NCBI RefSeq assembly: GCF_013402875.1
Contig: NZ_CP058579.1
Coordinates: 434,001-498,000 of the forward strand
DNA length: 64,000 bases
Reading direction: 5' to 3'
DNA from: Halorarum salinum
Lineage (GTDB): Archaea > Halobacteriota > Halobacteria > Halobacteriales > Haloferacaceae
The notes below the pieces were generated by a model. It worked only from the letters and a program-made list of their open reading frames with translations, did no database searches and was not told where the DNA came from. Position numbers and translations under genes: made by a program. Shown here one piece after another: positions 1 to 64,000 of the stretch. The stretch's first letter is position 1, and every line of letters begins with the position of its first letter.

Positions 1-1
1 G

Positions 2-1864
2 CTCCGGGACACGACCCGCTCGCTCGTCGAGGACCGGCAGGACAGGGAGCAACTGGAACGCCGGCTGGAGGACCTCACCGACGAGATGCGCGACGGCGGG
101 GGCGGAGGATCCGACGGGGGCGGGGTGAACGGCGGCGACGCCGGCTCCGCCGCGGAGGCCCGGCAGGCGGTCGCGGCGGAACTCGAGTCGCTGGAGGAAG
201 AGATCGAGGACGCGACGAACGTCTGCGAGCACTACATGAACAACCTCACGGCCGACACCGGCGAGTTCTTCTCGTGGCTGTTCCGGGACGTCCGGCGACC
301 CGACGAGGTGTACGAGTACGCCGAGCGCCAGGGGCTGTGCGGCTACGAACTGCTGAAGGAGGGAATGGAGGACGTGGAACTGGTCGTCTGCAACTACCAC
401 CACCTGCTCGACCCGACCATCCGCGAGCAGTTCTTCCGCTGGCTCGACCGCGAGCCGGAGGACGTCATCACGGTGTTCGACGAGGCCCACAACGTCGAGG
501 GCGCCGCCCGCGAGCACGCCAGCGAGGCGCTCACGGAGAACACCCTCGAGTCGGCGCTCTCGGAACTGGAGGAGACGGACGACTCCCGCGCCGAGCCGGC
601 CGAGAACGTGCTCCGGGCGTTCACCGAGGCGCTCCGGGCGACGTACGACGAGAACCTCGGCTTCGGCGAGCGCGAGCGGGTCGGCGAGAACTGGTTCGAC
701 GTCTCCGTCGCGAACGAGGACCGGCGCGACGACCTCACGCTCGCGTTCCTCGACCGCTACGAGGGGCGGGGGATCCGCGCGGAGTGCGACCTCGCGCTCC
801 AGCTCGGCAAGCGCCTCGACGAGGAGTACGAGGACGCCTACCGCGACGGCGAGACCACCACCCGGCGCGAGTGTCACCTCCTCTCGGCGGCCGCGTTCGT
901 CTCGGCGTGGATGGACGGCGGCGGCGAACTCGGCCAGCACCCGATGGTGTCGGTCCGCAGGGACGCCGGCACCGACGAGGTGTACGGCCGCGCGGAGCTG
1001 TACACCTGCATCCCGCGGGAGGTCACCCGGGACCTGTTCGAGGAGGTGTACGGCTCGGTGCTGATGTCCGCGACGCTGCGCCCATTCGACGTGACCCAGG
1101 ACGTGCTCGGACTCGACTCGCCGGCCACGCTCGCCTACGAGCTGTCCTACCCCGAGGAGAACCGCCGGACGTACTCGGTGTCGACGCCGGCGCTGTTCTC
1201 CTCGGAGCGCGACGACCCCGGGACCCAGGAGACGGTCGCGTCGACGCTCTCGGACGCCGTCCGCTTCACGCCGGGCAACAGCCTCCTCTTCTTCCCGTCG
1301 TACGCCGAGGCCGAGCGCTACCACGAACTGCTCTCGGGCGACCCCGAACTCGGCACCGTTCTGCTCGACGGCTCGGACCAGGACACGGAGGACCTCCGGA
1401 CGACGCTCGTCGGGAGCGACGACGCGGCGCTTTTCACCTCGCTGTGGGGGACGCTCGCGGAGGGGGTGAGCTTCGACGGCGACGCGGCCCGGACCGTCGC
1501 GGTCGTGGGGGTCCCGTATCCGCACCTCTCCGAGCGCATGGAGGCGGTGCAGGACGCCTACGACCGCGTGTTCGCCGAGCGCTCGCGGGACGCCGGGTGG
1601 GAGTACGCCGTCGAGATCCCCACCGTTCGGAAGACGCGACAGGCGCTCGGGCGGGTCATCCGCTCGCCGGAGGACTTCGGGGTTCGGTTGCTGCTGGACA
1701 AGCGGTACACGAGCGCGGACATGGGGAAGTACTCGGTGCGCGGGACGTTCCCGCCCGAGGAGCGGGAGGAGTTAATCGACATCAGGCCCGGGAAGCTGAA
1801 GTTCGCGATGCTGAACTTCTACTCCGATCACGACGCGTACTCGGGGTCGCCGCCGGAGCCGTAG
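2..1864 (+). CDS. XPD/Rad3-like superfamily 2 DNA helicase, 5' end outside window
   Basis: C-terminal ~620 residues of an ATP-dependent 5'-3' DNA helicase of the XPD/Rad3/DinG type; the reading frame is open from base 2, so the start and the Walker A motif lie upstream of the window. The DEAH box (VFDEAHN) is at about residue 160 of the visible part. Cysteines before it (VCEHY, LCGYE, VVCNYH) fall where XPD proteins carry the Fe-S cluster, although only three are obvious. Motif VI is visible as RQALGRVIRSPEDFG near the C terminus. A Gly/Asp-rich linker at about residues 30-50 looks like a haloarchaeal insertion. The family acts in DNA repair or unwinding; the exact role here is inferred. It converges on argF. 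Confidence 0.9.
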   Translation, partial: LRDTTRSLVEDRQDREQLERRLEDLTDEMRDGGGGGSDGGGVNGGDAGSAAEARQAVAAELESLEEEIEDATNVCEHYMNNLTADTGEFFSWLFRDVRRPDEVYEYAERQGLCGYELLKEGMEDVELVVCNYHHLLDPTIREQFFRWLDREPEDVITVFDEAHNVEGAAREHASEALTENTLESALSELEETDDSRAEPAENVLRAFTEALRATYDENLGFGERERVGENWFDVSVANEDRRDDLTLAFLDRYEGRGIRAECDLALQLGKRLDEEYEDAYRDGETTTRRECHLLSAAAFVSAWMDGGGELGQHPMVSVRRDAGTDEVYGRAELYTCIPREVTRDLFEEVYGSVLMSATLRPFDVTQDVLGLDSPATLAYELSYPEENRRTYSVSTPALFSSERDDPGTQETVASTLSDAVRFTPGNSLLFFPSYAEAERYHELLSGDPELGTVLLDGSDQDTEDLRTTLVGSDDAALFTSLWGTLAEGVSFDGDAARTVAVVGVPYPHLSERMEAVQDAYDRVFAERSRDAGWEYAVEIPTVRKTRQALGRVIRSPEDFGVRLLLDKRYTSADMGKYSVRGTFPPEEREELIDIRPGKLKFAMLNFYSDHDAYSGSPPEP

Positions 1865-1952
1865 TCGGGGTCGGCGGACGGCTCGAACGTCCGCCGACGT
1901 GTCGCCGACCGTGGCGCCGTCGGTTCCGTCGTCGGCACGCGGACCCCCGTTG

Positions 1953-2070
1953 CTTGCCCACTGAAGTCCACCAGCCTCCCCAACCGATCGCGCTCCTTGC
2001 TCCCTCCGGTCGCTTGCGGTGCTCATCCCTCGCGCGCTTCGGCCGCGCACGGGGCGCGGCCGAAGCGCGC
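1953..2070 (+). repeat. R1-type dispersed intergenic element, copy a, with strong hairpin
   Basis: Gap between the convergent helicase and argF genes. It begins with the block CTTGCCCACTG..GTCCACCAG that recurs at 38606 and, inverted, at 12212. It ends in a perfect 17-bp stem (arms 2032-2048 and 2054-2070, 5-nt loop). The position between two gene 3' ends would suit a bidirectional terminator, but the shared sequence shows that it belongs to a dispersed family. Confidence 0.6.
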
Positions 2071-2110
2071 CACCCCTGCTGCGATCGCACGGCAGGAATG
2101 CGGCCGTGTC

Positions 2111-3052
2111 CTACGCGAGCAGTTCCACGAGCAGCGCCTTCTGGGCGTGCATCCGGTTCTCCGCCTGCTCCCACACCAGCGTCCGGTCCGACTCCAGCAC
2201 CTCGTCGGTGATCTCCTCGCCCCGGTGGGCCGGCAGGCAGTGCATCACCTTCGCGTCCGTGCCCCCGAGCAGGTCCTCGTTCAGCTGGTACCCCTCGAAC
2301 GCGGGTAGTTTCTCCTCGCGCAGTTCTTCCTGGCCCATGCTCACCCAGACGTCGGTGTAGACGACGTCGGCCCCCTCGACCGCGCCCTCGGGCGAGTCCG
2401 CGAGCGTCGGCGCCCTCCCGGCCGCCGCGGCGCGCTCGATGCAGTCCTCGCCGAGGCCGTAGCCCTCCGGGGTGGCGACCGCGAGGTCCACGCCGGCGAC
2501 CCCGCAGCCGACCGCGAACGACCGGGCGACGTTGTTGCCGTCGCCGACCCACGCGACCGAGACGTCCTCGAAGCCGTCGAACGTCTCCCGTATCGTCAGC
2601 AGGTCGGCGAGCGTCTGGCACGGGTGGGCGTCGTCGGTCAGCCCGTTGACCACGGGTACGTCGGCGTACTCCGCGAGCGTCTCGAGGTCCGAGTGGTCGA
2701 ACAGCCGCGCCATGACGGCGTCGACGTAGCCCGAGAGCGCCCTGGCGGTGTCCTTCAGCGGCTCTCCGTGGCCGAGCTGGATGTCGCCGGGGCCGAGGAA
2801 CATCGCGTGGCCCCCGAGCTGGGTCATCCCCGTCTCGAAGGACGCCCGCGTTCGGGTCGAGGGCTTCTCGAACAGCATCGCGAGCGTCGTCCGGGGCAGT
2901 TGCGTGAGGTCCCTGCCGGTCTTCAGCTCGGTCGCGCGATCGAGGAGCGCGGCCAGCTGGTCGGCCGTCAGGTCGTCCACGTCGAGCAGGTCGGTCGGGA
3001 ACGGTTCGTCGGCGTCGGCGGTCGTGTCGGGGTCGTGGGTTGGTGTGCTCAT
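2111..3052 (-). CDS. argF: ornithine carbamoyltransferase
   Basis: Converts ornithine and carbamoyl phosphate to citrulline in arginine synthesis; cytosolic, 313 aa, normal family length. The carbamoyl-phosphate motif STRTR (KPSTRTRASFE), the HPCQ motif (DDAHPCQTLADL) and the HCLP motif (MHCLPAHRG) are all present. The start is the ATG at 3052, which overlaps the lysK stop (ATGA); the frame stays open further upstream inside lysK, but that part has no similarity to the family. It is the last gene of the LysW-arginine operon and is followed by the R1 element. A typical acidic haloarchaeal N-terminal tail precedes the conserved domain. Confidence 0.95.
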   Translation of the reverse strand: MSTPTHDPDTTADADEPFPTDLLDVDDLTADQLAALLDRATELKTGRDLTQLPRTTLAMLFEKPSTRTRASFETGMTQLGGHAMFLGPGDIQLGHGEPLKDTARALSGYVDAVMARLFDHSDLETLAEYADVPVVNGLTDDAHPCQTLADLLTIRETFDGFEDVSVAWVGDGNNVARSFAVGCGVAGVDLAVATPEGYGLGEDCIERAAAAGRAPTLADSPEGAVEGADVVYTDVWVSMGQEELREEKLPAFEGYQLNEDLLGGTDAKVMHCLPAHRGEEITDEVLESDRTLVWEQAENRMHAQKALLVELLA

Positions 3053-4149
3053 GCTGGGTCGCTGAGGCGCTCGCTCACCGCGCACAGCACGTCGACTGCG
3101 CGGTCGAACTCCGCGAGCGGGAGGCGTTCGTTCGGGGCGTGGTCCAGGTCGGAGTCGCCGGGGCCGTAGGTCGCCATCGGAGCGTCCCAGGCCGCGGCGA
3201 ACAGGTTCACGTCGGCGGTGCCGGTCTTGCGGAGGAGTCGAGGGTCGCCCCCCGCTCGTCGGATCGCCCCACGGAACGCCGTCGCCACCTCGCTCCGCGG
3301 GCTGGTCATCACCGGAGGGATGGGCTCCTCCCAGTGGACCGTCCCCGCGTCGAGTTCGGCGTCGGCGCGCTCGCGCACGTCCGCGGCCTCCATCTCGGGC
3401 GGCACGCGGAACTGCACGTCCATCGTCGCCTCCATCGACAGCCCGTCGGCCGAGAGCCCGCCGTCGAAGCGCACGGGCTTGGTCGTCACCCCCTCGAACA
3501 CGGGTTCGTAGTCCTCCGTCTCGAAGGAGTCCTCGACCCGGCGCCACCAGTTCATCGCGTGCTCGACCGCGTTGGGGTCGGGCCGGGAGGTGTGACCCGA
3601 CTCGCTCGTCGCGACGTAGGTGCCGGCGAGAAAGCCCCGGTAGCCCAGCGTCACGCCGTCCCAGCCGGACGGCTCGCCGTTGACGACCGCGTCGGGCGCC
3701 TCGCGGTCCTCCACGAGGAACCGGGCGCCCCGGGAGTCGGTCTCCTCGCCGACGACGCCGGCGAAGGAGACGCCCGTCTCGACGGCCGCGACGGCCATCG
3801 CCGCGAGCGGGCCGGTGGCGTCGACGCTGCCGCGCCCCCAGAGCACGGCGTCGCCGTCCGGCGAGTACTCGTCCCCCGCGTCGTGCTCCACGCGGACGGG
3901 AATGTCCCCGGGTACCGTGTCGACGTGGGAGGTCAGCAGCACCGAGTCGTCGGCGGGCGCGCGGACGTTCCCGACCTCGTCGACGAACACCTCGCGGTCG
4001 TGCTCGGCGAAGAACGCCGCCAGGCGCTCGGCGGCCTCCGCTTCCTCGCCCGACGGCGAGGGGATGGAGACGAGGTCGTACAGCAGTTGGCGCCCCTCGG
4101 TGTCGAGCGCGTCGCCGGCATCGTCCGCGTCGTCGACGGCGGACGCCAT
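3049..4149 (-). CDS. lysK: [LysW]-ornithine/[LysW]-lysine hydrolase (M20 family)
   Basis: Zinc carboxypeptidase-like hydrolase that releases ornithine (or lysine) from the C-terminal Glu of the carrier protein LysW; 366 aa. M20 metal-ligand motifs are visible: HVDTVPGD, GSVDATG and GEETDSRGARF. It stands where argE would be in an acetylated pathway, but the neighbouring lysW and lysX show that the amino group is protected by LysW. It ends in an ATGA overlap with argF and begins 4 nt after the argD stop. In this cluster the main product should be ornithine; an additional lysine activity cannot be excluded from sequence. Confidence 0.9.
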   Translation of the reverse strand: MASAVDDADDAGDALDTEGRQLLYDLVSIPSPSGEEAEAAERLAAFFAEHDREVFVDEVGNVRAPADDSVLLTSHVDTVPGDIPVRVEHDAGDEYSPDGDAVLWGRGSVDATGPLAAMAVAAVETGVSFAGVVGEETDSRGARFLVEDREAPDAVVNGEPSGWDGVTLGYRGFLAGTYVATSESGHTSRPDPNAVEHAMNWWRRVEDSFETEDYEPVFEGVTTKPVRFDGGLSADGLSMEATMDVQFRVPPEMEAADVRERADAELDAGTVHWEEPIPPVMTSPRSEVATAFRGAIRRAGGDPRLLRKTGTADVNLFAAAWDAPMATYGPGDSDLDHAPNERLPLAEFDRAVDVLCAVSERLSDPA

Positions 4150-4153
4150 CGCG

Positions 4154-5320
4154 CTACAGCACCTCCGTCAGCGCGTCCACGACCGCGTCGACGTGCGCCT
4201 CCTCGACCACCAGCGGCGGGAGGAGGCGCAGCACCGACCGGCCGGCCGGGAGCGCGAGCACCTCGTGGTTCAGCGCGAGGTCGCGCAGCAGGCGGTTCGA
4301 CCCGCGCTTCACCTCGATGCCGACCATGAGCCCCTGCCCGCGCACCTCGCGGACGCCGAGGTCGTGCTCCTCGACGGCGGCCGACAGTTCCTCGTGGAGG
4401 TAGTCGCCGACCGCCTCGGCGTGGCCGGGCAGGTCCTCCTCGACGATTCCGTCGAGCGTCGCGTTCGCGGCGGCGGCGACGAGCGGCCCGCCGGAGAACG
4501 TCGAGCCGTGGTCGCCCGCCTCGTCCGCCAGCCAGTCGGCACACAGCGTGGCGCCCGTCGGCAGGCCCGACGCCATCCCCTTCGCGGTCGTGAGCGCGTC
4601 GGGGACCACCCCGGCGTGCTCGCAGGCCCACAGCGCGCCCGTCCGCCCGAGGCCCGTCTGGATCTCGTCGAACACCAGCGCCGCGCCGGCGTCCTCGGTC
4701 AGTTCGCGGGCCGCGTGCAGGTAGTCGGCCGTCGCGGGGTTCACCCCGCCCTCGCCCTGCACGGGTTCGAGGAAGACGGCCGCCGTCTCGTCGTCGACGG
4801 CGTCGGCGAGTTCGTCCGCGTCGCCGTAGTCGACGAACTCCACGCCGCCGGCCAGCGGCTCGAACGCGGCGCGGTACTTCCTCTTCCAGGTCATCGCCAG
4901 CGCGCCCATCGTCCGGCCGTGGAAGCCCCGCTTCGCGGCGACGATCTTCTCCCGGCCGGTCGCCGAGCGCGCGAACTTCATCGCCGCCTCGTTCGCCTCC
5001 GTCCCGGAGTTGCAGAGCCACACCTTCCGGAGGTCGCCGGGCGCGAGCGCGCCCAGTTTCCCGTACAACTCGGTGCGGGCCTCGACGGGGTACGAACCCT
5101 GGACGTACAGCAACTCGGCCGCCTGCTCCCGGATCGCATCCACGACCGCGGGCGGGCAGTGCCCGAGCGGCGTGCAGGCGTAGGAGGCGCCGAAGTCGAG
5201 GTACTCCGTGCCGTTCGCGCCCGTGAGGTGGACGCCCTCGCCCGACTCGATGCCGAGCGGCTTCTCCGAGAAGACGAACCCCTCGCCGAGTTCGTCCTCG
5301 GCGACGTCGAGGGAACTCAC
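4154..5320 (-). CDS. argD: [LysW]-glutamate semialdehyde / acetylornithine-type aminotransferase
   Basis: Class III PLP-dependent aminotransferase (388 aa) that transaminates the LysW-bound semialdehyde to LysW-ornithine; LysJ/ArgD type. CNSGTEANEAA binds PLP phosphate, FDEIQTGLGRTG holds the cofactor Asp, and the Schiff-base lysine is in TTAKGMASG. It overlaps the argB stop by 4 nt (ATGA) and lies 4 nt before lysK, so translation is probably coupled. The ATG at 5320 is the natural start because it overlaps argB. Confidence 0.93.
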   Translation of the reverse strand: MSSLDVAEDELGEGFVFSEKPLGIESGEGVHLTGANGTEYLDFGASYACTPLGHCPPAVVDAIREQAAELLYVQGSYPVEARTELYGKLGALAPGDLRKVWLCNSGTEANEAAMKFARSATGREKIVAAKRGFHGRTMGALAMTWKRKYRAAFEPLAGGVEFVDYGDADELADAVDDETAAVFLEPVQGEGGVNPATADYLHAARELTEDAGAALVFDEIQTGLGRTGALWACEHAGVVPDALTTAKGMASGLPTGATLCADWLADEAGDHGSTFSGGPLVAAAANATLDGIVEEDLPGHAEAVGDYLHEELSAAVEEHDLGVREVRGQGLMVGIEVKRGSNRLLRDLALNHEVLALPAGRSVLRLLPPLVVEEAHVDAVVDALTEVL

Positions 5321-6243
5321 TGCTCCACCCCCTCGGCGTCCTCGCCGCCCTCGGCGTCGCTGCCGGATCCGACCACGGCGGCGCGGTCGATCCGCGTGCC
5401 GGCGCCGTCGAGCGCGGCGACGATGGGGTCGCGGACGTTCGCGTCCGAGACGTACACCGCCGCGGCACCGCCCTCGAGCGCCTCCTTCGCGGCCATCACC
5501 TTGCGCGTCATGAACCCCTCCGCCGCGGCCTCGAGGTCCTCGAAGTCCGCGGGGCCGTCCACGGCGCCGATGAGCGTGTCGGCGTCGTCGGGGTCCTCGT
5601 ACACGCCGGCAACGTCCGTCAGGACGACCAGTTCGCCGCCGAGCGCGCCCGCGACGGCCGCGGCCGCGCGGTCGGCGTCGGTGTTGACCGCCGTGACGTC
5701 GCCGTCGCTCTCCTCGCCGAGCATCGGCGGCGAGAGCACCGGCGTGTAGCCGTCGGCGAGCAGCCCCGAAAGGAGCCCGTCGTCGACGGCGTCGATGCGG
5801 CCCGAGTGGTCGCCGCGTTTGATCTTCCTCTTGCCGTCCTCCAGAACGCGGACCGCCGACTTGCGGGGGCCGGCCAGGAGGCCGCCGTCGACGCCCGAGA
5901 GGCCGAGCGCGTCGACGCCGGCGTTCCGGAGGCCGACGACGAGTTCGGTGTTGAGCTTGCCGGGCAGCGCCATCTCGAACACCTCCATGGCGTCCTCGTC
6001 GGTGAACCGACCGGTGACGCCGCCGGGCGTCTCGACGTACTCGGGCTCGCGCCCGAGCGCCTCGAGCTGGTCGTCCACCTCGGTCGAGCCGCCGTGGACG
6101 ACGACGACCTCCCGGCCGTTGGCGACGAGGTGGGCCACGTCGCCGACCGCGCCCGCGGGGTCGACCGCGCGGGCGCCGCCGAGCTTCACGACGACCGGCG
6201 GTTCCGTTCCTCCGTCCGTGTAGAGGTCGGGAGTCCCGGTCAT
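5317..6243 (-). CDS. argB: [LysW]-glutamate / acetylglutamate-type kinase
   Basis: Amino-acid kinase family member (308 aa; LysZ/ArgB type) that phosphorylates the side-chain carboxylate of LysW-linked glutamate. N-terminal VVKLGGARAV and VVVHGGSTEVDD form the nucleotide and phosphate loops. The start at 6243 overlaps the argC stop (ATGA). The protein is longer than E. coli ArgB and carries an acidic C-terminal tail (GSGSDAEGGEDAEG). Whether it also accepts the aminoadipate intermediate for lysine cannot be told from the sequence. Confidence 0.93.
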   Translation of the reverse strand: MTGTPDLYTDGGTEPPVVVKLGGARAVDPAGAVGDVAHLVANGREVVVVHGGSTEVDDQLEALGREPEYVETPGGVTGRFTDEDAMEVFEMALPGKLNTELVVGLRNAGVDALGLSGVDGGLLAGPRKSAVRVLEDGKRKIKRGDHSGRIDAVDDGLLSGLLADGYTPVLSPPMLGEESDGDVTAVNTDADRAAAAVAGALGGELVVLTDVAGVYEDPDDADTLIGAVDGPADFEDLEAAAEGFMTRKVMAAKEALEGGAAAVYVSDANVRDPIVAALDGAGTRIDRAAVVGSGSDAEGGEDAEGVEQ

Positions 6244-7310
6244 GGCGAACCCACGGGGTGGAGCCCCAGTTGGTCCAGCCCGGCCGTCTCCTCCAGGCCG
6301 AGTGCGACGTTGGCTGCGTGGACCGCCTGGCCGGCCGAGCCCTTCATCATGTTGTCGATGGCGCCGAACGCCACGACGCGCTCGTTACCGGGGTCCAGCG
6401 CGAAGCCGACCTCCGCGCGGTTCGTCCCCGCGACCGCCTTCGGCTCGGGGTAGCGGTACGTCCCGCCGCCGCCGGCGACCAGGTCCACGAACGGCTCGTC
6501 CTCGTACGCCTCGCGGTAGGCGCCCCAGAGGTCGCCCTTCGTGACGGGACCGTCGGGGAAGGCGTGACACGTCGCCGACGCGCCGCGGACCATCTCCACC
6601 GCGTGCACGGTGAACGCCGTCGGGAGGTCGAGGTACGCCTCCAGTTCCGCCTCGTGGCGGTGGCCGGTCGGCGCGTACGGCCGGACGACGCCGGAGCGTT
6701 CGGGGTGCGAGGAGGCCTTGCCGCCGCTCGCGCCGCCCTCGGAGGAGCCGACTTTCACGTCCACGACCACGCGGTCGTCGCCGGTCACGACGCCGGCGTC
6801 CACGAGCGGCTTCATCGCCAGCAGGGTCGCCGTCGCGTTGCAGCCGCCCGCGGCGATCAGCTCCGCGCCGGGGAGGTTCCCGCGGTTCAGTTCGGGGAGC
6901 GCGTACTCCGCGTCGGCGAGGTGTTCGGTCGCCGTGTGGCCGTCGTACCACTCGTCGTAGGCGTCGGCCTCGGGCAGGCGGAAGTCCGCCGAGAGGTCGA
7001 CGACGAGCCCCGCAGCGTCGCGGAACGAGTCGATATGCTGCATGGAGACGCCGTGGGGCGTCGCCGCGAACAGCACGTCCACGGACTCCAGCTCCTCCGG
7101 CGAGGAGAAGCGGAGGTTGAGCCCCCGCAGGTTCGGGTGGACGTAGCCGACCGTCTTGTTCTCGTACTCGCGGGAGGTGGCCTGCACGACCTCGAACGCG
7201 GGGTGGCCGACGAGCAGGCGAAGCAGCTCGCCGCCGGTGAAGCCGGAGCCGCCGACGACCGCGGCGGTGAACCCTTCGCCCGTCCCCTCGTCCTCGGCGC
7301 TCGTCGTCAT
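6240..7310 (-). CDS. argC: [LysW]-glutamyl-phosphate reductase
   Basis: NADPH-dependent reductase of the LysY/ArgC family, 356 aa; it reduces LysW-glutamyl phosphate to the semialdehyde. The dinucleotide fold starts with VVGGSGFTGGELLRLL at about residue 18, and the catalytic Cys is in AAGGCNATATL. The ATG at 7310 was chosen because it overlaps the lysX stop (ATGA) and gives the family N terminus; the frame is open further upstream only as out-of-frame lysX sequence. It overlaps argB by 4 nt. Confidence 0.94.
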   Translation of the reverse strand: MTTSAEDEGTGEGFTAAVVGGSGFTGGELLRLLVGHPAFEVVQATSREYENKTVGYVHPNLRGLNLRFSSPEELESVDVLFAATPHGVSMQHIDSFRDAAGLVVDLSADFRLPEADAYDEWYDGHTATEHLADAEYALPELNRGNLPGAELIAAGGCNATATLLAMKPLVDAGVVTGDDRVVVDVKVGSSEGGASGGKASSHPERSGVVRPYAPTGHRHEAELEAYLDLPTAFTVHAVEMVRGASATCHAFPDGPVTKGDLWGAYREAYEDEPFVDLVAGGGGTYRYPEPKAVAGTNRAEVGFALDPGNERVVAFGAIDNMMKGSAGQAVHAANVALGLEETAGLDQLGLHPVGSP

Positions 7311-8197
7311 ACCGCGGCCGCCTCCGCAGCCACGTCCGCCTTCAGTTCGAGCCAGTCGACGACCGCCGCGGGCACGTCGACGTCGACGCAGCCGTTCAGC
7401 GCCTTGAACTCGACCGTGTGGTTCACCTCGTGGACGGTGTACTCGCCGCTGCCGGCGCCGCCGACCTCCATGAGGTCGACGCCGAGCAGGCCGCCGCCGA
7501 CCGCGTCGCTCGCCCTCCGGACGAGTTCCCTCGCCTCGTCGTCCAGTTCGAACTCGGCCGTCTCGCCGCCCTTCGCGGCGTTCGTGAGCCAGTGGTCGGA
7601 GGTGCGCGTCATCGCCGCGACGGGCTCGCCGTCGCAGGCCACCACGCGCACGTCGCGGCCGGGCTTCTCGACGAACTCCTGGACGTAGAACACCTTGTGC
7701 TCGTAGTGGCCGAGCGTCTCCTTGTGCTCGAGGATGGCCTCGGCGGCCGAGCGGGTGTCGATCTTCGCCATCAGGCGGCCCCACGAGCCGATCACCGGCT
7801 TGAGCACGCAGGGGTAGCCGAACGCCTCGATGGCCTCGAGGGCGGCGTCGGTCGTGAACGCCACCTCCGTCGCTGGCGTGGGAACCCCGGCGGCCTCGAG
7901 CGCGAGGCTGTTCTTCACCTTGTTCGCGCACGTCTCGGCCGTCTCCGGCGCGTTGACGACGGGGACGCCGTAGTGCTGCAGGTACTTCGTCGCGTACAGC
8001 GAGCGCGAGGTGGCGAGACAGCGGTCGAGGACGACGTCGCAGTCGGCAACGTCGGCCCCGTTCGCGTCGAGGCCGTCGAGGCCGAACCGGAGCTTGCGCA
8101 CGTCCAGCTTCTCGACCTCGTGGCCGCGGTCGCGGAGCTCCGAGAGGAGGAGCTTCTCGTCCCTGCGGATCCTGGAGTAGAGGAGCCCGACCCTCAT
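7307..8197 (-). CDS. lysX: glutamate (or aminoadipate)-LysW ligase, ATP-grasp
   Basis: RimK-type ATP-grasp ligase (296 aa; LysX/ArgX) that attaches the alpha-amino group of glutamate to the C-terminal Glu of LysW, the first step of carrier-bound arginine synthesis. RVGLLYSRIRRDEK at the N terminus, an ATP-grasp core (CVLKPVIGSWGRL) and the C-terminal metal-binding EVNHTVEFK are seen. The start at 8197 is one base after the lysW stop (TGA-G-ATG), leaving no room for an independent promoter. Substrate preference is inferred from the arginine context. Confidence 0.93.
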   Translation of the reverse strand: MRVGLLYSRIRRDEKLLLSELRDRGHEVEKLDVRKLRFGLDGLDANGADVADCDVVLDRCLATSRSLYATKYLQHYGVPVVNAPETAETCANKVKNSLALEAAGVPTPATEVAFTTDAALEAIEAFGYPCVLKPVIGSWGRLMAKIDTRSAAEAILEHKETLGHYEHKVFYVQEFVEKPGRDVRVVACDGEPVAAMTRTSDHWLTNAAKGGETAEFELDDEARELVRRASDAVGGGLLGVDLMEVGGAGSGEYTVHEVNHTVEFKALNGCVDVDVPAAVVDWLELKADVAAEAAAV

Positions 8198-8198
8198 C

Positions 8199-8369
8199 TC
8201 ACTCCCCCCAGTCCTCTTCGAGCTCCGGGGCTCGCTCGAGGACCGGCGGGGAGACGTCCACGACCTCCAGTTCCGCGCCGCAGGTTCCACAGTCGACGAT
8301 CTCCCCGATCTCCAGGTCGTCGTGCAGGGTCACCGCGGACCCGCACTCGACGCATTCTGCTTCCGTCAT
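8199..8369 (-). CDS. lysW: LysW/ArgW amino-group carrier protein
   Basis: A 56-residue protein read directly from the sequence. It has a zinc-ribbon (CVECG near residue 6 and CGTCG near residue 27), a strongly acidic C-terminal half and the diagnostic C-terminal EEDWGE. In the family the terminal Glu carries the growing amino acid through an isopeptide-type link while the acidic surface docks to LysX, argB, argC and argD products. It is the first gene of the run down to argF, with a TATA-like box at the expected distance upstream. The gene is short enough to be missed by automatic calling. Confidence 0.95.
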   Translation of the reverse strand: MTEAECVECGSAVTLHDDLEIGEIVDCGTCGAELEVVDVSPPVLERAPELEEDWGE

Positions 8370-8419
8370 GGTGTACCCGACCGTAGCCGCCTCACCACCT
8401 TTAATCCGTCGGTTTTGTA

Positions 8420-8433
8420 ATTTAAATTAAAAG
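8420..8433 (-). promoter_or_regulatory. TATA-like promoter of the lysW-argF operon
   Basis: An A/T block (tttaaattaaaag on the plus strand) in otherwise GC-rich DNA. Read on the minus strand it would set transcription at about 8395-8400, leaving a short leader of roughly 30 nt before lysW. Confidence 0.55.
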
Positions 8434-8719
8434 ACGGGGTCGTCGCTATCGGAGTCGAGAGGGGCTGAAACCGTCGTGTTCCGTTTCGATGTCGGAAATG
8501 TGTGATGTGGCCCCGAGGAGGGCCGGCGGCGGGACCTCGCCCGCCGGGACCGGGGACGGGGCAGGCACCGGGATCGGCGCGACGGCCGGCGTCGGTCGCC
8601 CCGGTCGTCGCGGCACGACGCCGGGCCCTCGCGGCGGTCGCGGCGCGACGCGGAGCGGTCGTCGCACCGCTCGCCGTCGCTCCCGGCGTCGTCGAACCCG
8701 TCGGACGGCGGGGAGCGAC
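8434..8719. other. gap between argH and the lysW promoter, no gene seen
   Basis: The argH stop lies 350 bases before lysW on the same strand. Apart from the promoter box the gap has no convincing coding frame: the open frames are Arg/Pro-rich and lack domain character. It could hold argH transcript termination or operator sites, but no clear palindrome was recognised. Confidence 0.4.
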
Positions 8720-10228
8720 TCAGACACGCTCGCTCACCGCCCGTTGCAGATCGTCGGCCGCGGCGTCGAGCGCGTCGCGGCGCTCGGCCAGCGCGACCGC
8801 GTGGTCGTCGTACGAATCCTCCATGCGCGCGAGGGACGCTGCCAGCGCGTCGGGCGCGGGGCCGCCGCGCGAATCGCGGGCGGCGACGCTCCCGGCCGGG
8901 TCGAGCGCGGCGTCGACGTCCTCACGGCTCACGTGCGTCCACAGGGACTCCCCCAGTACCTCCTCGGCGGCCGCGTCAAGATTTGCGGCGAGAGCGTCGG
9001 GGCTGGCGGAATCCTCCGTTTCGGCCGCGGCCGTCGCCACCAGTTCGTGGGCCGTCCGGAACGGCACGCCCGTCGTCGCCAGCGCGTCGGCGACGCCCGT
9101 CGCCGTCGAGAACCCGGCGCCCGCGTCGGCGGCGCACGCCTCCGCGTCCCACTCGGCGGTGGCGACCGCGCCGGCGGCGACCTCGGTCGCCTCGGTCACG
9201 GAGTCGACGGCCGTCCAGGCGTGGGGCGTCGCGCGCTGGAGGTCCCGGTTGTACGCGCGGGGGAGCCCCTTCAGCGTCGTCAACAGCCCCGTCAACGCTC
9301 CGACCGCGTCGCCCGCGGCCGCGCGGACGAGTTCGAGCGTGTCGGGGTTCTTCTTCTGGGGCATGATCGACGAGGTCGAGGAGTAGTCGTCCGAGAGGAC
9401 GAGGTAGCCGTCCTTCGCGTGCTCGATGCCGTCGGTCGCGAGCCCCGAGAGCGTCGTCGCGAGCGTCGCCAGCGCCGCACACGACTCCGCGAGGAAGTCG
9501 CGGGCCGACGACGCGTCGGTCGAGTTCTCCACGACGCCGTCGAACCCCAGCAGGTCCGCGGTCCGCTCGCGGTCGACGTCGAACGGCGTGCCCGCGAACG
9601 CGGCGCCGCCCAGCGGCGACCGGTTCGTCCGGTCGTACGCGTCGAGCAGGCGCGCGGTGTCGCGCTCCAGCGCGCCGGCGTAGGAGGCGAGGAAGTGGCC
9701 CGCCGTCGTCGGCTGGGCGAACTGCCGGTGGGTGAACCCGGGCATGACCGTCTCGGCCTCCTCGGCGGCCGCGTCGAGCAGCGCCTCGCGGAGCGCGAGC
9801 GTCGCCTCGACGGCCGAGAGCAGGTCCCCCCGCAGGCGGTGGCGGATGCAGGCGGCCACCTCGTCGTTGCGCGAGCGGGCGGTGTGCATCTTCCCGCCGT
9901 CCGGGCCGACGCGGTCGACGACGGCGGACTCGACGGCCTCGTGCACGTCCTCACCGTCGGGGAGCGCGTCGTGCCCCTCGGCCTCGACGTCGTCCAGGGC
10001 GGCGAGGACGTCGGCCGCCTCGTCGTCGCCGACGATGCCCCGTTCGGCGAGCATGACGACGTGCGCGCGGTCGACGGCGAGGTCGGCGGCGAGGATGCGC
10101 TCGTCGGCCGCGAGGCTCGACAGGAACGAGCGGGCCGGGCCGCCCGCGAAGCGCTCGCGCCGGATGACTCCGGCGCCCTCGCCGCCTTCGTGAGGCGCCT
10201 CCGGCGCCTCTCCCTCGCCGGTGTCCAT
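8720..10228 (-). CDS. argH: argininosuccinate lyase
   Basis: Cleaves argininosuccinate to arginine and fumarate, the last step of the pathway; 502 aa. The fumarase/aspartase-superfamily signature TSSIMPQKKNPDTLE is present, as is the N-terminal region GGPARSFLSSL. The start at 10228 is 4 nt from the argG stop, so the two genes form one transcript. It carries an acidic/Gly N-terminal extension of about 20 residues before the conserved domain. Length is slightly above bacterial ArgH. Confidence 0.95.
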   Translation of the reverse strand: MDTGEGEAPEAPHEGGEGAGVIRRERFAGGPARSFLSSLAADERILAADLAVDRAHVVMLAERGIVGDDEAADVLAALDDVEAEGHDALPDGEDVHEAVESAVVDRVGPDGGKMHTARSRNDEVAACIRHRLRGDLLSAVEATLALREALLDAAAEEAETVMPGFTHRQFAQPTTAGHFLASYAGALERDTARLLDAYDRTNRSPLGGAAFAGTPFDVDRERTADLLGFDGVVENSTDASSARDFLAESCAALATLATTLSGLATDGIEHAKDGYLVLSDDYSSTSSIMPQKKNPDTLELVRAAAGDAVGALTGLLTTLKGLPRAYNRDLQRATPHAWTAVDSVTEATEVAAGAVATAEWDAEACAADAGAGFSTATGVADALATTGVPFRTAHELVATAAAETEDSASPDALAANLDAAAEEVLGESLWTHVSREDVDAALDPAGSVAARDSRGGPAPDALAASLARMEDSYDDHAVALAERRDALDAAADDLQRAVSERV

Positions 10229-10232
10229 GGAA

Positions 10233-11489
10233 CTACTCCTCGCTGCCGCCGTCGGTGGTCAGCGTCGCCTTCTCCTCGACTGCTTCCTCGGTCGCGCTCT
10301 CCTTCGCGTTCTCGAGCACCTCGTTCGCCAGGCGCTCCTGGAAGCCGTGGTACTTCGCGACGCCGGTCGCGTCGGCCTGCTCGATGCCGTCGACCGTCTC
10401 CGTGTTGAACGAGGCGGCCGACTCGGAGTAGACGCCGTACTCGGAGTCGCGGGCGACCGGGCGAGCCTGCCCGCCCTGGAGCTTCACGGTCACCGTGCCG
10501 GTGACCTTCGACTGGCTCGCGTCGAGGTAGCCCTCCAGCGACGCCATCAGCGGCGTGTCGACGAGCCCCTTGTAGCCCTGCTGGGCCCACTCCTCGTCGA
10601 CGGTCGTCTTGAAGTCGCGCTCGGACTTGGTGAGGACGAGCTGTTCGAGCCCCTCGTGGGCCGTGAGCAGCACGGTCGCGGCCGGGTGCTCGTAGTTCTC
10701 GCGCACCTTCAGCCCGAGCATGCGGTCCTCCATCATGTCCGTGCGCCCGACGCCGTGGGCGCCCGCGAGTTCGTTGAGCTCCTCGACGAGTTCGACGGGG
10801 TCGAGTTCCTCGCCGTTCAGCGCGACGGCGTAGCCGTCCTCGAACTCGATCTCGACGAGTTCCTCGCCGCCCGCCTCGCCCGGGGCGTCGGTCCACTCGT
10901 AGATGTCCTCGGGCGGGACGTAGGTGGGGTCCTCCAGGTCGTCGCCCTCGACCGAGCGGGACCAGAGGTTCGTGTCGATCGACCACGCGCCCTCGTTGCC
11001 GCCCTCGACGGGCAGGTCCTTCTCGTCGGCGTACTCGATCTCCCACTCGCGGGTGAGCCCGAGTTCACGGACGGGCGCGATGACCTCCAGGTCGGAGGCG
11101 CGCCAGACGGCCTCGAACCGGAGCTGGTCGTTGCCCTTGCCGGTGCAGCCGTGCGCGACGGCGGCGCAGTCGTGCTCCACGGCCACCTCGAGGATCTTCT
11201 CGGCGATGACCGGGCGCGCGAGCGCGGTGCCGAGCGGGTAGCCCTGGTAGGTCGCGTTCGCGCGCACGGAGTCGAGACACAGCTCCGCGAACTCCGCCTT
11301 GGCGTCGACGACGTAGTGTTCGAGGTCGAGGGCCTCGGCCGTCTCCTCGGCCTCCGCGAACTCCTCTTCGGGCTGGCCGACGTCGACCGTGACGCCGATA
11401 ACCTCGTCGTGTCCGTACTCCTCCTCCAGCAGCGGCACGCAGACCGTCGTGTCGAGTCCGCCGCTGAACGCGAGTGCCACGCGTGTCAT
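10233..11489 (-). CDS. argG: argininosuccinate synthase
   Basis: ATP-dependent condensation of citrulline and aspartate; 418 aa. The N-terminal PP-loop AFSGGLDTTVCV (residues ~7-18) defines the family, followed by VTVDVGQPEEEF. The start ATG at 11489 has an A/T-rich TATA-like box about 30 nt upstream, so the transcript is nearly leaderless. The C-terminal tail is acidic and low in complexity. argH follows after 4 nt. The pair may be co-regulated with the lysW operon, since both have unusually A/T-rich promoter boxes. Confidence 0.95.
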   Translation of the reverse strand: MTRVALAFSGGLDTTVCVPLLEEEYGHDEVIGVTVDVGQPEEEFAEAEETAEALDLEHYVVDAKAEFAELCLDSVRANATYQGYPLGTALARPVIAEKILEVAVEHDCAAVAHGCTGKGNDQLRFEAVWRASDLEVIAPVRELGLTREWEIEYADEKDLPVEGGNEGAWSIDTNLWSRSVEGDDLEDPTYVPPEDIYEWTDAPGEAGGEELVEIEFEDGYAVALNGEELDPVELVEELNELAGAHGVGRTDMMEDRMLGLKVRENYEHPAATVLLTAHEGLEQLVLTKSERDFKTTVDEEWAQQGYKGLVDTPLMASLEGYLDASQSKVTGTVTVKLQGGQARPVARDSEYGVYSESAASFNTETVDGIEQADATGVAKYHGFQERLANEVLENAKESATEEAVEEKATLTTDGGSEE

Positions 11490-11511
11490 TACCGATAGCT
11501 GTGGGCTTCAG

Positions 11512-11551
11512 GGTATTAAATTCGGCGCTTTTGGATTTGGAATAAAATTGT
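11512..11551 (-). promoter_or_regulatory. promoter region of argG
   Basis: Two A/T tracts interrupt GC-rich DNA: gtattaaattc at about 11512-11523 and ggaataaaattg at about 11540-11551. The inner one lies 25-30 nt before the argG ATG, as expected for a haloarchaeal TATA box; the outer one could be an upstream element or operator half-site. Confidence 0.45.
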
Positions 11552-11626
11552 GAAGTGCGGACTCGGGGAGCCTGTTCGGCGGGGAGCACGTCAGCAACCG
11601 GCGGGGGAGGTGGGGGTAGTGTGGGC

Positions 11627-11728
11627 TCAGAGGCCCGGTCGTCGCGGCGGTCGCGACGGGACGCCGACGCGTCGCTCGACGGAAGAGCGGGCGCGAGCGA
11701 CGGCGGCGTCCGTCATCGTTCGGGTCAT
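11627..11728 (-). CDS. possible short Arg-rich leader ORF upstream of argG
   Basis: A 33-codon frame (ATG at 11728; an internal ATG at 11716 gives 29 codons) ending 138 nt before argG on the same strand. A TATA-like gcttaaatcg box at 11741-11750 would place a leaderless transcript at the second ATG. Seven of the 29 residues are Arg. In GC-rich DNA Arg-rich frames often arise by chance, so this is only a candidate. Confidence 0.2.
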   Translation of the reverse strand: MTRTMTDAAVARARSSVERRVGVPSRPPRRPGL

Positions 11729-11988
11729 CGTGCTCTATCGGCTTAAATCGTGCAGGTGCGGCAACGTTTGGGTGGGTTCAGTGTCCGAGGATTGGGGTCG
11801 GTCCGGTTCCGCGAGTGATCGACGGTAACGGGGCGCACCCGAAAGCCCCCGCTGCCCCGTTCAGTCCCACCCGCCGGACGGTCGGCCGAGCGACGGGGGC
11901 CTGACTACCGCTGTGCCCGCCGTGGGTAGTCCGCCCCGATGGTCTCGTTCGTCGGTCAGCCGACGGTGGCGTCGGCAGCAGGGGTGGC

Positions 11989-12212
11989 GCGCGACGCGAG
12001 CACTCGCGCGCGACGCGAGCACTCGCGCGCGAGGCTCACACGAGCATGGCGAGTGTGATGGTTCGAGACGGCGGTGCCGTCTCGTCACTCCGCGAATCGG
12101 AGATTCGCTGAGGCCGCGAGAGCGAAGCTCTCGCCCGCTGCCGAAGATCGGAGGGTTTCGTGCGGTTCCGCGGAGCGTGCTCCGAGGTGACTGGTGGACC
12201 TCAGTTGCCAAG
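11989..12212 (-). repeat. R1-type dispersed element, copy b (inverted), with three hairpins and a tandem repeat
   Basis: Lies between the HTH gene end and argG. On the minus strand it starts with CTTGGCAACTG..GTCCACCAG..ACCTCGGAGC (12212-12182), matching copies at 1953 and 38606. Three perfect hairpins with 3-nt loops follow: 12116-12134, 12092-12108 and 12064-12084. At 11989-12026 a 19-nt unit (gcgcgacgcgagcactcgc) is repeated in tandem. No coding frame is convincing in 11750-12373. Confidence 0.6.
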
Positions 12213-12373
12213 CGGTAGTGGTCTGCCTCCACCCCCACCCCATCGGAACCGAGCGGAGTCCGATCTCGAGACACGAGCGGGCGAATCGGCCGAGGAGGCG
12301 GAACTGAACGCTACGTACGTCCGCGAACGTATCGCTCCAGTCCGAGTAACGACGAGTCCGTCCCCTCCCGGGC

Positions 12374-12781
12374 CTACTGAGTGTCCAACTGTTCGAGCTC
12401 CTGAGTGAGGTCCAGGATCTCCTCGACGGCCTCCGGTAAGGGTTCGAGACATGCCACGTTCGTTCGGGGGTCGTACGAGACGAGCCCATGGTCCGCCAAC
12501 TTCGGAAGCTGCTGATGGTGCAAATTCAAGCGGATCCGTTCGACCTCCCTATCGTCGGTTTCGACCCCTTCGTGTTCCGCGACTAACGCCACGAGTCGGT
12601 CGAGGTCGGCACAGCCGTGGTCGTTGAGATAGAGGAGGACGAGACGACGGCGCGTCTCCCCCAATGCGTCGAAGAACCTGTCGATGTCCGCCCCTCCGTC
12701 CTGTACTACCTGCGGAAGCCGTCGGTGAGCTTCAGACCGATTCCGTTCGGGGCGGTCTCGCTCGGGTAGGGAGCCGGACAT
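12374..12781 (-). CDS. winged-helix (DUF7344-like) transcriptional regulator
   Basis: A 135-aa haloarchaeal regulator. An N-terminal hydrophilic tail is followed by DIDRFFDALGETRRRLVLLYL, an ArsR-like helix-turn-helix entry, then a His-rich LNLHHQQLPKLADHGLVSYD recognition/wing segment typical of the halophilic DUF7344 group. The C terminus (LPEAVEEILDLTQELEQLD) can form a short amphipathic helix, perhaps for dimerisation. The start is supported by a TATA-like ttaattt box at about 12808-12814, giving a leaderless transcript. Its target is unknown; the neighbours (argG, hemC) are not obvious partners. The domain name is from memory of the family. Confidence 0.75.
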   Translation of the reverse strand: MSGSLPERDRPERNRSEAHRRLPQVVQDGGADIDRFFDALGETRRRLVLLYLNDHGCADLDRLVALVAEHEGVETDDREVERIRLNLHHQQLPKLADHGLVSYDPRTNVACLEPLPEAVEEILDLTQELEQLDTQ

Positions 12782-12965
12782 GTGGTTCTTATTTTATTTA
12801 TTCGTGCTTAATTTCTTCTCCGTTTGAAGTGGCGAAGTCACCTCGATGTGCCCCGAATCGAGTAGCGAACCGCCGTCACCGAGCAACGAACGAGAGTCCA
12901 CCGTGTGTCTCCGCTGGCAGGGGCAGCGTAGCCACTTTAGGGGCTAACTCATGTCCTGGTCCACC

Positions 12966-13160
12966 ATGGACCGAGTACTGAACGTGCACACCCGTACCCT
13001 ACACAAGCCGTGTGAAGAGGGAAGCCTTCGGGCGACCGCGTGTGGTTCGCTCTCGCACGTCTCCTCGGAGCACGTGCGATGGACGACGGACGAGGACCTC
13101 CGAACGCTGGACGCCGTTACTCGCTGCGGCAGCGGTCTTCCCGACGAAGGGGACTACTGA
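12966..13160 (+). CDS. small Cys-containing haloarchaeal protein (microprotein)
   Basis: A 64-residue protein. VLNVHT..THKP-like opening, TACGSLSHV and a final RCGSGLPDEGDY resemble a widespread haloarchaeal group of tiny zinc-finger-like proteins that usually end in a CG.C...GGY pattern. Here the second Cys of the final pair seems to be replaced (CGSG), so zinc binding may be lost. A TATA-like ctttag box at 12935-12940 fits a leaderless start at 12966 rather than the upstream ATG at 12951. It overlaps no other gene. Function is unknown. Confidence 0.55.
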   Translation: MDRVLNVHTRTLHKPCEEGSLRATACGSLSHVSSEHVRWTTDEDLRTLDAVTRCGSGLPDEGDY

Positions 13161-13368
13161 CCGATCCGTCGCTCTCCCTTCACAGTTGTCGCAACCCCGG
13201 GTTTCCGTAGGTAGCGAACCGAACTCCTCGGCCAGTGTCGCGTGCGCCGGCCGTACTGGCCGCCCGCTTCCGGCCGACTCCGAATCGAGAGACTGTAGTC
13301 GATCCACCGACGAAACCACCCGGGGCAGAAGCGAGCGTGTTTTCCCCGCCGCCGCCGCACACCCGACA

Positions 13369-14496
13369 ATGACTGACGGCACGCTGCGACTCGCGACGCG
13401 GGGCTCCGCGCTCGCCCGGGTGCAGGCCGAGGGCGTCGCGGACGCGCTCTCCACCCGCCGGCGCTCGGTCGAACTCGTGGAGGTCGAGACGCGCGGCGAC
13501 CGCCTCTCGGAGGAGCTCATCACGCGGCTTGGGAAGACGGGGGCGTTCGTCCGGGCGCTCGACGAGCGGGTGCTCTCCGGGGAGTGTGACGCCGCGGTCC
13601 ACTCGCTGAAGGACGTGCCGACCGAGATGCCCGAGGACCTCGTCGTGGCCGGCGTGCCCGAGCGCGCGCCGTCCGGCGACGTAATCGTCACCCTCGAGGG
13701 CGGAACCGTGGCGGACCTCCCGTCCGGCTCGGTCGTCGGCACCTCCTCGCTCCGCCGGAGGGCGGAGGTGCTCGCCGCCCGGCCCGACCTGGAGGTCGAA
13801 CCGCTCCGGGGGAACGTCGACACCCGCCTGCGGAAGCTCGTCGGGCCGGCGCTCCAGCGGGAGCACGAGGCGCGCACCGAGGAGGAGCGCGAGCGGAAGG
13901 GGGACCTCACGTCGAGCGACGACGCCGGGGAGTTCGACCGGACCGTCGAGGAGTGGTTCGACGACCTCTCGGAGTTCCAGCGCCGGGCCATGGAGTACGA
14001 GCCGGACCCCGAGTACGACGCCATCGTGCTCGCGGAGGCGGGGCTGCGGCGCTCGGGCCTGCTGGACCGCCCCGAGTACGAGGTCGAGCGGCTGGAGCGC
14101 GCGGAGTTCGTCCCCGCGCCCGGGCAGGGCGCGATCGCGGTCACCGCCGCCGAGCGAGACGTCGTCGAGGCGATCCGCGAGGCCGTCGACCACCCGCCGA
14201 CCCGGATCGCGGCGACCGTGGAACGAACGGTCCTCGCGGAACTCGGCGGCGGCTGTATCGCCCCCATCGGCGTCGGCGCGCTGCTCCAGGGCGAGCACGT
14301 CCAGGTCCGTGCCCGCGTCCTCTCGGCCGACGGCACCGAGGAAGTGGCGGCCAGCCGGGACCTGCCGGTCCGGCACCACGCGGACGCCGCCGCCGAGTTC
14401 GCCGCCGAACTCCGCGAGCGGGGCGCCGCGGAACTCATCGAGGAGGCCAGGCGCGAGGGTGACGCGAACGGCGAGGCCGCCCGGGAGGACGGATGA
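13369..14496 (+). CDS. hemC: hydroxymethylbilane synthase (porphobilinogen deaminase)
   Basis: Polymerises four porphobilinogens to hydroxymethylbilane in tetrapyrrole synthesis; 375 aa. LRLATRGSALARVQ at the N terminus, HSLKDVPTE, SLRRRAEVLA and the dipyrromethane attachment Cys in LGGGCIAPIG are all present. Between GNVDTRLRKL and YDAIVLAEAGL there is a long, charged insertion of about 60 residues rich in Glu/Asp/Arg that is absent from bacterial HemC. The start at 13369 gives the standard N terminus. It overlaps cobA by 4 nt (ATGA), so hemC-cobA-hemD are one operon. Confidence 0.95.
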   Translation: MTDGTLRLATRGSALARVQAEGVADALSTRRRSVELVEVETRGDRLSEELITRLGKTGAFVRALDERVLSGECDAAVHSLKDVPTEMPEDLVVAGVPERAPSGDVIVTLEGGTVADLPSGSVVGTSSLRRRAEVLAARPDLEVEPLRGNVDTRLRKLVGPALQREHEARTEEERERKGDLTSSDDAGEFDRTVEEWFDDLSEFQRRAMEYEPDPEYDAIVLAEAGLRRSGLLDRPEYEVERLERAEFVPAPGQGAIAVTAAERDVVEAIREAVDHPPTRIAATVERTVLAELGGGCIAPIGVGALLQGEHVQVRARVLSADGTEEVAASRDLPVRHHADAAAEFAAELRERGAAELIEEARREGDANGEAAREDG

Positions 14497-15296
14497 CGGG
14501 GCGGGAGGCGTCCGGCTTCGTCTACCTCGTCGGCTCCGGCCCGGGCGACCCGGAGCTGCTCACGGTGAAAGCCCGCAGACTCGTCGACGAGGCCGACGTG
14601 GTGCTCCACGACAAGCTTCCGGGCCCGGAGATCCTCGGAGCCATCCCCGAGGGGAAGCGCGAGGACGTCGGCAAGCGCGCCGGCGGCGAGCGGACCAGCC
14701 AGGAGTACACGAACGACCGGCTGGTCGAACTCGCCGAGGAGGGCAAGACGGTCGTGCGGCTGAAGGGCGGGGACCCGTTCGTCTTCGGCCGCGGCGGCGA
14801 GGAGGCCGAACGCCTCGCGGAACACGGGATCCCCTTCGAGGTCGTCCCCGGCGTCACCTCCGCCGTCGCCGCGCCGGGCGTCGCGGGCATCCCCGTCACC
14901 CACCGCGACCACGCCTCCTCGGTCTCGTTCGTCACGGGCCACGAGGACCCCGACAAGCCCGAGTCGGCCGTGGACTGGGACGCGCTCGCCGCTTCCGGCG
15001 GGACGCTCGTCGTCCTCATGGGCGTCGGAAAGCTGCCCGAGTACACCCGCGCGCTCCGGGAGGCCGGCATGGACCCGGGGACGCCCGTCGCCCTCGTCGA
15101 GCGCGGCACGTGGCCGGAGATGCGCGTCGCGACGGGGACGCTCGCGGACGTCGTCGACGTGCGGGACGAGGCGGGCATCGAGCCGCCCGCGGTGACCGTG
15201 ATCGGCGAGGTGGCGGCGACCCGCGAGCGCGTCGTCGAGTTCCTCCGGGGGCGGGGCGGCGCCGACGCGACGGCCGACGGCGGAGGTTCCGAATGA
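14493..15296 (+). CDS. cobA: uroporphyrinogen-III C-methyltransferase
   Basis: SAM-dependent methyltransferase (267 aa) making precorrin-2 from uroporphyrinogen III, the branch to siroheme, cobalamin and the archaeal heme route. VYLVGSGPGDPELLT and RLKGGDPFVFGRGGEE are the family signatures; HRDHASSVSFVTGH follows. It sits between hemC and hemD with ATGA overlaps at both ends, so flux from hemC through hemD to this enzyme is genetically coupled. There is no fused HemD or CysG domain. The last ~15 residues are a Gly/Asp tail. Confidence 0.95.
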   Translation: MTGREASGFVYLVGSGPGDPELLTVKARRLVDEADVVLHDKLPGPEILGAIPEGKREDVGKRAGGERTSQEYTNDRLVELAEEGKTVVRLKGGDPFVFGRGGEEAERLAEHGIPFEVVPGVTSAVAAPGVAGIPVTHRDHASSVSFVTGHEDPDKPESAVDWDALAASGGTLVVLMGVGKLPEYTRALREAGMDPGTPVALVERGTWPEMRVATGTLADVVDVRDEAGIEPPAVTVIGEVAATRERVVEFLRGRGGADATADGGGSE

Positions 15297-16015
15297 AGGT
15301 CGCCGTCTTCCGGCCCGACGACGAGCGGCTGGCCGGGGCGGTCGAGCTCCTCTCGGATCTGGGCGTCGAACCGGTCGCTGATCCGATGCTGGCGGTCGAA
15401 CCCACCGGCGCGACCCCCGAGTCGGCCGAGTGGGTCGTGCTCACCTCGAAGACCGGCGTCGAGCTCGCGGCGGGGGAGGGCTGGTCGCCCGGCGACGCTC
15501 GACTGGCCGTCATCGGCTCCGCGACGGCCGAGGCGGCCCGCGAGGCGGGCTGGACGGTCGATCTCGTCCCGGCGGAGTACTCCTCCACGGGGCTGGTCCA
15601 CGAGTTCGAGGACCGCGTCGGCGACGCGTCGGGCGTCACGGTCGAGGTCGCGCGCTCGGACCACGGGAGCCCGGTCCTGCTGGACGGGCTCCGGGCCGCG
15701 GGCGCGACGGTCCACGAGACGGTGCTCTACCGGCTCGTCCGCCCCGAGAACGCCGGCAAATCAGTCGAACTGGCCGCTGAAGGGGAGCTGGCGGCGGCCT
15801 GCTTCACCTCGTCGCTGACGGTCGAGCACTTCCTCGAGGCCGCGGACGAGCGCGGGGTCCGCGAGGCGGCGCTCGCGGGGCTGAACGACGCGACGGTCGG
15901 CTGCATCGGACACCCGACGCGCGAGACGGCCGAGGACCTCGGCGTCGAGGTCGACGTGGTGCCCGCACAGGCGGAGTTCGCGGCGCTCGCCGAGGCCGTC
16001 GTCGCCGAACTGTGA
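15293..16015 (+). CDS. hemD: uroporphyrinogen-III synthase
   Basis: Cyclises hydroxymethylbilane with inversion of ring D; 240 aa. HemD proteins are poorly conserved, but VVLTSKTGVELA, AVIGSATAEAAREAG, ETVLYRLVRP and CFTSSLTVEHFLEAA follow the expected two-domain pattern, and the position after hemC-cobA is decisive. The start ATG at 15293 overlaps the cobA stop. No unusual insertions were seen. Confidence 0.92.
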   Translation: MKVAVFRPDDERLAGAVELLSDLGVEPVADPMLAVEPTGATPESAEWVVLTSKTGVELAAGEGWSPGDARLAVIGSATAEAAREAGWTVDLVPAEYSSTGLVHEFEDRVGDASGVTVEVARSDHGSPVLLDGLRAAGATVHETVLYRLVRPENAGKSVELAAEGELAAACFTSSLTVEHFLEAADERGVREAALAGLNDATVGCIGHPTRETAEDLGVEVDVVPAQAEFAALAEAVVAEL

Positions 16016-16037
16016 ATCCGGCCCGGCGGGGTCGGGC

Positions 16038-16241
16038 TCAGCGGCCGTAGGTGAGCTTCGTCGCCCACTCGTCGAGCCTGTCGGTCACGCCCTCGAGCCA
16101 CGCGGCGGGCGAGACGGCGCGCGCCTCCCGCTCCGAGAGCTCGATCCGCGGGCCCTGGTAGGGGTCGGCGGGGTCCTCGAGCACCTCGGTCACGGTGCTC
16201 ATCGCGCACCGGCCGCAGGACTCGACCTCCTTGTCTCCCAT
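16038..16241 (-). CDS. small conserved-looking protein of unknown function
   Basis: 67 aa, converging on hemD. It has an N-terminal CxxC (ESCGRC), a central acidic/proline stretch (EDPADPYQGPRIELSE) and a Trp-containing C-terminal helix (AAWLEGVTDRLDEWATKL). The family was not recognised. A TATA-like gttaact box about 27 nt upstream supports a leaderless start at 16241. The CxxC pair might bind metal as a dimer, but that is inference. Confidence 0.6.
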   Translation of the reverse strand: MGDKEVESCGRCAMSTVTEVLEDPADPYQGPRIELSEREARAVSPAAWLEGVTDRLDEWATKLTYGR

Positions 16242-16314
16242 GACCGGAACGTGGGGCCGGCGGATAGTTAACGCTTGTCGTGGCCCTTTTGAGTGGCGGC
16301 GCGTAGGGGAGGGT

Positions 16315-16686
16315 ATGAGCTACCACCACGTGGACCCGGCGACGCTCGAGCCCACCCCGGACCGCCCCTCCGTCCAGCGGTCCATCAGCGACGCCTGCGG
16401 GCTGGAGAAGCTGGCGCTCCACCGGTACGAGGTCGGACCGGGCGAGGCGGTCCCGCTCGCGTACCACTACCACGACGAGCAGGAGGAGGCGTTCTACGTC
16501 CTCGAGGGGGCGCTCCACGTCGAGACGCCCGAGCGGGAGTACGTCGTCGAATCCGGCGAAGCGTTCGTCGTCGAACCGGAGGCCCCCCAGTTCGCTCACG
16601 TCCCGGAGGACGGCGTCGAGACGACAGCGCTCGTCGTCGGCGCCCCGGCCGTGAACGGCGACGCACACCCCTACGAGGACGCATGA
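16315..16686 (+). CDS. cupin domain protein
   Basis: Single-domain cupin, 123 aa. The first cupin motif is visible as YHYHDEQEEAFYVLEGALHV (metal-binding His/His/Glu pattern), and the second as GEAFVVEPEAPQFAHV with its His. Small haloarchaeal cupins of this kind have no assigned substrate. The start is ~28 nt after a ccttttgag box. It ends in an ATGA overlap with the following gene, so the two are translated together. Confidence 0.85.
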   Translation: MSYHHVDPATLEPTPDRPSVQRSISDACGLEKLALHRYEVGPGEAVPLAYHYHDEQEEAFYVLEGALHVETPEREYVVESGEAFVVEPEAPQFAHVPEDGVETTALVVGAPAVNGDAHPYEDA

Positions 16687-17402
16687 CCTGGGACGACCCG
16701 CCGTCCGCGGGCGACGTCGCGGACGCGGACGGCGCGGGACCGGACGCCGACCCGGCCCCCGAGTGGGACGACGAGTACCTCGACCGCGTCGGCGACGCGC
16801 TGAAGTTCAACTACGACCTGGAGAGGGACCGTGCGGTCGAGGTCGGGGCCAGCGGGTCGGCCGAGAGCGCGGCCGGCGGGTCGAGCGAGGACGGAACCGC
16901 CGACCCGGCCGGGTCGGCCGGCGGCCTCACGCGCGAGCGGTTCGACCTGTACGGCCTGCTCCGCATCGACGGCCGGAAGCAGTTCCTCCACCCCTCCATC
17001 TCGTTCGCCAACAGCCGCGTCCGCGAGCACCTGTTCGCGCGCCGCGCGGAGCGCGTCACGCCGGCGGACCTCGAACGCCTCGTCGACCTCGGTCACGACC
17101 TGGCCGACGAGTGGGTCGAGGCCGACGAGACCCACCAGGGGACCGAGTTCACGTTCGTCGTCGTCGCCCCGCGGGTGACCGACGAGGTGCGCGAGTTCGT
17201 GGAGGGGTTCAAGGACCGGACGCTGCTGAAGTTCGGCTACTACGGCCACTACGAGATCCACCTCGCGGTCGTCGCGCCCGACGTCGAGGACGCCGCCGCC
17301 AGTCCCGGCGCCGACGTGGCGAAGGCGTTCGCGTTCTGGGCGGAGCCGGAGCGGGAGTCGCCCGGCGTCCTCGGTCGGTTGCTGGGGCCGCTCCGGCGCT
17401 GA
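16683..17402 (+). CDS. haloarchaeal protein of unknown function, co-translated with the cupin gene
   Basis: 239 aa; no named family recognised. Residues 1-30 are acidic, and a low-complexity Ser/Gly/Asp stretch sits at about 55-80. The conserved core starts at RERFDLYGLLRIDGRKQFLH and includes ADEWVEADETHQGTEFTFVV and FKDRTLLKFGYYGHYEIHLA, a mixed alpha/beta pattern. There is no signal peptide or membrane segment. It starts within the cupin stop codon (ATGA). Confidence 0.75.
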   Translation: MTWDDPPSAGDVADADGAGPDADPAPEWDDEYLDRVGDALKFNYDLERDRAVEVGASGSAESAAGGSSEDGTADPAGSAGGLTRERFDLYGLLRIDGRKQFLHPSISFANSRVREHLFARRAERVTPADLERLVDLGHDLADEWVEADETHQGTEFTFVVVAPRVTDEVREFVEGFKDRTLLKFGYYGHYEIHLAVVAPDVEDAAASPGADVAKAFAFWAEPERESPGVLGRLLGPLRR

Positions 17403-17526
17403 GCGGCCGTTTCCGCCGCCGTCGCGGTTCTTCGCCGGCGTCGCGGCTCCCGTCGGAATCGGGCGGTCCCGTACGGCCGTCGCCGTCGACGTGGAAAAAC
17501 GTGGAGGGAATCGGGTCGGGGGCCGG

Positions 17527-19371
17527 TCAGTCGTCGGACGGTTCGCCGCGCATCGCCTCGGTGTCGAGCCCGCCGCGGGCCTCCCTGATGTTGGAGTAGC
17601 CGAGGCGCAACAGCGCCAGGATGAGCCCCACCAGCACGAGCGCGATGACGCTCTGGAACGCCAGCGAGACGGTGGCGATGGTGCCGCCGGCCTCGCCGGC
17701 GAGGATGGTCGACGGGTTGCGGTAGATGCCGATCCACAGCAGCGCGACGACCGTGACGCCGATCATGAACACCAGCGGGACGCCGGTGCTGACCAGCTGT
17801 TTCGTGTCCTTCCAGTTGGCGAGCCAGACGGTCGCGACCAGCAGCGCCAGCGCGGCCAGCGACTGGTTCGCGCCGCCGAACAGCGGCCAGATGTTCTCCC
17901 AGGTGCCGGAGGCGACCAGCAGGTAGCCGGCCAGCGCCAGGATGCCCGCGTTGACGTAGCGGTTGACGACGGTCTCCTGGGTCGAGGTCTCGGGCGTCCC
18001 GACGATCTCCTCGATCATGTACCGGCCGAGCCGCATCCCCGTGTCGGTGCTCGTGAGCAGGAAGCTCACGAACACGAGGCCGATGAACGTCGCCGCCGCG
18101 GTGACGCTCAGCCCGAACACGGTCAACAGCGCCCCGCCGCCGGCGGGGAACGTGACCAGCGCGGAGGTGAGCGAGGCGTTGCTGCCCGCGATGATGGACA
18201 CCGCCACGATGGCCGTGACCGCCAGCAGCCCCTCGCCGATCATGCCGCCGTAGCCGATGAGCCGGGCGTCGCTCTCCTTGTCGAGCTGCTTGGCGGTCGT
18301 CCCCGAGGACACCAGCGAGTGGAAGCCGCTGATCGTCCCGCACGCGATGGTGACGAACAGGAACGGGAACAGCGGCCCGAGGTCCTCGTGAACGAACCCG
18401 GTGAACGGCTCCACCTGGGTCACCAGCGTGGCGACCTCGACGCCCTCGATGCCGGCCGAGGCGACGTCGACCGTGACGGGCGAGAACCCGATGACGGTGC
18501 CGACGATGACGGCGAGCAGCATCCCGCCCACGCCGGTGTACAGCAGGCTGGACGTGAGGAAGTCACGCGGCTGGAGCAGCACCCACACCGGGAGCACGCT
18601 CGCGACGAACGCGTACAGGATGGTCATCAGGACCCAGCCGGCGAAGTTCGGACCGAGGGCCTGCGCCAGCGGAAGCCAGCCGCCTCCGTCGCCGAACAGG
18701 ACGATGGTGCCGGCCGGCAGCGCGTCGGTCGCGAACAGCGCGAGGGGGTACTGCAGGCCGACCCAGACGCCGCCGAACACCATCGCGACGAACGCGACGG
18801 CGCCCGGCAGGAACGGCAGGTCGAACTGGTAGAGGTACACCCCGAACAGCATCGCGAGCGCGATGTAGATGACCGAGGCGGTCGCCGCCTGCGGGAACGC
18901 GTTCAGCACGGCGCCGATGAGGTACGCGAACGCCGCGACGACCAGGATGATCGTCAGGTACGCGAACCACAGCAGCATGTTCTTGCCGCGCTCGCCCACG
19001 TACTCGCCGATGATGTAGCCGATCGACTTCCCCTCGTGGCGGACGCTCGAGGAGAGCGACATGAAGTCGTGGACGCTCCCGAACAGGGGGTTCCCGATGG
19101 CGACCCAGAGGATCGCCGGGAGCCAGCCGAACGCCGCGGTCGCCGTGATGGGTCCCGCGATGGGCGCCCCGCCGGCGATGCTCGAATAGTGATGCCCCAG
19201 CAGCACCGGCTTCGAGGACGGGACGTACTCCTGTCCGTCCTCGTACTTGTGCGCCGGCGTCTCGCGGTCGTCGTCGAGTTCGACGAACCGTGACAGGTAC
19301 CGCGAGTACCCGAGGTACCCGGCGGAGAACGTCACGAACGCCCCGATTACCAACCACATTACCTGAACCAT
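17527..19371 (-). CDS. cstA: carbon starvation protein CstA family peptide/pyruvate transporter
   Basis: Integral membrane protein, 614 aa, with about 15 hydrophobic segments. Family signatures are GHHYSSIAGGAPIAGPITA near residue 60, IGNPLFGSVHDFMSLSSSVR and the later CGTISGFHSLVSSGTTAKQ. CstA proteins import peptides or pyruvate under carbon limitation; the substrate here is not determined. A tttatgtatt box lies about 36 nt upstream of the ATG. The gene stands alone between the unassigned protein and the ArsA pair. Confidence 0.92.
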   Translation of the reverse strand: MVQVMWLVIGAFVTFSAGYLGYSRYLSRFVELDDDRETPAHKYEDGQEYVPSSKPVLLGHHYSSIAGGAPIAGPITATAAFGWLPAILWVAIGNPLFGSVHDFMSLSSSVRHEGKSIGYIIGEYVGERGKNMLLWFAYLTIILVVAAFAYLIGAVLNAFPQAATASVIYIALAMLFGVYLYQFDLPFLPGAVAFVAMVFGGVWVGLQYPLALFATDALPAGTIVLFGDGGGWLPLAQALGPNFAGWVLMTILYAFVASVLPVWVLLQPRDFLTSSLLYTGVGGMLLAVIVGTVIGFSPVTVDVASAGIEGVEVATLVTQVEPFTGFVHEDLGPLFPFLFVTIACGTISGFHSLVSSGTTAKQLDKESDARLIGYGGMIGEGLLAVTAIVAVSIIAGSNASLTSALVTFPAGGGALLTVFGLSVTAAATFIGLVFVSFLLTSTDTGMRLGRYMIEEIVGTPETSTQETVVNRYVNAGILALAGYLLVASGTWENIWPLFGGANQSLAALALLVATVWLANWKDTKQLVSTGVPLVFMIGVTVVALLWIGIYRNPSTILAGEAGGTIATVSLAFQSVIALVLVGLILALLRLGYSNIREARGGLDTEAMRGEPSDD

Positions 19372-19615
19372 GTGTGATACCCGTCCTCACGATTGGGGAT
19401 GGAATACATAAACGTTCACACTTATTTCGGCCGTCCCGGCCCGGATCATGGGTCGACGTGCCGGTACGCGCCCGCCGGGTCGCTCGATCGACGTGGTTTC
19501 GATCCGTCAGGTCCGCCGAGCGACCGGTCGCTCGTTCCGGCCAAGACGGGTCGGCACTTCGAACGGCGCGGGGCCGTCGAGCGGCACGGCCGGGGGAGGA
19601 CCGCCGCCCGTGGGG

Positions 19616-20584
19616 TCACCTTCCCGGCGTCTCCGCCGAGACCTCGATGTCGAGTTCCTCGGCGACCGAGCCGAGCAGGTCGCCTTTCACCTCCTCGGTC
19701 CGGGTCCCGATGGCGGCGACGAGCGGCTGATCGAACGTCTCCCGTATCTCGTCGAGCCGCTCCCGCTCGGTCGCCACCCGGTCGCGGAGGAACCGGGCGC
19801 CCCTGCCGTCCTCGTGGTCCTCCGGCTCCGGCGTCAGGCGGTTCGCCACCAGCCCGGTGACGGCGAGCCCCTCCGAGGAGAGGCTCTCGACGGCGCGGCG
19901 CGTCTCCCGGATCGACAGCTCGTCGGGGTTGACGACGAGGAAGAAGGCTGCCTCCTCCCGGAGCGTCCGGCCGGCGAACTCGAAGTTCCCCTTCCGCTCG
20001 CGCAGCCGGGCGATGATCGGGTCGCCGATGGCGGTCCGGCGCGGCTCGCGTCCGCCGATGGCGGCCTTCTCGTACAGGTCCACGCTCGCCTCGCGCTTCT
20101 CCAGCAGGCGGTCGATCCAGCCGCCGAGGTACTCCGGGAGCGAGAGCAGCCTGAGCGTCCCGCCCGTCGGCGAGGTGTCGAAGACGACGCGGTCGTGCTC
20201 GGCCTCGCGCATCACGTCGATGAAGCGGTCGAACAGCGCGGCCTCGTGGGCGCCCGGCGTCCGGTGGGCGAGCTCGATCTGGCGGTCGATCTCGTTGACG
20301 ATGGCGGGGCTCACCTGGTCGCCGAGTTGGCGCTTGATGCCCATGAGGTGGTCGTCCACGGCCTCCTCGGGGTCGATCTCCATCACCTCGAGCGAGTCGT
20401 AGCCGTCGACGGGCGTGGGGTCGTCGTCGAACGCCTGGTCGAACACGTCGGCCGTGCTGTGGGCAGGGTCCGTGGAGACGAGGAGCGTGTCCAGCCCCCC
20501 GCGAGCGCACCTGTGTGCGTACGCGGAGGAGACGGTCGTCTTGCCGACGCCGCCCTTGCCGCCGAAGAAGACGAACCGGCGCAT
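19616..20584 (-). CDS. ArsA/GET3 family ATPase
   Basis: 322-aa deviant-Walker P-loop ATPase. It starts with RRFVFFGGKGGVGKTTVSSAYA; switch I appears as VSTDPAHSTADVF and switch II around FDTSPTGGTLRLLSLPEYL. This family includes bacterial arsenite pump ATPases and eukaryotic GET3, which delivers tail-anchored membrane proteins; archaeal members resemble GET3, and no arsenite channel or resistance gene is nearby. The ATG at 20584 overlaps the stop of the small upstream gene by one base (TGATG), so the pair is translationally coupled. GET3-like function is inference. Confidence 0.88.
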   Translation of the reverse strand: MRRFVFFGGKGGVGKTTVSSAYAHRCARGGLDTLLVSTDPAHSTADVFDQAFDDDPTPVDGYDSLEVMEIDPEEAVDDHLMGIKRQLGDQVSPAIVNEIDRQIELAHRTPGAHEAALFDRFIDVMREAEHDRVVFDTSPTGGTLRLLSLPEYLGGWIDRLLEKREASVDLYEKAAIGGREPRRTAIGDPIIARLRERKGNFEFAGRTLREEAAFFLVVNPDELSIRETRRAVESLSSEGLAVTGLVANRLTPEPEDHEDGRGARFLRDRVATERERLDEIRETFDQPLVAAIGTRTEEVKGDLLGSVAEELDIEVSAETPGR

Positions 20585-20880
20585 CAGTAGTGGAACTGGT
20601 GGCCCTTCCGCTCCAGCACGGAGCCGCGGTCCCACATCCGGCGCTCCCACTGTTCGAACTCGGGCCCGAGGTACGGGAGCAGTTCGGCGGTGTAGTACGA
20701 GACGGGGCTCGGGATGCCGAACGCGTCCGGGAAACACGCGAGCAGGAACGCGTCCTCCTGGTCCTCGGCCTCCTGCTCGATGTACTCGTACGCACGGTGG
20801 GAGACCATCCCGTGGTAGAGCCCGCGCAGCCACTCCTCGACCGTCTCGCGGAACGCGGCGATACGGTGGGACAGGTCCAT
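20584..20880 (-). CDS. small protein co-transcribed with the ArsA/GET3-like ATPase
   Basis: 98 aa, no recognised domain. It starts MDLSHRIAAFRETVEEWL and continues with YEYIEQEAEDQEDAFLLACF, then FGIPSPVSYYTAELLPYL and a C terminus rich in Trp and His (FEQWERRMWDRG..KGHQFHY). There is no signal peptide. A ccttatcc box 28 nt upstream supports the start. The one-base overlap with the ATPase makes a physical or regulatory partnership plausible; an adaptor or client-binding role is inferred only from position. Confidence 0.75.
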   Translation of the reverse strand: MDLSHRIAAFRETVEEWLRGLYHGMVSHRAYEYIEQEAEDQEDAFLLACFPDAFGIPSPVSYYTAELLPYLGPEFEQWERRMWDRGSVLERKGHQFHY

Positions 20881-20999
20881 GTGGTCTCCTGTCACGGTGT
20901 GAGGATAAGGGTGTCGGGTCGCGTTCGGGCGACGGCGCGGGTGCCGCGTCGACGACGGATCGGCGGTGCCGCGGCGGCGGCCCTCGTGCCGTGTCGGGG

Positions 21000-21022
21000 A
21001 GCCGCCCTCCCGGAGGGCGGCT
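21000..21022 (-). terminator. perfect hairpin at the 3' end of the PH-like gene
   Basis: Arms agccgccctcc and ggagggcggct with a 1-nt spacer, overlapping the stop codon of the gene on the minus strand. It could act as a transcript-end structure, but no T-tract follows. Confidence 0.3.
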
Positions 21023-21896
21023 ACAGTTGCGGCGACGTCGCGTCGGCGCTCGCCCGCCCCTCGCCGACCCGCCTGCTGAGCGCGCGGTCGATCCGGCCCG
21101 CGGCGTCGACCCGGAGCCGAACGATCCGCCCGTCGGCGAGGTGGATGCTCACCTCCTGTTCGCGCCGCCGGGAGCCGGCGGCGCGCGCGAGGACCCGTTC
21201 GCGCCGGTAGGCGTAGTCGGCCACGCCCAGCCCCCCGAGCGCGGCGAGCGCGAGCGGGAGGACGGCCAGGCTCGCGGCGAGCGCGACCGGGCCGATCAAC
21301 GCCGCCAGCCCGACGCCCCCGAACGCGAACGTGAGGAGTTCGCGCTCGTCGAGCTCGCCCGCCTCCCGCACGCGACCGCGGAGGCGCTCGAGGCCGCCGG
21401 GGTCGACGCCGAGGCGGTCGAAGCCGTCGAGGTCGGGGCCGACGGGATCGACGACCCCGGGACGCTCGGGGAGGCGTTCGCCGACCCGCTCCAGCGCGGT
21501 CCACACGACGTCGGGGCCGCTCCGCCGGACGTGTTCCGCGAGGACGAACCCGCCGACGCCGACGAGAAAGAGGGCGGTGCCGAGCGCGCTCGCGGTCAGC
21601 ACGGCCGCCCCGACGACCGCCGCCACGGCGAGGAGCGCCCCCGCGGCCGCGGCCAGCCTGTACCTGGCCTCCTCGGAGGAGACCGTCGTCCGGGGGTGGC
21701 TCCGGATCGAGGAGATGCACGACTGGGCGACGTCCACGTACCCCCCGTCCTCGGCGACGAACAGCACACGCCGGTCGGTCACGCCGATCGCTCCCTCCCG
21801 CCGGCGGGCGTCGTCCACGAGCGTTCCCGTCCCGGCGTCGACGACCGACTCGCCCGGCGCGAGGTACTCCCGGAACTCGTTCGCTGGCGCTCTCAT
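21021..21896 (-). CDS. PH-like domain membrane protein
   Basis: 291 aa. N-terminal NEFREYLAPGESVVDAGTGTL..IGVTDRRVLFVAEDG and RTTVSSEEARYR look like a bacterial-type PH domain. Two hydrophobic hairpins follow: LAAAAGALLAVAAVVGAAVL at about 100-140, and FGGVGLAALIGPVALAASL at about 215-245. The C-terminal VSIHLADGRIVRLRVDAAGRI resembles a second PH-like strand pair. It is probably in the cell membrane; function unknown. An upstream ATG at 21938 exists, but a gaataag box at about 21939-21947 would start the mRNA downstream of it, so 21896 is preferred. Confidence 0.75.
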   Translation of the reverse strand: MRAPANEFREYLAPGESVVDAGTGTLVDDARRREGAIGVTDRRVLFVAEDGGYVDVAQSCISSIRSHPRTTVSSEEARYRLAAAAGALLAVAAVVGAAVLTASALGTALFLVGVGGFVLAEHVRRSGPDVVWTALERVGERLPERPGVVDPVGPDLDGFDRLGVDPGGLERLRGRVREAGELDERELLTFAFGGVGLAALIGPVALAASLAVLPLALAALGGLGVADYAYRRERVLARAAGSRRREQEVSIHLADGRIVRLRVDAAGRIDRALSRRVGEGRASADATSPQL

Positions 21897-22074
21897 GTGG
21901 GGAACGGGTTCGCCCGTTTCGGGCATTGTTACGTGCATCTTATTCAGGGACGGTCCTCCCCCCGGGTCGCGCGTCGGCCCCTCTCCTCCCCTCCCGGCAC
22001 CGGACGGCCGGGAGGGCGCAGTCGCTCGCCGGATAGCACGACTCCTAAGTTCGCGAGGCGCTTAGCGGGGGCGT

Positions 22075-23376
22075 ATGAATGGCGGCACGCCGGTGACGAT
22101 CCTCAGCGGCGCCCTGGGGGCCGGGAAGACGACGACGCTGAACCACCTGCTCTCGTACCCCGGCGGGCGACGGATCGCCGTCCTCGTCAACGACATGGGC
22201 GAGGTGAACGTCGACGCCGCGCGAGTCGAGAACCGGGCCGACGGCGTCGCCGAACTGTCGAACGGCTGTATCTGCTGTGACCTGCGGGACGACCTCGAGG
22301 TGGCGGTGAGCCGCCTCGCCCGCGAGCGGGAGTTCGACTACCTCGTCGTCGAGTCCTCGGGCATCTCCGAGCCCGCCCCGGTCGCACGACTGTTCACCAC
22401 GGGCGCCGCCTCGGCCCCCTACGACCTCGACACGCTCGCTACGGTCGTCAACGCCCAGACGTTCCGCGACACCCTGACCGAGGGGGAGGAGGTCGAGACG
22501 GAGGACCTCCGGCGCACGCGGCCGGGGCAGGTCGAGCGCGAGGGCGGGGAGACGCGCCCGCTCTCGGAACTGCTCGTCGGCCAGGTGGAGTGTGCGGACG
22601 TGCTCCTGCTCAACAAGTGCGACCTCGTGAGCGAGGACGACCTCGCCGGCACCGAGGCGCTGCTCGACTCGCTCAACCCGGAGGCGCGCGTCGTCCGGAC
22701 CACCCACGGCGAGGTCGACCCAGGCGACCTGCTCGGCACCGGCCTGTTCGACGTTGACACCGTGAGCGAGACGGCGGCGTGGCAGCGAGCGGCCCGGCAC
22801 GCGGAGGAACACCGCGACGGAAACCGGCACGTCGACGAGGGGGGACACGGTGGCGAGGGGGGCCACGGCAACGAGGGGAACCACGAGCACGGTGGCGAGG
22901 GCGCTCACGGCCACGACCACGGGGACCACGGCCCACAGGCCGTCTACGGGGTGGACTCGTTCGTCTTCCGCGCGCGACGGCCGTTCCACCCGGAGCGGTT
23001 CGCCGCGTTCGTGCGCGACCTCCCCGACTCGGTCGTCCGATCGAAGGGGACCGTCTGGGTCGCGGGCCGGGACGAGGCGGCGCTGTTCCTCAGCCAGGCC
23101 GGCCCCTCCGTCCGGGTCGAACCGGACCGGCAGTGGATGGCGGCGATGTCCGAGTCGCGCCGGGAGATGCAGCGGCGGATGAACCCCGACGTGGAGTGGG
23201 ACGATGAGCACGGCGACCGCCGGACCGAACTCGTCGTCATCGGCCGCGGGATGGACGATGACGCGGTCCGGGCCGCGCTGGAGGACTGTCTGCTCACCGA
23301 CGACGAGTTCGAACTCGACCCGGACGGCTTCGAGAACCCGTTCCCCGGTCTCGAGGACGACCCGGTGGCGCTGTAA
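22075..23376 (+). CDS. COG0523 (CobW-like) GTPase, probable metal chaperone
   Basis: 433-aa G3E-family GTPase. The P-loop is ILSGALGAGKTTTLNHLL, the family metal motif CxCC is ELSNGCICCDLRDD, and the GTP base motif is LLNKCDLV. A His/Gly/Glu-rich insert at about residues 240-285 precedes the C-terminal CobW domain (VYGVDSFVFRARRPFHPERF). Such His-rich COG0523 proteins usually bind and deliver Zn or another transition metal; which metal is not shown, and no cobalamin genes are adjacent. Acidic inserts (EEVETEDLRR) lengthen it relative to bacterial YjiA. Confidence 0.9.
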   Translation: MNGGTPVTILSGALGAGKTTTLNHLLSYPGGRRIAVLVNDMGEVNVDAARVENRADGVAELSNGCICCDLRDDLEVAVSRLAREREFDYLVVESSGISEPAPVARLFTTGAASAPYDLDTLATVVNAQTFRDTLTEGEEVETEDLRRTRPGQVEREGGETRPLSELLVGQVECADVLLLNKCDLVSEDDLAGTEALLDSLNPEARVVRTTHGEVDPGDLLGTGLFDVDTVSETAAWQRAARHAEEHRDGNRHVDEGGHGGEGGHGNEGNHEHGGEGAHGHDHGDHGPQAVYGVDSFVFRARRPFHPERFAAFVRDLPDSVVRSKGTVWVAGRDEAALFLSQAGPSVRVEPDRQWMAAMSESRREMQRRMNPDVEWDDEHGDRRTELVVIGRGMDDDAVRAALEDCLLTDDEFELDPDGFENPFPGLEDDPVAL

Positions 23377-23441
23377 CAGGAGCGGCGCTCATCCACGTCG
23401 ACGACCCGCTCGCGGACGGGGAAACCCCGAGCGAGCGGCGT

Positions 23442-23640
23442 TTTGGCACTGACGAGCGGAGCTCGTCTTGCGGCCAGAAACCGCCGGTTTCCGGCAGCAT
23501 TACGGGAAATCGAAGATCTCCCGTCAGCAGTGGGATTCCTCCGGAATCCCACAGCCTGAACGGGTTTTGCGGGGTCCGGCCGTAGCGCGTCGGCGGAGCC
23601 GACGCGCGAGGACGTGCCCCCGCAAAGGAGGTTCGGGTTC
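23442..23640 (-). repeat. R2-type dispersed element, copy B, split by a hairpin array
   Basis: Fills the gap between two convergent genes. TTTTGGCA (23442-23449) and TGAACGGGTTTT (from 23557) are contiguous in copies at 58.9 and 59.8 kb; here 107 nt are inserted between them. The insert has hairpins at 23452-23468, 23478-23492 and 23530-23552, plus an imperfect one at about 23503-23524. A further 10-bp stem lies at 23585-23607. The outer ends GAAC (23558) and GTTC (23631) are inverted. Confidence 0.6.
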
Positions 23641-23641
23641 C

Positions 23642-23974
23642 TCAGCAGGCGCAGCCGGTCGTGGCGGCCGAGCGCTCGAACGTCATCTCCTCGCCGCAGT
23701 CGGGACAGGGCGGCGGCTCCTCGCCCTCGACGCCGGCGGCTCCACCGCCCCCGTCTCGAGGCGTCTCCGACGCCTCGTAGTCCACGTCGCGGATCCGTCG
23801 GCTGCAGTCGGTACACCAGTACGCGCCCGCGGACGTCTCCTCGCCGCCCGCGCCCCGGTTCGGCGACTGCGTCGAGGCCGCGAACGCCTCGACGATCGTG
23901 CTAACGATGCCCGTGATCTCAGGGTCGCCCCCGAGGCCCTTCAATCCACGAGCGGTCGCCCGCCGGGCACGCAC
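23642..23974 (-). CDS. small zinc-ribbon protein of unknown function
   Basis: Up to 110 aa. DPEITGIVSTIVEAFAAS forms an N-terminal helix; WCTDCSRRIRDVDY and PPCPDCGEEMTFER supply two CxxC knuckles of a zinc ribbon, and the protein ends in CAC. A Gly/Glu-rich linker separates the knuckles. No ATG is available: the frame opens with GTG at 23974, and a TTG at 23944 (giving MKGLGGDPE) is at least as plausible because the first ten codons are Arg/Ala-rich. It is followed directly by R2 element B. Function unknown. Confidence 0.6.
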   Translation of the reverse strand: MRARRATARGLKGLGGDPEITGIVSTIVEAFAASTQSPNRGAGGEETSAGAYWCTDCSRRIRDVDYEASETPRDGGGGAAGVEGEEPPPCPDCGEEMTFERSAATTGCAC

Positions 23975-24011
23975 GGCCGTCGTGGACCCCGGACCGCCGA
24001 CGCCGCGGCCG

Positions 24012-24407
24012 TCAGCCGCGCTTCGAGAGGACCAGCAGCCCGCGCTCCAGTTCGCCGCGTCGCTTCCAGGCGGCCAGCCTGTCGAGCACGTCGGGTCCGC
24101 GGACCGCCACCGTGGAGCGCCCGCGGAGTTCGGTTCCCTCGTTCTTCGGGCGGGCGGTGACTGTCGTCTCCAGCGTCGAGAGCGGCCCCTCGATCTGCTC
24201 GTAGGCGAGGCCGTCCTCCCGCTCCTCGAACCTGAACCGGAGCGTCACGCCGAAGCGGCCGGCGGTCACGACGGTCCCTTTCGGCGTCTCGCTCACGTCC
24301 CGCACGTCGAAGCTCCCCTCGGCCTCGACGACGGCCGCCGGATCGAGCGCCGCCCGCACCTCCGGCGGCTTTGCGGCCACGTACCTGCTGGCCTCGACCT
24401 CGCGCAT
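24012..24407 (-). CDS. SRPBCC-like (START/polyketide-cyclase fold) protein
   Basis: 131 aa. REVEASRYVAAKPPEVRAAL at the N terminus and alternating strand segments (GSFDVRDVSETPKGTVVTA; FGVTLRFRFEE) with a long C-terminal helix (DVLDRLAAWKRRGELERGLL) match the SRPBCC fold, which binds hydrophobic ligands. The start at 24407 is the first Met that gives the fold; the frame continues upstream without similarity. It lies 37 nt downstream of the zinc-ribbon gene start on the same strand and may be co-transcribed with it. Ligand unknown. Confidence 0.75.
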   Translation of the reverse strand: MREVEASRYVAAKPPEVRAALDPAAVVEAEGSFDVRDVSETPKGTVVTAGRFGVTLRFRFEEREDGLAYEQIEGPLSTLETTVTARPKNEGTELRGRSTVAVRGPDVLDRLAAWKRRGELERGLLVLSKRG

Positions 24408-24546
24408 GGACGACCTACGGAACCGGCGGTGAAAAGGTGGCGGGGAGCCGGGGCGAGCGGAACCGGCGTCGCCCTCGCCCGCGACCGGGGACGCCGGCCC
24501 CGGGCGACCCGGTGGGTCTAAGTCGTCGGCGGACGCGCCTCCGACG

Positions 24547-24729
24547 ATGGCCTCCGACGGCGACATCCGCGTCCTCCTCGTCCTCGACCTGTTGCTGTCG
24601 GCTGCCTTCGTGTACGTCGCCCTCACGGCGCTGAGCTTCGTCGGCCTCGCGGAGTTCACGACGTGGAACTTCGGGGTCGGGACGGCCGTCGTCGCCGGGA
24701 TCACCTACTTCCTCGTGCTCAGAGGCTGA
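24547..24729 (+). CDS. small two-helix membrane protein
   Basis: 60 aa with two hydrophobic segments: IRVLLVLDLLLSAAFVYVAL (residues ~7-26) and VGTAVVAGITYFLVL near the C terminus. A ggtcta box about 28 nt upstream supports a leaderless start. Similar tiny membrane proteins are common in haloarchaea. Function unknown. Confidence 0.7.
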   Translation: MASDGDIRVLLVLDLLLSAAFVYVALTALSFVGLAEFTTWNFGVGTAVVAGITYFLVLRG

Positions 24730-25109
24730 TCGTGCGGAGACGGGTCGGCCGCTCGGAGCGCTCCCTCGACGGTCGGACCGGAGGGCGTGACCGGCCTGGC
24801 TACCGACGCATCGTCCCGGACTCGAGGCCGTGACCGGTCCGGACGAGGGTCGTGGCGGGTTAGCACCGTGCCGCGCCAACCGACGGGCAGCGACGGAACC
24901 GCGCGCGGCGCGCTCGCCCCGAAACTACCACGGCGTCGACAGTACGTGCGTCAAGTTCGTTCGCAACGTTTGCCGAACCGTTGGCCGATGTACGCCCTAA
25001 TACACCCCTTATATCGTATTAAACCGGACGCGCATCCGAATGTTCCTACGATATTTTTCTTTCTTCAACGATGGGGTTTATTGCCTTCCGAATCAGCCCT
25101 TGTGTCGTG
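24730..25109. other. gap upstream of amt; GC-rich half without gene, A/T-rich promoter half
   Basis: 24730-24960 shows no convincing frame or structure. From about 24990 the DNA becomes A/T-rich, with boxes at cttatatcgtattaaac (25009-25025), acgatatttttc (about 25048-25059) and ggtttattgcc (25075-25085). The last lies about 30 nt before the ATG at 25110 and is the best TATA candidate; the others could be binding sites for nitrogen control. Confidence 0.45.
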
Positions 25110-25177
25110 ATGCCCGACACGGATCACGCGGAAATCGGTGAATCGGTGAACGAGCGTGAACTATTCGGGGTGGGAGC

Positions 25178-25181
<4 letters not shown>
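25110..25181 (+). CDS. short leader ORF overlapping the amt start
   Basis: 23 codons, ATG at 25110, starting [19 protein letters not shown] and ending with a TGA that overlaps the GTG start of amt (GTGA at 25178-25181). The TATA-like ggtttattgcc box sits at the right distance for a leaderless transcript beginning at this ATG, so ribosomes would reach amt by coupling. The composition is acidic, like real haloarchaeal protein. It is a candidate only. Confidence 0.4.
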
Positions 25182-26878
<1,697 letters not shown>

Positions 26879-27379
26879 GGCGTCGACTCCCGGGAGCCGT
26901 CGCACCGCCATCGAACCGAACACTGTAAACGGACCGAACCGATCACGGACCTCCGACCGACGGAACGTACCGCGATACGACCGGACGCCCCCTCCGGCGG
27001 GCGGCGCGGACGCGGTCGGGCGCGGCGAGGGTACTGGGCTCATCGGGCGCGGGCGTCACCGCGACCCGCGCCCACCAACCGGCGCCGCACCCTGCCATCC
27101 GTGTCACGCCGACTCGTCGCGACCGACCGCCGCAGCCGTCCGACGGACGGCGGCGCGTCCGAATCGACCGCCACTCCGGCGGCTTCCGCCGCCGGACCTT
27201 CCATGGCACGATATCTTAATACTTGGCGGCGAGTTTCGGGTGAGTTTCGACTTCGAACAACGACGGTCTCCCCTCGAAGCAACCCGCAGGTTCGTCGCCG
27301 GCACGATGAACCCCCGCAGCTCGGGCCTGGTGGCGCCCGACCCGGTAACTACTTTCCGCGGGCCGCGTCAAGGCCTCGT
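26879..27379. other. gap between amt and hemL, no gene seen
   Basis: GC-rich, with several Arg/Pro-rich chance frames. Visible structure: an 8-bp hairpin at about 27176-27195, a small palindrome at about 27137-27151, and an A/T box gatatcttaatac near 27210-27222 that could be a promoter on either strand. A gtaactac box at about 27347-27354 lies at the right distance for a leaderless hemL transcript. Confidence 0.4.
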
Positions 27380-28720
27380 ATGAACCACGACCGTTCCCGC
27401 GACCTGTACGACAGGGCGCTGTCCGTCCTCTCCGGCGGGGTCAACTCGTCGGTCCGGGCGAGCATGCCGTACCCGTTCTTCGTCGAGCGCGGCGACGGCG
27501 CCCACGTCGTCGACGCCGACGGCAACCGCTACGTCGACTACGTGATGGGATACGGGCCGCTGCTGTTCGGCCACGACCTCCCCGAACCGGTCACCGCGGC
27601 CGTCCAGGGCCACGCCAGCCAGGGGCCGATGTACGGCGCGCCGACCGAGGTCGAGGTCGACCTCGCGGAGTTCGTCGCCCGGCACGTCCCCTCGGTCGAG
27701 ATGCTTCGGTTCGTCAACAGCGGCACCGAGGCGACCGTCTCGGCCGTCCGTCTGGCGCGGGGCTACACGGGCCGCGACAAGATCGTCGTGATGCAGGGCG
27801 GCTACCACGGCGCCCAGGAGTCGACGCTCGTGGAGGCAGAGGGCGACTACAGCACCCACCCCTCCACGCCCGGCATCCCCGAGTCGTTCGCCGAGCACAC
27901 CGTCGCGGTCCCGTTCAACGACGAGACGGCCGTCAGGGAGGTGTTCGCCGAGCACGGCGGGGAGATCGCGGCCGTCCTGACCGAACCGATCCTCGGCAAC
28001 ACGGGCATCGTCCACCCGGTCGACGGCTTCCACGAGACGCTCCGCCAGCTGTGCGACGAGCACGGCTCGCTGCTCGTCTTCGACGAGGTCATCACCGGCT
28101 TCCGCGTCGGCGGCCTCCAGTGCGCCCAGGGCGAGTTGGGCGTCACCCCGGACGTCACGACGTTCGGGAAGATAATCGGCGGCGGGTTCCCCGTCGGCGC
28201 CGTCGGCGGCCGCGCGGAGCTCCTCGAGGGGTTCACCCCCGCCGGCGGCGTGTTCCAGTCGGGCACCTTCTCGGGCCACCCCGTCACCATGGCCGCGGGC
28301 TACGAGACGCTGAAGTACGCCGCCGAACACGACGTGTACGGCCACGTGAACGCCCTCGGCGAGCGCCTCAGGTCGGGCATCCAGGACGTCTGCGAGGAGC
28401 AGGCGCCCGAGTACACCGTCGTCGGCACCGACTCGATGTTCAAGACGGTCTTCACCCGCGAGGCGCCCGAGACGTTCGAGGGCCACTGCGAGGCCGGCTG
28501 TACCCAGCGCGAGTCGTGCCCCAGGTACGACGTCTGCCCGAAGAACGGCGCCGACGTGAACGCCGCGGCGACCGACCGCTGGGAACGGGTGTTCTGGCAG
28601 GAGATGAAGGAGCGGGGAGTCTGGCTCACGGCCAACCAGTTCGAGTCGCAGTTCGTCTCGTACGCCCACACCGAGGAGGACGTCGAGCGGACGCTGGAAG
28701 CGTACAAGGAAGCGCTCTGA
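27380..28720 (+). CDS. hemL: glutamate-1-semialdehyde 2,1-aminomutase
   Basis: PLP enzyme making 5-aminolevulinate, the first committed tetrapyrrole precursor; 446 aa. [27 protein letters not shown] and the Schiff-base Lys in [15 protein letters not shown] are present. Near the C terminus there is a Cys-rich insertion at about residues 370-390: C-x3-C-x5-C-x5-C ([17 protein letters not shown]), absent from plant and bacterial enzymes, possibly a metal or Fe-S site. The start ATG at 27380 gives the family N terminus ([17 protein letters not shown]). It supplies the hemC-cobA-hemD operon elsewhere in the window. Confidence 0.95.
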
Positions 28721-28929
28721 GTCCACGTCTCGGACGAGCGTCCAACCGGTGCTTCCGAGGTTGCGGTCGGCGCTACTCCAGCGTCAACTCCGGAAGCTGG
28801 CCCCTTCCATCCCACCCTCCGGATGGCCGGCAGAGCGTCGTGGAGCAGGTCCGCGGCGTCGTCGCGGGCGGACACCCGCCGGCGCTGCCGCGGGGCGTCG
28901 GCGATCGGTCCGCGGTGGCCCGCCGCGAG

Positions 28930-29235
28930 TTACTCCCCGGAACCGGGGTCGCCCGACTCCGCCATCCGGGTCTCGTACTTGTCGAGCGCCTCCGCCAGGG
29001 CCTCGCCGGCGTCGACGTCGAGGGCCTCGCAGACGGAGAGCAGCGAGAACAGCGCGTCGCCGAGTTCGTCGCGGGCGACGTCGAGGGCCTCCCGGTCGTC
29101 GCCGTACCCGGTCGAGACGTTCGCCCCCTTCGCGATCTCGCCCACCTCCGAGACCAGGTCGAGCACCCGGAACTCCGGGTCGCTCTCGAGGTCGTGCCGG
29201 TCGAGGAACGCCGCCACGCGGTCCTGTTCGTCCAT
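28930..29235 (-). CDS. MazG-like nucleotide pyrophosphohydrolase
   Basis: 101 aa, all-alpha NTP pyrophosphohydrolase of the MazG type. The metal-binding pattern ExxE...ExxD is seen as LVSEVGEIAKGA and ARDELGDALFSLL. A single domain of about 100 residues is usual for archaeal homologues, thought to hydrolyse non-canonical or excess NTPs. The start ATG 29235 gives MDEQDRVAAFLDRH; further upstream codons belong to the promoter region of the opposite gene. It stands alone downstream of hemL, convergent. Confidence 0.85.
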   Translation of the reverse strand: MDEQDRVAAFLDRHDLESDPEFRVLDLVSEVGEIAKGANVSTGYGDDREALDVARDELGDALFSLLSVCEALDVDAGEALAEALDKYETRMAESGDPGSGE

Positions 29236-29312
29236 GGTCGGGGTGCGGGGCGACCCCACCCAAACGTGACGGTTCCGCGACGGCCGAAGGTTTATGACCG
29301 ACATCGACCCAT

Positions 29313-29507
29313 ATGGGAACGAGTACCATGGGAACGCGCGGGATGGAGTCCACCGTCTACCCGGCGACGACGGTCACCGACGAGACCGAGGAGGGGCGGG
29401 ACGACGCCGAGCGCGCGACGCGGGACCCCTACGCCGAGGAGACGCGGGGGCTCGCGTCGCGGCTCGGCGGGTTCGCCTCGCTGCTCGCGGGCCGCCGGAA
29501 CCGGTAG
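29313..29507 (+). CDS. small hypothetical protein
   Basis: 64 aa from ATG 29313 (or 59 from ATG 29328, which fits the tttatg box at 29291-29296 better). It is Thr/Asp/Glu-rich, with VYPATTVTDETEEGRDDAER and a basic C terminus (GGFASLLAGRRNR). No domain recognised. The acidic composition resembles real haloarchaeal protein more than a chance frame. Confidence 0.45.
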   Translation: MGTSTMGTRGMESTVYPATTVTDETEEGRDDAERATRDPYAEETRGLASRLGGFASLLAGRRNR

Positions 29508-29600
29508 GACGGTCGCGGCCGGGAATGACAGCCGTCCGACGGCTGCGTGACGGCGGAGGGACGCTTATCCCTCTCGGGGGCGTACGGCGGCCAATCAACC

Positions 29601-30317
29601 ATGGAGGAGAGCATCTCCGGGTTCAAGGTCCGCGGGGACTGGGGGGACGTCGTCGAACACGGCGAGCGGATCACCCGGGCCCTCCAGGAGGCCGGCGTCC
29701 GCGAGGCGACGTCGGAGGCGTTCGAGGAGTGGAACGAGTGGCGCCCGAAGGTCCACGAGCGCCTCGGCGAGGACGTGAACGAGAAGACCGCGGAACAGGC
29801 CAGCGTGGGCGAGGGCGAGGGCGAGAAGGCCGGCAAGACCCCGGAGGACGACCTCCAGACCGCCGGCGAGAAACTCTCGGAGTCCTACGAGAAGGTCGAC
29901 AACGGCGACAGCGAGGGCGCGCTCGACTCCTGGAAGGACTCCATCGACCACGTCGCCCGCGCGGCCGACTCGGCGGGCCGGAAGGCCGTCCGGAAGGTCG
30001 AGGACACCGTCTACCGGAAGGTGATGACCCAGATCGCGCCGTACTACTTCGACAACGAACTCGTCTCCGCGAACATCCAGAAGACCACCCGCGGCGAGGA
30101 GGAGGGCCCAGCGTTCGTCTTCGAGGTGAACGTCAACGACGACGAGCTGAAGGCGGAGGTGTCCGAGCGCCTCGGCGAGTACGAGGACGAGGTCGACCGA
30201 TGGCACGTGGACACCGAGAAGGAGATGGAGTCCGCCGAGGCCGCGGAGGGCGTCGAGCCGCCCGCCGAGACCATCGAAGACGCCAGCGAGGGGCGGTCCA
30301 AGTCGACTACCAACTGA
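29601..30317 (+). CDS. DUF5828-type haloarchaeal protein
   Basis: 238 aa, highly acidic. It opens MEESISGFKVRGDWGDVVEH, as in the haloarchaeal DUF5828 family (recalled, not searched). The N-terminal half is helical and rich in Glu/Lys; a middle part has EGALDSWKDSIDHVARAADS, and the C-terminal half holds VYRKVMTQIAPYYFDNELVS and FVFEVNVNDDELKAEVSERL. There is no signal peptide or membrane helix. A cttatcc box about 34 nt upstream may be its promoter. Function unknown. Confidence 0.8.
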   Translation: MEESISGFKVRGDWGDVVEHGERITRALQEAGVREATSEAFEEWNEWRPKVHERLGEDVNEKTAEQASVGEGEGEKAGKTPEDDLQTAGEKLSESYEKVDNGDSEGALDSWKDSIDHVARAADSAGRKAVRKVEDTVYRKVMTQIAPYYFDNELVSANIQKTTRGEEEGPAFVFEVNVNDDELKAEVSERLGEYEDEVDRWHVDTEKEMESAEAAEGVEPPAETIEDASEGRSKSTTN

Positions 30318-30402
30318 GCGAGCCGACGGGCGAGCGTCCTTGGCAGTCGGTTCCGAAGAAGTCGACCACGAACTGAGGCAGCTCCGTCGGCCGACCGTCT
30401 CC

Positions 30403-30804
30403 TCACTCCCCCACGGGCTGTTTCAGCTCCAGGCGGTACCCGAACGGGTCCCGCACGTACACCGCAGGTGCGCGTCCCGTCGCACCGGTCGGGTTCTCCA
30501 GCCGCCGTTCGACCTCGACCCCGGCGTCGGCCAGTTCGGCCTCGAGTTCCTCGACCGACTGCTCGACGACGAGCGCCAGGTGGTCGTAGTTCGTCCCGTC
30601 CGGTTCCGTGAACTCCTCGGTCGGCCAGAGGTGGAGGAGGTGCTCAGGCGCCAGCCGCACGTCGAAGAACGGCGTCTCGCCCGCCTCGAACCGGTCGACC
30701 CCCTCCAGGTCGAAGCCGAGCGCGTCGCGGTAGAACGCCGCGGCGTCCGCGAGCCCGTCGCTCGGGACGTGGAGCGTCGCGTGGTCGATGGCTCGTGCGT
30801 CCAT
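30403..30804 (-). CDS. VOC/glyoxalase superfamily protein
   Basis: 133 aa, one vicinal-oxygen-chelate domain pair. IDHATLHVPSDGLADAAAFY carries the first metal His, TNYDHLALVVEQSVEELEAE the second His, and YVRDPFGYRLELKQP the final Glu, the pattern of metal-dependent glyoxalases and dioxygenases. Substrate cannot be assigned. The start ATG at 30804 gives MDARAIDHATL. The gene converges on the DUF5828 gene. Confidence 0.85.
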   Translation of the reverse strand: MDARAIDHATLHVPSDGLADAAAFYRDALGFDLEGVDRFEAGETPFFDVRLAPEHLLHLWPTEEFTEPDGTNYDHLALVVEQSVEELEAELADAGVEVERRLENPTGATGRAPAVYVRDPFGYRLELKQPVGE

Positions 30805-30863
30805 GCGGGGCGGTTCGGGTCGCGGGGCAAGAAACATGGCGGCTGGCCCCGCAGTCGTAGCCG

Positions 30864-31100
30864 ATGGACCCGCTTCGCATCGAGGCCGGCGAGTTGACGG
30901 CCGACGAGATCATCGACGCGATGCGGGGGGGCCGGCGCGTCGTCGTCACCGCCGACCTGTTCGGGGAGGAGCGCGAACTGACGCTCCGGCACGACGGGAA
31001 GACGTTCTACTGCGACACGCCCACGCGGCTGCACAAGCACGCCGAGGAGGCGGAGATGCGCGCCTGCATCGAGAAGATGGGCTATGCCCGCGAGAAGTGA
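30864..31100 (+). CDS. small conserved-looking haloarchaeal protein
   Basis: 78 aa. RIEAGELTADEIIDAMRGGR, RVVVTADLFGEERELTLRHD and a C-terminal KHAEEAEMRACIEKMGYARE indicate a compact alpha/beta protein with two Cys (FYCDT, RACIE). No domain name recognised; no signal or membrane segment. It is divergent from the glyoxalase gene (59-nt gap). Confidence 0.65.
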   Translation: MDPLRIEAGELTADEIIDAMRGGRRVVVTADLFGEERELTLRHDGKTFYCDTPTRLHKHAEEAEMRACIEKMGYAREK

Positions 31101-31227
31101 CCGCAGGGCGAGGGTGGACCGTACGGCCGCGAGTGGGCGGAGGACCCCCGACCGAGGGACGGCGGACGGACGGCAAGCTCGGCCCCATCGACGGGGTTTA
31201 ACCCCGCTCCCCCGTAGCGTCGAACGG

Positions 31228-31626
31228 ATGAGCGACGCACCCGACATGGAGGACCTCGTGAACGCCGAGGAGCCGACGTTCCAGCACGTGATGGCGTGCG
31301 TCTTCGGCATTCAGGAGCACGAGAGCCGCACCTACCTCGTCCTCCGCGAGCACCCGGGCAGCACCGTGGAGGAGCTCGCGGAGGTGCTCGACCGGGACCG
31401 CTCGAACGTGAACCGCTCGCTGACGACGCTGCTGGAGAAGAACCTCGCCGAGCGCGAGCGCCGCCTGCTCGACCCCGGCGGCTACGTCTACCAGTACACC
31501 GCGACCCCGCTCGAGGAGGCCAAGGGGATGCTCCACGCCGCGCTCGACGAGTGGGCCGAGACGGTTCACGGTCGCATCGAGGAGTTCGGCGATCCGGGAC
31601 GCGACCCGGAGCGGTCTCAGCCGTAA
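31228..31626 (+). CDS. TrmB-like winged-helix transcriptional regulator
   Basis: 132 aa. After an acidic N terminus, YLVLREHPGSTVEELAEVLD-DRSNVNRSLTTLLEKNL forms a helix-turn-helix followed by a wing (LLDPGGYVYQYTATPLE) and a C-terminal helix with a possible dimer surface (MLHAALDEWAETVHGRI). Cys in HVMACVFG may sense redox or metal, which is speculative. A TATA-like gtttaac box (31196-31202) is 29 nt upstream, so the mRNA is leaderless. Its stop overlaps the convergent lipoprotein gene by 10 nt. Confidence 0.82.
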   Translation: MSDAPDMEDLVNAEEPTFQHVMACVFGIQEHESRTYLVLREHPGSTVEELAEVLDRDRSNVNRSLTTLLEKNLAERERRLLDPGGYVYQYTATPLEEAKGMLHAALDEWAETVHGRIEEFGDPGRDPERSQP

Positions 31627-32921
31627 GCGAGCAGTCGCCCCCGGATCGAGTCGACGACGAACAGGCGTCCGTCGGCGACGCACGGCGAGACGACGTCCGC
31701 AGCGGAGTCGGGGAGCGTCCACCGACGTCCGCGGCCGAGGAGACCGAACGGTCGCGACCGGCGGCGGACCGCCCCGGGACGAACGCCCATGCCGACGACC
31801 ACGTCCGAGAAGGCGACCGGCGTCGCCCCGACGAAGTCCGCCCGGAGGTCGTATCGCCAGCGCTCCGCCCCCTCCCCGCGCCCGACCTCGACGAGGTCGG
31901 CGTACGCGAGGAACACGGCGTCGTCGGTCACGGCGGGCGCGCCGACGCCGCCGTCGTCGACCCGCCAGATCACCGACCCGTCCGGCGTGACGGCGGCGAC
32001 TCCCTCCGCGTGGCCACGCGCGTACACCGTTCCGTCCGGGCCGACGGACGGCGAGGCGTAGCAGTAGGGAACGTCGACCCGCCAGCGTTCGGCGCCCCCC
32101 TCCCGGCCGAGCGCGACGAGGGCGTTCCGCGCCGGGACGTACACCCGACCGTCGGCGACCGTCGGGGCCGCCTCGATCGCGTAGACACCGTCGAGGTTGT
32201 ACTCGTCGTACTCGATCGGGTCGAACCCGTCGGTTCGCCACAGCGGTTCGCCGTCGGCGACGTCCGCGGCGACGCAGGCGGTCGAGGTGCGGACGAACGC
32301 CGTCCCGTCGTCGACCCGGACGGCGTACGGCCGCCCCGGCCCGAGGCGCCGGCTCCAGAGGCGCCGGCCGTCCTGCAGACCGTAGCCGTGGAGGAACGCC
32401 CCGTCCCCGTCGCCGGTTCGCTCGCGGGTCGAGACGCAGACGAGGCCGTCCCCGCTTATCGCGGGCGTCCCGCCGACGTCGTGGGGGAGGTCCGCGACCC
32501 ACTCCTCCTCGCCGGTTCGCGTCGAGAACGCGTGGAGGCGCCCGTCGGCGGGCAGGAGTACGAGTCCGTCCGCCGAGACGGGACCGGTGAACGGCCAGGT
32601 GCCGATCGGCGCCTCCCACCGTTTCTCGACCGACCGGGGCGCCCGCGCGTCGGGGAACGACGAGGAGTTCCGGGCGTCCCGTCCGACCATCGGCCAGTCG
32701 CCCTCGGGGAACCGCCTGCGCTCGCCGTCGACGGCCTCGTCGACCGCGCTACACCCCGCGAGCGTCGGGAGGCCGACCGTGCCGATGCCGGCGAGGAGGC
32801 TTCGCCGGCCGACGTGGCGCGGGCGGCGACTTGCATCGGCGTCCCCGTCGCTTCGGGGAAGTCCGGCGGAGGGAGGGGCGAACGGGGCTGACACGTCCGC
32901 GGGGTCCGCGGGACCGGCCAT
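31617..32921 (-). CDS. PQQ-like beta-propeller lipoprotein
   Basis: 434 aa, exported. RRSLLAGIGTVGLPTLAGCS at about residues 40-60 is a Tat signal with a lipobox ending at Cys, preceded by a long N-terminal segment. The rest is a series of PQQ/BamB-type blades: W-x-G..D..L repeats such as GTPAISGDGLVCV, GRVYVPARNALVALG and GTVYARGHAEGVAAVTPDGS. Such proteins are surface scaffolds or quinoprotein-like binders; catalytic function is not indicated. The ATG at 32921 gives the longest sensible N terminus; a later start nearer the Tat motif is possible. Confidence 0.85.
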   Translation of the reverse strand: MAGPADPADVSAPFAPPSAGLPRSDGDADASRRPRHVGRRSLLAGIGTVGLPTLAGCSAVDEAVDGERRRFPEGDWPMVGRDARNSSSFPDARAPRSVEKRWEAPIGTWPFTGPVSADGLVLLPADGRLHAFSTRTGEEEWVADLPHDVGGTPAISGDGLVCVSTRERTGDGDGAFLHGYGLQDGRRLWSRRLGPGRPYAVRVDDGTAFVRTSTACVAADVADGEPLWRTDGFDPIEYDEYNLDGVYAIEAAPTVADGRVYVPARNALVALGREGGAERWRVDVPYCYASPSVGPDGTVYARGHAEGVAAVTPDGSVIWRVDDGGVGAPAVTDDAVFLAYADLVEVGRGEGAERWRYDLRADFVGATPVAFSDVVVGMGVRPGAVRRRSRPFGLLGRGRRWTLPDSAADVVSPCVADGRLFVVDSIRGRLLAYG

Positions 32922-33081
32922 AAGCCTTCGGTGGTTCGACGCGGCGGCGTTCGACGGCGGGCGGCGCGGGTTCGGTTCCCGTTCGACACGTCGTCCCCGT
33001 CGGTCGCGTTCCGGCACGTTTCAGCGCGCTCGAGGTCGACGAATCGGGAAGGGTTTTCGTGTCCGTCGCCCACCCCCGCCG

Positions 33082-33288
33082 GTGTCGGTCTCCGACGCGT
33101 CCTCGGTCGTCGCGCTCGACGCCGACGAGGTCCGCGCCGCCGTCGAGGCGGAGGTCGAGGGAACGCTCCGGTCGCTCGTCGAGTACGACGACGAGGGGGC
33201 GTTCCTGGCGCTCGACCCCGACGAACGCGTGGAACCGGTCGTCCGGGCCGTCGAGGACGCCGTCTCATCTGACGACCGCGGCCGCTGA
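33082..33288 (+). CDS. small acidic protein, possibly shortened
   Basis: 68 aa from GTG 33082 (start uncertain). VALDADEVRAAVEAEVEGTL, RSLVEYDDEGAFLALDPDER and VRAVEDAV give an acidic alpha/beta pattern like the N-terminal half of haloarchaeal regulators with an LRS-VEYD motif. The usual following strands are missing, so it may be a shortened form. No promoter is clear. Function unknown. Confidence 0.45.
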   Translation: MSVSDASSVVALDADEVRAAVEAEVEGTLRSLVEYDDEGAFLALDPDERVEPVVRAVEDAVSSDDRGR

Positions 33289-33431
33289 CCGCTCCGTGCG
33301 GGCGGGACGCGCCCGACTCACTGGCTTCCCAGCATCGCCCGGCACTCCCGAGCCTCGCGGCCTCCAAGCGCCGCTCGGCACTACCCGCCACAATCCGCCG
33401 ACTTTTGGTCGCCGAGGTCCACGTCCCGGCA

Positions 33432-34691
33432 ATGAGCGACCTCGTCCTCGACGAACCCGCGCGGTCGGCCCCGCCCGAAGCCGACGACGGCACCTGGCTG
33501 GAGTGCATCGCCTGCGGCGCGACGTTCGCGCCGTTCGACGCCATCCGGTACACCTGCGACGACTGCGGCGGGTTGCTGGAGGCGCGCTACGACGACCTTC
33601 CCACGTTCGACGACTTCTCGGGGGAGGGCGTCTGGCGGTACGCCGCGGCGCTTCCCTTCTCCGAGGGCGTCTCGCTACCGGAGGGGAACACCCCGCTCCA
33701 CGAGGTCCCCCGCCTCCGCGAGTCGGTCGGCGTGAACCGCCTCCGGATCAAGCACGAGGGGATGAACCCCACGGGGTCGTTCAAGGACCGCGGGATGACC
33801 GTCGGCGTCCGCGTCGCCCGCGAACTCGGCGTCGACAGGCTGGCGTGTGCCTCCACGGGCAACACCTCCGCGGCGCTGGCAGCCTACGGCGCCCGCGCCG
33901 GCATGGAGACGCTCGTGCTCCTCCCGTCGGGCAAGGTCGCGGCCGGCAAGATCGCGCAGGCCAGCCTCCACGACGCCCGGATCCTGGAGGTCGACGGCAA
34001 CTTCGACGCCTGCCTCGACATCGTCCAGGAACTCGCGACCGACGGCGACGTCTACCTCCTCAACTCGCTCAACCCGTTCCGGCTGGAGGGCCAGAAGACG
34101 ATCGGCTTCGAGATCCTCGAGGGGTTCCGGGCCGACTACGGCACCTACCCCGACCGGATCGTCCTCCCCGTCGGCAACGCGGGCAACACGGCGGCGCTGT
34201 TCAAGGCGTTCCGCGAACTCGTTGCCGCGGACGAACTCGGACCCGACGAGGTGCCGGCGCTCACGGGCGTCCAGGCCGAGGGCGCCGCGCCGATGGTCGA
34301 GGCCGTCGAGTCGGGCGCCGACGAGGTCCGCCGCTGGGAGGAGGTCGAGACGATCGCGACCGCCATCCGCATCGGCAACCCGGTGAACGCGCCGAAGGCG
34401 CTCCCCGGCATCCGCGAGACGGGCGGCACCGCCGTCGCCGTGAGCGACGAGCAGATCACGGACGCCCAGCGCGCGCTCGCCGGCGAGGGCGTCGGCGTCG
34501 AACCGGCCTCGGCCGCCTCGGTCGCCGGGCTCCGCAAACTCCGCGAGCGCGGCGTCGTCGACGCAGACGAGGACGTGGCCTGCCTCACGACCGGCCACCT
34601 GCTGAAGGACCCCGACGCCGCCTTCGCCGCCGGCGACGACCCCGAACCCGTGGCGAACGACGTCGACGCGGTGCGCGCGCTGCTGGAGTGA
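33432..34691 (+). CDS. thrC: threonine synthase
   Basis: PLP enzyme converting O-phosphohomoserine to threonine; 419 aa. It begins with a zinc-ribbon-like segment (CIACGATFAPFDAIRYTCDDC), as in archaeal ThrC, then LRIKHEGMNPTGSFKDRGM carries the Schiff-base Lys, and CASTGNTSAALAAYGARAG binds PLP phosphate. The C-terminal domain ends at DAVRALLE. The start at 33432 is 28 nt after a cttttgg box and gives MSDLVL; the upstream ATG at 33405 is less likely. Confidence 0.95.
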   Translation: MSDLVLDEPARSAPPEADDGTWLECIACGATFAPFDAIRYTCDDCGGLLEARYDDLPTFDDFSGEGVWRYAAALPFSEGVSLPEGNTPLHEVPRLRESVGVNRLRIKHEGMNPTGSFKDRGMTVGVRVARELGVDRLACASTGNTSAALAAYGARAGMETLVLLPSGKVAAGKIAQASLHDARILEVDGNFDACLDIVQELATDGDVYLLNSLNPFRLEGQKTIGFEILEGFRADYGTYPDRIVLPVGNAGNTAALFKAFRELVAADELGPDEVPALTGVQAEGAAPMVEAVESGADEVRRWEEVETIATAIRIGNPVNAPKALPGIRETGGTAVAVSDEQITDAQRALAGEGVGVEPASAASVAGLRKLRERGVVDADEDVACLTTGHLLKDPDAAFAAGDDPEPVANDVDAVRALLE

Positions 34692-34799
34692 CGTCGAGGA
34701 GGAGCGTCGGCGGCGAACGACCCGAAACGGCGACCGTCACCCGCGCGTGACACGGCCGTCCGACGGAGGTTTTTGGCCCGTCGGGTCCTACTTGTGGCC

Positions 34800-35075
34800 A
34801 TGTCCGCAGAGCCAGACGGCGGGAGCGACGCCCGGGTTCCGGGGCTAGTCTACGGCGGCGACGACGCGCCCGAAGTCGTTCGGCTCAGACGGGAGAACGC
34901 GCGGCTTCGCCAGCAGCTCGTCGTGAAGGAACGGGAGCGGGAGCACCTCATCGCCCGGTACGAGGCGCTGCTCGCGGACGCGAACTGCGGGGACGGGGGT
35001 GGCTCCGAGCGGTCGGCCACGGAGAATCGGTCGGCCCGCGTGATCCGTCGGCTCCCGTGGCCGTTCGACCGATGA
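34800..35075 (+). CDS. small coiled-coil protein
   Basis: 91 aa. VVRLRRENARLRQQLVVKER is a predicted coiled coil, followed by EREHLIARYEALLADANC, a Gly/Ser linker and a basic C terminus (RSARVIRRLPWPFDR). No domain was recognised. A tttttgg box 28 nt upstream supports a leaderless start at 34800. It might oligomerise or bind a partner. Confidence 0.6.
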   Translation: MSAEPDGGSDARVPGLVYGGDDAPEVVRLRRENARLRQQLVVKEREREHLIARYEALLADANCGDGGGSERSATENRSARVIRRLPWPFDR

Positions 35076-35256
35076 TCGACCGCCGACCGCTGACCGTCGA
35101 CGGGAGTTCGCCGGGAACGGACCGGCCCGCTCGACGTGTGGCGGGGGCGCAACGCCTCTAGCGATCCACGTACGTCCGAGTAAAATACGGCTGGAGCTAT
35201 TTGAACGTGTAATCGGGAGGGAACGGTAATATTGGAACGGGTCGTCGCCGCCGGTT

Positions 35257-36198
35257 GTGTCATCACACACCACGAACGACGGGCGGACGGTTGAATCGGC
35301 CGTAGAGGAAGAACTGGACGACGTCGAGGACGGGGTGTCCGACGCGCTCGCGGAGCTCCAGGGGGCCTCCGAGGAGATCGCCGGCAGGACCGACGCGATC
35401 GTGGACCTCGGCCGCGAACAGAGCGAGGGGATGGGCGAGGTTCGCTCGGAGGTCACGGACATGAGCGCCGCCGTCGAGGAGGTCGCCTCCTCGGCCGAGG
35501 AGGTCGCGGCCGAGAGCCAGGAGGTCAGCGACCTCGCCAGCGAGGGCCGCCAGTCGGCCAGGAACGTCATCGACGCGATGGACGAGGTCCGACACGCCTC
35601 GACCACCGTCTCCGAGCGCGTCCGGAAGATCGACGACGGCGTCGACGAGATCGACGTCATCATCGACGTCATCAACGGCATCGCCGACCAGACGAACCTG
35701 CTCGCGTTGAACGCGAGCATCGAGGCCGCTCGGGCGGGCGAGGCCGGCGCCGGATTCTCGGTGGTCGCCGAGGAGATCAAGTCGCTCGCGGAGGAGTCCC
35801 AGCAGCGCGCCGCCGACGTCGAGTCGACGCTCGACGGCATCAAGTCCGACACGTCCTCGGCGGTCGACGCGCTCGACGAGAGCGACGAGCGGGTCGAAGA
35901 CGGAATCAAGGAAGTCGATAATGCAATGGAGAATCTCGAGGACATCTCCGACTCCGTCGACGAACTCGACGTCGGCGTCACCCAGGTCGCCACCGCGACC
36001 GACCAGCAGGCCGCGAGCGCCGAGGAGATCTCCGCGATGGTGGACCAGACGGCCGAGAACGCGGACCGGATCCTCACGGAGGCCCGCGAGATCGACGCCG
36101 CGGTGCGCGAGCAGTCGGACGCCATCCGGAACGCCGGCGAACACGTCGACGCCATCGACGACGTCGCCGAGGACGTGCTGGCCGACGAGCGACCCTAG
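35257..36198 (+). CDS. soluble methyl-accepting chemotaxis-type transducer
   Basis: 313 aa without membrane segment or recognisable sensor domain: almost the whole protein is the cytoplasmic MCP coiled coil. The hairpin tip is INGIADQTNLLALNASIEAA, which binds CheA/CheW, with flanking Glu/Gln-rich methylation helices (EVASSAEEVAAESQEV; QVATATDQQAASAEEI). Start is GTG 35257, about 27 nt after a taatatt box (leaderless). cheW follows 6 nt after the stop. A soluble transducer of this sort may sense the cytoplasm or pair with another receptor. Confidence 0.9.
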   Translation: MSSHTTNDGRTVESAVEEELDDVEDGVSDALAELQGASEEIAGRTDAIVDLGREQSEGMGEVRSEVTDMSAAVEEVASSAEEVAAESQEVSDLASEGRQSARNVIDAMDEVRHASTTVSERVRKIDDGVDEIDVIIDVINGIADQTNLLALNASIEAARAGEAGAGFSVVAEEIKSLAEESQQRAADVESTLDGIKSDTSSAVDALDESDERVEDGIKEVDNAMENLEDISDSVDELDVGVTQVATATDQQAASAEEISAMVDQTAENADRILTEAREIDAAVREQSDAIRNAGEHVDAIDDVAEDVLADERP

Positions 36199-36204
36199 CC
36201 GCCC

Positions 36205-36651
36205 ATGAGCGAATCCGGCGTCGCGACCGAACTCGAGGTGCTCGAGTTCTCCGTCGGCGGCGAGGAGTACTGCATCGGACTGGAGGGCGTCGAGGAGGTC
36301 GTCCGGATGGACGGGGCGCTCACGCCGCTCCCGAACGCGGACCGGTCGGTGCTCGGCGTGATGGACCTTCGCGGACGGACCACGTCCGTCCTCGACCCCG
36401 GGGTCGCCTTCGGCGCGGGCGGGTCACGCGCGTCCGCCGCGAACGGCGACGGCGTCGAGTACGTCGTCGTGCTCTCGGGGGACGACGGAACCGGAACGGA
36501 GGCGACGGGGTGGCTCGTGGACGAAGTGAACCGCATGGTGAGCATCGGCGAGGACGCGGTGGACACGTCCGTCGCCGACGGGCCGGTCCGGGGCGTGCTG
36601 AAGGGCGAGGACGGGTTCACCGTCTGGGTCGACCCGGGTCGGGTGAACTGA
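36205..36651 (+). CDS. cheW: CheW-like adaptor protein
   Basis: 148 aa, single CheW domain: EVLEFSVGGEEYCIGLEGVE, LPNADRSVLGVMDLRGRTTS and WLVDEVNRMVSIGEDAVDTS follow the two-beta-barrel pattern that couples receptors to CheA. It lies 6 nt after the transducer gene and is surely co-transcribed. Other che genes are not in the window. A second CheW for a dedicated transducer is common in haloarchaea. Confidence 0.9.
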   Translation: MSESGVATELEVLEFSVGGEEYCIGLEGVEEVVRMDGALTPLPNADRSVLGVMDLRGRTTSVLDPGVAFGAGGSRASAANGDGVEYVVVLSGDDGTGTEATGWLVDEVNRMVSIGEDAVDTSVADGPVRGVLKGEDGFTVWVDPGRVN

Positions 36652-36706
36652 GTCCGGGCCTCACGCGGGTCGATCTCGGGAATCGGCGCTCGGACCGACG
36701 GCGGGG

Positions 36707-38293
36707 CTACGTCCCGTCGAGGGTGATCGTCGTCGCCTCGGTGATGCGGTCGTCCCCGAGCAGTCGGTCGAGCGTCTCCGCGGGGACCGGCCCGTCGAGG
36801 TTGTAGACGGTGAGCGCCTCGCCGCCGATGGTCTCGCGGGCGTTGAACATTCCCGCGATGTTCACTCCGGCCTCGCCGAGCACGGTGCCGACGAGCCCGA
36901 TGACGCCCGGTTCGTCGCGGTTGCGCGCGACGAGCATGTGTCCGTACGGCCTCGCGTCGACGCGGTAGCCGTCGATGCGGACGATGCGGGGGTCCTCGCC
37001 CGCGAACAGCGTCCCGTCGACCGACATCGAGTCGTCGCCGTCCTCGACGGTGACGGAGACGACGCTCTGGAAGTCCTCCGTCTGGCGGGTCTTGCTCTCG
37101 GTCACCTCGATGCCGCGGTCCTCGGCGAGCTGGGGGGCGTTGACGGCGTTCACCTCGTACTCGAGCTGTGAGAACACGCCCTTCAGCGCCGATGCGGTGA
37201 CGAGGTCGACCTCCTCGTCGGCGATCTCCCCCTCGTAGTGGACCTCGACGGACGAGATGCGCTCGCCGAGCAGCTGGGCGGCGATGCGCCCGGCGGTCTC
37301 GGCGACGTCGATGTACGGCTTCACGCGGGGGAACGCCGACTCGTCCATCGAAGGGGCGTTCAGCGCGCTCGTCACCGGCTCCTCCGCGAAGGCGGCGAGC
37401 ACCTGCCGCGCGGCGTCGATGGCGACGTTCTCCTGGGCGGCCTCGGTGGAGGCGCCGAGATGGGGGGTGACGATGACGTCGTCGACGTCGAGCAGCGGGG
37501 AGTCGTCGGGGAGCGGCTCCTCGGCGAACACGTCGAGCGCGGCGCCCGCGAGCGGGCCGTTCTCGACAGCCTCCGCGAGCGCGGCCTCGTCCACGAGGCC
37601 GCCGCGGGCGACGTTGACGAGGTAGCCGTCGCCGAGCGCCTCCAGTTCCTCGGCGCCGATCATCCCCTCCGTCTCGGGCAGCAGCGGCGTGTGGACGGTC
37701 GCGAAGTCGGCCCGTTCGAGACAGTCGTGGAGGTCCTCGACGAGTTCGGCGCCGAACTGCTCGGCGCGCTCCTCAGAGATGTACGGGTCGAAGACGAGCA
37801 GGTCCATGCCGACCGAGTCGAGCCGCTTTGCGACCTCCTGGCCGACGCGGCCGAGGCCGACGATGCCGAGCGTCCTGTTGTTCAGCTCCCGGCCGAGGTA
37901 GTCGCCCTTCGCCCACTCGCCGTCCTTGAGGCGGGTGTGCGCCTGCGGGATGGAGCGGGCGACGGCGAACGCCATCGCGACGGTGTGTTCCGCGGCTGCG
38001 CGGATGTTCCCCTGCGGGGCGTTGGCGACGATGACGCCGTGGTCGGTCGCCGCGTCGATGTCGATGTTGTCGACGCCGACGCCGGCCCGCGCGACGATGA
38101 CGAGGTCGGGCGCCGCCTCGAACAGCTCCCGGCTCACGTCAGTGCCCGAGCGCACGACGAGCGCGTTCGCGTCCGCGACGGCATCCAGCAACGCCCCGCC
38201 TTCGAGGTCGTAGCCCGTCTCGACCTCGTGGCCCGCTTCCCCCAGTAACTCGATCCCGGCGTCGTCCACCGGGTCCGTGACGAGTACCTTCAT
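36707..38293 (-). CDS. serA: D-3-phosphoglycerate dehydrogenase
   Basis: First step of phosphorylated serine synthesis; 528 aa. RAGVGVDNIDIDAATDHGV, NAD-binding LGIVGLGRVGQEVAKRL, catalytic ARGGLVDEAALAEAV and PHLGASTEAAQENVA are present. After the catalytic part come an ASB-type domain and a C-terminal ACT domain (LVARNRDEPGVIGLVGTVLG) that usually binds serine for feedback control. ATG 38293 gives MKVLVTDPVDDAG. It is divergent from serB across an 815-nt gap. Confidence 0.95.
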   Translation of the reverse strand: MKVLVTDPVDDAGIELLGEAGHEVETGYDLEGGALLDAVADANALVVRSGTDVSRELFEAAPDLVIVARAGVGVDNIDIDAATDHGVIVANAPQGNIRAAAEHTVAMAFAVARSIPQAHTRLKDGEWAKGDYLGRELNNRTLGIVGLGRVGQEVAKRLDSVGMDLLVFDPYISEERAEQFGAELVEDLHDCLERADFATVHTPLLPETEGMIGAEELEALGDGYLVNVARGGLVDEAALAEAVENGPLAGAALDVFAEEPLPDDSPLLDVDDVIVTPHLGASTEAAQENVAIDAARQVLAAFAEEPVTSALNAPSMDESAFPRVKPYIDVAETAGRIAAQLLGERISSVEVHYEGEIADEEVDLVTASALKGVFSQLEYEVNAVNAPQLAEDRGIEVTESKTRQTEDFQSVVSVTVEDGDDSMSVDGTLFAGEDPRIVRIDGYRVDARPYGHMLVARNRDEPGVIGLVGTVLGEAGVNIAGMFNARETIGGEALTVYNLDGPVPAETLDRLLGDDRITEATTITLDGT

Positions 38294-38396
38294 GTCCCGA
38301 GGGAGCCGCGGCGCGTGGGTAAGCCTTTCCACGACGGCGGAACTCGCCCGCCGCCTCGTGGGTATCGTGGCGGTTCGGGCGGACGGTGCCGGGGCT

Positions 38397-38421
38397 CCAA
38401 CCCCTTCGTTTCAGGTGGAAA
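38397..38421 (-). promoter_or_regulatory. ORB-like motif (origin recognition box candidate)
   Basis: On the minus strand the site reads TTTCCACCTGAAACGAAGGG followed by GTTGG, close to the haloarchaeal/archaeal origin recognition box (TTCCA..tGGAAAC..aGGGG) from memory. It is a single copy in the gap between serA and serB; no orc1/cdc6 gene is in the window. Confidence 0.35.
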
Positions 38422-38605
38422 TTTTCGCGGTTCGGGCGGGTGTTTCGTGGGATTTCGGTGTTTTGGTGGAGGCGTCTCGTTTCGTCGCTCGTTCCGGGTT
38501 CCGTCGCATCGATCGGATCGCCGTTTTCGTGGCATCGAGTGGACCGCGATTTTCCACGTTACTGAGCAGACAACGATAACCGCGACGCCGAGCGGACCAC
38601 GACTG

Positions 38606-38862
38606 CTTGCCCACTGGCGTCCACCAGTTACCTCGGAGCGAGCACCTCGGAACTCACCCTCGCTCGCGTGAGCCTCCCCAGCCGATTCCATCGCTGGGCG
38701 CTTCGCGGGACTCGTGGTTCGAGTGACGCTTTTGGCGTCTCTCGTCATCACGAAAATCTTCGATTTTCGTACGACCGCGCTCGACCCGCGTGCTCTCGTT
38801 CGCTCCTTCGTCGCTCACGAGGGCGCGCCGGCTCGCTCATCCCTCGCACGCGTGTGCTCGCG
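38606..38862 (+). repeat. R1-type dispersed element, copy c
   Basis: Begins with CTTGCCCACTG..GTCCACCAG..ACCTCGGAGC, like copies at 1953 and (inverted) 12212. The core 38699-38804 is nearly identical to 43473-43368 on the opposite strand (about 101 of 106 positions by eye). It has an imperfect hairpin near 38720-38742 and a perfect one (cgaaaatc-ttc-gattttcg) at about 38751-38769. The rest of the 38294-39108 gap shows no gene. Confidence 0.65.
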
Positions 38863-39108
38863 CCACAGGGGCGCTCGCGTCACGCGCCCCAACCGCCAGC
38901 GTGCGTCACACCGGCTGACCGGGTGCGACGCTCGGCCGACCGTCCGGCGGGCGGGACTGAACGGGGCCGCGGGGGCTTTCGCGGTCGTCGCCAGCGTGGT
39001 CCAGTCGCGCAGCTGAACCCCCGGACGTCGCCAGCCGACCCCCGAACCACCGCGGCGAAGAATGGCCAGGACCACGGGGTTCAAGCCGCGGACGGCCGAC
39101 CCACGGGT

Positions 39109-39768
39109 ATGCACGTCGTCGCGTTCGACTTCGACGGGACGCTCTCGGACTCCGAGATGACGGTTCTGCTGGGCGATCGGGAGGGAGTCGCCGGGGAGAT
39201 GGCGGAGATCACGGAGCGGGCGATGAACGACGAGATCAGCTACGCCGAGAGCCTCCGGAAGCGCGCGGGCCTCCTGGAGGGGCTCGACGAGGGACTCGCG
39301 GAGGATGCGTACGGCGAGGTCAGCCTGCGGCCCGACGCGGCCGACGTGATCGAGCGCCTCCGCGAGCGAGGCCACCACGTCGCAGTCCTGACCGGCGGGT
39401 TCGAGCGCGGCGTCGAGCGGGCGCTCGAACGCGAGGGGGTCGAGGTGGACGAGATCGTCGCCAACCGGCTCCCGGTCTCGGGCGGTCGGCTCACGGGCAC
39501 CGTGGAGGGGCCGCTCATCGAGGGCACCAAGGACGAACAGCTGGAGCGGCTGGCCGACGAGCGGGACGTCCCCCTCGACCGGACCGTCGCGGTCGGCGAC
39601 GGGGCGAACGACCTCCCGATGCTGGAGGTCGCCGGGCTGGCGATCGGCTACGAGCCGAAGCCGGCCGTCGAACCGGCCTGCGACCTCGTCGTCGGGTCGA
39701 TGGCGGAACTCTCGGATCTGCTGGAGGACGAGGGGCTGCTGGTCCCCGACGTGCGGAACGAGCGGTAG
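39109..39768 (+). CDS. serB: phosphoserine phosphatase
   Basis: HAD-family phosphatase, last step of serine synthesis; 219 aa. Motif I is FDFDGTLSDSE, motif II VLTGGFERGVE and motif III VGDGANDLPMLEVAG. A four-helix cap with MNDEISYAESLRKRAGLLEG follows motif I, as in SerB. The ATG at 39109 gives the family start; the long open frame upstream is R1 repeat sequence. It is convergent with the class V aminotransferase gene and divergent from serA. Confidence 0.93.
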   Translation: MHVVAFDFDGTLSDSEMTVLLGDREGVAGEMAEITERAMNDEISYAESLRKRAGLLEGLDEGLAEDAYGEVSLRPDAADVIERLRERGHHVAVLTGGFERGVERALEREGVEVDEIVANRLPVSGGRLTGTVEGPLIEGTKDEQLERLADERDVPLDRTVAVGDGANDLPMLEVAGLAIGYEPKPAVEPACDLVVGSMAELSDLLEDEGLLVPDVRNER

Positions 39769-39808
39769 AAAACGACAGCTCCCGACCGAGTGCCGCCGCG
39801 CTTCGGCG

Positions 39809-40984
39809 CTACTCCAGTTCCGCTTCCGCGGCGTCGAGGCCCGCCTCGAGGTCCACGTCGACGCCGGCGTCGCCCATCGCCTCGCCGACGGTCCGGACCC
39901 CGCGGAGGATCTGCTCGTCCGACAGCGACCCCATGTTCGAGACGCGGAATATCTCCCCGCCGAGGTGGGCCTGCCCGCCCGAGATGGAGACGTTGCGCTC
40001 GGCGACGGCGTCGAAGAAGTCGTCGGCGTCGCCCCGGATGGACTCCGGCAGCGCGATCGCGGTCACCGTGTTCGACAGTTCCGACTCGCCATCGGGGTTC
40101 GAGAACAGGTCCAGCCCCATGCCGACGAAGCCCTCGCGGAACGCGGCGGCCTGGCGGCGGTGGCGCTCGATGCGGGTCGGCATCGTCTCCGACTCGATGC
40201 CCTCGACGGCGACCGCGAGCGCGCGGAACAGCGGGACCGCCGAGGTGAACGGCGTCTGGTGCTGGCCGGCCTTCCGCAGGTGCCAGTCGAGGTCCTCGTA
40301 GAACGGCGCCGACTCGCCGTCGAGGTGCTCCTCGACGCCGTCGGCCAGGTACATCGCGGAGATGCCCGGCGGCGTCTCGATGGCCTTCTGGGCGTCCGTG
40401 AGCGCGACGTCGACGTTCCAGTCGTCGACCCGGAACTCGGCGCCGCCGATGCAGGTGACGCCGTCGACGACGAACCGGGCGTCGTGCTCGGCCGCGACCT
40501 CGCCGACCGCCTCGGTGGGGTTCACCAGCCCCGTCGAGGTCTCGTTGTGGACCGTCGTGACGAGCGCCGTGTCGTCGGAGACGGCGGCCTCGACGTCGGC
40601 GACGTCGATCGACTCGCCCCAGTCGGCGTCCACCCGAACGACCTCGTCGGTGTACCGCTCGGCGATGCGGGCGAAGCGCCGGCCGAACTTGCCGTTGACG
40701 AGCGAGACGACCTCGTCGCCGTCGCCGACGAGGTTGGCGACCGCGGCCTCCATTCCCATCGTCGCCGTCCCGTTGAGGACGATGCTGGTCCCGCCGGCCG
40801 AGGTGGACTCGCCGTCCGGGGTCGAGCACTCGAACACGTAGTCCAGCCCGTCCTGTGCGCGTTCGTAGACCGCTTCGAAGTCGGCCGAGCGGTGCGACAC
40901 CATCGGTTCGCCCATCGCCGCCAGCACCTCCTCGCGGACCGGCACCGGCCCGGGGTTGAGCAGCAGGAAGTCGTCGTCGGTCAT
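39809..40984 (-). CDS. serC: class V aminotransferase, probable phosphoserine aminotransferase
   Basis: 391 aa, PLP-dependent, alanine-glyoxylate/serine-pyruvate aminotransferase-like. LLNPGPVPVREEVLAAMGEP is the family N terminus, GTATMGMEAAVANLVGDGDE the phosphate loop, VVDGVTCIGGAEF the cofactor Asp, and ALTDAQKAIETPPG the Schiff-base Lys. By sequence alone it could be a serine-glyoxylate type enzyme. Flanking serA and serB, and the absence of another candidate between them, suggest that it supplies the SerC step, as archaeal class V enzymes can. The gene symbol is therefore an inference. Confidence 0.75.
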   Translation of the reverse strand: MTDDDFLLLNPGPVPVREEVLAAMGEPMVSHRSADFEAVYERAQDGLDYVFECSTPDGESTSAGGTSIVLNGTATMGMEAAVANLVGDGDEVVSLVNGKFGRRFARIAERYTDEVVRVDADWGESIDVADVEAAVSDDTALVTTVHNETSTGLVNPTEAVGEVAAEHDARFVVDGVTCIGGAEFRVDDWNVDVALTDAQKAIETPPGISAMYLADGVEEHLDGESAPFYEDLDWHLRKAGQHQTPFTSAVPLFRALAVAVEGIESETMPTRIERHRRQAAAFREGFVGMGLDLFSNPDGESELSNTVTAIALPESIRGDADDFFDAVAERNVSISGGQAHLGGEIFRVSNMGSLSDEQILRGVRTVGEAMGDAGVDVDLEAGLDAAEAELE

Positions 40985-41013
40985 GACCTCGGGTTCCGTC
41001 GCGTGGGGGATAA

Positions 41014-43314
<2,301 letters not shown>

Positions 43315-43367
43315 CTTCCCTGCCGGCGCGCGCGACGCGAGCCCCCTCGTGGGGTTCTCGTGAGTGA

Positions 43368-43535
43368 AGCGAACGAGAGCACGCGGGTCGAGCGCAGTCG
43401 TTCGAAAATCGAAGATTTTCGTGATGACGAGAGACGCCACAGGCGTCTCTCGAACCACGAGTCCCGCGAAGCGAGCACACGCGCGCGAGGGACGAGCACC
43501 GCAGTGGAGCGAGCAATGCGAGCGACCGAGGAGCA
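43368..43535 (-). repeat. R1-type dispersed element, copy d (inverted)
   Basis: In the gap between the convergent ligA and ABC permease genes. 43368-43473 matches 38804-38699 on the opposite strand. Hairpins: cgaaaatc-gaa-gattttcg (43403-43421) and gagagacgcc-aca-ggcgtctctc (about 43429-43451), both perfect. Beyond 43473 the sequence resembles the minus strand of copy a (tgctc.tccctcgcgcgc). 43536-43689 shows no gene. Confidence 0.65.
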
Positions 43536-43689
43536 CAGCGGCCGCACCGACTCGACGACCGCGGGGGCTCTCCGGGACTGCTCCGCGACGACTGACCGAC
43601 CTGGAAGTCGATCGCTGCGGGGCCTTCTGATCGTACCCTCGTGACTTGCAGTTTCCGACGCTAGAACCCGAAGACTCGCCCGAAACCGC

Positions 43690-44532
43690 TCAGAGGTCGG
43701 CCAGTTCGAATCGCCACAGCCCCAGCAGCGGCGGCACCAGCAGCCACGCGACCAGCATCGCGATGGCGGCGATCTCCATGTTCGTCGCCCACTGGCCGGC
43801 CGCCTCGGGTCCGACCTCGCCGGCCGCCAGCAGCGTCCCGGCGAGGTACTCCCCGGAGATGATCTTGAACGAGCCCGTCGGGTTGAGGAGCCGCACCAGC
43901 CGCAGCACCTCGTTCCCGGTGAGCGGGAGCCAGCCGGGCGTCCCGCCCATCAGGAAGAACTGCAGGGGGAGCTGGAGGATCTGCCACAGCGGGACGAACA
44001 CGAAGTACACCGCGACGGCACCCGCGACCGCGAGCCGCTGGGACGGCACCGCCGCCGAGAAGCCGACCGCGATGGCGACGAAGACGGCCGCGAGGAAGAC
44101 GACCAGCAGCGTGTAGCCGACGTACGAGCCGACGTCGAACTGGAGCGGCCCGATCGCGAGCACGAACGCGGGCAGCAGGAACCCGACGACGACGGGGACC
44201 GCCATCGCGCCGGTCCGGCCGACCACCTTGCCGAAGACGACCTCGGCCCGGGAGTGGGGGAGCGAGAGCAACAGCTTCAGTGACCCCGACTCTCGCTCGC
44301 CCACGACCGCGCCGTAGGCGATGACGAGCGCGATGAGCGGGACGAGCGTCGTGACGAGCGAACCGTTCACGAGCCCCAGCATCGCGTTCGAGGAGAACGT
44401 CCCGCCGCCGGCCGGCCGGACGATGTAGGCGACCGCCGAGACCAGCAGGACGAAGAACGCCGACAGCGCCAGCAGCCAGCGCGAGCGCACCGCGTCCTCG
44501 AAGTCCTTGCGCGCGACGGCCTCCAGGCTCAT
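43690..44532 (-). CDS. ABC-2 type transporter permease
   Basis: 280 aa, about six membrane helices (LLALSAFFVLLVSAVAYIV at residues ~20-40; VPVVVGFLLPAFVLAIGPL; YVGYTLLVVFLAAVFVAIAV). The N terminus MSLEAVARKDFEDAVRSRWL is typical of the ABC-2/NosY-like family. It partners with the ATPase immediately upstream (ATGA overlap). The substrate is unknown; exporters of this family move lipids, drugs or assemble copper sites. Confidence 0.9.
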   Translation of the reverse strand: MSLEAVARKDFEDAVRSRWLLALSAFFVLLVSAVAYIVRPAGGGTFSSNAMLGLVNGSLVTTLVPLIALVIAYGAVVGERESGSLKLLLSLPHSRAEVVFGKVVGRTGAMAVPVVVGFLLPAFVLAIGPLQFDVGSYVGYTLLVVFLAAVFVAIAVGFSAAVPSQRLAVAGAVAVYFVFVPLWQILQLPLQFFLMGGTPGWLPLTGNEVLRLVRLLNPTGSFKIISGEYLAGTLLAAGEVGPEAAGQWATNMEIAAIAMLVAWLLVPPLLGLWRFELADL

Positions 44533-45464
44533 GCCCGCACCTCCTCGGTCGTGGCCACGTCCTCGCCCTCCGCGTAGTGGAGGAACAGATCCTCGAGGGA
44601 GGCCTCCTCGGTGGAGAAGTCCTTCACCGTGACGCCCTCCTCCTCCAGCGCGCCGATGACCCTCGTCTTCGCGTCGCTGTCGCAGGTGACGGTGACGGTG
44701 CCGCCGTCCGTGCTGGCCGAGGAGACGCCCGGGAGCGCGCGGACCGCCTCGACGTCGTCCTCGCTCGCCGCGTCGACGGTGACGACGAGCTGTTCCTCGC
44801 CGCCGACCGCGTCGCGCAGGCCGGCGATGCTGTCCTCCGCGACGAGTTCACCCTCGCGGAGGATGCCGACGCGGTCACACACCGCCTCGACCTGCCCGAG
44901 CACGTGGCTCGAGAAGAACACCGTCGCGCCCCGGCCGGCCTCCTCGCGGACGATGTCGCGCATCTCCTTGGCGCCCGCGGGGTCGAGCCCCGAGGACGGC
45001 TCGTCGAGGACGAGCAGGTCAGGGTCGCCCACGAGCGCCATCCCGAGCGCGAGCCGCTGTTGCATCCCCTTCGAGTAGCCGCCGGCCTTCCGGCCGGCCG
45101 CGTCGGCGATGCCGACGCGCTCGAGCATCGCGTCCGGGTCGCCCTCGACGCCCTTCGAGCGCATGGCGAACTCGACGTGCTTGCGGCCCGTGAGCCGATC
45201 GTACACGTCGTAACCCTCCGGGAGCACGCCGGTCCGCCGACGAACCGCGACCGACTCCGCCTGGGCGTCCCGCGAGAGCACCCGCACGCTCCCGTCGGTC
45301 GGCCGGACGAAGTCCAGCAGCATGTTGATGGTCGTCGACTTGCCGGCGCCGTTGGGGCCCAGGAAGCCGAAGACGGTCCCCTCCTCGACGGTGAGATCGA
45401 GGTCGCGGACGGCCGTGACGTCGCCGTACCGCTTCGTGACCCCGCGCAGCTCGATGGCTGGCAT
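44529..45464 (-). CDS. ABC transporter ATP-binding protein
   Basis: 311 aa. Walker A LGPNGAGKSTTINML, signature YSKGMQQRLALGMALVG, Walker B LLVLDEPSSGLDPAG and the His switch SSHVLGQVEAVCD are intact. A C-terminal ~80-residue domain (VTVDAASEDDVEAVRALPGV) is typical of CcmA/NatA-like ATPases with an extra regulatory part. The start at 45464 gives MPAIELRGVTKRYG and lies about 27 nt after a ctttattg box (leaderless). It is first of the two-gene operon and divergent from metY. Confidence 0.93.
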   Translation of the reverse strand: MPAIELRGVTKRYGDVTAVRDLDLTVEEGTVFGFLGPNGAGKSTTINMLLDFVRPTDGSVRVLSRDAQAESVAVRRRTGVLPEGYDVYDRLTGRKHVEFAMRSKGVEGDPDAMLERVGIADAAGRKAGGYSKGMQQRLALGMALVGDPDLLVLDEPSSGLDPAGAKEMRDIVREEAGRGATVFFSSHVLGQVEAVCDRVGILREGELVAEDSIAGLRDAVGGEEQLVVTVDAASEDDVEAVRALPGVSSASTDGGTVTVTCDSDAKTRVIGALEEEGVTVKDFSTEEASLEDLFLHYAEGEDVATTEEVRA

Positions 45465-45573
45465 GGGCCTCGCTACCCGCGGTTCACAATAAAGGGTTTT
45501 GGGACGGCCGTCAGCCGGCACCACTTGCCGTAACTGACGTGCATATCCCTATACAGAATTATGCTCATAGCAC

Positions 45574-46860
45574 ATGACCGACGAGGACGGACGCGGCGCC
45601 CGCACCCGCGCGCTCCACGCCGGCTGGGCCGGCGATCCGGGGACGGGCGCGCGGGCACCGCCCATCCACCAGACGACGTCGTACGAGTTCGCCGACGCCG
45701 AGACGGCCGCGGACCTGTACGCGCTGGACCGGGAGGGCGACGTGTACACCCGCATCTCGAACCCGACGACCCGGGTGCTCGAGAAGCGGCTCGCGAGCCT
45801 CGAGGGCGGGGTCGACGCGGTCGCCACCGCCTCCGGGATGGCCGCCATCGACGCCGCGACGAGCGTGCTCGCCCGTGGAGGGGACAACGTCGTCGCCAGC
45901 AGCGACATGTACGGCGGCACGAGCACGTACTTCACGCACATGGGCTCGCGACGCGGCGTCGACCTCCGGACGGTGCCGACGACCGACGTGGCGGCGTACG
46001 CCGACGCCGTCGACGACGACACCGCGTTCGTCCACGTCGAGACCGTCGCGAACCCGTCGCTCGTCACGCCGGACTTCGAGCGGGTCGCCGAGATCGCCCG
46101 CGAACACGCGGTCCCGCTCGTCGTGGACAACACGTTCGGCACGCCCGCCCTCTGCAACCCGATCGAACACGGCGCCGACGTCGTCTGGAACTCGACCACG
46201 AAGTGGATCCACGGCTCCGGGACGACCGTCGGCGGCGTGCTCGTCGACGGCGGGGCCTTCCCGTGGGATCACCCCGACGCCGACTACGAGGAGCTCTCCG
46301 GGGAGAACCCGGCCTTCGGCGTCGACTTCGCGGAGCGGTTCGGCGAGCGGGCGTTCGCGCAGGTCGTCCGCCACCGCGCGGTGCGCACGCTCGGCAACTG
46401 CCAGTCCCCCTTCGACGCCTGGCAGACGCTCCAGGGGCTCGCGACGCTCCCGTTGCGGATGGAACGACACTGCGCGAACGCACGCGCGGTCGCCGAACAC
46501 CTCCGGGACCACCCGGACGTCGCGTGGGTCACGTACCCCGGCTTCGAGGAGCACCCGACCCACGAGAACGCCGCGCGCTACCTCGACGACTTCGGCGGGA
46601 TGGTCGTCTTCGGCCTCGAGGGCGGCTTCGAGGCGGGCAGGCGACTCTGCGAGGAAGTCGAGCTGATCTCCTTTCTCGCGAACGTCGGCGACGCCCGGAG
46701 CCTCCTCATCCACCCGGCGAGCACGACCCACGCACAGCTCGGCGAGGACGAACAGCGCGCGGCCGGCGTGAACCCGGATCTCCTCCGGCTGTCGGTCGGC
46801 ATCGAGGACCCCGAAGACCTGATCGCGGACCTCGATCGGGCCATCGCGGAGGTGGTCTGA
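45574..46860 (+). CDS. metY: O-acetylhomoserine aminocarboxypropyltransferase (sulfhydrylase)
   Basis: Cys/Met-metabolism PLP enzyme, 428 aa, making homocysteine from O-acetylhomoserine and sulfide. RALHAGWAGDPGTGARAPPI is the MetY/MetZ N terminus, and YTRISNPTTRVLEKRLASLE and the Schiff-base Lys in NSTTKWIHGSG are diagnostic. The next gene, metX, follows without a gap, so the two steps are coupled. An A/T-rich cctatacag box precedes the ATG. O-succinylhomoserine use is not excluded but metX points to the acetyl form. Confidence 0.93.
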   Translation: MTDEDGRGARTRALHAGWAGDPGTGARAPPIHQTTSYEFADAETAADLYALDREGDVYTRISNPTTRVLEKRLASLEGGVDAVATASGMAAIDAATSVLARGGDNVVASSDMYGGTSTYFTHMGSRRGVDLRTVPTTDVAAYADAVDDDTAFVHVETVANPSLVTPDFERVAEIAREHAVPLVVDNTFGTPALCNPIEHGADVVWNSTTKWIHGSGTTVGGVLVDGGAFPWDHPDADYEELSGENPAFGVDFAERFGERAFAQVVRHRAVRTLGNCQSPFDAWQTLQGLATLPLRMERHCANARAVAEHLRDHPDVAWVTYPGFEEHPTHENAARYLDDFGGMVVFGLEGGFEAGRRLCEEVELISFLANVGDARSLLIHPASTTHAQLGEDEQRAAGVNPDLLRLSVGIEDPEDLIADLDRAIAEVV

Positions 46861-48087
46861 GTGGCGGAGACCGCACCGGTCGGCGAGTTCCGGTTCGCCT
46901 GCGGCGAGACGATCGAGGATCTGGAACTCGCCTACGAGACGTACGGCGAGTTCGACGGCTCGAACGCGGTGCTCGTCTGTCACGCGCTCACCGGGAGCCA
47001 CCACGTGACCGACTCGGGGTGGCGCGAGGATGGTGAGGGGACCTCCACGGCCGGCCAGGCCCGCGCCTGGTGGAACGACGTCGTCGGGCCGGGGAAGGCG
47101 GTCGACACGACGGAGTACTACGTCGTCTGCGTGAACGTCCCCGGATCCTGTTACGGCTCCACGGGGCCGGCGAGCGAGCGCGACGACGGCGAGCCGTGGG
47201 GGACCGACTTCCCGCCGGTCACGGTCGGCGACTGGACGCGCGCACAGCGGCGGCTGCTCGACGAACTGGGCGTCGGACGCCTCCACGCGGTCGTCGGCGG
47301 CAGCGTCGGCGGGATGAACGCCCTCGACTGGGCGAAGCAGTTCCCCGACGACGTGCGCCGCGTCGTCCCGGTCGCGACGGCCGCGCGGCTCGACGCGCAG
47401 TGTCTCGCCATCGACGCCGTCGCTCGCCGGTCCATCACGACGGACCCGAACTGGAACGGCGGCGACTACTACGGCGACGGACCCGACCCCGACGACGGGC
47501 TGGCGCTCGCCCGCCAACTCGGGCACGTGATGTACCTCTCGAAGGGGTCGATGGAGCGGAAGTTCGGCCGCCGCGCCGCCGGTCGGGACGGGCGCCGGGA
47601 CGACTTCCCGGAGGACCCTGCGGGGGCGTTCTTCCCGTACCGGGAGGTGGAATCGTACCTGGACTACAACGCGCGGTCGTTCACCGACCGGTTCGACGCG
47701 AACAGCTACCTCTACCTCACCCGGGCGATGGACGACTACGACCTCGCGTCGGAGTACGGCTCGGACGCCGACGCGCTGGCCGCCTTCGAGGGCGAGGCGC
47801 TGCTGCTGTCGTTCACGGCCGACTGGCACTTCACCGTCGAGCAGTCGCGGTCGCTGGCGGCCGCGTTCGAGTCGGGCGGGGCGCCCGTGGCCCACCACGT
47901 CGTCGAGTCGGACCACGGCCACGACGCGTTCCTCGTCGAACCGGAGTCGGTGGGGCCGCCGCTCCGGGACTTCCTCGCGGACGGCGTCGAGGGCCGGGCG
48001 GTCCGCGACGAGGGGACGGCGCCCGACGGCGGGGACGGGAGCCGGGAGCGACGCGCACCGGTCCACGCGAGCCTGTTCCCGGGGTGA
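46861..48087 (+). CDS. metX: homoserine O-acetyltransferase
   Basis: Alpha/beta-hydrolase fold acyltransferase, 408 aa, GTG start immediately after the metY stop. [11 protein letters not shown], the nucleophile elbow [20 protein letters not shown], the acid Asp near [13 protein letters not shown] and the His in [13 protein letters not shown] are present. It activates homoserine as O-acetylhomoserine for metY. The final ~35 residues are an acidic/Gly tail without similarity to the domain. Start choice is constrained by adjacency to metY. Confidence 0.93.
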
Positions 48088-48338
48088 TCGGTCGGGACAT
48101 CCGGCCGTTGATTCGGGGGCTGACAGGCGGCTCTGTCGCTCCGCCGGCGGGTGAGCCGCGCGACCGCTCGACCGCCGGCGGCGTCGGTCACGTCACGGGA
48201 GGTCTGGCCGCGGTATCCGGTTTGAACCCTCGGGTGCTCGTCCGCCGGAGCGACGCCGTCGACACCTACCGCGGTGCGTGGGAGCCGCCGAACTCGGAGC
48301 CGTCGATTACAAACCGATGCGTCCCGAACGCCGATCCG

Positions 48339-49142
48339 GTGCCACACGCGACCGACGGCGACGTCAGGCTCTACTACGAGACCCACGGCGAGGGGTACGC
48401 GGCCGAGGGAGACGACGCCGTGGGAACCGTCGCCTTCTGCGGCGAACTCGGCTTCGGACCCTGGCAGTGGGGCTGGCAGCACGCGGCGCTCGCCGGCCCC
48501 TACGAGACGGTCGTGCCGGCGACCCGCGGGACCGACGACTCCGACGCGCCGCCCGGTCCCTGCTCGATGGCGGACCTCGCCGCGGACCTCGAGACCGTCC
48601 TCTCGGACGCGGGCGTCCGCTCGACCCACCTCGTCGGCGTCGGCCTCGGCGGGATGGTCGCGCTGACCGCGGCGCTGCGGTCCGAACGAATCCGGAGACT
48701 CGTGCTCGTCGGTGCCGGCGCCTCCGGGGACGGCCTGAACCCCGACCCTCTCCGGGTCGACCTCACGGACTTCGCCGCGATCGAACGGACGCTGGAGGCC
48801 GCCTTCTCCCGCGAGTTCGTCGACTCCCACCCCGACGTCCTCTCCCGCATCGCCGAGTGGCGCGCCGCCGAGGACGCCGGGCCGGAGGCGTGGGACGCCA
48901 CGCGGGCGGCGCTCGACGCGTTCGACCTCTCGGACCGCCTGTACGAGGTGACGAACGAGACGCTCGTCCTACACGGGAGCGAGGATCGGATCACCCCCCC
49001 GGTGCGTGGCGAGGAACTGGCCGAGGGACTCCCACGCGGCACGTTCGAGGCCGTCGAGGGCGCCGGCCACCTCGCGAACGTCGAACGCTCGAAGCCGGTG
49101 AACGACCGGATTCTGGCGTTCCTCGGGGAGATGTCGCCCTGA
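48339..49142 (+). CDS. alpha/beta hydrolase of unknown substrate
   Basis: 267 aa. The nucleophile-elbow region is GVGLGGMVALTAALRSERI, in which the expected Ser is replaced by Gly-Leu-Gly-Gly, so catalytic competence by the usual serine mechanism is doubtful. ETLVLHGSEDRITPP holds the acid Asp, and EGAGHLANVERSKPV the His. Start is GTG 48339, about 30 nt after a gattacaaa box; no upstream ATG in frame is close. It may be co-directional with met genes, but no coupling is seen. Confidence 0.75.
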   Translation: MPHATDGDVRLYYETHGEGYAAEGDDAVGTVAFCGELGFGPWQWGWQHAALAGPYETVVPATRGTDDSDAPPGPCSMADLAADLETVLSDAGVRSTHLVGVGLGGMVALTAALRSERIRRLVLVGAGASGDGLNPDPLRVDLTDFAAIERTLEAAFSREFVDSHPDVLSRIAEWRAAEDAGPEAWDATRAALDAFDLSDRLYEVTNETLVLHGSEDRITPPVRGEELAEGLPRGTFEAVEGAGHLANVERSKPVNDRILAFLGEMSP

Positions 49143-49254
49143 CTCGGGCGGGGATTACCCGGACGGGTCGACCGCTCCCGTTCGGGAAACCTCCCTCGGG
49201 TACGACCCGGATCACCCAGCCCCACCCACGACCGAAACCCGCGACGCGGTCCGC

Positions 49255-51669
49255 TCACCTGTTGCGCCGTTTGAACCAGCGTTTCATCCTGGACCTGATC
49301 CCGGTGCTCCGCTTGACCATGATCACGGTGTTCTCCGCCCGCTGCCCGATCTCCTCCGGGATCGCTCCGAACAGCAGTTGCTGGAACAGGCCTTCACGGG
49401 TCGCGCCGACGAGCGTGACGTCGTACTCGCTCGACATCTCGACGATCGTGTCGGCGACTGCTCGACCCTCGATCACGGACTCGTCGACGTTGGCATCGGC
49501 GTCGAACGTCGACCGGATCGCGGCGAGTTTCTCCCGGGCCTCGGTTCGGTCAGCGTTCGAGGCGTCCGGAGCGACGACGTTGATGACGTGGACGTGGGCG
49601 TTCGTCGCCCGTCCGATCGCCCGAGCCACCTCCGCGGCGAACTTCGCGTGTGGCCCGCCGGCGATCGGGAGCAGGATCTCCTCCACGGAACCCGGGCGTG
49701 GACCGATCCGTTCCACCAGGACGTCACACCGCGCCTTCGTGATGACCTCGTCGACGTTGCTCCCGAAGACGAAGTCCTGGCGGCGGGAGCGCCCGCGCCA
49801 CCCGAGCAGGACGGCGTCCACGTCGCCGTGTTCGATCGTGTTGAGGATCGCCTGCGCCACGTCGTGGCCGATGCGGATCGTCCCCCCGATGGGGACGTTC
49901 GCCTCCTCGCCGATCTCCATCGCGCGGTCGAGGACCTCCCGCTCGTCCTCGACGAACCGACGACCCTCCGAGAGCGGCGTCTGCTGGGGAACCGTCACGA
50001 CGCTCATCACGACGATCTCCCCGTCGTTCTCGCGTGCGAGGTCGATGGCCGTCCGGATGAGTTGGTCGGCCGACTCGGGGTTGGCGAGCGGGACGAGAAT
50101 CCGATAGTCGTGCTGGCCGGAGGCCTGCTCGGCAACGATCGCCGGCGACTCCCGCTCGAGTTTCTCCGCCTCCTTCCGCCGGGAGTACCCGTAGTAGATC
50201 AGGAGGCCGATCGTCATCCAGATCGCCGTCGTACCGAGGGCGACCAACCCGTGGTTGCCCGTTCCGATGCCGATCGCTTCCAGCCCGAGCGCGCGGATCA
50301 GGAACGGCGTCAGGAGCAACTGGAGCCCGATGCCGATCAGCGGGGGCCACGGCATGTACGGGACCTCGTAGGTCCGTGGGAGGTCCGGGTGCGTCTGCCG
50401 CATCCGGATGAGCGTCCAGTTCACCTGGACGAAGAGGAGGATGAACATGATGTCGGCCGAGGCCGCGACCGCTTCGATCGGGAGGATGACGGCCATCGCC
50501 GCGATGAGGATCGCCGACAGCAGGATCGCCCAGTGAGGCGTCCGCTTCTCCGGGTGAACGTTGTCGAAGAACCCCGGGAGCGCACGGTCCCGACCCATGG
50601 CGAACGAGACCCTGGAGGACGAGTAGATCGTGGCGTTGAGGGCGCTCATCGTCGCCGTCAGCCCCGCGATCAGCAGGAGCGGGACGCCGTAGGGGACGAA
50701 CTGGCCGGCGGCCCGAATGATCCCCAGTTCACCCATCTCCCCGAGGAGCTGCCACGTGTACTCGGGGGCGGGGCCGGGGAACGGCCGCGCGAGTTCGATC
50801 GCGCCGCTCGTCACGTCGATGCCGCCGATGGCGGCGAAGGCGACCAGAACGTATATCGGGACGACGATCGCGAGCGAGTAGAAGACGGCCCTCGGGACGT
50901 TCGTCCCCGGTTCGACGACCTCCTCGCCGGACTGGACGATGATCTCGTAGCCCTCGAAGGCGATGTACGTGAACCCCATCGCCCCGATGATCCCGACGAC
51001 GCCGTTGGGCATGAACCCGGGGTTCGAGAGGAACTTCCGGGGCCACGTCGGCGTCGAGAGCGTGGCCATGATCCCGAAGACGACGAACACGCCGAGGAGG
51101 ATCACCTTGATCGCGGTGACGACGATCCCGGCCTTCCCCGTCTCCTCGGCACCTTGGTAGTTGATGTAGGCGAACGCGCCGACCATCAGGACGGCCAGTG
51201 CCCTGTCGGCCATGCCCGGAGTGACGAATCCCCACAGGAGGAAGTCGTGGCCGAGCGCCGTCCCGTAGATGATGAATTCCAGGAGGAAGGCCCCGAAGGT
51301 GACGGCGTATAGCGAGCAGGCGACGGCGTGGGCGAACCAGCTCATCCACCCCGCGTAGAACCCGTTGGGGTCGACGAGCGCCTCCTTCACCCAGAGGTAC
51401 CCCCCACCCGCCTCCGGGAACGCGGCGCCGAGTTCGGCGTACGACACGGCGGTGAACAGCGCGACGAACCCGTTCAACGCGAACGCGAGGACGAGGGCGG
51501 GGCCGGCGATGCCGGCGGCGAACCCGGTGAGCGCGAACACGCCCGCGCCGATCATCGCGCCGACCCCGATGAAGGTGATGTCGAAGAGGCTCATGTCCCG
51601 GGAGAGTTCGGTCTCGATCCCCTCGGAACGATCGCCCTCGCCGGCGTTCGCGGGCGCGTCATCGCTCAT
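49255..51669 (-). CDS. APC-family amino-acid permease with C-terminal UspA domains
   Basis: 804 aa. Residues ~25-485 are an APC transporter: IGVGAMIGAGVFALTGFAAG in helix 1, and AMGFTYIAFEGYEIIVQSGE later, with about 12 helices in all. The remaining ~300 residues hold two universal-stress-protein domains, YRILVPLANPESADQLIRTA and EEILLPIAGGPHAKFAAEVA. They lack a clear ATP-binding G-x2-G-x9-G(S/T) in both, so nucleotide binding is uncertain. Fusion of a transporter with UspA domains suggests regulation of transport by a nucleotide or stress signal. ATG 51669 chosen; a frame extension upstream is short. Confidence 0.9.
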   Translation of the reverse strand: MSDDAPANAGEGDRSEGIETELSRDMSLFDITFIGVGAMIGAGVFALTGFAAGIAGPALVLAFALNGFVALFTAVSYAELGAAFPEAGGGYLWVKEALVDPNGFYAGWMSWFAHAVACSLYAVTFGAFLLEFIIYGTALGHDFLLWGFVTPGMADRALAVLMVGAFAYINYQGAEETGKAGIVVTAIKVILLGVFVVFGIMATLSTPTWPRKFLSNPGFMPNGVVGIIGAMGFTYIAFEGYEIIVQSGEEVVEPGTNVPRAVFYSLAIVVPIYVLVAFAAIGGIDVTSGAIELARPFPGPAPEYTWQLLGEMGELGIIRAAGQFVPYGVPLLLIAGLTATMSALNATIYSSSRVSFAMGRDRALPGFFDNVHPEKRTPHWAILLSAILIAAMAVILPIEAVAASADIMFILLFVQVNWTLIRMRQTHPDLPRTYEVPYMPWPPLIGIGLQLLLTPFLIRALGLEAIGIGTGNHGLVALGTTAIWMTIGLLIYYGYSRRKEAEKLERESPAIVAEQASGQHDYRILVPLANPESADQLIRTAIDLARENDGEIVVMSVVTVPQQTPLSEGRRFVEDEREVLDRAMEIGEEANVPIGGTIRIGHDVAQAILNTIEHGDVDAVLLGWRGRSRRQDFVFGSNVDEVITKARCDVLVERIGPRPGSVEEILLPIAGGPHAKFAAEVARAIGRATNAHVHVINVVAPDASNADRTEAREKLAAIRSTFDADANVDESVIEGRAVADTIVEMSSEYDVTLVGATREGLFQQLLFGAIPEEIGQRAENTVIMVKRSTGIRSRMKRWFKRRNR

Positions 51670-51922
51670 ACCTCCAAATATCCCGGCCGCAACCACCGTA
51701 AGCGTTCGGAGGGAGCGCCCGGAAGGTCGTAGCGGTCGCTGGCTCCCGAAGTCGGCTACTCCACGTCACCCCTGTGGCACGCCGCTTGGCAACTCACCCG
51801 GCTGCAGCGGGGAGGTGGTAACCCTCCCACGCGCCACGGGTCTCGACGAAGCAGCTCCCCCGACCACGGCGTCACCTGCCCGCGGCGCAAGGCACTTCCC
51901 GTCGGCGCGCCCACCTCCGCCA

Positions 51923-52639
51923 ATGACACGACTGCGGTTCGCCCTGCTGAACGCGGCCCACGCGGACGCGAACACGACGCGGAACTTCCGGCGCGAACTC
52001 GACGCCGACCTCGCCGAGTTCGACGCCAACGCCGGCCACCTCCCCGACCACTTCGACTGGGACGGGGTCGTCATCACGGGGTCACGCTCGTCGGTGTACT
52101 GGGACGAGGAGTGGATCCCCCCGCTCGTCGAGTGGACCGCCGAGGCCGCCGAGCGCGGCCTCCCGATCCTGGGAGTCTGTTACGGCCACCAGGTGCTCGC
52201 GGATGCGCTCGGCGGTCGCGTCGCCGGGATGGACGAGTTCGAGATCGGCTACAGCCGGATCGAACACCTCGGGAACGACGACCTGTTCGAGGGCATCGAC
52301 GGGGAGTTCACCGCGTTCACGACCCACGGCGACGCCGTCGTGGACCTCCCGCCGGGCGCGAAGCTCGTCGCCGAGAACGAGTTCGGCGTCCACGCGTTCC
52401 GGAAGGGGAACGCCTGGGGCGTCCAGTTCCACCCCGAGTACGACACGGACACCGCACGCGAGGTGACCGAGGGGAAGCGCGAGCGCATCGGCGACGCGAA
52501 GGTCGACGCCGTGCTGGCCGGCATCACGCCGGAGAACTACGATGCCGCCTGCGAGGCGAAGACGCTCTTCGACAACTTCACCTCGTACGCTCGTCGGGTC
52601 CGCGAGGAACGGGCGGCCGGTGCGGACGTCGAGGCGTGA
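51923..52639 (+). CDS. class I glutamine amidotransferase-like protein
   Basis: 238 aa stand-alone GATase1 domain. The nucleophile Cys is in ILGVCYGHQVLADALGG, the His/Glu pair in WGVQFHPEYDTDTAREV. Such free GATase1 proteins resemble GuaA-like domains or gamma-glutamyl hydrolases; no synthetase partner is adjacent. DGVVITGSRSSVYWDEEWIP precedes the elbow. The start at 51923 gives MTRLRFALLNAAHADANTT. Partner and substrate are unknown. Confidence 0.85.
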   Translation: MTRLRFALLNAAHADANTTRNFRRELDADLAEFDANAGHLPDHFDWDGVVITGSRSSVYWDEEWIPPLVEWTAEAAERGLPILGVCYGHQVLADALGGRVAGMDEFEIGYSRIEHLGNDDLFEGIDGEFTAFTTHGDAVVDLPPGAKLVAENEFGVHAFRKGNAWGVQFHPEYDTDTAREVTEGKRERIGDAKVDAVLAGITPENYDAACEAKTLFDNFTSYARRVREERAAGADVEA

Positions 52640-52754
52640 TCGACGGCGCGAGCGTCGGAGCGCCCCTCGACGAATCAGCCCGCTGACCGGTTCGTCGTTC
52701 GGGGCGTGGTGACGGTTGCGATTGGCTTTTGGTTCGGGGTTCCGACTCCCGAGT

Positions 52755-53918
52755 ATGCTCGATTACGTCGACCTGGAGGAGGACCTCTCGGCCGAGGAGA
52801 AACTGATCCGCGACACGGCACGGGAGTTCGTGGCCGAGGAGGTCCAGCCCGAGATCGCCGACCACTACGAGAACGGCACCTTCCCGACCGAACTCATCCC
52901 CGAGATGGGCGAACTCGGCTTCTACGCGCCGAACCTGGAGGGGTATGGCTCGCCGAACGTCTCCGAGCACGCGTACGGCCTGCTGATGCAGGAACTGGAG
53001 GCGTGCGACTCCGGGCTGCGGTCGATGGCCTCCGTCCAGGGCGCGCTCGTCATGTACCCCATCCACGCGTTCGGCAGCGAGGCCCAGAAGGAGGAGTGGC
53101 TCCCGGCGCTCGGGCGGGGCGAGGCGGTCGGCTGCTTCGGCCTGACCGAACCGGACCACGGCTCGAACCCCGCCGGCATGGAGACCCGCGCGGAGCGGGA
53201 CGCCGACGGCTACGTCCTCAACGGCTCGAAGACGTGGATCACCAACTCCCCCATCGCGGACGTGGCGGTCGTCTGGGCGCGGGACACGTCGGCCGACGAC
53301 TCGCCGATCCGGGGGTTCCTCGTCGAGACCGACCGCGACGGCGTGTCGACGAACAAGATCGACGAGAAGCTCTCGATGCGCGCCTCCGTCACGGGCGAGA
53401 TCGGCCTCTCGGACGTGCGGGTCCCCGAGGAGAACGTCCTCCCCGACGTGGAGGGGATGAAGGGTCCGCTGTCGTGTCTCACGCAGGCCCGCTACGGCAT
53501 CGCCTGGGGCGCGATCGGCGCGGCCCGCGACTGCTTCGAGACGGCGCGGGACTACCAGCTCGACCGCGACCAGTTCGGCGGCCCCATCGCCCGCTTCCAG
53601 ATTCAACAGCAGAAACTGTCCGAGATGGCGACCCAGATCACGCTGGCCCAGCTGCTCGCGTACCGCCTCGCGGACCTGAAGGAGGACGGCCGGCTGCGCC
53701 CCCAGCACGTGTCGATGGCGAAGCGCAACAACGTCCGGATGGCCCGGAACCAGGCGCGGGTCGCCCGCGAGATGCTCGGCGGCAACGGCATCACGACCGA
53801 CTACTCGCCGATGCGCCACATGAGCAACATGGAGACGGTGTACACCTACGAGGGGACCCACGACATCCACTCGCTCATCCTCGGGCAGGACCTGACCGGC
53901 ATCGCCGCCTTCGAGTAG
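52755..53918 (+). CDS. acyl-CoA dehydrogenase, glutaryl-CoA dehydrogenase-like
   Basis: 387 aa FAD flavoenzyme. GCFGLTEPDHGSNPAGMET and VLNGSKTWITNSPIADVAVV are acyl-CoA-dehydrogenase signatures, and the catalytic Glu lies in YTYEGTHDIHSLILGQDLTG, which is the arrangement of glutaryl-CoA dehydrogenase. The family transfers electrons to ETF; the EtfD-like protein 2 kb downstream is a likely route onward. Substrate specificity (glutaryl versus short-chain acyl-CoA) is inferred. The start ATG 52755 gives MLDYVDLEEDLS. Confidence 0.9.
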   Translation: MLDYVDLEEDLSAEEKLIRDTAREFVAEEVQPEIADHYENGTFPTELIPEMGELGFYAPNLEGYGSPNVSEHAYGLLMQELEACDSGLRSMASVQGALVMYPIHAFGSEAQKEEWLPALGRGEAVGCFGLTEPDHGSNPAGMETRAERDADGYVLNGSKTWITNSPIADVAVVWARDTSADDSPIRGFLVETDRDGVSTNKIDEKLSMRASVTGEIGLSDVRVPEENVLPDVEGMKGPLSCLTQARYGIAWGAIGAARDCFETARDYQLDRDQFGGPIARFQIQQQKLSEMATQITLAQLLAYRLADLKEDGRLRPQHVSMAKRNNVRMARNQARVAREMLGGNGITTDYSPMRHMSNMETVYTYEGTHDIHSLILGQDLTGIAAFE

Positions 53919-54075
53919 GGATCGAGGTCCTCCCCGGACCGTCGACCCGTCGTTCCCGACTCGGGCGCGCGTCGGTCCGCGGCCGGAACCGATCGCCGGT
54001 CGAGCCCCGAACGCCTCGCCGCGTTCCTCCGCGAGGCGTTAGCTGCGCTGAAACGGGGTGAACGAACGGCGATTC

Positions 54076-54188
54076 GAGCTATAATGTCGCCCTAAACTCG
54101 GGTAAATAACCCGTGGTCCGGGGGTAGGAACTGTTTAAGACCGTCCCATCCCGTGAAACGACGGCAACGGTCGGCACCCATGAAGTAG
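54076..54188 (+). promoter_or_regulatory. three TATA-like boxes and a minimal Met-Lys-stop frame
   Basis: The gap 53919-54212 has no gene. A/T boxes occur at ctataatg (about 54078-54085), gtaaataac (54100-54108) and tgtttaaga (54132-54140). Between the last one and the ATG at 54213 lies ATG-AAG-TAG (54180-54188). Which box drives the next gene is unclear; the short frame may be chance. Confidence 0.3.
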
Positions 54189-54212
54189 TACCCGGCTGAG
54201 CGCCGAGTCGAG

Positions 54213-54512
54213 ATGCCGGCCCCAGTCCGCGACCGTACCGCGCTCCTCGACGTGACGAGGGAGGAGGCGTGGGTGGTCCACTCCGCGCTGATGGAACAGC
54301 TCCGTGCCGACGCGGCAGGCGACGGCGACCCCGACGGCGACGCCGTCGAGGTGGACGCGCTCGAGCGCCTCGAGCGATCCCCCGTGCAGTTCACCCCCGA
54401 CGAGGCCAGAGCCGTCCGCGAGGCGCTCGTGGAGTATCTCGCACACGCCCCGCCCCGGGACCGGGCACCGGGACGGGCCGCGCTCCGCACGACCGAGTCC
54501 GTGCTGGGGTGA
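54213..54512 (+). CDS. small haloarchaeal protein (DUF7853-like)
   Basis: 99 aa. LDVTREEAWVVHSALMEQLR, a variable acidic loop (AGDGDPDGDAVEVDALERLE), then FTPDEARAVREALVEYLAHA: a helical protein resembling haloarchaeal DUF7853 proteins from memory. There is no signal or membrane segment. The upstream region holds several TATA-like boxes. Function unknown. Confidence 0.65.
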   Translation: MPAPVRDRTALLDVTREEAWVVHSALMEQLRADAAGDGDPDGDAVEVDALERLERSPVQFTPDEARAVREALVEYLAHAPPRDRAPGRAALRTTESVLG

Positions 54513-54632
54513 GTCGACCCCGTACTCGGTGGGCCACCCGTACGCCGTGGGTCGACCTCCGATCCGGAGAACCGAACGCGTGAGCGCCGACGTCCGCGAA
54601 ATTTTATTCCGGAAGACGCCCCACCTCCGTCT

Positions 54633-55283
54633 GTGTCCCCACCGTCCGCCCGCCCGTTTCGCCCTGCGCTCGCGGTCGCCTGCCTCCTCGCGGGCGCGGT
54701 CGGCGTCGCGGCGGCCCACCCCATCGTCCTCCTCGAGGACCGGTCGCTCGAGGCCGAATCGGGCGGGACGGTCGAGGTGCCGCTCGCGTTCCACGACGTT
54801 GACCGGGCGACGCTGACGGTGAGCGACGGGGACGGGTTCGAACTCGCCGCGACGGTCGTCGATTCGGACCGCGACGGCTCGGTCACGGTCGCCCTCGACA
54901 CGGCGGCGGTCGGCAGGGGGAACGCGACCGCCGCGCTCTCGGCCGAGGGCGGTGCCGTTCGGAACGCGACGGTCGAGGACCCCGCCGGCGGGGCGCTCCC
55001 TCCCGGCGAGTACACGGTGACGGTCGCTCCGCCGAACGGCGGGCGAGACGAGGGGACGCTCCGGGTGACGTCCGTCGAGCGAACGGGAGCCTCGGCCGGG
55101 TCGACGTCGTCGGACGAGGGACCGACCGAGACGGCGACGACGGCCCCGGCTTCGACCGGAACGTCCGCCGCCGCGGACGGGCCGGACTGGCTCCCCTGGC
55201 CGCCGAACCTCCTGCTCGCGCTGTTCGGGCCGGCCGTCCCCGTGGTCGCGCTCGCCGGTGCCTCCCGCCTCGGCGGCGAGTGA
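54633..55283 (+). CDS. exported membrane-anchored protein of unknown function
   Basis: 216 aa from GTG 54633, about 28 nt after a aattttatt box. Residues ~10-30 (ALAVACLLAGAVGVAAAHPI) are a signal peptide. The mature part is beta-rich (GGTVEVPLAFHDVDRATLTV; LPPGEYTVTVAPPNGG), then a Ser/Thr/Ala-rich linker (ASAGSTSSDEGPTETATTAP) likely O-glycosylated. A C-terminal hydrophobic helix (LLLALFGPAVPVVALAGASR) anchors it. Typical haloarchaeal cell-surface design; family not recognised. Confidence 0.7.
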   Translation: MSPPSARPFRPALAVACLLAGAVGVAAAHPIVLLEDRSLEAESGGTVEVPLAFHDVDRATLTVSDGDGFELAATVVDSDRDGSVTVALDTAAVGRGNATAALSAEGGAVRNATVEDPAGGALPPGEYTVTVAPPNGGRDEGTLRVTSVERTGASAGSTSSDEGPTETATTAPASTGTSAAADGPDWLPWPPNLLLALFGPAVPVVALAGASRLGGE

Positions 55284-55697
<414 letters not shown>

Positions 55698-55803
55698 TCC
55701 GAACCGGGCCGATGCAGTAGATCACGTCCTCGAGCGCCACGCGTTCGGTCTTCAGACTCCGCCACTATGGGCCGAATCTCGGCAACGACCGCTGATTTCG
55801 GAG

Positions 55804-57939
55804 CTAGTCGGCGGTCGTTGGCGAGACGTCTCCCGTCGGGGCCGTCGTCCGGGCCTCCTTCGCCTCCAGCGCCTCGCAGAGCAGTTCGGCCACGTCGATC
55901 ACCTCGATGTCGTCCTCGAAGTCGCCGGTCTTGCGGCCGTCCTCGTACATCGTGCCGCACATCGGACACGCGACGACGAACTTCTCCACCGCGCTCCCGG
56001 CGTCGGTGTCCTCGAGCGCCTCGCGGAGGCGCTCCTCGCTCGGCTTGGGGTCCTCGTCGAAGTCCATCCAGAGGCCGCCCCCGCCGCCGCCACAGCAGAA
56101 CGAGTCGGCGCGGTTGCGCGGCATCTCCGAGAGTTCGACGCCCGTCGCGCGGATGAGTTCGCGCGGCGCCTCGTACACCTCGTTCATCCGGCCGAGGTGG
56201 CACGGGTCGTGGTACGTCGCGGCGTAGTCCAGTTCCGTCCCGTCGAGGCCGAGTCGGCCCTGCCCCACGAGGTCCTCGACGACCTCCGTGTAGTGGAATA
56301 CTGGGGCGTCGAACTCGCTCATCTCCGGGTACTCGTTCCGGAACGTGTTCATCGAGTGGGGGTCGGTCGTGACGACCTTCTCGAAGGTGCAGGAGGCGAA
56401 CGCCTCGACGTTGTCCTCGACGAGCATCTCGAAGAGGCCCTCCTCGCCGACGCGCCGCACGTCGTTGCCGTCGTGCCCCTCGTCCTCGTAGAGGATGCCG
56501 TAGGAGACGCCGGCGCGCTCGAACAGCGTGGCGAGCGAGCGGGCGACGCGACGGTTCCGGTCGTCGTAGCTCGGGTACTCGCCGACGTACCAGAGGAACT
56601 CCACGTCCTCCTCGCGGGCGTCCGGCACCTCGAAGTCGAGGTCGTCGGTCCAGTCGGGGCGCTTCCGGGCCGGGTCGCCGAAGGTGTTCCCGTTCTGGAA
56701 CACGTTCATCATCGCGTCCTGGACCCCCTCGTCCATCTGGCCCGTCTCCGTCAGGCGGCGGTTCATCTGCGTGAACTCCGCGACGTGCTCGATGTCGACC
56801 GGACAGGCGTCCATGCAGGCCATGCAGGACATGCACGACTCCATCGTCTCGGCGGCGATGACCGACTCCCCGCCGTCAGCGATTATCTCGACCTCGTCGG
56901 TCCGGCCGGCGTCGAGGTCCTCCCGGTAGGACTTCAGGTCGAGGATGACGTCGCGTGGGTCGAGCGGTCGGCCGGACGCCTTCGCGGGACAGACCGACGA
57001 ACAGCGGCCGCACTTCGTGCAGGCGTCCTGGTCGAGGATGTGGCGCCACGAGAAGTCCTCGATGGAGGCGTAGCCGATCTCGTCGGGGCCCGCGTCCGCG
57101 GGCACGCCCGGCAGGCGGACGCCCGCCTTCTCGTCGCGGGTGACGACGTTGGCGAAACTCGAGAGCATGTGGAACGGCTTCGCGTACGGGATCAGCGCGA
57201 TGAATCCGAACGCGAGCAGCGAGTGGCTCCACCACGCGGGGTTGTACAGCGCCTCGGCGGTCGCCGGCCCGAGGCCGAGTTCGGCGAACACGCCCGCCAG
57301 GAAGAAGCCGACGAACGAGACGCGCTCGAAGGGGATGAACTGCAGCCCCGAGGCGGTTGCCTCGGCGGTGCCGACGATGCGGAGCGCCTCCAGGACGTAG
57401 CCGCCGACGCCCAGCAGGAACAGCGTCCAGACGAACGCGTCGTCCTCCAGCGAGGTGTGCTTGCCCCACAGGCGCCCCTCGCGGCGGCGGTAGCGGCGCC
57501 AGATGGCCATGCCGACGCCGACGACGAACAGGAGGCCCATCGCGTCCATCACGAACGAGTACGAGAGGTAGAAGTCGCCGACGAAGAACGACTCGCCGGT
57601 GACCGGCTGCCACACGTCCATGTCGACCCCGAGGATGGCGGTGCCGATGAGCAGGGTCAGGAAGCCCCAGACGATGAACGCGTGCATCACGCCGGCGTAC
57701 GCGTCGCGGTCGAACTGGCCGCGGTTCGAGGCGACGGTCGCGGCGGCGGTGAGTACCCTGGAGGGTAGGTCGTCGAGGCGGTCGAACCAGTCGTCGGTCC
57801 CGTCGGCGTAACGTGCGAACCGGGCGTAGGTGCCGTGAAGGAAGAACAGGATGGCGACCGCCGCGAGGAAGTAGAAGACGGCCTTCCCGACCGGACCGAC
57901 CGTCCAGAACGTCTCGCGGGTCACCTGGTCGGCTTGCAT
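55804..57939 (-). CDS. EtfD-like membrane Fe-S oxidoreductase (HdrDE/nitrate-reductase-gamma fused)
   Basis: 711 aa. About six membrane helices in residues 1-270 (VFYFLAAVAILFFLHGTYAR; HAFIVWGFLTLLIGTAILGV) resemble the heme-b NarI/HdrE part, with His in the helices. Two 4Fe-4S motifs follow: CTKCGRCSSVCPAKASG and CMSCMACMDACPVDIEHV. The C-terminal half carries CCG-type cysteines (ATYHDPCHLGRM, SFCCGGGGGG, VACPMCGTMY). The same architecture is known as the ETF:menaquinone oxidoreductase EtfD of mycobacteria, so it probably passes electrons from acyl-CoA oxidation to quinone. A gatttaacc box gives a leaderless start at 57939. Confidence 0.88.
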   Translation of the reverse strand: MQADQVTRETFWTVGPVGKAVFYFLAAVAILFFLHGTYARFARYADGTDDWFDRLDDLPSRVLTAAATVASNRGQFDRDAYAGVMHAFIVWGFLTLLIGTAILGVDMDVWQPVTGESFFVGDFYLSYSFVMDAMGLLFVVGVGMAIWRRYRRREGRLWGKHTSLEDDAFVWTLFLLGVGGYVLEALRIVGTAEATASGLQFIPFERVSFVGFFLAGVFAELGLGPATAEALYNPAWWSHSLLAFGFIALIPYAKPFHMLSSFANVVTRDEKAGVRLPGVPADAGPDEIGYASIEDFSWRHILDQDACTKCGRCSSVCPAKASGRPLDPRDVILDLKSYREDLDAGRTDEVEIIADGGESVIAAETMESCMSCMACMDACPVDIEHVAEFTQMNRRLTETGQMDEGVQDAMMNVFQNGNTFGDPARKRPDWTDDLDFEVPDAREEDVEFLWYVGEYPSYDDRNRRVARSLATLFERAGVSYGILYEDEGHDGNDVRRVGEEGLFEMLVEDNVEAFASCTFEKVVTTDPHSMNTFRNEYPEMSEFDAPVFHYTEVVEDLVGQGRLGLDGTELDYAATYHDPCHLGRMNEVYEAPRELIRATGVELSEMPRNRADSFCCGGGGGGLWMDFDEDPKPSEERLREALEDTDAGSAVEKFVVACPMCGTMYEDGRKTGDFEDDIEVIDVAELLCEALEAKEARTTAPTGDVSPTTAD

Positions 57940-58263
57940 ACGCACACGCCGGCGGGCGCGGTGGTTAAATCTTCTCACACGGTCGACCCGCGGGGTTCCG
58001 TTCACGTCCCCGTCGTCCCGATCGGGACGACGGAGGGTCCGACCGTCGGGAGCGCTGCCGGCGGCAACACTCGGGGCTCGGGGAGTGACGCGGTGCGGTC
58101 GACCGCAGCGGCGTCGCCACGCACGGATCCGCGATCCCGGCCGCTTCGACGAACGACGATTCCTCCATCGTCAGTCGTGCGGCGAACCGCCGGAGATCGA
58201 ACGTCTCGACCCCGCTATTGCCCCCAGTAGGCTTTTGTATCGCCATCGCGTCCAAACGTACCC
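57940..58263. other. divergent gap with 24-bp perfect palindrome
   Basis: Lies between the EtfD-like gene and the 58264 gene. A perfect palindrome at 58010-58033 (half-site ccgtcgtcccga) sits about 70 nt upstream of the EtfD-like start, just outside its TATA box (57963-57971). A ttttgtatcg box at 58231-58240 serves the 58264 gene. No gene is convincing; a 96-codon Arg/Pro-rich frame on the minus strand is probably chance. Confidence 0.5.
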
Positions 58264-58863
58264 ATGGACGAGAAGACGGCCGAGCTCCGGGACATCTTCA
58301 TCGACGCCACCGGCTCCGACACGGTCACCGAGAGCCAGGAGGAGTCGCCCGGCTCGCTGGCGGACGAGCAGGGGGAAGACGGGGAGCGGATCCGCGAACT
58401 CGTCGCCGCGATGCGCGAGCGCTACGAGTTCGACTCGGGGCTCGACGACGAGACCCTGGAGGCGGTCGTCCGACGGTATCACGACGGCGACGACGACGCG
58501 ACCATCGCCACGGCGCTCGACCTCGACGAGGGGACCGTGTTCGACGCGCGGATGGACCTCCACCTCGTCCGGGAGTCGGACCGCGACGCCCCGTTCGGGA
58601 TGGAGCTCCTCCGGTCGATGCACGTCGAGGACTTCTCGACGGAGGAGATCGCGAACCGGCTCGGGAGCGACGAGGCGACGGTGACCCACTACGTCTCGGT
58701 CGTCGATGCCGACCTGGAGTCGACGCGGGCGAACGACCGCTTCCGCGACGAGTTCGCGGAGTTGCTCGCGGACGCGGACCTCTCGGGCGGGCTCACCGAC
58801 GAGGCCCACGAGGACGGCCTGCGGGAGGCGACCGAGGACATGGAGACCGACGTTTCCTTCTAG
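58264..58863 (+). CDS. conditioned-medium-induced protein 4-like, DNA-binding-like repeats
   Basis: 199 aa acidic protein. MDEKTAELRDIFIDATGSDT opens a haloarchaeal family that I recall as conditioned-medium-induced protein 4. Two helix-turn-helix-like units are visible: TLEAVVRRYHDGDDDATIAT..LDLDEGTV and DFSTEEIANRLGSDEATVTHY, resembling sigma-region-4 folds. The C terminus is acidic. A ttttgtatc box about 28 nt upstream fits a leaderless start. Role in growth phase or quorum response is only reported for relatives, and the family name is from memory. Confidence 0.7.
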   Translation: MDEKTAELRDIFIDATGSDTVTESQEESPGSLADEQGEDGERIRELVAAMRERYEFDSGLDDETLEAVVRRYHDGDDDATIATALDLDEGTVFDARMDLHLVRESDRDAPFGMELLRSMHVEDFSTEEIANRLGSDEATVTHYVSVVDADLESTRANDRFRDEFAELLADADLSGGLTDEAHEDGLREATEDMETDVSF

Positions 58864-58864
58864 A

Positions 58865-58951
58865 GAACCTCTTTTGCGGGGGCATGTCCTCGCGCGTCGG
58901 CGGAGCCGACGCGCTGCGGCCAGACCCACGCAAAACCCGTTCATGCCAAAA
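58865..58951 (+). repeat. R2-type dispersed element, copy A
   Basis: Begins two bases after the stop of the 58264 gene. GAACCTCTTTTGCGGGGGC and CGCAAAACCCGTTCATGCC form inverted ends (GAAC...GTTC), enclosing a perfect 10-bp stem (gcgcgtcggc-gga-gccgacgcgc, about 58891-58913). The same design is found at 23.6 kb and 59.8 kb. It follows directly on a stop codon, as in copy B. Confidence 0.65.
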
Positions 58952-59139
58952 GGCCGCGAGCACCGGTCGGCGCGGCTGCGCCGCGCCTCTCTCGCTCGCG
59001 GTACGACTGCTGGTGCAAACCGCATCCGGTTGGCCGGCCTGGATTACTCCGAGCAAATGGCAGGTTCGACCTCGTGAGTCCTTCTATCGATAGCTACAGT
59101 TGAACCATTAACCGCCAAGTATAGAAGTCATCTTTAGAG

Positions 59140-59607
59140 CTACTCCTCTATCAGTAATTCCGTATCACCATCGTAGATCTCCACGATGAGGTTAGAGCCC
59201 ATTCGGAGGTCATACTCCTCGATCTGGACTGGATACGTGGATTCGAATCCGCTATCTCCTTCGATACGGAGTTCGTATTGACCTGTCGTGTCAATCTCCG
59301 TTTCGACGGTTTCGTGTTCTCCCTGTGAAACCTGCACTTCTCCCTCGGAAACCACCGTTCCTTCAGACATGATGGAAAAGTGAACGGCTACGTCCGCAGA
59401 AGATTCATTACCGAACGCGAGCATGATTTTCTCCGCGGACGTTCGGGTTTCAGCCGATTCTGTTGAGCCCATCGGTGTTGGAGAGTTAGCCCCTGTGTCG
59501 GTAGGAGTGGATGATGGGTCTCGTTGTGCCAAGCACCCACCACCGGTTACTAGACCAAATGCGGTGGCTCCTTTGAGGAGGGTTTTACGACGAGTGAGCG
59601 GAGGCAT
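59140..59607 (-). CDS. hypothetical lipoprotein, likely horizontally acquired
   Basis: 155 aa. TRRKTLLKGATAFGLVTGGG followed by C is a Tat signal with lipobox. A Ser/Thr-rich linker follows (DPSSTPTDTGANSPTPMGST), then a beta-sandwich-like domain of ~90 residues (IMLAFGNESSADVAVHFSIM; TGQYELRIEGDSGFESTYPV). The gene is distinctly AT-richer than its neighbours, and codon use differs accordingly. It is flanked by R2 elements A and C, which suggests insertion of a foreign segment. Function unknown. Confidence 0.7.
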   Translation of the reverse strand: MPPLTRRKTLLKGATAFGLVTGGGCLAQRDPSSTPTDTGANSPTPMGSTESAETRTSAEKIMLAFGNESSADVAVHFSIMSEGTVVSEGEVQVSQGEHETVETEIDTTGQYELRIEGDSGFESTYPVQIEEYDLRMGSNLIVEIYDGDTELLIEE

Positions 59608-59806
59608 TGATTGACGCTGAGATTAGTATTGGTAAGTGTTTTGTGACGATGGGTTTGCAGATCCACTTATCGATTATTTTACTTGCTGAATCCGTGGATA
59701 GAACCCCTACAACGTTTCTCCTGCTGAGATATTCGGGGACTTCGGAGGCGGTAACCACCAGCGTCAGTACCGCGAGCGAGGGAGCGAAGCGACCGCTGCT
59801 CGCGGC

Positions 59807-59883
59807 ATTTTGGCATGAACGGGTTTACCGGGGTTCGACGAGCGAGCGAAGCGAGCGAGGAGGACCCCGGCTAAGAGAGGTTC
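59807..59883 (-). repeat. R2-type dispersed element, copy C
   Basis: Shares ATTTTGGCATGAACGGGTTT with the inverted end of copy A, then a different stem: accgggg/ccccggt flanking a cctcgctcgc-ttc-gctcgctcg hairpin, then GAACCTCT on the minus strand. The upstream sequence (taccgcgagcgag) also matches copy A. It lies 40 nt upstream of the Cas4-like gene, in the gap 59608-59922, which has no gene otherwise. Confidence 0.55.
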
Positions 59884-59922
59884 AGGTTGAGGTTCAAATA
59901 CGAAAGCGGGACCACACCGCCC

Positions 59923-60597
59923 ATGCCCTCCGGAGACCTGGTCGCGTTCTCGGATCTCGCCAGGGCCGCCTACTGCCCCCGACAGCTGTACTACCTCCGG
60001 CGCGACGACCGCGAACCGCCCGAGGAGGCGACCGAGCGGATCGACCTCGCGTTCCGCTACCCGACGTTGCGCTCGGCGGACGACGACGCCCTCCGCGAGG
60101 CGCCCGTCGACCGTCCGCCCGACGACTACCGCGCGGCGCTCGACCGCCTCGCCGACCGCGAGGAGTGGGCGGCGCTGACCGACCCGGGTTCGACCCGGAC
60201 CCTGCTGGAGGGGAAGGACTGCCGCGGCATCGCCCACAAGGTGCTCGACCCGGACGACGGGCCGCCGGTCCCGACGCTCGTCTCGCCCGGCGCCCCGCCC
60301 GAGCAGGGGGTCTGGGAGCCGCAGGCGGTCCGGGCGGTGGCCGCGGCGAAGGCGCTCGCGTGGGAGCGGGGGCGCGAGGTGCCGCGGGCGCTGGTCGAGT
60401 ATCCGGCCCACGGGGTCGTGCGGGAGGTCCGTCTGGGGGTCCGGAAGGCCGCGGCCTACCGGCGGACGCTCCGGACCGTCAGGTCGATGGACGGCCCGCC
60501 GCCGCGACTCCGCGGCAGCGACAAGTGCGACCCCTGCGACTACCGGGCGGAGTGCGGCGTCGAGACGCGCAGCCTCAGGTCGTGGCTGGGGCTGTGA
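59923..60597 (+). CDS. Cas4-like (DUF83) protein without CRISPR context
   Basis: 224 aa. An N-terminal Cys in ARAAYCPRQLYYLRR and three C-terminal Cys in CDPCDYRAEC match the Fe-S ligands of Cas4/RecB-like nucleases. In the core, the Asp region (AHKVLDPDDGPPVPT) is visible, but the following E-x-K of the nuclease is not recognisable, so catalysis may be lost. No cas genes or repeat arrays are present in the window. A gttcaaatac box about 28 nt upstream supports ATG 59923. Haloarchaeal solo Cas4 proteins are common; function unknown. Confidence 0.75.
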   Translation: MPSGDLVAFSDLARAAYCPRQLYYLRRDDREPPEEATERIDLAFRYPTLRSADDDALREAPVDRPPDDYRAALDRLADREEWAALTDPGSTRTLLEGKDCRGIAHKVLDPDDGPPVPTLVSPGAPPEQGVWEPQAVRAVAAAKALAWERGREVPRALVEYPAHGVVREVRLGVRKAAAYRRTLRTVRSMDGPPPRLRGSDKCDPCDYRAECGVETRSLRSWLGL

Positions 60598-60639
60598 CCC
60601 TGCCAGCCGTGGTCGCGCGGGCGGTCACTCGGGGGTCGC

Positions 60640-61272
60640 TCAGGGTTCGGAGGCGAGCCACTCGCGGACCGCGTCGGCTCGGAGGCCGGCGCGGTGGATG
60701 ACGCCGCGCTCGGGGTCGACGACGGTGCTCTCGCCGCCGGGCGTCTCCCCGGCGTCGAGGACGGCATCGACCCGCGCGCGGAAGTCGGGGTCGAGGTCGG
60801 CGACGCGGCGGGCGCTCCCCTCGCCCGACCTGTTCGCACTCGTGGCGGTGATCGGACCGGCCTCGCGGGCGAGCGCCCGCGCGACCGGGTGATCGGGCAC
60901 CCGGACGCCGACGCGCTCGCGCCCGCCGGTCAGGACGTCCGGGAGCTCCGGCCCCTGCTCGACGACGACCGTGACGGGGCCGGGCAGGAACGCCCGGAGG
61001 AACCGCTCGGCGCGCTCGCTCGCGTCCGTCGCCGACAGCGCCGCGTCCACGTCCGCGAAGGCGACCGAGAGCGGCCGGTCGCGAGGGCGCCCCTTTACCT
61101 CGAACACGCGCACGACGGCGTCGGGGTCCATCGCGTTGGCGCCGAGGCCGTACACCGTCTCGGTCGGGTAGACGACCAGCCCGCCCTCGCGGATCGTCCC
61201 GGCGGCCGCCGAGACGTCGGGGTCGGAGGCGCCGTCGGGTCGGGCGTCCGGTTCGGGGTCGGCGTCGGTCAT
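60640..61272 (-). CDS. sua5: L-threonylcarbamoyladenylate synthase (Sua5/YrdC)
   Basis: 210 aa. First step of t6A modification of tRNAs, from threonine, bicarbonate and ATP. VVYPTETVYGLGANAMDPDA and KGRPRDRPLSVAFADVD are the YrdC signatures; ITATSANRSGEGSARRVADL and ESTVVDPERGVIHRAG follow. The C-terminal Sua5 domain is absent, as in YrdC-only proteins. It starts one base after the redoxin stop, so the three genes from 62102 downwards are one operon. Confidence 0.9.
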   Translation of the reverse strand: MTDADPEPDARPDGASDPDVSAAAGTIREGGLVVYPTETVYGLGANAMDPDAVVRVFEVKGRPRDRPLSVAFADVDAALSATDASERAERFLRAFLPGPVTVVVEQGPELPDVLTGGRERVGVRVPDHPVARALAREAGPITATSANRSGEGSARRVADLDPDFRARVDAVLDAGETPGGESTVVDPERGVIHRAGLRADAVREWLASEP

Positions 61273-61806
61273 CTACAGGTCGTCGATGCGAGCCTCGATC
61301 TCGTCGTAGTCGGGGAAGTCGGGCCACTCGCTCGCGACCCAGGCGTACCGGACCGTCCGGTCGGAATCGAGCAGGAACACCGCGGGCCGGTGTTCCGTGA
61401 CGCCCGTCATCCCGTCGAGGTCGTGTTCGATGCCGTACTCGGCGGCGACGCCCGCGCCCGGGTCCGAGAACAGCCGGTAGTCCATCCCCCGCTCCTCGAT
61501 GAACGTCCCGTGTTCGTACGGCGTGGAGACGGAGACGCCGACGACCGTTGGGTCGCCGTCGGCGGGGTCGCCCGCCGTTCCAGTCCCCCACCCCCGACCA
61601 CGGACCTCGTTCCAGACGTACGTCGCCGGGAACGCCCCGTCCATCGGGAAGAAGACGAGTACGACGGGCCCCTCGTCGGTCAGCTCCGAGAGGGACGCGT
61701 CCTCCCAGTACTCCCGGTTCACCAGCGGACGGGTGAAGTCGGACGCCGTGTCGCCCGGTTCGGGGTGGTCCGCCTCGGGGAGGTCGACGACTTCGAAGTC
61801 CGGCAT
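61273..61806 (-). CDS. AhpC/TSA-fold redoxin lacking the usual peroxidatic Cys
   Basis: 177 aa thioredoxin-fold peroxiredoxin-like protein. VVLVFFPMDGAFPATYVWNE occupies the place of the F-x-P-x-x-F-x-x-V-C motif, but no Cys is present; the rest keeps TVVGVSVSTPYEHGTFIEER and VFLLDSDRTVRYAWVASEWP. In fact no Cys is visible in the protein, so classic peroxidase chemistry looks excluded. It overlaps the glutaredoxin-like stop by one base (TGATG) and abuts sua5. A structural or binding role is inferred. Confidence 0.8.
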   Translation of the reverse strand: MPDFEVVDLPEADHPEPGDTASDFTRPLVNREYWEDASLSELTDEGPVVLVFFPMDGAFPATYVWNEVRGRGWGTGTAGDPADGDPTVVGVSVSTPYEHGTFIEERGMDYRLFSDPGAGVAAEYGIEHDLDGMTGVTEHRPAVFLLDSDRTVRYAWVASEWPDFPDYDEIEARIDDL

Positions 61807-62102
61807 CAGTCCTCACCCCCGGCGTCGCCGCTCGCGTCGGCCGCTTTCCCGTCGCCGTACGTCCGCTCGAGGTACTCGACGATGTTCGCGGACTCGGACA
61901 TCGTGACCCCGGTCCCCTCGTCGACGATGGCCGGGACGGTGCGCTTGTTCGTCAGCCGGGCGACGACGTTCCGGTCCGAGTGCATCGGTTCGACGAACCT
62001 GGACGCGTACGGCAGGTCGTGCTCGTCCAGTTTCCGGACGACCCGCTCGCAGTACGGACACGCCTGCAGTCGGTACAGCGTGATGGCCGGTTCGCGTGGC
62101 AT
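61806..62102 (-). CDS. glutaredoxin-like / GST N-terminal domain protein
   Basis: 98 aa. ITLYRLQACPYCERVVRKLD has the CPYC active site of glutaredoxins at about residue 15, and KRTVPAIVDEGTGVTMSESA carries the cis-Pro and the following ligand-binding Ser/Glu. It is followed in the operon by the Cys-less redoxin and sua5. Haloarchaea use gamma-glutamylcysteine rather than glutathione, so a related thiol is the likely partner. ATG 62102 gives MPREPAITLYRL. Confidence 0.88.
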   Translation of the reverse strand: MPREPAITLYRLQACPYCERVVRKLDEHDLPYASRFVEPMHSDRNVVARLTNKRTVPAIVDEGTGVTMSESANIVEYLERTYGDGKAADASGDAGGED

Positions 62103-62269
62103 TGACGGGGCTAGGGCGGGCGCGGCCCTAACGTCTTCGCCCCCGGAACCTCGCGACGGGGGTGCGATACGCGGGCGTCGCCGTCGACGAGGCGCGTCCC
62201 GGGCGGTTCTCACGCGCTGTACTTTGAGGACAACGCTTAATTCGGGTCCCCGGTAACCCACGGTATCGC

Positions 62270-63679
62270 ATGGGTTTGTCGATGGGATACCCCGCTCTAG
62301 TGGCGCCCGCACCGCTGCAAGTGGGCGGTTTCGCCCGATCGCTGCCGATCAACGACACGACGATCACGATCGGAGGGGCCATCGCCATCCTCGTCCTCGT
62401 CGCGCTCTCCGCGTTCTTCTCCTCCTCGGAGATCGCGATGTTCTCGCTCGCGAACCACCGCGTCGAACATCTCGTCGAGGAGGGCAAGCGCGGCGCGCGG
62501 ACGGTCCAGCGGCTGAAGGAGGACCCCCACCGACTGCTCGTCACTATCCTCGTGGGGAACAACGTCGTCAACATTGCGATGTCCTCGCTGGCGACCGCCA
62601 TCGTCAGCATCTACTTCGACGCGGGCCCCGCCGTCCTCATCTCCACGTTCGGCATCACCTCGCTCGTCCTGCTGTTCGGCGAGTCGGCCCCGAAGAGCTA
62701 CGCCGTCGAGAACACCGAGTCCTGGTCGCTCCGCATCGCGCGCCCGCTGAAGTACTCCGAGTACGTCCTGCTGCCGCTGGTCGTCACCTTCGACCACCTC
62801 ACCAGGCTCGTCAACAAGGTGACCGGCGGGCGCTCGGCCATCGAGACCCAGTACGTCACCCGCGACGAGATCCAGAGCATGATCCAGACCGGGGAGCGCG
62901 AAGGGGTCATCGAGGAGGACGAGCGCGAGATGCTCGACCGCATCTTCCGGTTCAACCGGACCATCGCCAAGGAGGTCATGACCCCGCGGCTCGACATCAA
63001 CGCGGTCCCCAAGGACGCCAGCATCGACGAGGCGATCGAGACCTGCGTGCAGTCGGACCACGAGCGCGTCCCCGTCTACGAGGGGAACCTCGACAACATC
63101 GTCGGCGTCGTGAAGGTGCGCGACCTCGTCCGTGCCCGCTACTACGGCGAGGGGACCCCGGACCTCGCGTCGGTCGTCCAGCCGACGCTCCACGTCCCCG
63201 AGTCGAAGAACGCCGACGAACTGTTAGAGGAGATGCAGGAGGCCCGGATGCAGATGGTCGTCGTCATCGACGAGTTCGGCACCACCGAGGGGATCATCAC
63301 GCTGGAGGACATGGTCGAGGAGATCGTCGGCGACATCCTCGAGAGCGACGAGAAGGAGCCGTTCGAGTTCGTCGACGACCGCACCGTGTTGATGCGCGGC
63401 GAGGTGAACATCGACGAGGTGAACGAGGTGCTCGGCATCGACCTCCCCGAGGGCGAGGAGTTCGAGACGCTCGCGGGCTTCGTGTTCAACCGCGCCGGCC
63501 GGCTGGTCGAGGAGGGCGAGGAGATCAGGTACAACGATGTCTCCATCCGCATCGAGCAGGTGGACAACACCCGGATCATGCGCGCCCGGGTCACCATCGA
63601 GGACGACGACGGCGAGGGGGAACCGGAGCCGTCGGAGGAGGCGACCGACGCCGGATCCCAGCAGGAAGTCGAGAACTGA
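62270..63679 (+). CDS. CNNM/HlyC/CorC-type transporter with CBS pair
   Basis: 469 aa. Residues ~30-190 are a DUF21 membrane domain (IAILVLVALSAFFSSSEIAM; LVTILVGNNVVNIAMSSLAT) of three to four helices. CBS domains follow (VMTPRLDINAVPKDASIDEA; VVVIDEFGTTEGIITLEDMV) and the C-terminal CorC/HlyC transporter-associated domain (LMRGEVNIDEVNEVLGIDL). Family members are linked to Mg or cation transport. The C-terminal tail is acidic. ATG 62270 or 62282 are both possible. Confidence 0.9.
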   Translation: MGLSMGYPALVAPAPLQVGGFARSLPINDTTITIGGAIAILVLVALSAFFSSSEIAMFSLANHRVEHLVEEGKRGARTVQRLKEDPHRLLVTILVGNNVVNIAMSSLATAIVSIYFDAGPAVLISTFGITSLVLLFGESAPKSYAVENTESWSLRIARPLKYSEYVLLPLVVTFDHLTRLVNKVTGGRSAIETQYVTRDEIQSMIQTGEREGVIEEDEREMLDRIFRFNRTIAKEVMTPRLDINAVPKDASIDEAIETCVQSDHERVPVYEGNLDNIVGVVKVRDLVRARYYGEGTPDLASVVQPTLHVPESKNADELLEEMQEARMQMVVVIDEFGTTEGIITLEDMVEEIVGDILESDEKEPFEFVDDRTVLMRGEVNIDEVNEVLGIDLPEGEEFETLAGFVFNRAGRLVEEGEEIRYNDVSIRIEQVDNTRIMRARVTIEDDDGEGEPEPSEEATDAGSQQEVEN

Positions 63680-63778
63680 GCGGCGCGGAAGCCGACAGCT
63701 GAATCAAGCTGAGAACGGACGTAACGCCGGAACCCGGTCGATGTTTGTCATTCTTGTCTGACCAGCCATTCCAGTCTG

Positions 63779-64000
63779 CTAGCGATCCAGTCCCTCATTT
63801 CTTTGATTTATGTAGTCTGCATAGGGTTGAAGCGCTTTCTCCGAAGGGACTCGAAGACATTCTCCATCGTATTGTTTCAGTTCGTCGTATCCTACAAGTT
63901 CAGCATGGCCTTGTAGGCTGATCTCATACTCCTCGTTGAGTTCGAACCACCCGTGGTCAAAAGCCCAATGATGGCGGGAACATAGTGCGAGGCCGTTCTG
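63779..64000 (-). CDS. HNH endonuclease domain protein, C-terminal end (partial)
   Basis: The last 73 codons of a gene running in from beyond the window end. NGLALCSRHHWAFDHGWFEL is the HNH-type motif of the HNH_2 family: C-x2-HH followed by F-D-x-G. Downstream are LNEEYEISLQGHAELVGYDE and VPSEKALQPYADYINQRNEG. The DNA is distinctly AT-richer than the neighbouring CNNM gene, which fits an acquired restriction or mobile gene. The stop is TAG at 63779-63781. The upstream part decides whether it is a restriction enzyme or homing-type protein. Confidence 0.75.
   Translation of the reverse strand, partial: QNGLALCSRHHWAFDHGWFELNEEYEISLQGHAELVGYDELKQYDGECLRVPSEKALQPYADYINQRNEGLDR

Follow-up and report, generated by a model that had tools for sequence, protein, structure and literature searches.

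A 64,000-nt stretch of Halorarum salinum DNA (hereafter the window) contains a short motif that is continuous at two places and split by a chain of hairpins at a third, which raises the question of whether one element has landed within another or whether the hairpins belong to a larger, modular element. The word TTTTGGCA occurs three times in the window (23441+, 58944- and 59808+) against 0.10 expected, and exact matches to TGAACGGGTTT are found at 23557+, 58933- and 59816+. In copies A (59808-59826, plus strand) and C (58933-58951, minus strand) the two words are contiguous, as the first-pass annotation had reported: the joined 19-mer, TTTTGGCATGAACGGGTTT, is exact at both, occurs nowhere else in the window and was found in none of 100 shuffles. 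Copy C, comprising the core and P2, is uninterrupted over 58865-58951 (minus strand) and its right end is 1 nt from the stop codon of a plus-strand ORF (58231-58863). Copy A, with the core and most of P2, is uninterrupted over 59808-59875 (plus strand). These two copies face apart, and the sequence between them (59140-59607) is AT-richer, carries a small minus-strand ORF and may be a later insertion. In copy B the halves of the motif lie 108 nt apart (23449-23556); the 107 nt (23450-23556) first given omitted the first base.

Copy B is flanked on the left by a CobW-type GTPase gene that converges on it (ORF 22075-23376, plus strand; Pfam PF02492, E 4.5e-49, and PF07683). On the right is a minus-strand ORF (23642-23974, gene X), whose stop codon is 7 nt from the end of the copy. 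Gene X encodes a small CxxC protein with no match in Pfam or NCBIfam, which we call zinc-ribbon-like from our reading of its cysteine pairs. Between the two genes lie, in plus-strand order, hairpin P1 (23406-23438; located by folding and equivalently positioned in other aligned copies), the conserved linker word TTTTGGCA (23441-23448; located by word search), the insert, a second conserved linker word, TGAACGGG, at the foot of P2 (23557-23564), and hairpin P2 itself (23558-23634, GAACGGGTTTTGC...GCAAAGGAGGTTC; located by folding and copy comparison). Folded alone with DNA parameters, the insert gives four hairpins, each with a loop of 3 nt, on either strand (z -6.6 on the plus strand and -9.0 on the minus strand, equalled by 0/200 shuffles on either), and its earlier description as a chain of short hairpins was therefore accurate. 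The wider region 23391-23660 also folds better than its shuffles (z -6.5 and -7.3). The insert consists of two hairpin-pair cassettes, which are present or absent as units. Cassette M1 (23449-23499, plus strand, 51 nt) ends in GCA, is confined to the 108-nt state and holds hairpins 1 (23451-23467) and 2 (23469-23499). Cassette M2 (23500-23556, plus strand, 57 nt) holds hairpins 3 (23502-23524) and 4 (core 23530-23552). All four hairpins were assigned from the DNA fold, and those of M2 also from stem pairing in related copies.

Copy B's insert is not private, as the same four-hairpin insert recurs at the same spot in other copies. In the genome of the window (G000) the joined word has 14 exact and two near copies (reversed control, 0), and a search with the copy B sequence found six more copies in which the insert is equivalently placed and 80-92% identical over the matched stretch, a recurrence beyond what chance would give. 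Among 22 parsed G000 copies, 15 have no insert and seven have the four-hairpin insert of 108 nt, in all seven between P1 and P2. The corresponding counts in two further genomes of the genus were six without an insert and three with 57 nt in G001 (leaving out the L061 plus-strand copy, CTTTGGCA, which the pattern does not match), and two without an insert, five with 57 nt and two with 108 nt in G002. The 57-nt and 108-nt states are unequally distributed between G000 and G001 (Fisher p 0.008). Gap sizes surveyed at 96 candidate sites in the fetched loci fell at 7-9 (58 sites), 63-66 (22), 116 (5) and 124 (1), the remainder being one mis-parsed site and nine that lack the left word, some of which are chance matches within genes. 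Hairpins therefore come in pairs: none, two or four.

Side by side, the copies follow one order: P1, then C or G followed by TTTTGGCA, then 0, 2 or 4 hairpins, TGAACGGG, P2 with TTTT/AAAA near its base, and GAGGTTC. Read from the gene, this becomes a stop codon, a few bases, GAACCTC TTTT, P2, AAAA CCCGTTCATG, 0, 2 or 4 hairpins, CCAAAAG and P1. M2 has the form TTA-hairpin 3-TCAGCAGT-hairpin 4-ACAGCA, and the 108-nt state is M1 placed before M2; the 124 gap (L084) holds four hairpins built from two M2-like pairs. Each cassette step ends in GCA in most copies, the final step of copy B being GCC. At one locus (L094) unrelated sequence ending CTGAGGATTTCAACAAAGCC adjoins GCATGAACGGG, and an insertion sequence has apparently split the element at GCA.

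The first-pass annotation had read the arrangement in copy B as one element type landing in, or growing within, another. Part of that reading stands: uninterrupted orthologues exist in sister species, so the motif is truly interruptible, and a different two-hairpin cassette is found inside P2 at loci L081, L163, L261 and L264. A transposon-like landing is not supported. Place, size and sequence are alike in the seven G000 copies, the lengths change in hairpin-pair steps (0, 57 and 108 nt), and the landing reading is supported only in part because the insert has no terminal inverted repeats. Compared by eye, the ends of the 108-nt and 57-nt inserts are CTGACGAG or TTACGGG on one side and CACAGCA or similar on the other, with terminal inverted repeats in neither size class. 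The proposed inspection of the junctions for a target-site duplication showed that most copies have GCA or GCAT on each side of the insert, but the word also stands between hairpins 3 and 4; the apparent duplication is probably just a linker that recurs throughout the hairpin array. The cassette found inside P2 (TTCGAGAG..CTCTCG TGATGA CGAGAG..CTCTCGAA) occupies the same internal loop of P2 at its four loci, which belong to different genomes. Its relatives in the window, of the form TTCG-hairpin-TGATGA-hairpin-CGAA, are a two-hairpin cassette at 43390-43460 (plus strand), which we take to be the R1 type of the first-pass annotation, and a second at 38715-38772 (minus strand).

A narrower version of the landing idea, in which the insert of copy B is itself a small mobile repeat, separate from the element and comparable to SMR-A of Haloquadratum, appears highly improbable. 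Its size (near 110 nt), its lack of coding capacity and the different hairpin pair inside P2 at four loci are what such a repeat would offer, and SMR-A is said, in the accessible part of PMC3119063, to insert into palindromes of other elements with no target duplication. One solitary M2-like pair also exists. Against this, the ends of the insert are not inverted repeats, it sits in a linker and not in a palindrome, its place is identical in seven copies, hairpins occur only in even numbers, and the insert is divisible into two cassettes, one of which (M2) is common elsewhere by itself. The solitary pair (L045; G000 C1:2668605-2668662) lies within another hairpin chain and has neither TTTTGGCA nor TGAACGGG.

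The position of the element relative to genes was determined for 78 different copies in which the right arm is intact (a requirement that leaves out copy A, L028, L031, L081 and L084). Loci were fetched by element sequence and not by gene, from among the matches listed per search, and the window served to train the codon model used to call the genes around them. To the right, the nearest gene is directed towards the element in 73/78 copies and away from it in three, with none called in two, while the left-hand neighbour is effectively random (plus in 39, minus in 38, none in one). In 64 of the 73 the stop codon is -2 to +18 nt from the end of the element, mostly -2 to +7, and in 14 copies, at -2, the stop codon is completed by the element itself (T|GAACC). 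Convergent neighbours can each have their own element, as do PhoU and a CDC48-type gene in G001, G002 and G092. A place behind a stop codon is lacking or doubtful for copy A, which lies upstream of a plus-strand ORF, its G001 relative L062, L070, L167 and other near-identical Halolamina/Natronolimnohabitans copies. Tailed genes, identified by family name, include PhoU, CarA (carbamoyl-phosphate synthase) and aCPSF1, together with AAA-domain ATPases, identified by domain, which we take to be CDC48-type. In some species the element follows the gene for aCPSF1, the termination nuclease of archaea (L144, by family name; L149 and L172, by their like C-terminal sequence).

These places are held across species. 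Gene clustering used the 64 of the 78 copies that had a listed genome handle and, no more than 60 nt away, a gene directed towards the element, and gave 28 gene clusters, 18 of which (54 copies) are occupied in at least two genomes. Six clusters are common to G000 and G001 and seven to G000 and G002; we estimate that far below one would be shared if copies were random among ~4000 genes. Sequence does not track place: P2 identity is 0.805 at orthologous sites, 0.819 between copies within one genome and 0.772 otherwise. Nor are insert states fixed, with 12 of the 18 shared clusters mixed and six all short. Places are shared across genera, while sequence and insert state appear to have been swapped from copy to copy. 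The comparison with sister species that had been proposed for copy B yielded uninterrupted orthologues at other loci but not at B's own. There the only sister copy found is a degraded element in the two-hairpin state behind the orthologous gene in G001 (L248), and G002 has no orthologue of B's gene at the threshold used. Homologues of B's gene were read at 16 loci among 36 genomes, and the element core is absent at B's site in 14/14 outgroup loci read. One outgroup match to the word CTGCTGACGG (L239) was rejected as coding sequence at a stop codon.

Beyond the genus, the element pattern was found in 16/148 genomes and 4/28 genera of the family; BLAST likewise gave 16/148, a slightly different set. 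Class-wide, the pattern occurred in 11/292 genomes, all of the same family. A 20-mer scan of named genomes returned 17 stretches, 14 of them haloarchaeal, with carriers including Halobaculum, Halolamina, Halobonum, Halorarius, Natronolimnohabitans and Salinarchaeum. The bacterial matches (L159, L160 and L165) are without hairpin arms and were taken as chance, as were 54 IMG/VR stretches with the 15-mer GCATGAACGGGTTTT, because none has the P2 right arm. No plasmid matched by blastn. A wider plan, in which a T-run near the stop codon pairs with an A-run across a hairpin, was examined at PhoU by direct stem count: a TTT-hairpin-AAA tail no more than 45 nt from the stop codon is present in 14/30 orthologous loci (the best-scoring 30 of 108 genomes with a PhoU match), each such tail being matched by at most 3/200 shuffles; the other 16/30 fail this test. 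Motif words are present in 10/30 loci, and three of the 14 passing loci are in genera without them (g11 and g18).

The near-identical copies L157, L158, L161, L162, L164 and L167 (Halolamina, Natronolimnohabitans and Salinarchaeum) have a different P1 and places mostly not behind stop codons; these copies look recently mobile. No transposase was recognised by eye beside the element at five mobile-looking Halolamina/Natronolimnohabitans loci. Near-identical copies in haloarchaea so distant, many copies per genome and the empty outgroup sites at B's locus are all as expected if the whole element were a selfish mobile repeat, without any function for the host, that inserts beside stop codons and persists there only because it is tolerated. 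However, tolerance predicts varied distance and orientation, where the observed orientation is 73 to 3 and the distance mostly -2 to +7 nt, and no transposase was found with the ends of the element. Y1 transposase (PF01797) is present in 103/148 genomes of the family but in none of G000, G001 and G002, so neither REP/RAYT nor IS200/IS605 activity drives the element in this genus now. We regard the selfish repeat as somewhat unlikely.

The hairpins could in principle act as DNA or as RNA. Across 25 modules of related copies, 453/475 stem cells of hairpins 3-4 are Watson-Crick, with several double changes. Template switching can by itself keep a palindrome perfect, with no need for selection. 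Counted on the plus strand, G-T against A-C mismatches are 42:32 in P2, 7:8 in P1 and 9:9 in hairpins 3-4 (pooled 58:49, p 0.44), giving no RNA-strand bias. Two copies, L004 and L020, have an inverted P2 interior, and loops are seen in either orientation. This balance and the inversions fit single-stranded DNA hairpins repaired by template switching and give no support for an RNA fold. A structured 3' UTR RNA, serving as a regulator, processing signal or stabiliser with its fold under selection, would account for stems that change on both sides yet stay paired, as where the P2 foot GAAC/GTTC becomes CGAC/GTCG in G107 and G006 (by eye), and for the fixed orientation relative to the gene. Selection on such a fold is argued against by the absence of RNA-strand bias, G-U mismatches exceeding A-C on neither strand; the inverted interiors, the flipped loops and the fact that palindromes can be maintained without selection also count against it. 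Rfam gave no match at the gathering score in the window, the best sub-threshold E at copy B being 0.049. Overall, we consider a selected RNA quite improbable.

Taken together, we are moderately confident that copy B is the long form of a BIME-like modular hairpin 3' tail with exchangeable cassettes and a putative role at transcript ends. In such a tail, cassettes would be gained and lost when copies exchange sequence (gene conversion), could be lost during replication by deletion between the GCA words that flank the hairpins, and the hairpins may be maintained at the DNA level through template switching in single strands. The element probably acts at transcript ends, where the T-run behind the stop codon and structured DNA or RNA might form a boundary that would stop or pause polymerases or shield the 3' end. 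In Haloferax volcanii, according to the accessible part of PMC7237163, intergenic ends show T-runs, 503 sites were found to have hairpins upstream, and the 3' UTR has a median length of 97 nt up to its first end, all of which makes a transcript end inside the element plausible. Counting against a terminator-like role, the T-run is only four long and precedes P2, and no classical intrinsic terminator (G+C-rich hairpin followed by at least five T) was found at copy B in 23300-23700.

How transcripts end in dense, GC-rich archaeal genomes is still being worked out, and repeats tied to stop codons amount to natural experiments, as the same gene is found with 0, 2 or 4 hairpins across species. Here conservation of place can be told apart from that of sequence, so that exchange among dispersed copies becomes testable, and the genes with such tails include that of the termination nuclease itself. 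A bolder and rather doubtful possibility is that 3'-end tails hold their place behind the same genes across genera, evolve in concert within each genome and spread, with no detectable transposase, in a single orientation immediately after stop codons. If true, copying would be directed either by transcript ends, perhaps with an RNA or an R-loop as intermediary, or by the homology that terminators share. A literature search found no such way of spreading for archaea.

The literature search also returned no recognised description of such an element family, and the nearest comparisons are with three known systems. REP and BIME sequences often lie at gene ends. As far as the accessible descriptions go, our element resembles them in being an extragenic mosaic of several palindromic units and short conserved words in variable combinations, with many copies per genome. 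It differs from them in being archaeal, in having a few tens of copies, which follow stop codons in a strict orientation, in using hairpin pairs as optional cassettes and in lacking a Y1 transposase in the genus. REP sequences have a GTAG or CGTC tag at the hairpin foot (PMC3733652, accessible part). To judge from the available text of PMC3119063, the PATEs and SMR-A of Haloquadratum walsbyi are similar in being haloarchaeal, short and non-coding, with near-terminal palindromes, internal deletions between repeats and repeats inside repeats. Unlike those elements, ours shows no tie to IS605-type ends in this genus, where Y1 transposase is absent from all three genomes; its insert is without inverted ends and lies between palindromes, not inside near-terminal palindromes of IS605-type elements, at places common to several species. 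With haloarchaeal terminators, as described in the accessible part of PMC7237163, it shares a T-run close behind the stop codon and hairpins of the kind found at some Haloferax volcanii 3' ends, but its T-run is T4 only and lies ahead of the hairpin, and the element as a whole is multi-hairpin, repeated and modular.
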